This document shows positions 1-35,219 of a stretch of 35,219 nt of DNA, in pieces. Numbering within the stretch: the stretch's first letter is position 1; each line of letters begins with the position of its first letter. The position numbers and the translations under genes are program-made. The DNA is taken from assembly GCA_903887845.1 (NCBI GenBank), contig CAISRC010000060.1:1-35219 (forward strand), given 5' to 3'. The notes below the pieces were generated by a model. It was not told the DNA's origin. It did no database searches and saw only the letters and a list, made by a program, of their open reading frames with translations. This DNA comes from an uncultured Chlorobiaceae bacterium. Its GTDB lineage: Bacteria > Bacteroidota > Chlorobiia > Chlorobiales > Chlorobiaceae.

Positions 1-1
1 C

Positions 2-322
2 TTCATGCTTGTCGTGCTTGGTATGGGGCTTTTCATCTCCACCATCACTGAAACCCAGCAGCAGGCCATGTTTGTGGCATGGTTTTTCATGGTCATCTTC
101 ACCCTGATGAGCGGTCTCTTCACCGCCATCGAAAGCATGCCCCACTGGGCACAAACCATGACCCTGCTTAACCCTGTCCGCCACTTCGTCGATATCATGC
201 GCCGTGTTATGCTGAAAGGGTCAGGGTTGATGGAGATCCGGGCGCAGTTGCTCTGGCTGATCGGCTATGCCTTGGTGATGGTGACGCTGGCGGTGAACCG
301 GTATCGGAAGGTGGCGATTTGA
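2..322 (+). CDS. ABC-2 type transporter permease, C-terminal part
   Basis: This is the last ~106 residues of a membrane permease; the reading frame is open at the left edge, so the 5' part lies outside the window. Three hydrophobic stretches are visible. A segment with the pattern LVVLGMGLFISTITETQQQA, then a hydrophobic helix, then SGLFTAIESMP and LNPVRHFVDIMR, matches the C-terminal end of ABC-2 permeases of the YhhJ/YbhR/DrrB kind, where a short periplasmic loop with a conserved Met-Pro precedes the last helix. Such proteins form the membrane channel of drug or polysaccharide exporters together with an ATPase and often a HlyD-like subunit, which would be expected upstream. The substrate cannot be told from this fragment. 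Confidence 0.8.
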   Translation, partial: FMLVVLGMGLFISTITETQQQAMFVAWFFMVIFTLMSGLFTAIESMPHWAQTMTLLNPVRHFVDIMRRVMLKGSGLMEIRAQLLWLIGYALVMVTLAVNRYRKVAI

Positions 323-341
323 GCGGGGGTCGATTCCCGAT

Positions 342-758
342 TTACGAAGCATCGATCTGACGAAGAATTTCCAGCAGTGTGCCTGACGTTGACAGCTTCT
401 CCTCGTCAGTGGCGGAATTGTAAAAAGCGATAATTGCTTTGCCACCGATACCAATCGGAGGATACTTCTTTTCGGCAAGCATGGGCATCAGTGCAAGGAA
501 TTTGGACACACGCTCCCTCTCCATACCGTTGATTCTGCTGACGACATCTTCAGCGATAACGGCAGAGGCAGCCTCGTCCAGACCGGCAACGTACGCAGCG
601 CTCTGCACGGCACCGTACTGGAAACCAAGTACAGCAAAAACGATATCCCTGCTCGTGCTGCTTTCGAGTCCAGCCGGGCATTGCCCGATCGCTTCAGCAA
701 GGAACTGCAGCGACATTTTCGTTACGGCCTCTATGTTTTCTTCAAGATTGTTATGCAT
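342..758 (-). CDS. Hypothetical protein, 138 aa, helical
   Basis: I do not recognise this protein family. It is a soluble, largely alpha-helical protein with no signal peptide and no membrane segment. Composition is balanced and coding-like, with the motifs GFQYGAVQSAAYVAGLDE and KYPPIGIGGKAIIAFYNS in the middle and C-terminal parts. It converges with the ABC permease end, 19 bases away, and lies on the same strand as the rubredoxin/glutamate-synthase-like gene, 103 bases downstream of it. The ATG start has no clear Shine-Dalgarno sequence. Function is unknown. Confidence 0.65.
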   Translation of the reverse strand: MHNNLEENIEAVTKMSLQFLAEAIGQCPAGLESSTSRDIVFAVLGFQYGAVQSAAYVAGLDEAASAVIAEDVVSRINGMERERVSKFLALMPMLAEKKYPPIGIGGKAIIAFYNSATDEEKLSTSGTLLEILRQIDAS

Positions 759-861
759 AACAATTTATTTTGTTCATGGGCGGATGTTTTGAAGAAAATA
801 TCATTCCAATCCGGATTACAACAGACATCATCAAGGCGTCAGCTTGGTAGACTGCACTTGA

Positions 862-2271
862 TTAGACATGCTCAATAGAGGTATGATTGGAAATTTCGGA
901 ATTGGTGGTACATAAATCAGTCTGCGAGAGATGGTGGACATTATCATTGCCGGTCAGGCGAGCAAAGTCTCGAAGCTCTTCGGTGACGGCCTTGAAAAAG
1001 TTGGCGACCCGGAGGGCGGATGTATCGACATCCAGACGGGAACGAAGGGCCGGATCCTGTGTAGCGATGCCGACGGGGCATTTGCCGGTATTGCAGATAC
1101 GGTACTGCTGACAGCCTGCGGCCATCATGGCCGCCGTCCCGACAGCTATGGCATCAGCCCCCATTGCCAGCGCCTTGGCAAAGTCTGAAGAGGTGCGCAG
1201 GCCACCGGTAATAATGAGGGAGACCGTATCAGCCCCTCTCAAATCAAGTATTTTTCTTGCCCTTGCCAACGCGAAAATGGTTGGCACAGACGTAGCGTTT
1301 TTGACAACCTTGGGAGAGGCGCCGGTTCCACCTGCTCGCCCATCGATGGTGATGAAATCAACACCCGCATAGAGAGCGATATCGATATCGTCTTCGATAT
1401 GTCCAGCCGCAAGCTTGATGCCAATCGGTTTTCCACCGGTTTTCAGTCGCAAATCATTGACTGCGGCTTTCAGGTCCTCTTTTGAGCGGATGTCGGGGAA
1501 GTGCGACGGGCTGATAATATCCTCTCCTTCCCGACATCCCCGGATTGCAGCGATTTCACCGGTGACCTTGCTAGCGGGAAGATGCCCTCCCATTCCCGGT
1601 TTTGCGGACTGCCCAATTTTGATTTCCACGGCATCGACCAGCTTCAGGTTCTCGTCGGTCACACTGTATTTGTTGGGAACATATTCGAAAATGTAACGGT
1701 ACGAGGCCGCAAGTGATTCGGGCAGAATTCCCCCTTCACCCGAGCACATGGCTGTTTTAGCCTGCGCGCTGCCTTTAGCAAGAGCGAGCTTTGCTTCCCT
1801 TGACAACGCGCCGAAGGAGATATGGGAGACAAAAACCGGGGTTTCGAGCATGAGTGGGAAGGCTGCTGCGGGACCGATCAGCGTTTGTGTGACAACCGGC
1901 TGTGTTTTGTTGAGCGGCATTTTTGCAAGCTGCGCACCTTTAATAAGGATTTCATCCCAGGAGAAGGTGGGGATGCGGCTCCGCATCGGTTCGATAATCG
2001 ACTTTCCCGTCATGGCAAGGTGGTGAATATCGGCCATGTTGACCTCAAAATCGTCTGTCGGTCGTCGCCATTCCGCCAGATACTCTTCTCCTGAACCTGT
2101 TTCAGCGCCAATCGAGAGAGCTGTCGGCAAGTTGGATGCTGCAAGGCGGAAACTCTCTTTGCTTGAGCCGCAGACAGGGCATATCCATTCATTCGGGAGG
2201 GCTTCCCAGGCGACGGATTCTTTGTTTTCATCGTAGATATATGAACATAGCCCACATTGCCATTTTGACAT
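862..2271 (-). CDS. Rubredoxin / FMN-dependent glutamate-synthase-like fusion protein
   Basis: Residues 1-40 form a rubredoxin domain with the iron ligands C6, C9, C31 and C34 (CGLC and CPVCG). From about residue 80 the protein matches the FMN-binding central domain of glutamate synthase large subunit (Glu_synthase family, TIM barrel), including GEGGILPE near 178-185, a KPGMGGHLP loop and GGTGASP. C387, C393 and C398 (C-x5-C-x4-C) match the 3Fe-4S cluster motif of glutamate synthase. The glutaminase domain and the C-terminal beta-helix of true GltB are absent. The expected activity is an FMN/3Fe-4S oxidoreductase with rubredoxin as built-in electron donor or acceptor. Whether it makes glutamate is unknown. 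It lies 59 bases after parA-like on the same strand and may be cotranscribed. Confidence 0.88.
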   Translation of the reverse strand: MSKWQCGLCSYIYDENKESVAWEALPNEWICPVCGSSKESFRLAASNLPTALSIGAETGSGEEYLAEWRRPTDDFEVNMADIHHLAMTGKSIIEPMRSRIPTFSWDEILIKGAQLAKMPLNKTQPVVTQTLIGPAAAFPLMLETPVFVSHISFGALSREAKLALAKGSAQAKTAMCSGEGGILPESLAASYRYIFEYVPNKYSVTDENLKLVDAVEIKIGQSAKPGMGGHLPASKVTGEIAAIRGCREGEDIISPSHFPDIRSKEDLKAAVNDLRLKTGGKPIGIKLAAGHIEDDIDIALYAGVDFITIDGRAGGTGASPKVVKNATSVPTIFALARARKILDLRGADTVSLIITGGLRTSSDFAKALAMGADAIAVGTAAMMAAGCQQYRICNTGKCPVGIATQDPALRSRLDVDTSALRVANFFKAVTEELRDFARLTGNDNVHHLSQTDLCTTNSEISNHTSIEHV

Positions 2272-2330
2272 AAGAAGCGGCGATGATAATGTTACTGCTA
2301 AAATACGGCGCAGAGAGGTGCTGACGAAGA

Positions 2331-3119
2331 TTACCTTTTTGCCGCCTGTTGCGCAAGATCCATACTGCCTTGTTCATCAAGCTGCGCGCGAAGCTCCTCC
2401 CAGAGGTTTCGGTAAGCCTTTGATGCTGTGGAATTTGGCTGAACGGCGTTGAGTGGTGCACGGTAGATGCCCATTTTTTCAACCTCTGAACTGTATGGAA
2501 TTGTCTGAGTAAAAAATCCCGGTGTATTTCGGAATTCACGGATGATGTCGCGGTGCAACTTTTTCTGTTTTTCCACCATGGTAAAAAAGGGCCGAATTTT
2601 CGAGCTGTCGAGTTTATTTGCTTCAAAAAAATCCTTTAACTGAATATAGGTACGCATCGACAGTGTCGTTGGAATCAACGGCACAAGAATTACATCAGAA
2701 GCAGTAAACACACTTTCAGACAGCAGTGTCAGATTTGGAGGGCAGTCGAAAAAAACAAGCCGGTAGTCATCGCTCAGTTCTTCAATGTTTTTTTTGAGCT
2801 TTTTTTGAGGTTTTTTTTCCTCAGAGAGTTCAATGTCAAGGTTTCTGTAAGAAAAGTCCGAGGGCAGCAGATCAAGGTTTTCAAAATCTGTAGCCTTTAT
2901 ATTACGGTAGATTTTTTTGTTTCCCTTGAGAAATTTATCGCTGTTATACTTTTTTGAAGCGATAATTCTGAAATAGAAAGAGCTTGCTCCCTGTGGATCA
3001 AGATCGCAGATCAGTGTCGGTGGATAATGCAGAGAGGAGAGATAGGAAAGGTTCACCGCCGCAGCCGTTTTACCAACCCCGCCTTTGATACTGTACAACG
3101 CGATTGTTTTCATGGTCAT
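2331..3119 (-). CDS. ParA/MinD-family P-loop ATPase
   Basis: The protein carries the deviant Walker A motif KGGVGKT at residues 12-18, whose first lysine marks the ParA/MinD/Mrp class, then [10 protein letters not shown] at about 39-48 (Walker A') and VFFDCPP (Walker B). At 262 aa it has the size of stand-alone ParA or orphan cargo-positioning ATPases, without the N-terminal helix-turn-helix of P1-type ParA. The family forms ATP-dependent dimers on DNA and moves plasmids, chromosomes or protein cargos such as carboxysomes and chemoreceptor arrays. No ParB gene is adjacent. Its ATG overlaps the stop of the upstream CHAD gene (ATGA, four bases), which argues for translational coupling. A second ATG two codons downstream could also serve as the start. 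Confidence 0.88.
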
Positions 3120-4681
3120 GTGCTCGTTAAAAGGTCATTAAACAGATGGCTGGTTTCTTCATTATCAAATGATTTGAAGGTTTTATTGAACTTGAGACGA
3201 GCCTCTTCCTGTTTTTGAAAAAGAATTGCCATAAGGCCGCCCGTTGATGCCGCAAGTAACTTGTCTGCGGGCATCAATTCGAGTTGTTCATGCAGAAAAC
3301 GAAGTTGAACGGCAAAATCGACAAAGTCACCAAGATTTTCCTGGAGTTCCTTCAATTGCATGATAACAGGAATAATGGTTTTATGGGGAAATATAGATGC
3401 GAAAAATTCAAGCAGATATCGGAGTTTCTTGCAGTCGATACGTAATCGATGAAGTTCCGCATCGGTTGTTTCCTGGCTGATGAGACGACCATGGCGGATT
3501 ACTTTCTTCAATGCTTTTTTTATGGTTTCAACGGCAACATTCATGGTGGAAAGGGATGCGTTCGGGGCCAGCTCAGTCTCTGGAAGAGATGGCCGATTGA
3601 TAAACGCATCCCACTTGTCAAGAAACGAGAGGTAGTCGTCTGACGCAATATAATTGCAGAATTGTTTGTGCTTTGTCTTGCGTGATAAGGCAATGTCGCT
3701 GAAAAAGAGCTTAAGAGACGGACGGAGCAAAGGGGGCAAATAGTGAAAATAAGTTGTTTGTCGAAGAAGATAGACATCACTGTCACGCAGCTCGTTGGTT
3801 CGTCTGCCGAGATCCCTGAAAAAGTTAAGATAATATGCAATTTCACTGGTGTCAAACACACCTTTAAGCTGCTTGAGAATCGAACGGGTACGGCGTATGG
3901 CGACGCGATAGTCATGCAGAAACTCTGAATCAATGTTTTTTTTGATGCCATCTTCATTTTGACGCATCACTGAACAAGTGAATTGCAGGAGCCGCTGGGC
4001 GCTCTCGTGAACAGGTGCATTCGGATTAAGAGTGAGCCGAATTTTTGAGGAGTAGTCCTGAACGTTATGTCCAGCGGCTTTCATGATCAACCCAAAGAAT
4101 TCCCTTAAATCAAGCCTGTTGCAGGCCTCGTCATTATCCAGTAATGATGTTTCAATCGGTGTCATCTCTTTTTCATATCCCTTGAGCGGCGAAAGAGAAA
4201 CGATATGCAGGAAGGGATTCGGTTTCTCTCTATTGGCAAGCGATAATGATTTCGCAGTCAGAATGGCAAGAGTTTTTTCGTTATCGTCAAGAATCTGGTA
4301 TGAACGAATGGAGACATTAATGGAGCAAAGTCTAATGAAGGCCCTGATATTGCTGCATGAACAAAGTTTTTCTTTCAGTTTACCGGCGGATAGAGCATCG
4401 GAGAAAAAAGAGACAGGGTTCCGGGTAAATGGTACGGAGGTGATTTCATGGCCTGTATTGAGGTCGGCAAGAGAGAGAACTCTCTTTGTTTTAATAATCA
4501 CAACTCCTCTGCTGAAAGCTTGCCATTCAAAAGTATCATAGAAGTCCTGTCGTTCTTTCGTTAAGGAAAGCGTTTTAAGTTTCCATCCGAAGGGAAGAAA
4601 AGGAAGAATTTTTTTTGGCAACGACTCCAGCAAGTCAGCACGATTCAGCCTGAAATATATTGTTTTCGGGGTGTCGTGCAT
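3116..4681 (-). CDS. CHAD-domain protein with degenerate CYTH-like N-terminus
   Basis: Residues ~222-515 form a CHAD domain, an all-helical bundle with conserved basic and histidine residues. The two hallmark helices are visible: [12 protein letters not shown] (H256, R259, R263, R264) and [12 protein letters not shown] (H411, R412, R414, K418, K419, R421). CHAD domains bind inorganic polyphosphate and target proteins to polyphosphate granules. The first ~180 residues are not a normal CYTH triphosphatase: the N-terminal ExExK motif is absent, but FYDT at 47-50 and the following strands recall CYTH, so an inactive CYTH-like domain is plausible (inference). It is four-base coupled to the ParA-like gene, lies 80 bases after the Gph-like gene on the same strand, and sits a few kilobases from pst/phoU, all consistent with a phosphate-storage role. 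Confidence 0.85.
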
Positions 4682-4761
4682 CCTTTGCTTGCATTAAATG
4701 GAACAATCCTTCAATGCATAATATCATATTATTGCACTTGATATCAAAGGGCAGATCATGA

Positions 4762-5442
4762 TCAGGACATGATCCGCATGTTCGGCAGAGTGAAATATTG
4801 GTCGATAATCTCTTCAGGATGTCGAACCAGAGCTTTTGCGCCAAACTCAAGAAGCTCGCTTTCTGGTCGGAAACCCCAGAGTACACCGAGTGGATACATT
4901 CCCGCTCTCGTTGCAGTCAGCATGTCAATACCACTGTCTCCGACATAGAGAATGGATGAAGGTTCTTCTCCAAGCATGCGTGCGACAAGTAAGGCTCCTT
5001 CAGGGTCAGGTTTGTGGGCAATGCCGCTGTGATGGCCCAGAACAACATCAAACGTCCACTCCTTCAGCAGAAATTCTGCACAGAGACGGGTGAAGTGATC
5101 AGCTTTGTTCGAAAGTATAGCTATTTTTATTTTTTGTTGTGCGAGCGTGTCGAGCATGGCGCCGATTCCTGGATAGGGGCGTGAGTTTTTGTTCCAGTTG
5201 TCAGCATAGTGTGCCATAAATTCCGGCAAAAGAAAATCAATAGTCTCTGGAGTACCCACTCCTTCAGGAAGTGCTTTTCTGACCAGCTCTCTCATTCCGT
5301 GTCCGACAAGAAAACGGCACTCATCAATGGTATGCACCGGATAATCGTGCCGGGAAAGAACTGTATTGAGGGTATTGACAAGATCCTGGAGAGTATCAAG
5401 AAGCGTTCCATCCAGATCGAAGATAACAGCATTGCAGGTCAT
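4762..5442 (-). CDS. gph: HAD-family hydrolase, phosphoglycolate phosphatase-like
   Basis: This is a 226-aa HAD phosphatase. Motif I is FDLDGTLLDT with nucleophile D9 and acid/base D11, motif II is the Ser of AILSNK, motif III the Lys of HKPDPEGALL, and motif IV GDSGIDMLTA. The cap region between motifs I and II is the helical C1 type seen in Gph/PGP proteins. Gph removes 2-phosphoglycolate, but HAD specificity is hard to assign by sequence and pyrophosphatase or other sugar-phosphate activities (PpaX-like) remain possible. The ATG start places motif I at the usual distance of about six residues. The gene is first in the minus-strand series that continues into CHAD, ParA-like and the rubredoxin fusion. 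Confidence 0.82.
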   Translation of the reverse strand: MTCNAVIFDLDGTLLDTLQDLVNTLNTVLSRHDYPVHTIDECRFLVGHGMRELVRKALPEGVGTPETIDFLLPEFMAHYADNWNKNSRPYPGIGAMLDTLAQQKIKIAILSNKADHFTRLCAEFLLKEWTFDVVLGHHSGIAHKPDPEGALLVARMLGEEPSSILYVGDSGIDMLTATRAGMYPLGVLWGFRPESELLEFGAKALVRHPEEIIDQYFTLPNMRIMS

Positions 5443-5500
5443 GACGCAGGTTCTCTTTATTTAAGCGTTTTGATATTCGTTTGTGTGCTTTTTGTGGCAT

Positions 5501-5534
5501 AAAAAAAGCACCCTGCACGACATGCACAGGGCGC
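5501..5534 (-). terminator. Rho-independent terminator after csmB-like gene
   Basis: Read on the minus strand there is a GC-rich hairpin, gcgCCCTG...CAGGGtgc with a short inner pairing, followed directly by seven T residues. It lies 25 bases beyond the stop of the csmB-like gene, where transcription of that gene should end. This would separate the small abundant chlorosome transcript from the phosphatase gene downstream. Confidence 0.8.
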
Positions 5535-5558
5535 TCTTTGAACTTCAACGGCAGCAGT

Positions 5559-5783
5559 TTACTTTTTTGGAGCAATTGCTGATGAGATGCTCTGCAATGC
5601 CTGTCCAACAGTGTTTGATGCACTTCCGACAAGATCAATTGCTGTTTTAGCAAGGGGTTCAATAATCTGTACCACTGCTTTGACTCCGCTGCTCAAGAGA
5701 TCAACCTGCTGCTGGGCAAGTTTACCTGCGGTATCAAGAAGGTTGTTGAGCGCGACCGAGAAATCATTTGTTTCGTTTGCCAT
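5559..5783 (-). CDS. csmB: Chlorosome envelope protein, CsmB/CsmF family
   Basis: This is a 74-aa amphipathic protein with an N-terminal Asn/Asp-rich start (MANETNDF), a long run of hydrophobic heptads containing LAQQQVDLLSSGVKAV and IEPLAKTAIDLVG, and a C-terminus ending in QALQSISSAIAPKK. Length, pattern and tail fit the CsmB/CsmF family of the chlorosome envelope in green sulfur bacteria, small proteins in the lipid monolayer that encloses the bacteriochlorophyll aggregates. I cannot separate CsmB from CsmF without alignment. The gene is monocistronic by appearance, with its own terminator, and diverges from pstS across a 232-base AT-rich region. No clear Shine-Dalgarno sequence precedes the ATG. 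This is the best lineage marker in the window. Confidence 0.75.
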   Translation of the reverse strand: MANETNDFSVALNNLLDTAGKLAQQQVDLLSSGVKAVVQIIEPLAKTAIDLVGSASNTVGQALQSISSAIAPKK

Positions 5784-6015
5784 GGATATTATTATTTAGG
5801 GTTATGAATAAAGAATGTATTGGTACTAATTTCTTTCCTCAAGAGTACAATGGTAACGATGAGATCAATGCAACTCACCAATTTTAAAGTAACTTACTAA
5901 ATTAAACTAATAGATACCAACAGAAAACTTTGCTATCAACATTGTTAAGCCGATTCTATTTCAAAGTTAACCCGCTGGTGATTATCTTTCCGGGAACTAA
6001 ACCATATCCTGAACT

Positions 6016-6828
6016 ATGATAAATAAACTTCTGCAGCTTGTTTTTCTTCTTGCTTTTTCCGTCACAGGCACTGCCGATGCTGCCGTGAAGACTATTGTGT
6101 TGGACGGTTCAACCACTGTTGGTCCTGTTGCGAAATCTTTCGCAACCTATTTCACTAAAAAATATGGTATTCGTGTCACGGTGAGTGAGTCGGGAAGTGG
6201 TAATGGTGCTAAAAGCCTGATTAACGGTTCATGCACGATTGCGGCAATGTCGCGTGCCATGAAAGATGCAGAGATTGCGGCGGCCAGGAAAAAAGGAGTT
6301 AATCCTGTTGCGCATGTTATTGCCCTTGACGGTCTTGCCATGGTTGTCCATCCTGCCAACCCTGTTCGTTCACTTTCAAAAGCTCAAATCAGCAGTATTT
6401 ACCACGGTACCATCACCAACTGGAAAGATGTTGGAGGAGCCAATGCCCGTATTGTGGTTATTCAGCGAGAATCCAACAGTGGAACTCAGGATTCCTTTAA
6501 AGAACTGGTTACCGGCAAGAGTATGCAGATCACAGGAGGTGCTGAAACCCAATCGAGTAACGGCGCAGTAAAAACCAGAGTAAGTACAACTCCTTCCGCT
6601 ATCGGTTTTCTTGGCTTGGGGTTTGTTGATAGTTCTGTAAAGCTGATTGCTGTAAATGGAGTATTGCCAAGTGTTAAGACGGTAAAAAACGGCTCCTATT
6701 CGGTATCAAGGCCTCTTTATCTTTATACCAACGGCCAGCCATCGGGGCCTGTAAAACAATTTATCGATTTACCGAACACTGTTGAAGGCAAAGCAATAAT
6801 AAGTGAACTTGGTTTTGTTAACCGCTAA
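6016..6828 (+). CDS. pstS: Phosphate ABC transporter, periplasmic substrate-binding protein PstS
   Basis: A 270-aa exported protein. Residues 1-22 form a signal peptide ending near TADA. The mature N-terminus has LDGSTTVGPVAKSF, the phosphate-binding start of PstS-type type II periplasmic binding proteins, followed by SESGSGNGAKSL, with MSRAMKDAE and ALDGLAMVVHP further on and the RESNSGTQDSFKE loop that contributes phosphate ligands. The protein captures phosphate outside the inner membrane and hands it to PstCA. It is the first gene of the pst cluster but is separated from pstC by 207 bases that include a strong terminator. This arrangement usually gives more PstS than membrane subunits. 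Confidence 0.93.
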   Translation: MINKLLQLVFLLAFSVTGTADAAVKTIVLDGSTTVGPVAKSFATYFTKKYGIRVTVSESGSGNGAKSLINGSCTIAAMSRAMKDAEIAAARKKGVNPVAHVIALDGLAMVVHPANPVRSLSKAQISSIYHGTITNWKDVGGANARIVVIQRESNSGTQDSFKELVTGKSMQITGGAETQSSNGAVKTRVSTTPSAIGFLGLGFVDSSVKLIAVNGVLPSVKTVKNGSYSVSRPLYLYTNGQPSGPVKQFIDLPNTVEGKAIISELGFVNR

Positions 6829-6858
6829 GGTTTTTCCTGTACAGATGCTCTTATTTAC

Positions 6859-6895
6859 AAAACCGGTTGATCACTGAACCGGTTTTTGTTTTTTC
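6859..6895 (+). terminator. Rho-independent terminator after pstS
   Basis: A perfect ten-base-pair stem (AAAACCGGTT / AACCGGTTTT) with an eight-base loop is followed by a T-rich tract. It lies 30 bases after the pstS stop. Its A/T flanks make it potentially bidirectional. It probably attenuates read-through from pstS into pstCAB. Confidence 0.88.
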
Positions 6896-6908
6896 TCTTT
6901 TATACAAA

Positions 6909-6926
6909 TGTTTCATACTTGTAACA
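6909..6926 (+). promoter_or_regulatory. Candidate Pho-box-like direct repeat before pstC
   Basis: Two seven-base half-sites, TGTTTCA and TGTAACA, are separated by four bases (tact), giving an 11-base period. This spacing and the TGTnACA core resemble PhoB-type Pho boxes. It sits downstream of the pstS terminator and about 110 bases before the pstC start, a sensible place for a second phosphate-regulated promoter. The match is by eye only; no PhoB/PhoR gene is in the window and no comparable pair was obvious upstream of pstS. Confidence 0.3.
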
Positions 6927-7035
6927 TAACCGGTGTTGGTTTCTATCCTGAAAGCCCATAGATTAGCATCATCAAAATTGAGTCACAGTGATGCTGCGGC
7001 TAACTGGTAATTGATCAAAGAAATCATTCAAGACT

Positions 7036-8199
7036 ATGGCTGATGAGAGTGTAGGGGAGCGTAACCGTTCGAATGCCTTTGTGGTAACCGCTCGCAAACG
7101 CACCTTGCAGAAGGTTGCAAAAACAGCCGGAGAAGGGATGCTCTTTTCGGTAGCCTTTTTTGTGGCCGTGATTGTCCTTTTTATTTTCTATTTCGTGGCA
7201 CGCGATGCCATTCCTTTTTTTCAGATCTGCGGATTCAGCGAATTTTTTACCAGCACAAACTGGTATCCTGCCGATGAGCCCGGTGAGTTTGGTGCGCTTG
7301 CCATTATCTACGGAAGTTTGATGGTGACACTCGGTTCCGCCATGATTGCTGTCCCGATGGGGGTTGCCGCCGCAATATGCCTGAGTGATATCCTCCCGTT
7401 TTCGATTCGACAGTACGCCAAACCGGTCATTGAAATGCTTGCCGCAATTCCATCGGTAGCATTCGGTTTTTTTGCCCTCGTTGTTCTGGCTCCGCTTATG
7501 CAGGATCATGGAGGACCCATGCTGATGTGGGGCTGGTGGATTCTCGTCTCACCCTTTCTGCTTCTTTCCGTTATTGTTATTGCTGATCTCTTGACTGCGA
7601 ACATCAAGGATGAAAAGCGTCGTCAGCAACGTCACTGGATGTTGTTGATTGCTCTTGGCCTTTTCTCGATTTTTCTTTTGTTCAAGGTTGGTTCTGTGCT
7701 GAATGGCATACAGATTCTGACCGGTACCAACGCACTGAATGTTTCTATTATACTGAGTTTTATGGCACTGCCGACTATTGTCAGTGTTTCCGAAGATGCC
7801 CTTCAGGCTGTCGGTCGCGACATTCGTGAGGGCAGTTATGCGCTTGGAGCCACAAGAGCTGAAACGATTATTAAAACTATTCTGCCTGCAGCAAGCAGCG
7901 GCATTCTTGCGGCGGTTATTCTCGGTATTATGCGAGCTCTCGGTGAAACGATGGTGGTCTGGATGGCTTCGGGCAACTCCTCTCATATTCCCGAGCCATG
8001 GTTCAACTACCTCGAAGCAATCCGTACCCTGACGGCTACCATCGCCGGTGATATGGGTGAAGCCGACCAGGTGACCGGATCTGCCCGTTTTCATGTGCTC
8101 TTTGCCATGGGTTTGCTGCTCCTGATTATCAGTTTTATCAGCAATCTTGTCAGTGAGAGAATTGTCGTTCGCCAGCGTAAAATTCTGTCCGGGCAGTAA
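7036..8199 (+). CDS. pstC: Phosphate ABC transporter permease PstC
   Basis: A 387-aa inner-membrane permease, longer than the ~320-aa E. coli protein. An N-terminal cytoplasmic tail of ~35 residues is followed by a first membrane helix and at least five more. The BPD_transp_1 coupling (EAA) loop reads EGSYALGATRAETIIKTILPAA at about 265-286. The extra length lies partly in the tail and partly in an expanded middle region (about 155-235) with a basic, glutamine-rich KRRQQRH segment between helices. It pairs with PstA to form the phosphate channel. pstA follows after 24 bases, so the two are clearly cotranscribed. The ATG start was kept because it gives the basic tail typical of this subunit. 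Confidence 0.93.
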   Translation: MADESVGERNRSNAFVVTARKRTLQKVAKTAGEGMLFSVAFFVAVIVLFIFYFVARDAIPFFQICGFSEFFTSTNWYPADEPGEFGALAIIYGSLMVTLGSAMIAVPMGVAAAICLSDILPFSIRQYAKPVIEMLAAIPSVAFGFFALVVLAPLMQDHGGPMLMWGWWILVSPFLLLSVIVIADLLTANIKDEKRRQQRHWMLLIALGLFSIFLLFKVGSVLNGIQILTGTNALNVSIILSFMALPTIVSVSEDALQAVGRDIREGSYALGATRAETIIKTILPAASSGILAAVILGIMRALGETMVVWMASGNSSHIPEPWFNYLEAIRTLTATIAGDMGEADQVTGSARFHVLFAMGLLLLIISFISNLVSERIVVRQRKILSGQ

Positions 8200-8223
8200 T
8201 ATTTTCCCATAAAACACTTTGTT

Positions 8224-9570
8224 ATGAATATCGGAACCAGAAAGATACTTGATCGTTCGTTTACCGCTGTTGGCATCGGCTCCATCGTTGTTATGGCTTT
8301 GGCCCTGATGATTGTTGTGGTGCCGATAGTTTACAATGGTATTGGCGCAGTATTTTTTACCGGTACAGTTGAACATCGCAAGATGTTACATGCTGAATTC
8401 AAAAGGGGCGACAGTCAGGAGCTTTCGAGTGAGGTTGCTTCTTCAAATCGATACCGGGCTAAAATATACGATATGCTCACTGGTTTCGAGGCGGAACTTG
8501 AAACGATGACACCCGAAAAAAAGGCAGAATATCAGGCTAAATATTCTCAGGTGCGGACGGCCTTGCAGGCCCTGCTTGGTCCCCTCCCGGGTGATCCTGA
8601 ACCGATGCTGACAAGGTTCAAATACGGTCAGACCAGGTGGGATAAAGCTGAAGAAAAGTTGCATGACCTGCTCTTTGAGTCAAAGTGGGATAATTCCAAT
8701 CCCAATGTGATGAGCAAGGAGTACTTTGTAAGCCGTGCTATTGGCTTTGAGGGCACCTCTCTTGTCAGGCTCTTTCCTTATGTCAAGGATAATTTTGAGA
8801 ACATGCTCCTCCCCGAGTTTACCTTCTATTGGGGATTTATCACCGACAGCTCTGTTGATTCACACTTTTTCGGGGGAATCTGGCCTGAAATACAGGGCAC
8901 CTTTTTTCTTGCCATCGGTGCGATGCTGTTTGCTTTTCCTCTCGGTGTTATTGCTGCGGTTTATTTTACAGAATATGCGAAACCGGGTTTTTTAAACAGT
9001 ATGCTGCGCAGTGCCAACAGCACTCTTGCTGGTGTGCCGAGTATTGTTTTTGGTATGTTCGGCCTTGCTTTTTTTATCAATACCATGAAAGTTTCTGAAT
9101 CAAAAAGTGTGATTGCCGGTGCGCTGACCCTGGCTATTATGATTCTTCCGACTATTATCCGTGCAGCCGAAGAGGCGATTCTTGCGGTTCCTAAAACGTA
9201 CAGAGAGGCATCGCTCAGCCTTGGTTCCACCAAATGGAATACTATCGCGACCGTTATTCTTCCTGCCGCGCTTCCCGGTATCCTGACAGGAGGAGTTATA
9301 AGCCTCGGCAGGGCAGCAGGCGAAACTGCTCCAATTATCTTCACAGCGGCGGTCAGTGTCGGTTCAGCTATAGGTCTTGCTGATGTTTTTTCCTCTCCGA
9401 CACCAGCTCTTTCATGGAACATTTATAATCTTGCCAGCGAACATGAAGCGGCCACTCAACTTCGCCATGTTCAATATGGTATGGTGCTTGCTCTTGTCAC
9501 GATTGTGCTCTTGCTGAATTTGTCAGCAATTGTTCTGCGGGCTCGTATTTCCAAAAAATTAAAATGCTAA
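8224..9570 (+). CDS. pstA: Phosphate ABC transporter permease PstA with large inserted domain
   Basis: The C-terminal ~225 residues are a standard PstA permease, with the EAA loop YREASLSLGSTKWNTIATVI at about 325-344 and GRAAGETAPIIFT following. The N-terminus has one membrane helix at ~17-42. Between them, at about 45-220, is a hydrophilic, strongly charged helical segment (including LETMTPEKKAEYQAKYSQVR) absent from the ~296-aa E. coli protein, giving 448 aa in total. By topology the insert would be periplasmic if the first helix runs in-to-out. Its role is unknown; contact with PstS is one guess. pstB starts seven bases after the stop. Confidence 0.92.
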   Translation: MNIGTRKILDRSFTAVGIGSIVVMALALMIVVVPIVYNGIGAVFFTGTVEHRKMLHAEFKRGDSQELSSEVASSNRYRAKIYDMLTGFEAELETMTPEKKAEYQAKYSQVRTALQALLGPLPGDPEPMLTRFKYGQTRWDKAEEKLHDLLFESKWDNSNPNVMSKEYFVSRAIGFEGTSLVRLFPYVKDNFENMLLPEFTFYWGFITDSSVDSHFFGGIWPEIQGTFFLAIGAMLFAFPLGVIAAVYFTEYAKPGFLNSMLRSANSTLAGVPSIVFGMFGLAFFINTMKVSESKSVIAGALTLAIMILPTIIRAAEEAILAVPKTYREASLSLGSTKWNTIATVILPAALPGILTGGVISLGRAAGETAPIIFTAAVSVGSAIGLADVFSSPTPALSWNIYNLASEHEAATQLRHVQYGMVLALVTIVLLLNLSAIVLRARISKKLKC

Positions 9571-9576
9571 CAATCA

Positions 9577-10437
9577 ATGCTCATGACAACTGATATGAGA
9601 AAAACGTCAGAGAGTGTGCCAGTACAGAAATCAACACGTGAGATCTATCTGCCACCTCAACGCAGCTCAATAACCGGAGGAGGAACCGCTCATATCGCTG
9701 CCAAGGAATTTTCCATATACTATGGTGAATTCGAAGCTGTAAAGAAGGTTAGTGTCGATATTCTTTCAAAATATGTAACCGCTATTATTGGTCCGAGCGG
9801 CTGTGGCAAGAGTACTTTTTTACGCGCAATAAATCGAATGAATGATCTTATTCCAAGCTGTCACACCACCGGCGCCCTGCTATTTGACGGTGAGGATATC
9901 TATGGAAAATTCACCGATGAAGTGCTGCTTCGCAAAAAAGTTGGCATGGTCTTTCAGAAACCAAACCCTTTTCCAAAATCCATTTTTGATAATATTGCCT
10001 ACGGGCCCCGTCTGCATGGGGTGAACGACAAAAAAAAACTGATGGAAATTGTCGAACACAGCCTTAGAAAAGCTGCAATATGGGATGAAGTCTGTGACCG
10101 TCTTGACAAAAATGCTCTTGGACTGAGTGGTGGTCAGCAGCAGCGGCTCTGTGTCGCCCGGACCCTTGCTGTTGAGCCAGAGGTGCTTCTGCTCGACGAG
10201 CCTACCTCCGCTCTTGACCCCAAAGCTACAGCAAAAATTGAAGATCTTATTCAGGATTTAAGGGGAAGTTATACTATCATGATTGTTACGCACAATATGC
10301 AGCAGGCCTCACGGGTTTCAGACGCCACCTTGTTTTTCTATGAAGGGGTTCTGGTTGAACATGCGCCGACTGCGCAGCTTTTCACCAATCCGAAAGACTC
10401 GATAACAGAAGATTATATTACCGGAAGATTCAGCTAA
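9577..10437 (+). CDS. pstB: Phosphate ABC transporter ATP-binding protein PstB
   Basis: A 286-aa ABC ATPase with Walker [10 protein letters not shown] at 72-80, the PstB-specific INRMNDLIP segment, signature LSGGQQQR at 183-190, and Walker B VLLLDEP at 204-210 followed by [23 protein letters not shown] is also characteristic of PstB. It energises phosphate import through PstCA. The first ~35 residues are a non-conserved extension; an alternative ATG at residue 7 exists, but the first ATG is closest to the pstA stop. phoU follows after 18 bases. Confidence 0.95.
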
Positions 10438-10455
10438 TAAAACCACAGTAATTAT

Positions 10456-11142
10456 ATGTCGTCACGTCCGGTTCATCTACTTATACAAGAACTTTCACAG
10501 GTTCTTGTTCGACTTTCAGAGACAGTTGTTGAAAATTTGTTTAATGCCCTTAATGCGGTGAAACATCAGGATGAGCAAGGCGCCCGTCAGATCAGGTTTA
10601 TCGATCATGAAATTGATGTGGCTGAGGTCAATCTTGAAGAGCGCTGTCTGGCATTTCTTGCTCTTCAGCAACCGGTAGCAAGGGATCTGCGAACAATTGT
10701 CACTATTATCAAGATCAATGATGACTTGGAGCGTATTGGCGATTTGGTGGTTCATATTATCGATCGTATGCCGGATATTAGTTCAGAGATCCTCGACTTA
10801 TTTGCCTTTGAGGATATGGGAAAGCATGCCGCAAATATGGTTACAAAGTCGATTGAGGCATTCATCTCAAAAGACCGTATGCTCGCCGATCAGGTTTGTG
10901 CTCTTGATGAAGAGATAGACGTGATGCATCGTTCGGTCTTTAAAACAGTGACCACTTTAATGAAAAGTCCGGATTCGGATGTTGAAAAACTCATAGCTGC
11001 CTTGAGCATCTCAAGATATCTCGAACGTATGGCTGATCATGCGTCAAGAATTGCCCATGAAGTCATTTTTCTCGTGACGGGTGAAATTGTCCGTCATAAT
11101 GGAGGTTTTTATGAAAAGCTCATTCAATCGCTAAAAGAGTGA
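10456..11142 (+). CDS. phoU: Phosphate signalling protein PhoU (first copy)
   Basis: A 228-aa protein with two PhoU three-helix repeats. The metal-binding signature occurs in each half: DDLERIGDLVVHI near residue 93 and YLERMADHASRIAHEV near 192. HPVARDLR-like QQPVARDLRTIV precedes the first. PhoU restrains the PhoR/PhoB pathway and Pst transport when phosphate is plentiful and affects polyphosphate levels. It is the last gene of the pstCAB-phoU operon. The second copy 1.7 kb downstream is very similar in order of motifs and length, beginning with the same RPxHLxIQELSQVLV pattern, so the two look like a duplication. Confidence 0.93.
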   Translation: MSSRPVHLLIQELSQVLVRLSETVVENLFNALNAVKHQDEQGARQIRFIDHEIDVAEVNLEERCLAFLALQQPVARDLRTIVTIIKINDDLERIGDLVVHIIDRMPDISSEILDLFAFEDMGKHAANMVTKSIEAFISKDRMLADQVCALDEEIDVMHRSVFKTVTTLMKSPDSDVEKLIAALSISRYLERMADHASRIAHEVIFLVTGEIVRHNGGFYEKLIQSLKE

Positions 11143-11290
11143 CTGTGCCAAGTGGGGGGCGGTTCAGAAAATGGAAATAATTGTACGCTAAGGAAGCAGT
11201 AAATTTTTGAGTGCTCTGAAGTGCACCGCTTTGCCTTTAAGGAGGTTACGCCATACACGATCCAGAACAAAGTGTTCCAGTTAACAACGT

Positions 11291-11600
11291 TCAGTATACG
11301 GATAACCCCTCAATAGTATCAAGCATGTTTTGTGCTTCAGGTGTTGCACGTAATTTCAGATTACCGAGAAATGCTGGTGCATAGTGGCATAGCATACTGT
11401 AACGTTCCCCGAGTCTATGCAGGTAATCAAAATCTTCTGGTTGGGCAAGCTTTTCTGTATCTGCCACATACGATATGAACGCTTCCCCGCACAGCACTGC
11501 CAAGGAAAAAGTGACAGGCACCAATACCCGCTCTTCTGTCAAAAAGCAAAGGCAGCATCAACCTCTGCCAATTCACCTATCCAAGCAAAAGATGAACATG
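11291..11600 (-). pseudogene. Remnant of a Tn3-family transposase
   Basis: An 83-codon open stretch (11542 down to 11291, TTG start only) contains KLAQPEDFDYLHRLGERY and HYAPAFLGNLKLRATPEAQNMLDTIEGL. This resembles the central part of Tn3-family TnpA, where a similar Y..L..YAPAFLE..EFR..P....LL.AIE pattern occurs. Just upstream, in a different frame, is GELAEVDAAFAF, consistent with a frameshifted continuation up to about 11600. The catalytic DDE part, inverted repeats and resolvase are not seen. It is a decayed fragment, not a functional element. The family call is from memory of the motif pattern and could be wrong. Confidence 0.5.
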
Positions 11601-12284
11601 AATTTTAATTGCACAAGGTTGTGCTTCTAACTGAGCCAGAATAATCGCTGTGTCCAGCTGCGATTATTCTGCTTATGCTCAATTAATTTTCCAACTGAAT
11701 TAAAGTTCGAAGGGCATATGAATATTATTTATGGTTGAGATTCAAAGATTCAATTTAACAATATAACGAGAGACGGCTGGATGATATTTTTGGTTTAGCT
11801 TTGTTTGCAAATATTTAACAGAATTATGGCTAGTGAATATGTGCTAAAAAGCTAATCTATTGTAAGAGCGTCGTTTCAGAATGGTCGATCGATCATGTAT
11901 CAGTCGGTTAAAAATATTCTGCTTCAGCTCAGTCTTCCAGACCCGTCAGCAATGAAAATCATATCCATGTTACACACACACAACATCTTGATATACAAAA
12001 TCAAAATCTACCTATTTTTCAAGCTTCTGAGAAGAGAAACTATGTTAAATGTAGGTGAAATATGATAGCTCTTTTCTGAGCGAACAGCTCATAATGATAA
12101 TATTTTCTGAGAAAAATAATCCTTAAAGAACGTTATAAAAATAAGTAAGCAATATATAGCCATTAAAAAAATAAATTATAAGTTATCGAAAATATGGTTC
12201 CGGAAATTAACTTCAGCAATAAATCAGTGGGTTATTTATACATTTTTTATAAATTTAGCAACGAATTAATCTGGAGACACAACA
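11601..12284. other. AT-rich non-coding region between Tn3 remnant and arginine decarboxylase
   Basis: About 0.7 kb without a convincing gene. It holds a near-perfect inverted repeat at its left end (listed separately), a GATCGATC stretch near 11887, a short CA-repeat near 11974, and becomes very AT-rich from about 12100 on. A 56-codon plus-strand reading frame at 11895-12065 looks non-coding. The right end presumably carries the promoter and leader of the decarboxylase gene. Together with the transposase remnant this suggests an old insertion or deletion site. Confidence 0.6.
11637..11671. repeat. 12-bp inverted repeat with 11-base loop
   Basis: The arms CAGAATAATCGC and GCGATTATTCTG are perfectly complementary. 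There is no T-tract directly after either arm, so a rho-independent terminator is unlikely. It could be a protein-binding palindrome, a structured RNA element or a leftover of the nearby transposon fragment. No second copy was noticed in the window. Confidence 0.6.
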
Positions 12285-12830
12285 TTGTCATTTATTCCAT
12301 CAAAAATATTTTTCACCAAAGGGGTGGGAAGGCATAGGGAATATTTATCGTCGTTCCAGCTTGCGTTGAGGGATGCTAAAATTGAGAAATGTAACCTGGT
12401 TACAGTATCCAGTATTTTTCCGCCTCACTGTGTTCGCATCAGTGATGATGAGGGTTTGAAGCATCTCACTCCAGGGCAAATCACCTTTGCAGTCATAGCT
12501 CTCAATTCTACCAATGAATATAATCGTCTTATTGTTGCTTCGGTTGGCGTTGCCATCCCGGCGGATGAGACACAGTATGGTTATTTGTCGGAACATCAGC
12601 CTTACGGAGAATCTGCCGAACAGTCGGGAGAGTATGCTGAAGATCTCGCTGCAACAATGCTTGCAACAACCCTCGGTATTGAGTTTGATCCCAACAAAGA
12701 CTGGGACGAGCGTGAAGGTATCTACAAGATGAGCCACAAAATTATTAATTCCTACAATATCACCCAATCTGCAGAGGGTGAAAACGGACTCTGGACAACG
12801 GTCATTTCGTGCGCTATTCTTTTGCCTTGA
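12285..12830 (+). CDS. pdaD: Pyruvoyl-dependent arginine decarboxylase
   Basis: A 181-aa proenzyme that converts arginine to agmatine, the entry to putrescine and spermidine synthesis. The self-cleavage site is visible as VSSIFPP, with cleavage expected between S42 and S43 to give a small beta chain and a pyruvoyl-capped alpha chain. Further family features are [19 protein letters not shown] at the N-terminus and the [20 protein letters not shown] segment. The start is TTG, supported by GGAGA eight to twelve bases upstream. The family is common in archaea, chlamydiae and green sulfur bacteria. It sits between two phoU copies; the second phoU starts 43 bases after its stop and may be cotranscribed. 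Confidence 0.9.
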
Positions 12831-12873
12831 TGTGGAACGATGACTGTTCATATAACTAAACAACTTTATTTTT

Positions 12874-13542
12874 ATGCAAAATCGACCGATTCATTTGCAA
12901 ATACAAGAGCTTTCGCAGGTTCTTGTTGACCTTTCTTCCAGAGTAGTTGAGAATTTGTCAGACGCATTATATGCGGTTAAATACCAGGATGAGGATAGCG
13001 TGCCGCGTATTAAAGATGTGGAAAATGAGCTAGAAATTGAGGAGATTGATATTGAGGAGCGATGCATTCAGTTTATCGCACTTCAGCATCCGGTTGCAAA
13101 GGACCTGCGCACTATTCTTGCTGTCATGATGATGAGTGATGAACTTGAGCGTATTGGTGAAATATCGCTTCATATCATTGATTCTATGCTTGCAATAACC
13201 CCAGCCATGCTGGAGTTGCTGGAGTTTGAGCTGATGTTTTCACTGGCAAATGATATGGTTAAAAAATCGGTTGATGCTTTTGTTTTACAGGATCGTAATC
13301 TTGCTGATCAGGTTTGTGCTCAAGATGAAAAAGTTGATGCAATGCATCATACGGCCGTTAACAAAGTGACTGCTTTAATAAAAACTGCAGATGCTGATGT
13401 GAACCAGCTTATCAATGCGTTAAGCGTTTCGAGGAATATTGAGCGTCTAGCTGACCATGCATCAAAGATTGCGGAAGAGGTTATTTATCTTGTGACTGGT
13501 GAACTTTTCAAACACAAGAGTTCCAATGATGATTTCATATAA
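12874..13542 (+). CDS. phoU: PhoU-like protein (second copy)
   Basis: A 222-aa protein with the same two-repeat PhoU plan as the copy at 10.5 kb. Signature segments are DELERIGEISLHI and NIERLADHASKIAEEV, and QHPVAKDLRTIL precedes the first. The N-terminus shares the RPIHLQIQELSQVLV start with the first copy. The second Asp of the first signature (ERIGD) is changed to Glu (ERIGE), which keeps the charge. The gene is not adjacent to pst genes but 43 bases behind the arginine decarboxylase. It may act on the same Pho pathway or have diverged to another transporter or to polyphosphate control (inference). Confidence 0.9.
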   Translation: MQNRPIHLQIQELSQVLVDLSSRVVENLSDALYAVKYQDEDSVPRIKDVENELEIEEIDIEERCIQFIALQHPVAKDLRTILAVMMMSDELERIGEISLHIIDSMLAITPAMLELLEFELMFSLANDMVKKSVDAFVLQDRNLADQVCAQDEKVDAMHHTAVNKVTALIKTADADVNQLINALSVSRNIERLADHASKIAEEVIYLVTGELFKHKSSNDDFI

Positions 13543-13636
13543 ACGTAGCCATAGTGAACAATCATCAGTAAGTTAACTTGCATTTATTTTTTTATTGTTA
13601 GTAATATATAGGTTTAAATTATCTGAGGAGGTAATA

Positions 13637-14641
13637 ATGACTAAACCAGTTCAGGCAGTAACCTTTACAGATGTCATGGATATTGTTGATGGAACGGTTG
13701 ATATTGATTGTTCCAATAAGGGCTTGACATCGCTTGAGGGTTGTCCGGAGAAAGTTAAAGGATATTTCAATTGTTCAGGGAACAAACTCACAACCCTTGA
13801 AGGGGCTCCTAAAAAGATTAAAGGGGATTTCAATTGTTCGTGCAATCTGCTGACAACCCTTGAAGGAGGCCCGGAGGAAGTTAACGGTGATTATGACTGT
13901 TCATGCAATGAACTGATAACTCTGGAGTATTGTCCGGTTTTTGTGACTGGTGATTTTTCTTGCGCTGGAAACCTTCTGATATCGCTTCAAGGAGAGATCT
14001 ATTCAAGTAAAGGTATCAAGCAAGCAAGGTGTCTGGAAATAGTTGAGGGAGATTTCAATTGTTCCGGAAACCAGTTGCAAACCCTTGAGGGTTCGCCAGA
14101 TATTGTGGGTGGAGATTATGATTGTTCTAATAATCAATTGACCTCTCTTGAAAAGTGTGCGGTTGTTATTACCGGAGATTATTCGTGTTCAGGAAACCAA
14201 CTTATTTCACTTGATGGCGCTCCTCGATATATTGAGGGTAACTTTGATTGCTCAAAGAATAAACTTACCAACCTTAAGGGAAACCTGGAAATGGTTAACG
14301 GTGATTTAAATTGTTCATTTAACGAGTTGACCTCGCTCAAAGGTGCTCCTGAAAAAGTCAAGGCTTTTGATTGTTCAAATAATCAGCTTACATCTCTCAA
14401 AGGTGCTCCTGAAAAAGTTAAGGGGGATTTTGACTGCTCAAGGAATCAGATAACGTCTCTGAAGGGGGCACCAAAAAAAGTAAAAGGACATTTTAATTGC
14501 TCCGGTAATCAACTGACAACCCTGGATTGTGGGCTGAAGAAAGTTGGTGGAGATTTTATCTGTGCAGATAATGCCATGTCTTTTACGGAAGAACAAGTTC
14601 GATCGGCTTGCAAGATAAAAGGAATCTTTTTAGCGGAATAA
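13637..14641 (+). CDS. Cysteine-rich LRR-like solenoid protein, 21-residue repeats
   Basis: A 334-aa protein made almost entirely of about 13-14 tandem repeats of 21 residues with the pattern GDFxCSxNxLTSLEGAPxxVx. Leu, Phe/Tyr and Val positions recur as in leucine-rich repeat solenoids, and the NxLTSL core is LRR-like. Nearly every repeat has a Cys at the same place (DCS/NCS), giving a line of cysteines along the structure. One repeat, near residue 110-140, is expanded by about 12 residues. There is no signal peptide or membrane anchor, so it should be cytoplasmic. The start was chosen at the ATG preceded by a strong GAGGAGGT Shine-Dalgarno sequence, rather than an in-frame TTG/ATG further upstream. 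Such proteins usually bind other proteins; the partner is unknown. It lies between two PhoU-like genes. Confidence 0.85.
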   Translation: MTKPVQAVTFTDVMDIVDGTVDIDCSNKGLTSLEGCPEKVKGYFNCSGNKLTTLEGAPKKIKGDFNCSCNLLTTLEGGPEEVNGDYDCSCNELITLEYCPVFVTGDFSCAGNLLISLQGEIYSSKGIKQARCLEIVEGDFNCSGNQLQTLEGSPDIVGGDYDCSNNQLTSLEKCAVVITGDYSCSGNQLISLDGAPRYIEGNFDCSKNKLTNLKGNLEMVNGDLNCSFNELTSLKGAPEKVKAFDCSNNQLTSLKGAPEKVKGDFDCSRNQITSLKGAPKKVKGHFNCSGNQLTTLDCGLKKVGGDFICADNAMSFTEEQVRSACKIKGIFLAE

Positions 14642-14758
14642 CGTCGTCTGGGGAATCCCGGAATTGTTTTTTGTTTTTTTCTTGCATTTTACCTTGCAGG
14701 TCTGCTAAATTAAGGTCACTTTGTATCTTTTAAATCATAAGCATGGTGTTTGAACTCT

Positions 14759-15490
14759 ATGGCTAACCTGTTAGGAAAAATTTTCGGCGATTCACCGAAA
14801 ACAGCAGAAACTCCGCAAGCTTTTACCATCAAGATTGATCCCGCAAAATTTGCTCTTTCCATAAAACCCGAGGGAACAGTCTATGTGCAGCTTGAATCAC
14901 TCAAGCAGAAGCTTACCAAACTTTCATCGAATGTTGAAAATAATCTGATGCTTAGTATTCGGGCATCAACAAAAGGAAATATTGAACTTGCCTCTTCAGC
15001 ATTCAAGTTTGATGAGGCCTATATCAGGAAAGGGAAATTTGAAGTTGAATATCTTACCCTTGCCTACGCATCTTTCCAGAATCTGGGCGCAGAGGATCTT
15101 CAGGCGATCAAATATGCCCGGATGATTCTCCGTGATCTTGAACGACTCGCCCAGTTGGCGCTCAATATTGCAGACAAGGCTGAGTATGTGACGTTTGCCA
15201 ATGTTGAGGATCTCCACAAGGATGAGTACGGACTCAAGCCGATGGGCGATATTACGGCTGAAATGATCAAGAAAGCGGTTGAGGCTTATGTGAGCGGCAA
15301 CTCGAAACATGCCAGTGAAACCCTTGTGATGATGAATGAGATTCAGGCGCTTTATGACAGCGCTGTTAAGAAGATCAAGGCATCGGTGAATGACCAGAAC
15401 ATTATTAACCTTACCGGGATTCTTTCGATTATTGAACATGTCAAGGCTTCGGCTGATATTTCCTGTTCCATTGCCAGTAACTTCTGCTGA
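14759..15490 (+). CDS. Divergent PhoU-like protein (third copy)
   Basis: A 243-aa helical protein. The segment AIKYARMILRDLERLAQLALNIADKAE resembles the PhoU signature around ERxxD, and AHVKASADIS-like EHVKASADISCSIASNF occupies the position of the second one, but metal-binding residues are partly lost. The first ~45 residues are an unrelated tail. An in-frame TTG nine bases upstream is the alternative start; neither has a good Shine-Dalgarno sequence. Its neighbours and fold suggest phosphate-related regulation, but loss of the acidic ligands argues for a changed function. A strong terminator follows 20 bases after the stop. Confidence 0.72.
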   Translation: MANLLGKIFGDSPKTAETPQAFTIKIDPAKFALSIKPEGTVYVQLESLKQKLTKLSSNVENNLMLSIRASTKGNIELASSAFKFDEAYIRKGKFEVEYLTLAYASFQNLGAEDLQAIKYARMILRDLERLAQLALNIADKAEYVTFANVEDLHKDEYGLKPMGDITAEMIKKAVEAYVSGNSKHASETLVMMNEIQALYDSAVKKIKASVNDQNIINLTGILSIIEHVKASADISCSIASNFC

Positions 15491-15510
15491 GATCGCCATT
15501 GTTTTATGAT

Positions 15511-15539
15511 AAAAAAGCGAGCCTCGGTTCGCTTTTTTT
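15511..15539 (+). terminator. Rho-independent terminator after third phoU-like gene
   Basis: A perfect ten-base stem, AAAAAAGCGA / TCGCTTTTTT, with an eight-base loop ends in a run of seven T residues. It closes the phoU-like transcript and lies just before the efflux genes, so these must have their own promoter in the following ~40 bases or rely on read-through. Its presence also argues against any efflux gene start upstream of it. Confidence 0.88.
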
Positions 15540-15580
15540 GTCGTATAGCCTGCTCTCATTTTACCGAAGAATTCTTGACA

Positions 15581-16660
15581 ATGAAGAAAATTCAGAAGTT
15601 TGTTTTTCCTGTGCTTTTGCTGCTGATGCTTCTTTTGGGATTTTTCTGGATGACACATCGTCCTGAAACACACAAAAAAGTGGAAGCCAGGGTTCTTGAC
15701 CGTATTCCGGTCTCGGTTGCTAGTGTCTCGAAAGCGGCCGTTCGTGACAGTTTCAGCATCACAGGAACAGTTGAGGCCTTCAGGGAGGCGGATATCTTTT
15801 CTGAGTCTGCGGGTCTGGTTCGCAGGGTTTCAGCAGAACCGGGAGAGCAGAAAAAGGCGGGAGAAACATTGTTGATTCTTGATAATGAACTTGCCACTGC
15901 CCGGCAGAAGAAGGCGGAGGCACATTTCAGGCAGGCGAGAAGGGATGTTGATCGCTACAGAAACCTCTTCAAAGAAGGAGCTGTGGCACTTTCAGCGTAT
16001 GAAACAGTGCAGTTGCAGCGTGAAGAGGCTGAAGCGGAGTTTGTTGCGGCTGACAGAAAATTCAATGACACAAGAGTCAAAGCGCCTTTTTCCGGTGTTG
16101 TAACCTCGCGACTTGTAGAACAGGGCGAACTTGTTCACGAAGGCATGAAGGTGGCGCATCTTGTCGATATGTCGAGAGTGAAGATCATCATTTTTGTGCC
16201 GGAAAGAGAGATGAGGAGGTTTGTTGAAGGCACATTCCTGACAGTAACCAGCGATCTTTATCCAGGAGAGATCTTCAACGGCAAGGTCAGTTCAGTGAGT
16301 GACAAGTCAGGTCGTGATCATACCTTCAGGATAGAAGTGCTGTTGCAGAATACCGGTAAAGTCACCTTCAGGTCAGGAATGTTTGCCAGGGTACTCTCTT
16401 CGGCCGAAGGGAAGCGGCAGGCTGTTCTGGTACCGCGCGTTGCACTTGTTTCAGGGATTAGAAACCCTGAACTTTTTGTTGTCCGTCGCGGCAAGGCATA
16501 TTTAAAGTCATTTCTTGCAGGTTTGGAGCGGCAAAAGCAGGTTGAAGTTCTTGGTGGACTGGCCCCCGGCGACAGTGTGGTGACCAGTGGCCAGAATGAG
16601 CTTCATGACGGGGCCGATGTGCTTGTCATCGACCAGCAGAAGAGTTCTGCACGACCATGA
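15581..16660 (+). CDS. RND efflux periplasmic adaptor (membrane fusion protein)
   Basis: A 359-aa HlyD/AcrA-type adaptor. Residues ~1-24 are a membrane anchor or signal (KKIQKFVFPVLLLLMLLLGF). Then come a barrel-sandwich half (ADIFSESAGLVRRVSAEPGE), a helical hairpin with ATARQKKAEAHFRQA, the second sandwich half with VKAPFSGVVTSRLVEQGELV, and a beta-barrel domain. No cysteine lipobox is seen, so anchoring is by the N-terminal helix. The start was set at the ATG directly before the hydrophobic helix; the longer frame would run through the terminator. It overlaps the pump gene by four bases (ATGA). Substrate unknown. Confidence 0.92.
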   Translation: MKKIQKFVFPVLLLLMLLLGFFWMTHRPETHKKVEARVLDRIPVSVASVSKAAVRDSFSITGTVEAFREADIFSESAGLVRRVSAEPGEQKKAGETLLILDNELATARQKKAEAHFRQARRDVDRYRNLFKEGAVALSAYETVQLQREEAEAEFVAADRKFNDTRVKAPFSGVVTSRLVEQGELVHEGMKVAHLVDMSRVKIIIFVPEREMRRFVEGTFLTVTSDLYPGEIFNGKVSSVSDKSGRDHTFRIEVLLQNTGKVTFRSGMFARVLSSAEGKRQAVLVPRVALVSGIRNPELFVVRRGKAYLKSFLAGLERQKQVEVLGGLAPGDSVVTSGQNELHDGADVLVIDQQKSSARP

Positions 16661-19600
16661 CGCTGACAGAGCTCTCCATAAAAAGGCCGACGCTTATTGT
16701 TGTGCTTTTTACCGTTCTTGGTATTCTCGGTCTCTTCAGCTACCAGCAGTTGCAGTATGAGCTGTTGCCGAAGATGACCCCTCCAGTCGTTACCGTTTCC
16801 ATCCGCTATCCCGGTGCGTCGCCGGGAGAGGTAGAAACATCGCTGACCAAACCCGTTGAGGAAGCTGTTTCGGCCATTGAAAAAATATCATCCATTACCT
16901 CTACCTCGACTGAAGGGCTGTCGGTGGTTGCCATTGAGTTTTCCAATTCGGCCAATATTGAAAAGGCTCTGCAGGATGCCCAGCGCAAGATCAATGAGGT
17001 GCGCGATCGCTTTCCCAACGAAGCTAAAGCACCGGTTATTACCCGTTTTGCTCTCGATGAGGTTCCGGTGCTGCGCATCGGGGCAACCTCATCATTGCCG
17101 GATGCGGAGTTTTACCAGATGCTCAAAGATGACATCAAGCCGCTGCTTGCAAGTGTCGGCGGGGTTGGGCAAGTCTACCTGCTTGGAGGCCGGGAGCGGG
17201 AAATCAGGGTTAATCTTGATCTGGCAAGGCTTCAGAGCTATGGACTGACTGTCACCGATGTCTTCAAGGAGGTTGGTAAGGCCAACAGTGATTTTCCGAC
17301 CGGGAAAATTGATGACCGCGACAAGCAGTTTGTAGTCAGGCTTGCCGGCAAGTTTTCCAGTCTGGAAGAGCTGAAAAACCTTGTGTTGCGTTCTTCTGCT
17401 TCCGGGATGGTTGCACTGAGGGATGTTGCTGAAGTTGAGGATGGTTTCAAGGAGATCACCACCCTTACAAGGGTCAACGGCCGAAGTGCGGTGGGTATTA
17501 TGGTCATGAAGCAGAGCGATGCCAACACCGTTGATGTCAGTCGTCTGACAAGAGCGGCGCTCTCAAAGCTCGAGAAACTTTACAGCGCTCGCCATCTCCA
17601 CTTTGATATTGCACAGGATGCTTCGACCTTTACGCTTGAAGCCGTTACCGCTGTGCAGCATGATCTTCTGCTTGCCGTGCTGCTTGTTGCGCTCGTCATG
17701 TTGCTCTTTCTCCACAGTCTGCGTAACTCACTGATTGTGCTTGTGTCCATTCCAACCTCGCTTGTGACGACCTTTATCGGGATGTACCTTTTCGGTTTTT
17801 CGCTGAACCTCATGACGCTGCTTTCACTTTCACTGGTCGTGGGCGTTCTGGTTGACGATTCCATTGTGGTGCTTGAAAATATCTACCGCCATCTTGAACG
17901 CGGCGAGGAGCCCAGAACGGCCGCCCTTGCCGGCAGAAACGAGATTGGCTTTACCGCACTCTCTATTACGATGGTTGATGTGGTAGTTTTTCTGCCGCTC
18001 TCGCTTGTCAGTGGCATTGTTGGAAATATTCTGCGGGAGTTTTCCGTTGTTATGGTGATTTCTACTCTTGTCAGCCTTTTTGTCTCGTTTACTTTGACAC
18101 CGCTGCTTGCATCGCGCTTTTCGACTGTAGAAAAGTTTACCGGAAAAAATGTTGTAGAAAAGTTTGCTCTTGCTTTTGAACGCAACTTCCAGCGTCTGCG
18201 CCAGATCTATATTGATCTCCTTCAGTGGAGCCTCCAGAATCCCCGAAAAATTTTTTTCAGCGCTATACTTCTGTTGTTTCTCTCTTTCCTTCTTCCGTTT
18301 TTCGGCTTTATCGGTGGAGAGTTTATCTCCGTGTCTGACCGGGGGGAGTTTGCCGTCAAGCTGGAGCTTGAACCGGGAACCCCTCTTCAGGAGACCAACC
18401 GCTTGACCAGAAGTGTGGAACGTCGTCTTACCTCAATGGCAGAAGTGAAAAAGGTTATGGTTAATGTTGGTGCTTCAACTGAAGGCTTTTTCAACCAGAG
18501 CGCTGACAATATTTCCGAGATCAATGTGAGGCTTACTCCCAAAGAGGAGCGTACCCGATCGACAGATACCATTATGCAGGCAATTCGGGTCAATCTGCAG
18601 GGTATTGCCGGCCTTAAGGCAAGCATCAACCCTATTGGAATTTTTGGAACCGCCAATGAAACGCCGGTTGCGGTTATTATCAGCGGGCCACTTAGAAGTC
18701 AGGTAACCAGTGTGGCCGAAGCATTGCGAGACAGTCTCAAAACTATTTCAGGAACAGCCGATATCAAATTGACTTCACAGATCGGGAGTCCTGAAATGCG
18801 CGTTATCGTCGATCGTGAAAAAATGGCCACTTTCGGCATCTCTATTGCCGATGTGGGAGCAGCATTGCGGACGGCTTATGCCGGTGATGAAGCTGGCAAA
18901 TACCGTGATGGAGGAGATGAATACGATATCAGGGTGATGCTCGACAAATACTATCGTCAGGACACCTCGACGCTTTCCGAAATTACCTTCCGTACTCCGC
19001 AGGGTGATCTGGTCCGTCTCGGACAATTTGTCACTTTTGAACAGGATCGGGGCTATACGCAGTTGCAGCGGAAGGATCGAAACAATGCGGTCTGGGTCAA
19101 GGCTCAGGTTGTTGGTCGTCCAGTCGGCAGCATTGGCAAGGAGATTGAGCGGATCATGGCAAACATGAAAAAAAGTGCTCTCATGCCTTCGACGGTGAGC
19201 TATGCTTATGAATCTGATCTCAAAAGGCAGGGGGAGTCAAACTCAACCCTTCTGCTCTCTTTTCTTGTTGCCATTATCTTTGTCTATCTTATCATGGTTG
19301 CACTCTACGATTCCTGGATCTGGCCGATGGTGGTGATGTTTTCTATTCCGCTGGCGATTATCGGGGCGCTTTTCGCTCTGGCCATTACCGGTAAATCACT
19401 GAGTATTTTCACTATTCTTGGTATGATCATGCTTGTCGGGCTTGTTGGAAAAAACGCTATTCTGCTGGTTGATTTCATCAACAAGTTCCGCGAAGAGGGG
19501 ATGGAGCTTTCTGAGGCAATTCTTGAAGCCGCAAAAGAGCGGTTGCGTCCAATTCTCATGACCACGTTGACCCTGATTTTCGGGCTTCTCCCTATTGCGC

Positions 19601-19767
19601 TCTCTCAAAGCTCCGGATCAGAATGGAAGTCCGGGCTTTCCGTTGCTCTTGTCGGCGGTCTCTTCAGTTCAATGTTTCTGACACTGCTGGTTATTCCAGT
19701 CGTTTATGTCTGGTTTGACAAGATGCAAAGCAAGTTTTCAAAGCGGAAAAGGAAACAGGCGGTATAG
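16657..19767 (+). CDS. RND-family efflux pump, AcrB/HAE1 type
   Basis: A 1036-aa inner-membrane proton antiporter with the full duplicated RND plan: a helix at the N-terminus, a large periplasmic domain, six helices, and the same again. Helix 4 has GVLVDDSIVVLENIYRH with the paired proton-relay aspartates, and helix 10 has GLVGKNAILLVDFIN with the conserved lysine. N-terminal motif PTLIVVLFTVLGILG and LLPKMTPPVVTVSIRYPGASP are typical of hydrophobe/amphiphile exporters rather than metal exporters, which carry different helix 4 motifs. The specific substrate cannot be told. It is cotranscribed with the adaptor. No TolC-like outer-membrane gene lies beside it, so a channel encoded elsewhere must be used. 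Confidence 0.95.
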   Translation: MTLTELSIKRPTLIVVLFTVLGILGLFSYQQLQYELLPKMTPPVVTVSIRYPGASPGEVETSLTKPVEEAVSAIEKISSITSTSTEGLSVVAIEFSNSANIEKALQDAQRKINEVRDRFPNEAKAPVITRFALDEVPVLRIGATSSLPDAEFYQMLKDDIKPLLASVGGVGQVYLLGGREREIRVNLDLARLQSYGLTVTDVFKEVGKANSDFPTGKIDDRDKQFVVRLAGKFSSLEELKNLVLRSSASGMVALRDVAEVEDGFKEITTLTRVNGRSAVGIMVMKQSDANTVDVSRLTRAALSKLEKLYSARHLHFDIAQDASTFTLEAVTAVQHDLLLAVLLVALVMLLFLHSLRNSLIVLVSIPTSLVTTFIGMYLFGFSLNLMTLLSLSLVVGVLVDDSIVVLENIYRHLERGEEPRTAALAGRNEIGFTALSITMVDVVVFLPLSLVSGIVGNILREFSVVMVISTLVSLFVSFTLTPLLASRFSTVEKFTGKNVVEKFALAFERNFQRLRQIYIDLLQWSLQNPRKIFFSAILLLFLSFLLPFFGFIGGEFISVSDRGEFAVKLELEPGTPLQETNRLTRSVERRLTSMAEVKKVMVNVGASTEGFFNQSADNISEINVRLTPKEERTRSTDTIMQAIRVNLQGIAGLKASINPIGIFGTANETPVAVIISGPLRSQVTSVAEALRDSLKTISGTADIKLTSQIGSPEMRVIVDREKMATFGISIADVGAALRTAYAGDEAGKYRDGGDEYDIRVMLDKYYRQDTSTLSEITFRTPQGDLVRLGQFVTFEQDRGYTQLQRKDRNNAVWVKAQVVGRPVGSIGKEIERIMANMKKSALMPSTVSYAYESDLKRQGESNSTLLLSFLVAIIFVYLIMVALYDSWIWPMVVMFSIPLAIIGALFALAITGKSLSIFTILGMIMLVGLVGKNAILLVDFINKFREEGMELSEAILEAAKERLRPILMTTLTLIFGLLPIALSQSSGSEWKSGLSVALVGGLFSSMFLTLLVIPVVYVWFDKMQSKFSKRKRKQAV

Positions 19768-19801
19768 CTATTTTTTTAATTTCATTAACCTGCGGCCGGT
19801 A

Positions 19802-20200
19802 ATGCGCTTTTTTTCAAACCAGACTCCGGTTCTGTTGTTGTGCCGTGCTGCACTATCCTTTTCATGGGTTTACCAGGGAGCTGTTCCCAAAATAGTTTGT
19901 CAGAGCAGTGGAGAAACAGAGCTGCTTGGCCACGTCATTCCGGTTTATCAGTGGGCGTGTGAAGCGGTACTATGGATGGGGATAGCAGAGATAGTCTTCG
20001 GACTTTTCCTGCTTGTGGCCCGATGGAGCTGGGTCTTCTGGTTCAATGCGGCGGCTTTAGTCGGGCTTCTTTGTTTTGTCGCTTTGTTTGAACCAACAAT
20101 GTTCTCTTTGCCATTCAATCCCCTGACATTAAATGTTTCGTTGATAGCGCTCTCTGTGATTGCCATACTGGAATTGAATAAAATAAAAACCCTGCGCTGA
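19802..20200 (+). CDS. DoxX-like small membrane protein
   Basis: A 132-aa protein with four predicted membrane helices. The features ALSFSWVYQGAVPKI, then helices around WACEAVLWMGIAEIVFGLFLL, and the closing FNPLTLNVSLIALSVIAILEL fit the DoxX_3 branch of the DoxX-like family. The biochemical role of this branch is unclear; DoxX itself is a subunit of a terminal quinol oxidase. The ATG was chosen over an earlier start that lies inside the RND gene. The stop is directly followed by the ATG of the next membrane gene, with no gap, so the two are surely expressed together. Confidence 0.75.
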   Translation: MRFFSNQTPVLLLCRAALSFSWVYQGAVPKIVCQSSGETELLGHVIPVYQWACEAVLWMGIAEIVFGLFLLVARWSWVFWFNAAALVGLLCFVALFEPTMFSLPFNPLTLNVSLIALSVIAILELNKIKTLR

Positions 20201-21478
20201 ATGAAGCCGAACCGTTTTGATGGAGAACTGAGCAGTGTTGCCAGGCTTTTCCTCTCTGTTTCAGTCACCGTTGTGGCTCTTGCCTCTCTTATGGGAGCGG
20301 CTGGAGCTGCGACAGGTAATATGCTTCTCCTGAAGCTTCATCCGTATCTCTTTTTTATTGGATTTGGCAACCTTGCCATACTTATTCTCAATCGCTACCT
20401 GACTGCTGCAATTTATCCTGAACTGAAGATTGATCCTGCAAAGCAGTTTCGCTACATCTTGACCGTTCTGCTCTCTCTGGTCATGATTACCGTTGCCGTG
20501 ACCATGGATTGGCCAATACTGAAAGCTATGACAGGCTTACTGCTCATGATTGTTGTTACTGGTCCCCTCAGGGAGATTTTTACGACACTTTCAGTTCCGA
20601 AAATCTGGAAAGAAGTTTCGGTGCGCTACTATATTTTTGATGTTCTTTTTCTGCTCGTTGCCAACCTTGGGCTTTTTACACTCGGTCTTAAAGAGGCTTT
20701 TCCTGATCAGAAAATTATTCCTTTTTTTGTTACCCAATCATCCTATTTTCTTGGCTCTTCATTTCCACTCAGTATCAGTGTGATGGGGTTTCTCTATACC
20801 TACGCATGGAGCCGGTCATCAAAACGGGAACTGGCAAAACGGCTTTTCAGTCTCTGGTTTTATATCTTTGTTGGTGGTGTTCTCGTTTTTCTGATTGTTA
20901 TTCTTGCAGAGTACTATCTGGGCATGATGCTGCTCAGTCATTTTCTGTTGTTTGGTGTGATGGCGCTGCTTGGCAGTTTTGCTATTTACCTCAATAACTT
21001 TTTCCATACCAAATTTCATCATCCGGCACTTGCATTTCTGTTGAGCGGACTTGCCCTTTTGTTTGCGACAAGTGGTTATGGCATCATGAATATTTATTTT
21101 TTGAAAGGGATTCATTTTGGTACGGTACCTCCCTTGCGTTTCGACAGGATGTGGATTTATCACTCCCATACCCATGCGGCTTTGCTCGGCTGGATTACCT
21201 TTTCTTTTATTGGGATGATCTATATCGTCATCCCGTCAATTGTCCGCACCAATTCCCTTGAAACGCTCAGAAGTGAGACTGCGCTTTCTGCGCTGCTTGG
21301 TGAGCCGGTGATGAAAAAAGCCTTTAAACAGCTTACTGTGCTCCTTCTCTCGGCGACCGCAATTCTGCTTGCATTTTTTCTTGAAAACAATCTGCTGCTT
21401 GGCGTTGCAGGTTTTTTCTATGGTTGTTCGGTTTATTATGTGACCTTCAACCTTCGGGGTGACATAAAAACAGTTTAA
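20201..21478 (+). CDS. Polytopic membrane protein, heme-copper oxidase subunit I / NnrS-like
   Basis: A 425-aa protein with about twelve membrane helices. Histidines sit inside or next to helices: H47 in LLKLHPYLFFIGFGN, H247 in LLSHFLLFG, H269, H273 and H274 in HTKFHHP, and H321/H323/H325 in HSHTHAALLGWITFSF with GMIYIVIPSI after it. The last pattern is close to that of cbb3-type oxidase subunit I and of NnrS, in which His residues bind heme or copper. The usual complete oxidase ligand set is not evident, so it may be a heme protein that is not an oxidase. It starts immediately at the DoxX-like stop. Family assignment is tentative. Confidence 0.6.
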   Translation: MKPNRFDGELSSVARLFLSVSVTVVALASLMGAAGAATGNMLLLKLHPYLFFIGFGNLAILILNRYLTAAIYPELKIDPAKQFRYILTVLLSLVMITVAVTMDWPILKAMTGLLLMIVVTGPLREIFTTLSVPKIWKEVSVRYYIFDVLFLLVANLGLFTLGLKEAFPDQKIIPFFVTQSSYFLGSSFPLSISVMGFLYTYAWSRSSKRELAKRLFSLWFYIFVGGVLVFLIVILAEYYLGMMLLSHFLLFGVMALLGSFAIYLNNFFHTKFHHPALAFLLSGLALLFATSGYGIMNIYFLKGIHFGTVPPLRFDRMWIYHSHTHAALLGWITFSFIGMIYIVIPSIVRTNSLETLRSETALSALLGEPVMKKAFKQLTVLLLSATAILLAFFLENNLLLGVAGFFYGCSVYYVTFNLRGDIKTV

Positions 21479-21505
21479 TAACGAATCAATATATTCATAC
21501 ATATT

Positions 21506-21871
21506 ATGCAACTCACGGCAAAGCTATCGGCAATTCTTCCAGAACAGACGGGTACTGGAAAGAATGGAACATGGAAAAAACAGGATATTATTGTTGAAAC
21601 TGAAGGGCAGTATCCGAAAAAAGTCTGCATCTCATTGTGGGGCGAGAAGTATGACAGAAATTTGCTGAAGGTGGGATCGAAGCTTACGATCTCGTTTGAC
21701 ATTGAAAGCAGGGAGTTCAACGGGAAGTGGTATACCGACGTCAAGGGTTGGAAAGTTGAGGGGGTCAATCAGTCGGATACATCTTATTCCGGGGAACCTG
21801 TATCCTGGGAACCACCGGTTTTTGAGAGTAACAGCGAGAGCGTTATTGCCAATGATGATTGTCCGTTTTGA
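21506..21871 (+). CDS. DUF3127 protein with SSB-like acidic tail
   Basis: A 121-aa protein. Residues ~1-85 match DUF3127: a beta-rich, probably OB-fold domain with KNGTWKKQDIIVET, YPKKVCISLWGE and a GKWYTDVKGWKVE strand. The remaining part is a disordered linker rich in Ser, Glu and Pro, ending in NDDCPF. An acidic stretch closed by Pro-Phe is the hallmark of bacterial SSB C-termini (DDDIPF), the docking site for exonuclease I, RecO, PriA and others. This suggests a DNA-metabolism role (inference). A DEDDh exonuclease gene follows after 27 bases on the same strand. Confidence 0.82.
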   Translation: MQLTAKLSAILPEQTGTGKNGTWKKQDIIVETEGQYPKKVCISLWGEKYDRNLLKVGSKLTISFDIESREFNGKWYTDVKGWKVEGVNQSDTSYSGEPVSWEPPVFESNSESVIANDDCPF

Positions 21872-21898
21872 GAGTGTTGTGTAATGTTTTCATAAAAA

Positions 21899-22471
21899 AT
21901 GTATCTATTTTTTGATACCGAAACCACAGGGCTTCCCCGCAACTGGCGGGCACCGGTGACAGATGTCGATAATTGGCCAAGGCTGGTGCAGTTGGCATTT
22001 TCATACTCTGCTGTTGATGGAAAGATCCTGTCTTCCGGCGACTATATCATCAAACCAGAAGGCTTTGTGATACCGTCAGGCGCTTCTCGCATTCATGGTA
22101 TTTCAACACAACGCGCCCATGCCGAGGGCCACCCAATACAGGAGGTTCTTCAGATATTTCAGGAACTTGCAATTGAGGCGGAGGTTCTTGTGGCGCACAA
22201 TCTGAGTTTTGATGAAAAGATTGTCGGCAGTGAATTGATTAGAGCAACAATGCGTAATATTCTGCCATCAAAAAAGAAGATATGTACAATGGAGAGCAGC
22301 ACTGATTTTTGCGCTCTTAAAAGCCCTTATGGCAATAAATGGCCGAAATTGAGTGAACTGTACAAGATATTGTTCGGCACAGAATTTGAGGAAATGCACA
22401 ATGCTGCAAATGATATTCAGGCTACAGCGAAATGTTTCTGGGAATTGAAAAGAAGAGGTGTCATAGCATAA
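21899..22471 (+). CDS. DnaQ-like DEDDh 3'-5' exonuclease
   Basis: A 190-aa stand-alone exonuclease domain. Exo I is FDTETTG with D6 and E8, Exo II is HNLSFDEKI with D105, and Exo III is HNAANDIQAT with H167 and D172, which together give the complete DEDDh metal-binding set. IHGIS at 66-70 is another family mark. It resembles the epsilon proofreading subunit and stand-alone 3'-5' exonucleases of similar size, but lacks the C-terminal polymerase-binding tail of DnaQ. It is grouped with the DUF3127 gene upstream and an SDR gene 27 bases downstream. Its substrate (DNA or RNA) is not known. Confidence 0.88.
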   Translation: MYLFFDTETTGLPRNWRAPVTDVDNWPRLVQLAFSYSAVDGKILSSGDYIIKPEGFVIPSGASRIHGISTQRAHAEGHPIQEVLQIFQELAIEAEVLVAHNLSFDEKIVGSELIRATMRNILPSKKKICTMESSTDFCALKSPYGNKWPKLSELYKILFGTEFEEMHNAANDIQATAKCFWELKRRGVIA

Positions 22472-22498
22472 TGACAATCTCTGTAAACATCGACGACC

Positions 22499-23257
22499 AT
22501 GCGGCTTATTGAGAAAATTGCGCTCGTTACCGGAGCGGCAGGAGGAATCGGCAGGGCAGTGGCACTCTGTTTTGCAGCCGAAGGAGCTGCTGTTATTGCC
22601 AGCGATATCAATGTTTCTGGATGTGCGGAAACCCTTGAACTTATTGAGCAGAGAGGCGGAAGCGGGATGTCGGTGCAGGCCGACGTAACGCGGGAGGAGG
22701 AGATAGAGGCGCTCTATCGGCAGATCGCCGAGCGATACGGAAAACTTGATATTGTGGTGAACATTGCAGGTGGTGATGCCGAACCGTCAGCCGATGTCGA
22801 GGAGATTGACTATCTTAAAATGAGCGCCAATCTTGACTTGAATCTCAAATCCTGCATTATCTCCTGCCGTGAAGCTACAAGGATGATGAAGCCAAAGGGG
22901 TTTGGAAAAATTGTGAATATGAGCTCGCTGGCTTATCGGGGGAGTCCGAACCAGTTTTCCTACTCAGCGTCTAAAGGCGGCATATACTCATTTACCCGTT
23001 CGCTTGCCATGTCACTCGGTCGTTACGGTATAACGGTCAATGCTCTTGCGCCTGCTCTTGTGGAGGTTCCTGCCTTTGTCAGGGCTCTTGGGCCCGAGCG
23101 GTGGGAGATGCTTCGCAATGAGTGCGCACAGCGTTACCCGCTTGGCCGGATCGCAACACCGGACGACGTTGCCCGGTGTGCACTGTTTCTTGCTTCCGAT
23201 GATGCTGCGTTTATCACCGGTCAGATTATCGAAATTTCCGGTGGCGCAAGGCTTTAA
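22499..23257 (+). CDS. Short-chain dehydrogenase/reductase (SDR)
   Basis: A 252-aa classical SDR. The cofactor motif TGAAGGIG is at 11-18, an Asp at 36 (ASDIN) points to NAD(H) preference, NIAG is at 88-91, and the catalytic set is S142/S143 with Y155 and K159 (YSASK). The end has FITGQIIEISGG, usual for the FabG/3-oxoacyl-ACP reductase-like group. Specific substrate unknown. It begins 27 bases after the exonuclease stop and ends head-to-head with the convergent lipoprotein gene. Confidence 0.9.
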   Translation: MRLIEKIALVTGAAGGIGRAVALCFAAEGAAVIASDINVSGCAETLELIEQRGGSGMSVQADVTREEEIEALYRQIAERYGKLDIVVNIAGGDAEPSADVEEIDYLKMSANLDLNLKSCIISCREATRMMKPKGFGKIVNMSSLAYRGSPNQFSYSASKGGIYSFTRSLAMSLGRYGITVNALAPALVEVPAFVRALGPERWEMLRNECAQRYPLGRIATPDDVARCALFLASDDAAFITGQIIEISGGARL

Positions 23258-23291
23258 ATCGATGTAGGATATATTCCCCGAAGCTGAGCAT

Positions 23292-24029
23292 TTAGTATTC
23301 CATTGTTGTTGAAATCGCATTGATTTCAACAGTTGCTCCGGGCATAATAACAAATTCACTTAACCCTATGTGACGACGTTTATCTCCCCAGTCATACGTA
23401 TAACCCAGTCTTGTCCACGGATAGCCCTTGTCTCCATAAGATTTCATCTTCAACTCATTGTACCATTTGACATAGTCATCGCTCACCTTCACAAATTTGT
23501 TGGCTGTTCGAAACTCTGTTTCTGCCTCACTGTCACTAATCTCCGGGTCCGCACTTGGCCTGAAGAGATCATCCGGCTTAACCCACATTTCCACAAATTT
23601 CGTTTTTCCGGCTTTCGCTGGAAGCCCCAAAAGCTGTTCAAGTCGCAAAACTCTGTTTTCTTTCAGGGTTTTACAAAAATTCTTGACTTCAGGTGCGGTT
23701 GTTACCCATACCTCTCTCGACAGATTGAGAGATTGACCGATTTTATCATCATAGCCATTATAGTCAGTCCAGGTGACAACCAATATTCTTGCATTCTGAG
23801 CATCATTCTTGTTTTTCCACACCAATTGCGGGTTTGAAGGGACAACAGCTATAAGATTTTTCGATATCTCAGATGGCTCTGCTCTTTCTGCATCAAGTAC
23901 AGCGCTATGATACGCTTTTTCCAGGTCGGCCTGATAAAGCGCTGGACTCTGGGCTGCACAGGCTGAAAAGAGATACGATACAAGGAGAAAAAGAGTGAGC
24001 CTCTTTGCAGAAAAAAAGCTGTTTTTCAT
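23292..24029 (-). CDS. Putative lipoprotein of unknown function
   Basis: A 245-aa exported protein. Residues 1-~20 are a basic start (MKNSFFSAKR), a hydrophobic core and a lipobox-like LFSAC, with the modified cysteine followed by AAQS, so it is probably a lipoprotein. The mature part has VTWTDYNGYDD, EVWVTTAPEVKNF, WVKPDDLFRPSADPEI, and a C-terminal PWTRLGYTYDWGD that looks like a protein with bound metal or substrate, but I recognise no family. The start was placed at the ATG giving the signal peptide rather than the longer frame. It is the downstream partner of another exported protein 168 bases away on the same strand. Confidence 0.72.
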   Translation of the reverse strand: MKNSFFSAKRLTLFLLVSYLFSACAAQSPALYQADLEKAYHSAVLDAERAEPSEISKNLIAVVPSNPQLVWKNKNDAQNARILVVTWTDYNGYDDKIGQSLNLSREVWVTTAPEVKNFCKTLKENRVLRLEQLLGLPAKAGKTKFVEMWVKPDDLFRPSADPEISDSEAETEFRTANKFVKVSDDYVKWYNELKMKSYGDKGYPWTRLGYTYDWGDKRRHIGLSEFVIMPGATVEINAISTTMEY

Positions 24030-24196
24030 CTTGATCGCTTTTGATGGATTGGTCAAGTCAAGGAAGAAGCGAGTTGCTTGAGAGTTCGTGTTTTGAGGAA
24101 TATACAGCTTCCCTCGGGATGTTCTGAACACGACGTTAGGAGTAATTTAGTCAATGTATTGAATAAAAAGGGGATAACGTTAAACCTATCCATTTT

Positions 24197-24655
24197 CTAT
24201 TTTTCCATAGAAACATCAATACTGACAATATCGGCATTGTCATTAAAAAGACTGATTCCTTTCCCAAAAGCTTGTCGTCCAGAGTGGACAGATACTTGCC
24301 GGATGTTCTTGTGGGTACTCTCAAGGCTGACACTGATCACTCTATTTTGAGGAACATGTATTCTTTTTTCAATAATCCCAATTGGAACTGTGGCATTAGC
24401 TCCTACGGGCAGCAATCTGACATACACCCACCTGGCATTGCCCCGGAGTGTAATCTTTAGTTGCTCTCCCTTCACAAAGTCACGAGGTGTGGTCAAATTC
24501 ATATAACTGGAATGCCAAAGGTTCCCCCCAAATGAATCAACCCCCCCATTGATTGACTTAATAATTTCCCCTTCAATCGGAACCGCATAACCCGATACGT
24601 ATCCAATAAGAGTCATAGCGGTTAAAATTGCAATGACAAAATTTTTTCTCATCAT
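24197..24655 (-). CDS. Exported protein of unknown function
   Basis: A 152-aa protein with an N-terminal signal peptide (MMRKNFVIAILTAMTLIG, cleavage probably after YVSGYA). The mature part is beta-rich with GGVDSFGGNLWHSSYMNL, EQLKITLRGNARWVYVRLLP and VISVSLESTHKNIRQVSVHSG, suggesting a secreted beta-sandwich domain. No family recognised. The ATG pair was chosen because AAAGGGGT lies 6 to 13 bases before it; the longer reading frame has no signal peptide at its start. Same orientation as the following lipoprotein gene. Confidence 0.68.
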   Translation of the reverse strand: MMRKNFVIAILTAMTLIGYVSGYAVPIEGEIIKSINGGVDSFGGNLWHSSYMNLTTPRDFVKGEQLKITLRGNARWVYVRLLPVGANATVPIGIIEKRIHVPQNRVISVSLESTHKNIRQVSVHSGRQAFGKGISLFNDNADIVSIDVSMEK

Positions 24656-25214
24656 AAGAGACCCCTTTCCATTCGTGACCGTAAAAAATGAAAAAGACAA
24701 AGAACGTTTGAAAAATGATAACATCGTACATCGCCACAAGCAATAATCGCAACGAACAAAAAGCTTCAGCCCAGAATAAACTGACTCACCAATCAATCTT
24801 TCCACTACTGGACTTCTACTTATTCATTACAACATAATAAGAGCATCAAAAAGTTTACCAATAAATGCTTTTTCATGAAGCAGCCTCAATGGACATCTCA
24901 ATTTCAGCAATGATTTCTTTATCGCGGCAGTGATTCTGCAATTCGTGCCATGGTGTCTGTGATCGTTTTCTGTGGCGGCGTCAAAGTGTGTCGAGCTGGA
25001 TTTCAGACTTTTTCCAACGATTTCTCAATCAGGAAGAACATTCGAACGGATGCCATAACGGTAGCAGAAGAGCGTAAACTATTGGAAATGAAGATTCAGA
25101 GCATTTTTTGCCTTGTCAGGGTGGAGAATTGTTTTTATTATGAATGCAGGAAAAAGCTGAACTTTTCAAACGCCGGTCAGAATGCGGCTGAAACTCGTTA
25201 TAAGATTACATGCA
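24656..25214. other. Intergenic region upstream of divergent exported-protein and epimerase genes
   Basis: About 560 bases between the divergently oriented exported-protein gene and the epimerase gene. Short frames on both strands exist, but I see no recognisable product. One minus-strand frame ending near 24882 with the residues DKEIIAEIEMSIEAAS looks protein-like and could be a decayed gene end, but has no clear start. Promoters for both flanking genes should lie here. Confidence 0.5.
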
Positions 25215-26228
25215 ATGAATATACTGGTGACTGGCGCCGCAGGATTTATAGGATTTCATGTCTGCAAACGGCTGCTCGAAAGGGGAGTGCAGGTAACCGG
25301 AATCGATAACCTGAACGACTATTACGACGTTTCACTCAAGCGTGCGCGGCTGGCTCTTCTCGAGCCTTATGAAGGGTTCACGTTTGTGAAGATTGATATT
25401 GCTGACCGGAATGCGATGGAGGAGCTTTTTAAAACGGGTGCGTTTGAGCGTGTGGTCAATCTTGCCGCCCAGGCAGGAGTGCGGTATTCAATTGAGAATC
25501 CTCATGCCTATATTGAGAGTAATATTGTCGGGTTTCTCAATGTTCTCGAAGGGTGTCGCCATAATGGCGTGAAGCATCTGGTCTATGCCTCCTCAAGCTC
25601 GGTGTACGGCGCAAACGAAACCATGCCTTTTTCTGTCCATGACAATGTCGATCATCCACTTTCACTCTATGCGGCAAGCAAAAAGGCCAATGAGCTTATG
25701 GCGCATACCTACAGTCATCTCTACAATCTGCCGACGACCGGTCTCCGCTTTTTTACCGTCTATGGTCCGTGGGGAAGACCTGATATGGCGCTCTTTCTGT
25801 TTACCGATGCCATATTGAAGAACAAGCCAATCAAAGTATTCAATTATGGCAAGCATCGTCGTGATTTTACCTTTATCGACGATATTACCGAGGGGGTTCT
25901 GAGAACGCTCGATCATGTTGCCGAACCCAATCCCGAGTGGTCAGGCCTCAAGCCCGATACTGCGACAAGCAAAGCCCCATGGCGGGTGTACAATATCGGC
26001 AACAGCAACCCGGTCGAGCTGATGGATTACATCAAAGCTCTTGAGGAGCAGCTTGGCCAGACTGCCATAAAAGAGTTCCTGCCACTGCAGCCCGGAGACG
26101 TGCCCGACACTTATGCTGACGTTGACCAATTGATGCAGGATGTTCATTACAAACCGGAGACCACTGTGCCTGAAGGTATCAAGCGTTTTGTAGCATGGTA
26201 TCGCGAGTATTACGGGGTAACGGGGTGA
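25215..26228 (+). CDS. NAD-dependent sugar epimerase, UDP-glucuronate 4-epimerase-like
   Basis: A 337-aa extended SDR. The NAD-binding motif TGAAGFIG is at 6-13, the catalytic pair is Y152 and K156 in SLYAASKKA, preceded by YASSSSVYG, and [18 protein letters not shown] follows. This last segment together with the [11 protein letters not shown] region is typical of UDP-glucuronate 4-epimerases (CapI/LspL/WbnF group), which supply UDP-galacturonate for capsule or LPS. UDP-glucose 4-epimerase activity cannot be excluded. Start taken at the ATG that begins MNILVTG. The next gene starts after 33 bases. Confidence 0.88.
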
Positions 26229-26261
26229 TTGAACCTCTTATTTTTTAGCAAATATATCTCT

Positions 26262-26687
26262 ATGTCGACACAAGATATTCGTTGGATACAACGGCTGAAC
26301 CATTTCAATTATGCGTTTGCCCGAATGCAGAATGCGGTTGCTCTTGCCGCTGAGCGCGATCTTTCCGATCTCGAACAGCAGGGGTTGATACAGTCGTTTG
26401 AATATACCCATGAGCTGGCCTGGAAGACGTTGAAGGATTTTCTCGAACATCGCGGTACAGAGGCTCTTTATGGTTCGAAAGATGTTACTCGTCTCGCCTT
26501 CAGCCTCGGGCTGATTGAGGATGGCGATATCTGGATGGATATGATTCGTGACCGTAACTTAACCTCTCACACCTATAACGAAGAGACTGCGCGGGAGATT
26601 GTTGAGGCTATCCTGAACCGTTATAGTGCAGCATTTACGGTTTTTCAGCGCAAGATGGATAGTTTGAAAGAGGAGGAGGCGTTGTGA
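26262..26687 (+). CDS. HEPN-type nucleotidyltransferase substrate-binding protein (HI0074 family)
   Basis: A 141-aa four-helix protein. QSFEYTHELAWKTLKDFL at about 44-61 and DRNLTSHTYNEE at 97-108 define the HI0074 family. R98 and H103 give the Rx4H motif of HEPN proteins, the RNase active site of HEPN toxins. In HEPN/MNT pairs the HEPN partner is the toxin and the minimal nucleotidyltransferase neutralises it by modifying it; for the HI0073/HI0074 branch a substrate-binding role was originally proposed. It overlaps the nucleotidyltransferase gene by four bases (GTGA), the usual arrangement. Confidence 0.88.
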   Translation: MSTQDIRWIQRLNHFNYAFARMQNAVALAAERDLSDLEQQGLIQSFEYTHELAWKTLKDFLEHRGTEALYGSKDVTRLAFSLGLIEDGDIWMDMIRDRNLTSHTYNEETAREIVEAILNRYSAAFTVFQRKMDSLKEEEAL

Positions 26688-27010
26688 GTTACGGACTTGC
26701 AGAATCGGTGATTGAAGGTATTCGCGGCGTTTTTTCCCATTATCCGCCGATTGAACAAGCAGTTCTCTACGGTTCGCGGGCAAAAGGCAGCTACCGGCAA
26801 GGCTCGGATATTGACTTGACGCTTGTTGGCGGAGAGGATTTGACCTCCGCCGTTCAGACCAAAATCATGAACGAGCTTGATGATCTGCTGCTCCCTTATG
26901 CAATTGACCTTTCACTTTTGCGAAACATCAGTGATGCTTCTGTGCTCGACCATATCCAGCGCGTTGGCGTTGTACTGTATCAGAACGATGGCAAAATAAT
27001 GATAGGTTGA
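26684..27010 (+). CDS. Minimal nucleotidyltransferase (MNT)
   Basis: A 108-aa protein of the polymerase-beta nucleotidyltransferase fold. The motif GSRAKG begins at G30 and S31, and D42 and D44 (SDIDLTL) are metal ligands. It is the partner of the HEPN-like protein before it, with a GTG start inside the end of that gene. Known MNT antitoxins transfer AMP to a tyrosine of the HEPN toxin. The gene converges with the second nucleotidyltransferase gene, 62 bases away. Confidence 0.9.
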   Translation: MSYGLAESVIEGIRGVFSHYPPIEQAVLYGSRAKGSYRQGSDIDLTLVGGEDLTSAVQTKIMNELDDLLLPYAIDLSLLRNISDASVLDHIQRVGVVLYQNDGKIMIG

Positions 27011-27072
27011 TTGCCAATAATTGACGTAAGCTGATGTTTCCTAACGCTTTACGGGTCGACAGAATTGCTCAA

Positions 27073-27387
27073 TTACAGCTTTTCCACAATTCCGGAAATC
27101 ACCTCATACCCACTCGTTTCAATAACATTGCGAAACTCCGCTGAAATCGCATTCCAGTCGAGCAGAGCAACACGAAAAGAAAGGTCGGATTCCTGAAACG
27201 CCTCTTTCAGCTCTGCAAGTCGTCGCCAATCAAGCCTGCCTTGCCCGACAAGCGCCAAATCAAGGTCGGAATAGTGCTTCGCTTTGCCGTTGTAGCGTGA
27301 ACCAAAAGCCCGCACTTCGCAATCAGGAAAAAACTGCGATACAATACTGAGAATAATTTCAAGCTGTTCTGGTGTAACATCAATCAT
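27073..27387 (-). CDS. Minimal nucleotidyltransferase, second copy
   Basis: A 104-aa MNT protein with FGSRYNG (G29, S30) and metal ligands D41 and D43 (SDLDLAL). The start is the ATG that overlaps the end of the broken HEPN gene by eight bases; a longer frame lacks this coupling. The sequence is only distantly like the plus-strand MNT, so it is a different member rather than a recent duplicate. Its coding frame is intact, while its partner gene carries two stops. Confidence 0.87.
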   Translation of the reverse strand: MIDVTPEQLEIILSIVSQFFPDCEVRAFGSRYNGKAKHYSDLDLALVGQGRLDWRRLAELKEAFQESDLSFRVALLDWNAISAEFRNVIETSGYEVISGIVEKL

Positions 27388-27802
27388 TCTGTGCCTCCAA
27401 CCGATTGAGAACATATCGCGAAGCCTCACCAAAGTTTAGTGCTGAAGCAAATGCCTCTTCTGCGTTATCGGCATCATAGGTGTGAGAGGTGAGATTTCGT
27501 GACTAGTGAAACGCCATCCAATGTTGAACATCGTCAATGAGATGCTCTTCAGCGCACACTCTGAACAGTTCTCGACGGCTTACTCCGTCAACCGCATCAG
27601 GGTTGACGTTTTGCTCCATCCATCGCTTCATAAACTTCAAGCACTGTTCATAAGCAACTTCAAAGTTCTGAATCACTCCTGCTTTTACGGTGTCGAGATC
27701 ATCTTCGGTTAGAGTGCTGTTGCTTCAGAGCACCTGATAACTGCTGATTGACTTTTCGAGTGAGGCAATTGCCTTTTTCAAACTGCTCAGATCAAGTAGC
27801 AT
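27380..27802 (-). pseudogene. Broken HEPN/HI0074-family gene with two in-frame stops
   Basis: Read from the ATG at 27802, one frame gives 140 codons up to a TGA that overlaps the second nucleotidyltransferase start. It contains LKKAIASLEKS, VIQNFEVAYEQCLKFMKRW (the family's helix pattern), and RNLTSHTYDADNAEEAF, close to the RNLTSHTYNEE of the intact copy. Codon 26 is TGA (27725-27727) and codon 100 is TAG (27503-27505), just before the RNLTSH motif. There is no frameshift, so decay is recent. Even re-initiation after the first stop would give a product ending before the Rx4H site. It starts 31 bases after the lysS stop. Confidence 0.85.
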
Positions 27803-27832
27803 GGTGTGCTCCTAAAGTATGGCCGGCCATCT

Positions 27833-29368
27833 CTACTCCGGCTTCAAATGCGGGAAAAAAATCACGTCTCTTATGGAATCCTGACCGGTCAGAATCATCA
27901 CCAACCGGTCAATGCCGATGCCAAGGCCCGCGCATGGCGGCATGCCGTATTCGATGGCGCGGAGGAAGTCTTCGTCGACAATCATGGCCTCTTCGTCACC
28001 TCGTTGCCTCAGCTTCGCCTGCGACTCCAGTCTTTCACGTTGAATGACAGGATCGTTCAGTTCAGAGAATGAGTTGCAGACCTCTTTGCCTCCGACGATG
28101 AGTTCAAATCGTTCGACAATGCCCGGCAGTGAGGGGTGCTCCTTGGCCAGAGGCGACATTTCGGTCGGGTAGTCGGTGATAAAGGTCGGCTGAATGAGCT
28201 TTGGCTCAACAAATTCACCGAAAATCTCGTCAATTATCTTGCCGCTGCTGATTTTTGGATCAAGTTCAAGCCCAAGATCCTTGGCCGTATAGCGAAGCTC
28301 CTCTTCAGATTGTCCGCGAATATTCTTGCCGGTGTATTCGGCAATAGCGTCGATAATGCTCAGGCGCCGAAATGGAGTCTGAAGGCTTATCTCGTTGCCG
28401 AGAAAGAGGGTGGTATCGCTCTTGTTGATTTCTATTGCGGTCTGGTAGAGCAGCTCTTCGACCAGCTTCATCATCCAGTTGTAATCCTTGTAGGCGACAT
28501 AGAGCTCAACCTGGGTGAACTCCGGGTTGTGAAAACGGTCGATGCCTTCGTTGCGGAAATCCTTGGCAAATTCAAACACTCCGTCAAAACCTCCCACAAT
28601 CAGCCGCTTGAGGTAGAGTTCGTTTGCTATGCGCAGGTAGAGCTGCATGTCGAGCGCATTGTGATGCGTGGTGAACGGGCGGGCGGCTGCGCCCCCGTAA
28701 ATGGGCTGCAAAATTGGAGTTTCAACTTCAAGCCAACCCTGCTGTGAAAAGAAATTTCGCATGAAAGAGACAATTGCGGAGCGCTTGAGAAAGGTCTGCT
28801 TGACTTCCGGATTGACAATCAGGTCAACATAACGCTGGCGGTACCGAAGCTCCTTGTCGCTGAAAGCATCAAAAATAACTTTTTCGCCATCAACCTCTTT
28901 CTCTTTTGCGACGGGGATTGGTCGAAGGGACTTGGTGAGCAGCTCCAGCGATTCGGCATGGACAGATATTTCTCCGGTTCTTGTTTTGAAGGTGAATCCA
29001 CTCACGCCAACGATATCGCCGATGTCGAGCAGCTTGAAGGTGTTATAGGTTACCTCACCGACCTCATCTTTTTTCATATAGATCTGTATCCTGCCTGCCG
29101 AGTCTTGCAGATGGAAAAAAGAGGCTTTTCCCATTTTTCTGATGGTCATGATTCTGCCAGCGACAGCGACCGGCGTTTTAGCCTCATCTTCAAAATCGTC
29201 GATGATCTCCACAGAAGAGTGTGTTACCTCGAAGTGGGTTGGATAGGGGTTTATCCCGGCCTCCATAAGGTGCTGACGCTCTTCAAAACGGCGCTGCATC
29301 TGGTCATTCAGGGATATCTGGGCTGGCAGTTCCTGGCTATTGTTGTTCTGTCCGTTCTCTTTCTGCAT
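27833..29368 (-). CDS. lysS: Lysyl-tRNA synthetase, class II
   Basis: A 511-aa class II synthetase that charges tRNA(Lys). An N-terminal OB-fold anticodon-binding domain contains [23 protein letters not shown]. Motif 2 is visible as [18 protein letters not shown] and motif 3 as [14 protein letters not shown], followed by [15 protein letters not shown], the standard C-terminal end. Length is normal. The N-terminal ~20 residues, rich in Asn and Gln, are not conserved. It lies 69 bases after crtB on the same strand, so cotranscription is possible, and just upstream of the broken HEPN gene. Confidence 0.96.
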
Positions 29369-29437
29369 AATGGTTATCTCTTTCTCAATTCTGTATGTGA
29401 ATGAATATGGGCAAACCCTGCGGAGTTTTTTTAACTC

Positions 29438-30361
29438 TTAACGGGTTTTGTACAAGACATAAGGAATGGTGCTGATTTTCTGAAAAAATGAGCGATAGGC
29501 TCTTTTTGAGAAAACGTCGTAGTTGTTTTTTTCGATAGCAGTTAAAATATTCCCGTAGTTGATGCTGCTGATGGCAACCCCGAAGCGGCTTCGCCGCTCC
29601 AGCATTGGAATCCCTTTATCCGACAAGCGGTAGTAGTTTCTTGCTCTTTCGAGCTGAAACTTCATCAACGCAATGAAGTTGGGGTTGATTTTTTTCTGCA
29701 TCAGCTCCTCACTTGAATAGTTGAAGCGGCGCAGATCTTCAAGTGGCAGGTAGATTCTGCCTCGGTTGACATCTTCACCGACATCGCGCAGAATGTTGGT
29801 TAACTGCATGGCTATCCCCAGTTCAATGGCATGTTGCAGCGCCTGTTTATCGCTGTAGCCGAAAATTTCGGATGTCATCAGTCCGACCACTGCGGCCACT
29901 TTGTAGCAGTAAACGTAGAGTTCATCAAAGGTTTCAAAAGGTTTGAACTCAATATCCATGGCGACTCCATCCATCAAATCAAGGGGGAGCTCTATCGGGA
30001 TTGTGAAGCTTTTCAGCGTATCGTGCCAGGCCATCATAATCGGATCGTTCTCAATTTTTCCGCCGTAGCATGCTTTGAGCTTTGATTTCCATCCCTCAAG
30101 CATCAGACTGATCTCTTCTTTGGTGATAAGTCCGTTAGCAAGTTTTTCCTCCGCCATATCGACAACATCATCGACAGTTCGCAGCAGGGCGTAGATGGCA
30201 AAAATTGGTTTCTGCTGTTTTTTAGGCAGAAACAGGCTTGCAAGATAAAATGTTTTTGCGTGTTCTTTTGAAATCTGGCGGCAGTATGCATAAGCATCAT
30301 CAAGCGTTATCAGCTTTTCAGTCTCCAGGCCTGCAGAGTTTCGGCGTTCGTTCTGATTCAT
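29438..30361 (-). CDS. crtB: Phytoene synthase
   Basis: A 307-aa trans-isoprenyl diphosphate synthase that joins two geranylgeranyl diphosphates to phytoene, the first step to chlorobactene or isorenieratene in green sulfur bacteria. The first Asp-rich motif is RTVDDVVD and the second NILRDVGEDVNRGRIYLP; AKTFYLASLFLP and FGVAISSINYG are further family marks. Squalene-synthase relatives differ at these sites, so CrtB is the best call. The start was put at the ATG before NQNERRNS, since the longer frame adds 60 unlikely residues. It diverges from hflX across a 213-base gap. Confidence 0.88.
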   Translation of the reverse strand: MNQNERRNSAGLETEKLITLDDAYAYCRQISKEHAKTFYLASLFLPKKQQKPIFAIYALLRTVDDVVDMAEEKLANGLITKEEISLMLEGWKSKLKACYGGKIENDPIMMAWHDTLKSFTIPIELPLDLMDGVAMDIEFKPFETFDELYVYCYKVAAVVGLMTSEIFGYSDKQALQHAIELGIAMQLTNILRDVGEDVNRGRIYLPLEDLRRFNYSSEELMQKKINPNFIALMKFQLERARNYYRLSDKGIPMLERRSRFGVAISSINYGNILTAIEKNNYDVFSKRAYRSFFQKISTIPYVLYKTR

Positions 30362-30574
30362 CTGATATGCGCTTATATTTTGCCTGTTTTGGTCATTACA
30401 GCAATAATCGCTTTCTGTGGTAGGGGGTGAAAGCAAAAATGTGTACCTTTTTAAACGGTTCGAATATGAATCGAGAATGAAACGCCAAGATAAAACAATG
30501 GTTGTAATATAGCAACAAGCCACATTACAGATCGCTGTCATTCATTTTTATTTACGTAATTTATTACTGTCCGA

Positions 30575-31864
30575 TTGAATACTGTTACTCCTGAAAATAA
30601 AAGGGAAAAGGCCTTTCTTGTCGGTCTTTGTTCTCCTCCTGAAACACCCCGTTCACTTGTTGAAGAGTACCTTGATGAACTTGCTTTTCTTGCCGATACG
30701 GCAGGAGCGGATGTCGTTGACTCGTTTATTCAGGACAGAAAACTGCGTGATCCTGCCTATTGTATTGGAAAAGGAAAGGTTGAGGAACTTGTTCTGTTTG
30801 TAAAGGAGCATGAAATAGATCTTGTGATTTTCGATGACGACCTTACACCAGCCCAGGCCAGAAACCTTGAACAGGCTCTGGAGTGCAAAGTTATCGATCG
30901 CACCGGCCTCATCCTGCAGATTTTTGCTATAAGAGCTCAATCGGCGCAAGCGAAAATGCAGGTGGAGCTTGCTCAGCTCGAATATATGCTTCCCCGTCTT
31001 TCCGGGAAGTGGACTCACCTTTCGAAACAGAAGGGTGGTATAGGCAACAAGGGGCCAGGTGAAACCCAGATTGAGACGGACCGTCGTCTGGTTCGTAATC
31101 GTATTGCGCTTCTGAAGAAGAAGTTGCGAGAGGTTGCCCTTCAGCATGATACGCAGACTCGCAGTCGTCAGGCTGTGCAGCGAGTTTCGCTTGTGGGGTA
31201 CACCAATGCTGGCAAGTCAACATTGATGAACGCACTTTGCCCGGAGGCTGAGGCTTTTGCGGAGAACAGGCTTTTTGCGACGCTCGATACCAAAACTCGA
31301 CGTCTTGAACTGAACATCAACAAGCTTGTCTTGCTATCGGATACAGTTGGTTTTATACGCAAATTGCCGCACACTCTTGTTGAGAGTTTTAAATCGACTC
31401 TTGACGAAGTGCTGCAGGCCGATTTTCTCCTCCATGTGGTCGATATCAGCCATCCTGGTTTTGAGGAGCAGATGACGGTGGTGCGCGATACGCTGAAGGA
31501 GATCGGGGTCATTCACGACAACATTATTGAGGTTTTCAACAAGATTGATGCTCTCGAAGATCCTTCGCTCCTGCGTGAGCTTGGCGAAAAATATCCTGAT
31601 GCGGTCTTTATCTCTGCGGTTCGGGGAATCAATATTGCTCTTCTCAAGGAGAGGATTAGCCAGCAGGTTGCGCGTGAGTACACCGAACGTCATATCAGTG
31701 TGCATGTCTCCAACTATAAACTGATAACGTATCTGTACGAACATACAGAAGTTATTGACAAGCGCCATGTTGATGAAGAGGTTGAGCTTACCTTCAGGGT
31801 TCGCAATACCGAACTCAAACAGATTGATGCTTTTATCAATGCTTCACAACATATCCCATCCTGA
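30575..31864 (+). CDS. hflX: GTPase HflX
   Basis: A 429-aa ribosome-associated GTPase that splits stalled or hibernating ribosomes. The HflX N-terminal domain ends in the glycine-rich GIGNKGPGETQIETDRR at 155-171, then the G domain has GYTNAGKST at 208-216 (P-loop), DTVGFIRKLP (G3) and NKID (G4). The proposed start is TTG; no ATG is available nearby that would keep the conserved start KAFLVGL. Its stop overlaps the ybeY ATG by one base (TGATG), showing translational coupling. Confidence 0.95.
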   Translation: MNTVTPENKREKAFLVGLCSPPETPRSLVEEYLDELAFLADTAGADVVDSFIQDRKLRDPAYCIGKGKVEELVLFVKEHEIDLVIFDDDLTPAQARNLEQALECKVIDRTGLILQIFAIRAQSAQAKMQVELAQLEYMLPRLSGKWTHLSKQKGGIGNKGPGETQIETDRRLVRNRIALLKKKLREVALQHDTQTRSRQAVQRVSLVGYTNAGKSTLMNALCPEAEAFAENRLFATLDTKTRRLELNINKLVLLSDTVGFIRKLPHTLVESFKSTLDEVLQADFLLHVVDISHPGFEEQMTVVRDTLKEIGVIHDNIIEVFNKIDALEDPSLLRELGEKYPDAVFISAVRGINIALLKERISQQVAREYTERHISVHVSNYKLITYLYEHTEVIDKRHVDEEVELTFRVRNTELKQIDAFINASQHIPS

Positions 31865-32283
31865 TGCTGGAAATTTACAATTCGACAAAAAAGACTATCC
31901 CTGAGCAGTTGCTCGAAAAGGCTGTTTTGTTGGTTATTGAACATGAGGGTTATACGGTTGAATCTGTTGTCGGTGTTTATTGTGGTAACAAAATGATACA
32001 TCGAATCAACCGTGAGTTTCTTGGTCATGATTACCCTACTGACACCATAACATTTCGCTACAACAAGGGAAGCGAAATTGATGGGGAGTTTTATGTTTCA
32101 CTTGATGTCATCAAGGAAAATGCCGCAAAGTTTTCTGTTGATTTTCAGGAGGAACTTTTGCGTGTTACCTTCCATTCAGTGCTTCATCTTATTGGTTATG
32201 ATGATCAGTCTTTTGAAGATCGTGCGCTGATGCAGGAAAAAGAAAATTTTTATATCAAGGGTTTCGGCGAACAAGAGAAGTGA
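31864..32283 (+). CDS. ybeY: Endoribonuclease YbeY (rRNA maturation)
   Basis: A 139-aa metal-dependent RNase for 16S rRNA 3'-end processing. The zinc site is FHSVLHLIGYDD, with ligands H104 and H108. In most YbeY proteins a third histidine follows (GYDH); here D114 stands at that place. I believe the same change occurs in some Bacteroidetes/Chlorobi members, so the protein is likely active. DYPTDTITFRY is the second conserved region. Coupled to hflX by the one-base overlap. Confidence 0.93.
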   Translation: MLEIYNSTKKTIPEQLLEKAVLLVIEHEGYTVESVVGVYCGNKMIHRINREFLGHDYPTDTITFRYNKGSEIDGEFYVSLDVIKENAAKFSVDFQEELLRVTFHSVLHLIGYDDQSFEDRALMQEKENFYIKGFGEQEK

Positions 32284-32345
32284 AGTTCAGGGTGCTGCCA
32301 CCCCAATGACTCTTGTTCTCAATTATTAGCTAACTTGTTACTGTT

Positions 32346-33329
32346 ATGAATCTTGTTATTAACGATCTCCCCTGTGAGGCACTGCCTGGCCAGACCATCG
32401 GCAAGGCGGCCCGGTTGAACCATAGTCATGTCGGCCACCTGTGTGGGGGCAGAGGGATATGCCAGACTTGCTATGTAACCGTTCGGGAAGGGAGTGATTG
32501 CCTTTCTCCGCTTTCCGACATTGAAAAAGCTTTTTTATCTGAACGCCAGATCCTGAGTGGTGGACGTCTTGCGTGTCAGGCGATCATCGAGCAGGGGGGG
32601 ACTCTCAATGTCCTTTCGCGTCCTGAAGAGATTCGCCGACTGCTGCTCAGTAATCCCGTTGCTCTTTTTCCCTTCGTTGCAACAATGGCAAGTGATACGG
32701 CATCGAGAATACTTCCTGGTATTAGCAATCTTGCAGGGCGGATAATCAGGGGCGAGGTGAGCGACATGGATGGTTCCCGGGAGATGTTGATCGATGCTCA
32801 ACCAGTCCTTGCAGTGAAAGTCGCATCTCTTCCAGAACCGGTGAAGCTCGCACCGATTGTTCAGAAAGTGAGCGCACCGGTTGTTGTGCCTGTTTCTGCT
32901 GTTGTCGAAGAGATAAATGCACCAACGGTTACGGCGGTCACTCTTGAAGGGATAGATGAGGGACTTGCCGTGAAACTGGTTGAGGCTGGTGTGCAAAGCC
33001 ATGAACAGCTTCTCGAAAGAGGACGCGACAAGAGTGGACGCAAGGGACTGTCCGTTGCAACCGGAATCAGTGAGGCGGTTATACTCAAGCTGGTTAATCG
33101 TCTCGATCTTTCAAGAGTTAAAGGGATAACTTTCTCCACAGTGGAACTGCTCGAAGCGGCAGGAGTTGGTACCCTCTTCGACCTTATTCAGCGTAATCCA
33201 TCGAACCTTTATGCCAAAATGCAGGCAATCAACCAACAGAAAAAATTGGTTCAACTGTCACCTTCCGTCGACCAGATAAAAGAATGGATAGCGCTGGCAA
33301 AAAAATTGCCTCGCAAGGTTCTTTTTTAA
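32346..33329 (+). CDS. [2Fe-2S] ferredoxin / chlorosome-like / DUF4332 fusion
   Basis: A 327-aa protein with three parts. Residues 1-~90 are an adrenodoxin-type [2Fe-2S] domain with cluster ligands C33, C39, C42 and C77 (C-x5-C-x2-C-x34-C). This type of domain is the N-terminal half of chlorosome proteins CsmI, CsmJ and CsmX. Residues 103-136 are a hydrophobic or amphipathic stretch (NPVALFPFVATM, SRILPGISNLAGR), as expected for association with the chlorosome envelope (inference). A Pro/Val-rich linker at ~153-193 leads to a DUF4332 helix-hairpin-helix region at ~195-327, with TGISEAVILKLVNRLDLSRVKGI and EAAGVGTLFDLIQRNPSNL. I know of no such combination in CsmI/J/X. The gene stands alone with no Shine-Dalgarno sequence. 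Confidence 0.82.
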   Translation: MNLVINDLPCEALPGQTIGKAARLNHSHVGHLCGGRGICQTCYVTVREGSDCLSPLSDIEKAFLSERQILSGGRLACQAIIEQGGTLNVLSRPEEIRRLLLSNPVALFPFVATMASDTASRILPGISNLAGRIIRGEVSDMDGSREMLIDAQPVLAVKVASLPEPVKLAPIVQKVSAPVVVPVSAVVEEINAPTVTAVTLEGIDEGLAVKLVEAGVQSHEQLLERGRDKSGRKGLSVATGISEAVILKLVNRLDLSRVKGITFSTVELLEAAGVGTLFDLIQRNPSNLYAKMQAINQQKKLVQLSPSVDQIKEWIALAKKLPRKVLF

Positions 33330-33341
33330 TGCAGTAGCTTT

Positions 33342-34037
33342 TCATAAGCGCCCCTGTTCATCAAGAGCTGGATAGGGGATGCCTTTTTCCCGAAGTTCCC
33401 GGCTCAGACGCGGATAGGCAAACTCAAAGAGCATCCGCTCAATGTACTCCGGCTTGAGCTGTGGCTGGCTGTACATCTCTTTTTGCGCTCTCTGGCGCTG
33501 TGCTTCGAAAAGAATGACTGCGGTGGCAACAGAGACATTAAGGGATTCTCCCATGCCAAGCATTGGCACCAGAATAGCCTGGTCGGCCCCTTTGATAGCC
33601 TCTTTTGATATCCCGTCCCACTCGGCGCCGACGACCAGAGCGGTTGGCAGAGTATAGTCGACATCTCTGAAATCCAGACATCCCTCACTGTTTGTTGCAA
33701 CGAGGATCTGCATGCCGTTTGCTGATAACTTGCTGTACACTGTTTCAATATCAGGGTACAAATTCATGGTGATCCATTTGCTTGTGCCGGCCGCTGCATT
33801 CTGTTCAGTATAAATGGTTTTGCGATATGAAACGGCATGGATTTCATTTATTCCGACTCCGTCACAGCTTCGGATTATGGCGGACAGGTTGTGAGCCTTG
33901 TTGACATTATCCATGACTACCGTCAGATCAGGCTGGCGATGGAGCAGCATTGTGCGGATTTTGCGGAATCGTTCAGGGGATATCAAGGTGGTGGAAAATG
34001 GTGTATGAATTATGATGTTGTCAAGGCATGGATACAA
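33342..34037 (-). CDS. trmH: tRNA 2'-O-methyltransferase, TrmH/SpoU family
   Basis: A 231-aa SPOUT methyltransferase. Motif 1 is NKAHNLSAIIRSCDGVG, motif 2 VVGAEWDGIS, and motif 3 VPMLGMGESLNVSVATAVILFE, which forms the knot. RFRKIRTMLLHRQPDLTVVMDNV near the start matches TrmH, the enzyme for Gm18 in tRNA, more than the RlmB group. The first ~19 residues are beyond the usual TrmH start; an in-frame TTG before ISPERFRK may be the true start. It converges with the ferredoxin fusion gene, 12 bases apart. Confidence 0.85.
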   Translation of the reverse strand: MYPCLDNIIIHTPFSTTLISPERFRKIRTMLLHRQPDLTVVMDNVNKAHNLSAIIRSCDGVGINEIHAVSYRKTIYTEQNAAAGTSKWITMNLYPDIETVYSKLSANGMQILVATNSEGCLDFRDVDYTLPTALVVGAEWDGISKEAIKGADQAILVPMLGMGESLNVSVATAVILFEAQRQRAQKEMYSQPQLKPEYIERMLFEFAYPRLSRELREKGIPYPALDEQGRL

Positions 34038-34218
34038 GAAAGCTTTTTTTTAGGTTTTCCTCAATCATAATCGAACAAGATGACAGCTATTCGTATCGTA
34101 CAGTTGTTACGGCCTGAATCTTGCGGGGGTTACTTTTTTTAAGTATATCATTAATGATGATCCAACTCTGGAACGGCAATTAAACTGAACAGAGCTTGAG
34201 GCGCACGGTATCCATGTT

Positions 34219-35219
34219 ATGAGGCCACATAATAAAAAACATCCCTATCTTGAACGCTTGCTGAAAACAGCAAAGTCGGTTAGCCTGGACCACTCCTCCA
34301 GGGTTCTGATTCTCAGTGATCTTCATATGGGTAATGGCGGCAGGCGGGACGAGTTCAAGCGGAATGCTGAACTGGTTAAAACCATGCTCGGCAGCTATTA
34401 TTTACCTGAAAAATATAGCCTTGTCCTTAATGGGGATATTGAGGAACTTTTCAAGTTTCCTCTTGACAGTATTGTGACAGAATGGGGCGACTTGTATGAC
34501 CTTTTTCTAAAGTTTGAAAAGAACGGCTTTTTCTGGAAAACCTATGGGAACCATGATACGGCCTTGTTTGACGAAAAAGGGTATCAGCTTGCTTCTTCGA
34601 TGGTCAATTCGCTGAAATTTCATTACGGCGATGAAACCATGCTGCTCTTTCATGGCCATCAGGCTTCGGAGCTCTTGTGGGAAACCTACCCAATGGTCAG
34701 TCGTGCCGTTATCTTTTTCATTAAATATATTGCAAAACCTGTCGGCATAAGGAACTTTTCCATAGCATACAACAGTCCCAGAAGGTTCGCTATTGAAAAA
34801 TCGATTTATGAGTTTTCAAACCAGGCCAAAATAGTCTGTATTATAGGTCACACTCATCGTCCCCTTTTCGAATCGCTTTCAAAAGTGGATTTTCTGAATT
34901 ACAGAATAGAGGAACTCTGTCGGGCTTATCCATCAGCAGATAGTGAAAAACGAACCGTGATCAAGCGGAAAATTGCTTCGTTGAAAATCGAGCTTGATGC
35001 TTGCTACAAGCAGGGCAAGAAAATCGGTCTCAGGAGCGGTCTGTACAATAACATCACCATTCCAAGCATCTTCAATTCCGGATGCACCATTGGAAAACGT
35101 GGGATTACGGCCCTTGAAATTGAAGGAAACAAAATCAGACTTGTTTACTGGTATAACGGCAAGCAGAGCCGCAAGTTCACCAGTGACAGGGACAACAGGC
35201 CCATGGATCTTGGTACGAC
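34219..35219 (+). CDS. Metallophosphoesterase (calcineurin-like), 3' end cut off
   Basis: The frame is open for 333 codons to the window edge. It has the full metallophosphoesterase motif set: SDLHMG (D34, H36), NGDIEE (D73), GNHD (N111, H112), FHGHQ (H145 region) and GHTHRP (H211, H213), which bind a dinuclear metal centre. The arrangement with a long gap between GNHD and GHTH, and the size, recall UDP-2,3-diacylglucosamine hydrolase (LpxH-like) and larger cytoplasmic phosphoesterases, but the substrate cannot be named. The ATG was chosen as the first in the open frame; an ATG five bases upstream leads to an immediate stop. Confidence 0.85.
   Translation, partial: MRPHNKKHPYLERLLKTAKSVSLDHSSRVLILSDLHMGNGGRRDEFKRNAELVKTMLGSYYLPEKYSLVLNGDIEELFKFPLDSIVTEWGDLYDLFLKFEKNGFFWKTYGNHDTALFDEKGYQLASSMVNSLKFHYGDETMLLFHGHQASELLWETYPMVSRAVIFFIKYIAKPVGIRNFSIAYNSPRRFAIEKSIYEFSNQAKIVCIIGHTHRPLFESLSKVDFLNYRIEELCRAYPSADSEKRTVIKRKIASLKIELDACYKQGKKIGLRSGLYNNITIPSIFNSGCTIGKRGITALEIEGNKIRLVYWYNGKQSRKFTSDRDNRPMDLGT

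Follow-up and report, generated by a model that had tools for sequence, protein, structure and literature searches.

An orphan ParA-type ATPase gene coupled to a CHAD gene in Chlorobiaceae and other bacteria: a candidate module for positioning polyphosphate granules

Why should a ParA-type ATPase be encoded in overlap with a CHAD protein, away from any ParB and close to genes of phosphate uptake? The window analysed here, a stretch of 35,219 nucleotides, is contig C60 of the 2.65-Mb genome of a member of the Chlorobiaceae (a green sulfur bacterium). A sequence-only reading of the window had proposed that the CHAD protein is the adaptor through which the ATPase distributes polyphosphate granules in the cell; it called for a survey of the adjacency of the two genes and conceded that a pairing limited to this genome would count against it. 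The features around the pair are as follows.

862..2271, minus strand: rubredoxin/glutamate-synthase-domain gene, downstream of ParA (Pfam Glu_synthase, 4.9e-103)
2331..3119, minus strand: gene of the orphan ParA-type ATPase, 262 aa (Pfam AAA_31/ParA PF13614, 1.6e-31)
3116..3119, minus strand: ATGA stop/start overlap of the CHAD and ParA genes, read from the sequence
3116..4681, minus strand: gene of the CHAD protein, 521 aa (Pfam CHAD PF05235, 2.4e-51, residues 235-463)
4762..5442, minus strand: HAD-family phosphatase gene, directly upstream of CHAD (Pfam HAD_2, 5.5e-35)
5558..5783, minus strand: small orf of 74 aa, chlorosome CsmB-like by eye only, from its translation
6016..11142, plus strand: pstSCAB-phoU phosphate-uptake cluster, divergent from CHAD-ParA (Pfam)

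The gene pair and its two proteins

At the junction of the two genes (CACATGACCATGAAA), the CHAD stop codon TGA shares letters with the first ATG of ParA, so that the ATGA overlap described from the sequence alone is present at that ATG; the orthologues of ParA mostly start at a second ATG (MKTIALYS), which in this genome would leave a gap of 2 nt after CHAD. Equally, there is no ParB gene beside ParA, as that reading had stated: the sole convincing ParB of the genome (126.7 bits) is on contig C48, adjoining a canonical Soj. The surroundings of the pair are less constant. The order HAD-CHAD-ParA is also present in a subset of Chlorobium genomes, and the rubredoxin/glutamate-synthase-domain gene is not conserved, being the downstream neighbour in only two of the 54 CHAD-ParA loci found among the best 80 loci of the scan described below. 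The 74-aa orf has no Pfam match; a CsmB-like small orf, recognized by eye, is located upstream in 11 of the same 54 Chlorobiaceae loci, and as it is kept only in some Chlorobium loci it is not a core part of the module. The PADLOC models of anti-phage defence gave no match.

The CHAD protein consists of an N-terminal CYTH/triphosphate-tunnel fold (about residues 1-200) followed by the CHAD domain (about residues 210-521). The CHAD protein of C. tepidum, of which the CHAD domain was crystallized with polyphosphate (6QV7/6QVA) and the contact residues were mutated (PMC6537752), is a close homologue (E about 1e-106). When the mutated residues were placed on the present protein by sequence offset, all six (H256, R259, R263, R299, R421 and Y422) were found to be invariant in 21 of 21 diverse members. 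Judging from the solved homologue and these residues, it is all but demonstrated that the CHAD domain binds polyphosphate, which bears out the earlier supposition that the protein targets polyphosphate. Other CHAD proteins localize to polyphosphate granules in vivo, according to the accounts given in PMC9239181 and PMC10892726, which cite Tumlirsch and Jendrossek; what CHAD proteins do besides binding polyphosphate is described as unknown in PMC10892726.

Pfam recognizes no family in the N-terminal half, and the CYTH profile finds no match in any of the 21 members. The motif ExExK at the N-terminus is the mark of CYTH/TTM proteins; it was not found in the alignment of the CHAD protein. The AlphaFold model (pLDDT 90) was matched by Foldseek to 6qv7/6qva, to full-length YgiF (5a60), to TTM/ThTPase structures and to AtTTM3. 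Because a confident model matches YgiF and the triphosphate-tunnel enzymes, the N-terminal 200 residues or so are, as modelled, a degenerate CYTH domain. The protein thus resembles the CHAD phosins of C. tepidum (6QV7/6QVA) and E. coli (YgiF) in its invariant polyphosphate-contact residues and, by fold, in its CYTH-CHAD architecture, but it differs from them in that the CYTH part is too divergent for Pfam and the CHAD gene is coupled to ParA. A conserved basic N-terminal peptide of the kind with which ParB and McdB activate their ParA partners was looked for in the CHAD alignment and none was found.

The ATPase has the deviant Walker A motif KGGVGKTA with its signature lysine, the Walker A' aspartate and the Walker B aspartate, all of them invariant (K12, K17, T18, D41 and D125 in an alignment of 20 subfamily members). 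Its nearest PDB sequences are ParA/Soj and McdA, and its predicted structure (pLDDT 85) is best matched by Soj/ParA with a TM score of about 0.75, with McdA also among the fold matches and BcsQ, MinD, FlhG and FleN in range; BcsQ is among its family matches as well. This genome and most related ones also encode a canonical ParA, which shares about 30% identity with the CHAD-linked one. Full-length CHAD-linked members from Chlorobiaceae and other phyla score 360-426 bits on a profile of the CHAD-linked ParA and canonical ParA proteins score at most 124, and in a tree of 37 ParA proteins, 22 of the 23 CHAD-linked members fall into one group (support 90/89). On these sequence grounds the CHAD-linked ParA proteins are a distinct subfamily, sharply apart from canonical ParA. 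ParA is the better conserved of the two proteins, at 70-88% identity compared with 43-69% for the partner CHAD protein, and is therefore under constraint.

Like the partition protein ParA/Soj, the ATPase combines a deviant Walker A motif with a Soj fold; unlike it, the ATPase has no ParB and a distant profile score. The arginines that contact DNA in B. subtilis Soj are not in place in the CHAD-linked ParA, as judged by aligning it to the Soj of the same genome, so that binding to the nucleoid is a supposition; other basic residues (K186, H189 and R220) are conserved. Most proteins of the subfamily stop a few residues past the last conserved motif, and their tails are variable.

Recurrence of the pair

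Within the genus, this genome and 40 relatives were checked. Both a ParA orthologue (68-88% identical) and a CHAD gene occur in 24 of 25 same-genus genomes, this one included; the exception (G004, 85% complete) has neither. CHAD adjoins ParA in all of the ParA-bearing genomes of the genus except two (G005 and G016).

For a wider view, one genome per species was scanned with patterns made from this CHAD subfamily, so that the result does not speak for CHAD proteins at large, and the best 80 loci were kept. Among these, a ParA gene of the same strand directly follows CHAD in 54 of the 64 Chlorobiota loci and in 15 of 16 loci labelled as other phyla, the sixteenth (Caldithrix) ending with its contig. 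The other labels are KSB1, Dadabacteria, Deltaproteobacteria, Desulfobacterales, Desulfurivibrionaceae, Thermodesulfobacteriota, Gemmatimonadota, Calditrichaceae, Chloroflexi, Lentisphaerae and Deferribacteres, given as they stand on records that are mostly metagenome bins, some of which may be labelled wrongly. The genes overlap by exactly 4 bp at the conserved ParA start in 35 of 66 measurable junctions, and most of the others are at most 18 bp apart. Locus L131 contains masked bases and the ParA of L136 has an in-frame stop; the ParA orthologue of L050 (G019:C13) is split into two overlapping frames, either by an assembly frameshift or by a real lesion. Two long open frames (517 and 589 aa; G259 and G120) looked like fusions of ParA with CHAD, a reading rejected because the two profiles match separate, overlapping frames.

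An independent draw from the ParA side covered 58 genomes in the vicinity of a Deltaproteobacteria MAG; 16 of them have the subfamily, with CHAD adjoining in all 16, and in the Chlorobiaceae 25 of 30 ParA loci adjoin CHAD; the Chlorobiaceae sets of the separate searches overlap and their counts are not additive. ParA was also compared against 72,556 plasmids. Identity to the best plasmid relatives does not exceed 45%, and two of the top Paracoccus matches, in Paracoccus aestuarii and P. marcusii, are the same CHAD-ParA pair, followed by CYTH and NUDIX genes; in P. aestuarii the order is the same and the ATGA overlap is present. The ParA proteins of the Paracoccus pairs score about 320 bits on the CHAD-linked profile. 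The adjacency of CHAD and ParA, which recurs in many genomes and phyla, is not due to chance. The survey that the sequence-only reading had called for thus finds the pair conserved in Chlorobiaceae, in many other labelled phyla and in Paracoccus, and not limited to this genome.

Phosphate genes and the role of the ATPase

The nearby pst/phoU cluster had been offered as a link to phosphate, and the link is stronger than was claimed, for the polyphosphate kinase gene ppk1 is itself often adjacent. Among the 54 Chlorobiaceae pair loci of the best-80 set, Ppk1 or Pst/PhoU genes are found within about 6 kb in 32, Ppk1 within about 6 kb in 17 (and in seven of the 16 other-phylum loci), and Pst/PhoU genes in 21. 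In L076 and L091, pstCAB-phoU-LRR-CHAD-ParA are all on one strand, and C. thiosulfatiphilum DSM 249 (L104) has Ppk1-LRR-CHAD-ParA. The functional link of the pair to polyphosphate is strong. There is also a second CHAD lineage, encoded in a PhoU-LRR-CHAD-Ppk1 cluster without ParA (L057, L058, L059, L083-L086, L101 and L113); four of its CHAD copies group together in the tree with moderate support (67/79), and two genomes (G008 and G020) hold both kinds of CHAD.

Two further genes of these neighbourhoods may be mentioned. In 22 of the 54 Chlorobiaceae pair loci, a gene situated between CHAD and either PhoU or Ppk1 encodes a member of a family of leucine-rich-repeat-like (LRR) proteins, none of which reaches the cut-off of any Pfam family; examples are at 13595-14641 of the window and in L034, L037, L068, L097 and L104. 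A gene for pyruvoyl-dependent arginine decarboxylase (12285-12830) directly precedes the second PhoU gene of the window (12874-13542). In other Chlorobiaceae the decarboxylase gene is also found next to Ppk1, which hints at a connection between polyamines and polyphosphate.

The CHAD-ParA pair probably constitutes an ATP-driven module for positioning or partition of polyphosphate granules, with CHAD as the cargo adaptor. We infer that the two proteins bind each other, that ParA has a matrix to work on and that the granules move. The CHAD protein would coat or decorate the granule, gripping polyphosphate by the CHAD pore and basic faces as shown in vitro for the C. tepidum homologue, and ATP-bound ParA dimers would occupy a matrix extending through the cell, most probably the nucleoid. 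Granule-bound CHAD would trigger ATP hydrolysis and the release of ParA, and the granules would track the resulting ParA gradient, stay apart and pass to both daughters. The overlap of the genes, evident from the sequence, may hold motor and adaptor in ratio. With somewhat less confidence, we lean towards the broader proposition that a widespread, unrecognized subfamily of ParA serves in many phyla as a dedicated partition motor for polyphosphate granules, with a folded pseudo-CYTH-CHAD protein as its adaptor.

Positioning is favoured because the coupling of CHAD and ParA is conserved across phyla and involves a sharply distinct ParA subfamily, because the pair is linked to Ppk1, Pst and PhoU and its polyphosphate-contact residues are invariant, because a separate canonical Soj-ParB exists and the nearest structures of the orphan ParA include Soj and McdA, and because genomes of the genus hold both genes or (G004) neither. 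It is weakened by the missing Soj-type arginines of ParA and by the lack, in the CHAD protein, of a basic peptide that would activate ParA. The closest parallel is the McdAB system that positions carboxysomes in Synechococcus and its relatives, in which an orphan ParA-type ATPase is likewise encoded beside a cargo-binding partner without ParB; there, however, the cargo is the carboxysome and the adaptor is McdB, whereas here the proposed cargo is the polyphosphate granule and the adaptor a folded CYTH-CHAD protein. A conserved, adjacent, cargo-binding partner is the mark of cargo-positioning ParA proteins, and CHAD is such a neighbour, its polyphosphate binding being taken from the homologue.

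The chief alternative, which we regard as unlikely, is that the ATPase serves polyphosphate synthesis as a regulator or assembly partner, controlling with CHAD the activity of Ppk1, the nucleation of granules or the turnover of polyphosphate, by analogy with the ParA-like BcsQ that supports cellulose synthase. The presence of BcsQ among the family and fold matches, the frequent sharing of the cluster with Ppk1, PhoU, Pst or NUDIX genes and the possibility that the triphosphate-tunnel fold of the CHAD protein senses polyphosphate ends would all suit such a partner, but Ppk1 is near only some of the loci whereas CHAD adjoins nearly always, and the PhoU-LRR-CHAD-Ppk1 lineage indicates that a synthesis-linked CHAD needs no adjacent ParA. 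It is distinctly improbable that the ATPase acts like MinD and sends granules to the membrane or pole rather than across the nucleoid: MinD, FlhG and FleN are within the range of its fold and the Soj-type arginines are not conserved, but sequence and fold are nearer to ParA/Soj than to MinD, and in most of the proteins the tails after the last motif are too short and variable to contain a conserved membrane-targeting helix.

The survey of phyla and of the 72,556 plasmids largely refutes a plasmid or chromosome partition ParA, or the remnant of one, placed beside CHAD by accident. The ParA fold and the habit of annotation pipelines of calling ParA a chromosome segregation protein would lead one to this idea, yet the same neighbour appears at near-zero spacing in many phyla, the best plasmid relatives are distant and are located beside CHAD or unrelated genes, and the genome keeps its Soj-ParB pair elsewhere with no ParB nearby; we give it very little credence. 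Least probable of all is a role in positioning chlorosomes or other phototrophic structures of green sulfur bacteria, since the CsmB-like orf that suggests it accompanies the pair in only 11 of the 54 Chlorobiaceae loci and no such gene was seen beside the pairs of Paracoccus or of loci labelled KSB1, Dadabacteria and Deltaproteobacteria.

Granule positioning by the pair also has to be set against published work. In Acidithiobacillus, a conserved folD-ppk-parA-CHAD cluster has been described and discussed for cAMP signalling and copper resistance, with ParA as a partition protein and no positioning role (PMC6416229, PMC10892726); its likeness to the present pair, parA with CHAD and ppk, is one of published gene order alone. 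In Pseudomonas aeruginosa, polyphosphate granules are spaced by AlgP, a histone H1-like DNA-binding protein (PMC9239181), a finding that weakens the case for a positioning ATPase; AlgP likewise ties granule spacing to the nucleoid but is a DNA-binding tether and not an ATPase. A 2025 review names AlgP as the polyphosphate spacing protein and treats granule positioning as open and its dependence on ATP as unknown (PMC13052382). Green sulfur bacteria contain up to three polyphosphate granules per cell (PMC11269200). No proposal of ParA-driven polyphosphate positioning was found in the open-licence literature, and priority elsewhere is possible. With a two-gene candidate machine in several phyla, the positioning of polyphosphate granules becomes directly testable. 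If the proposal is true, the known cargos of ParA ATPases come to include a mineral-like storage granule, bacteria of many phyla spend ATP on the active spacing and inheritance of their phosphate stores, and CHAD proteins have a role beyond binding polyphosphate.

ParA and CHAD apart from each other

Five of the 30 Chlorobiaceae ParA loci are without an adjoining CHAD gene (G005, G016, G230, G234 and G303), and in each of these genomes CHAD is found elsewhere. In G005 and G016, only the Ppk1-linked CHAD copy is left and ParA, still more than 80% identical, stands alone; these two genomes are cases of co-occurrence without linkage. More distant relatives of ParA, scoring 294-318 bits and falling outside the CHAD-linked group of the tree, occur in genomes that we assign, from their gene content, to the Chitinophagaceae. 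CHAD is mostly absent from these genomes or detected as a weak match only, and the related ParA is often near an esterase gene. As these relatives are mostly without CHAD, the wider ParA subfamily is not specific to polyphosphate, and its partners may change from one branch to another. The unlinked Chlorobiaceae ParA proteins and the Chitinophagaceae-type relatives weaken the positioning proposal.

Related ParA proteins at four loci of other Bacteroidota (L193, L195, L196 and L197) are orphans, and a gene for an esterase-like alpha/beta-hydrolase is at or near three of the four; ParA proteins on this esterase side perhaps serve a different cargo. Among the plasmid relatives, those of Marinobacter, Pontibacter and Sphingomonas have no adjoining CHAD; plasmid neighbourhoods were judged on annotated records, leaving aside Halomonas and Novosphingobium, whose records carry no annotation. 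On plasmid pMAQU02 of Marinobacter nauticus VT8 (L200), an orphan ParA with 42% identity is encoded a few genes from phbB, a gene of polyhydroxybutyrate synthesis, and is possibly a counterpart acting on polyhydroxybutyrate granules.
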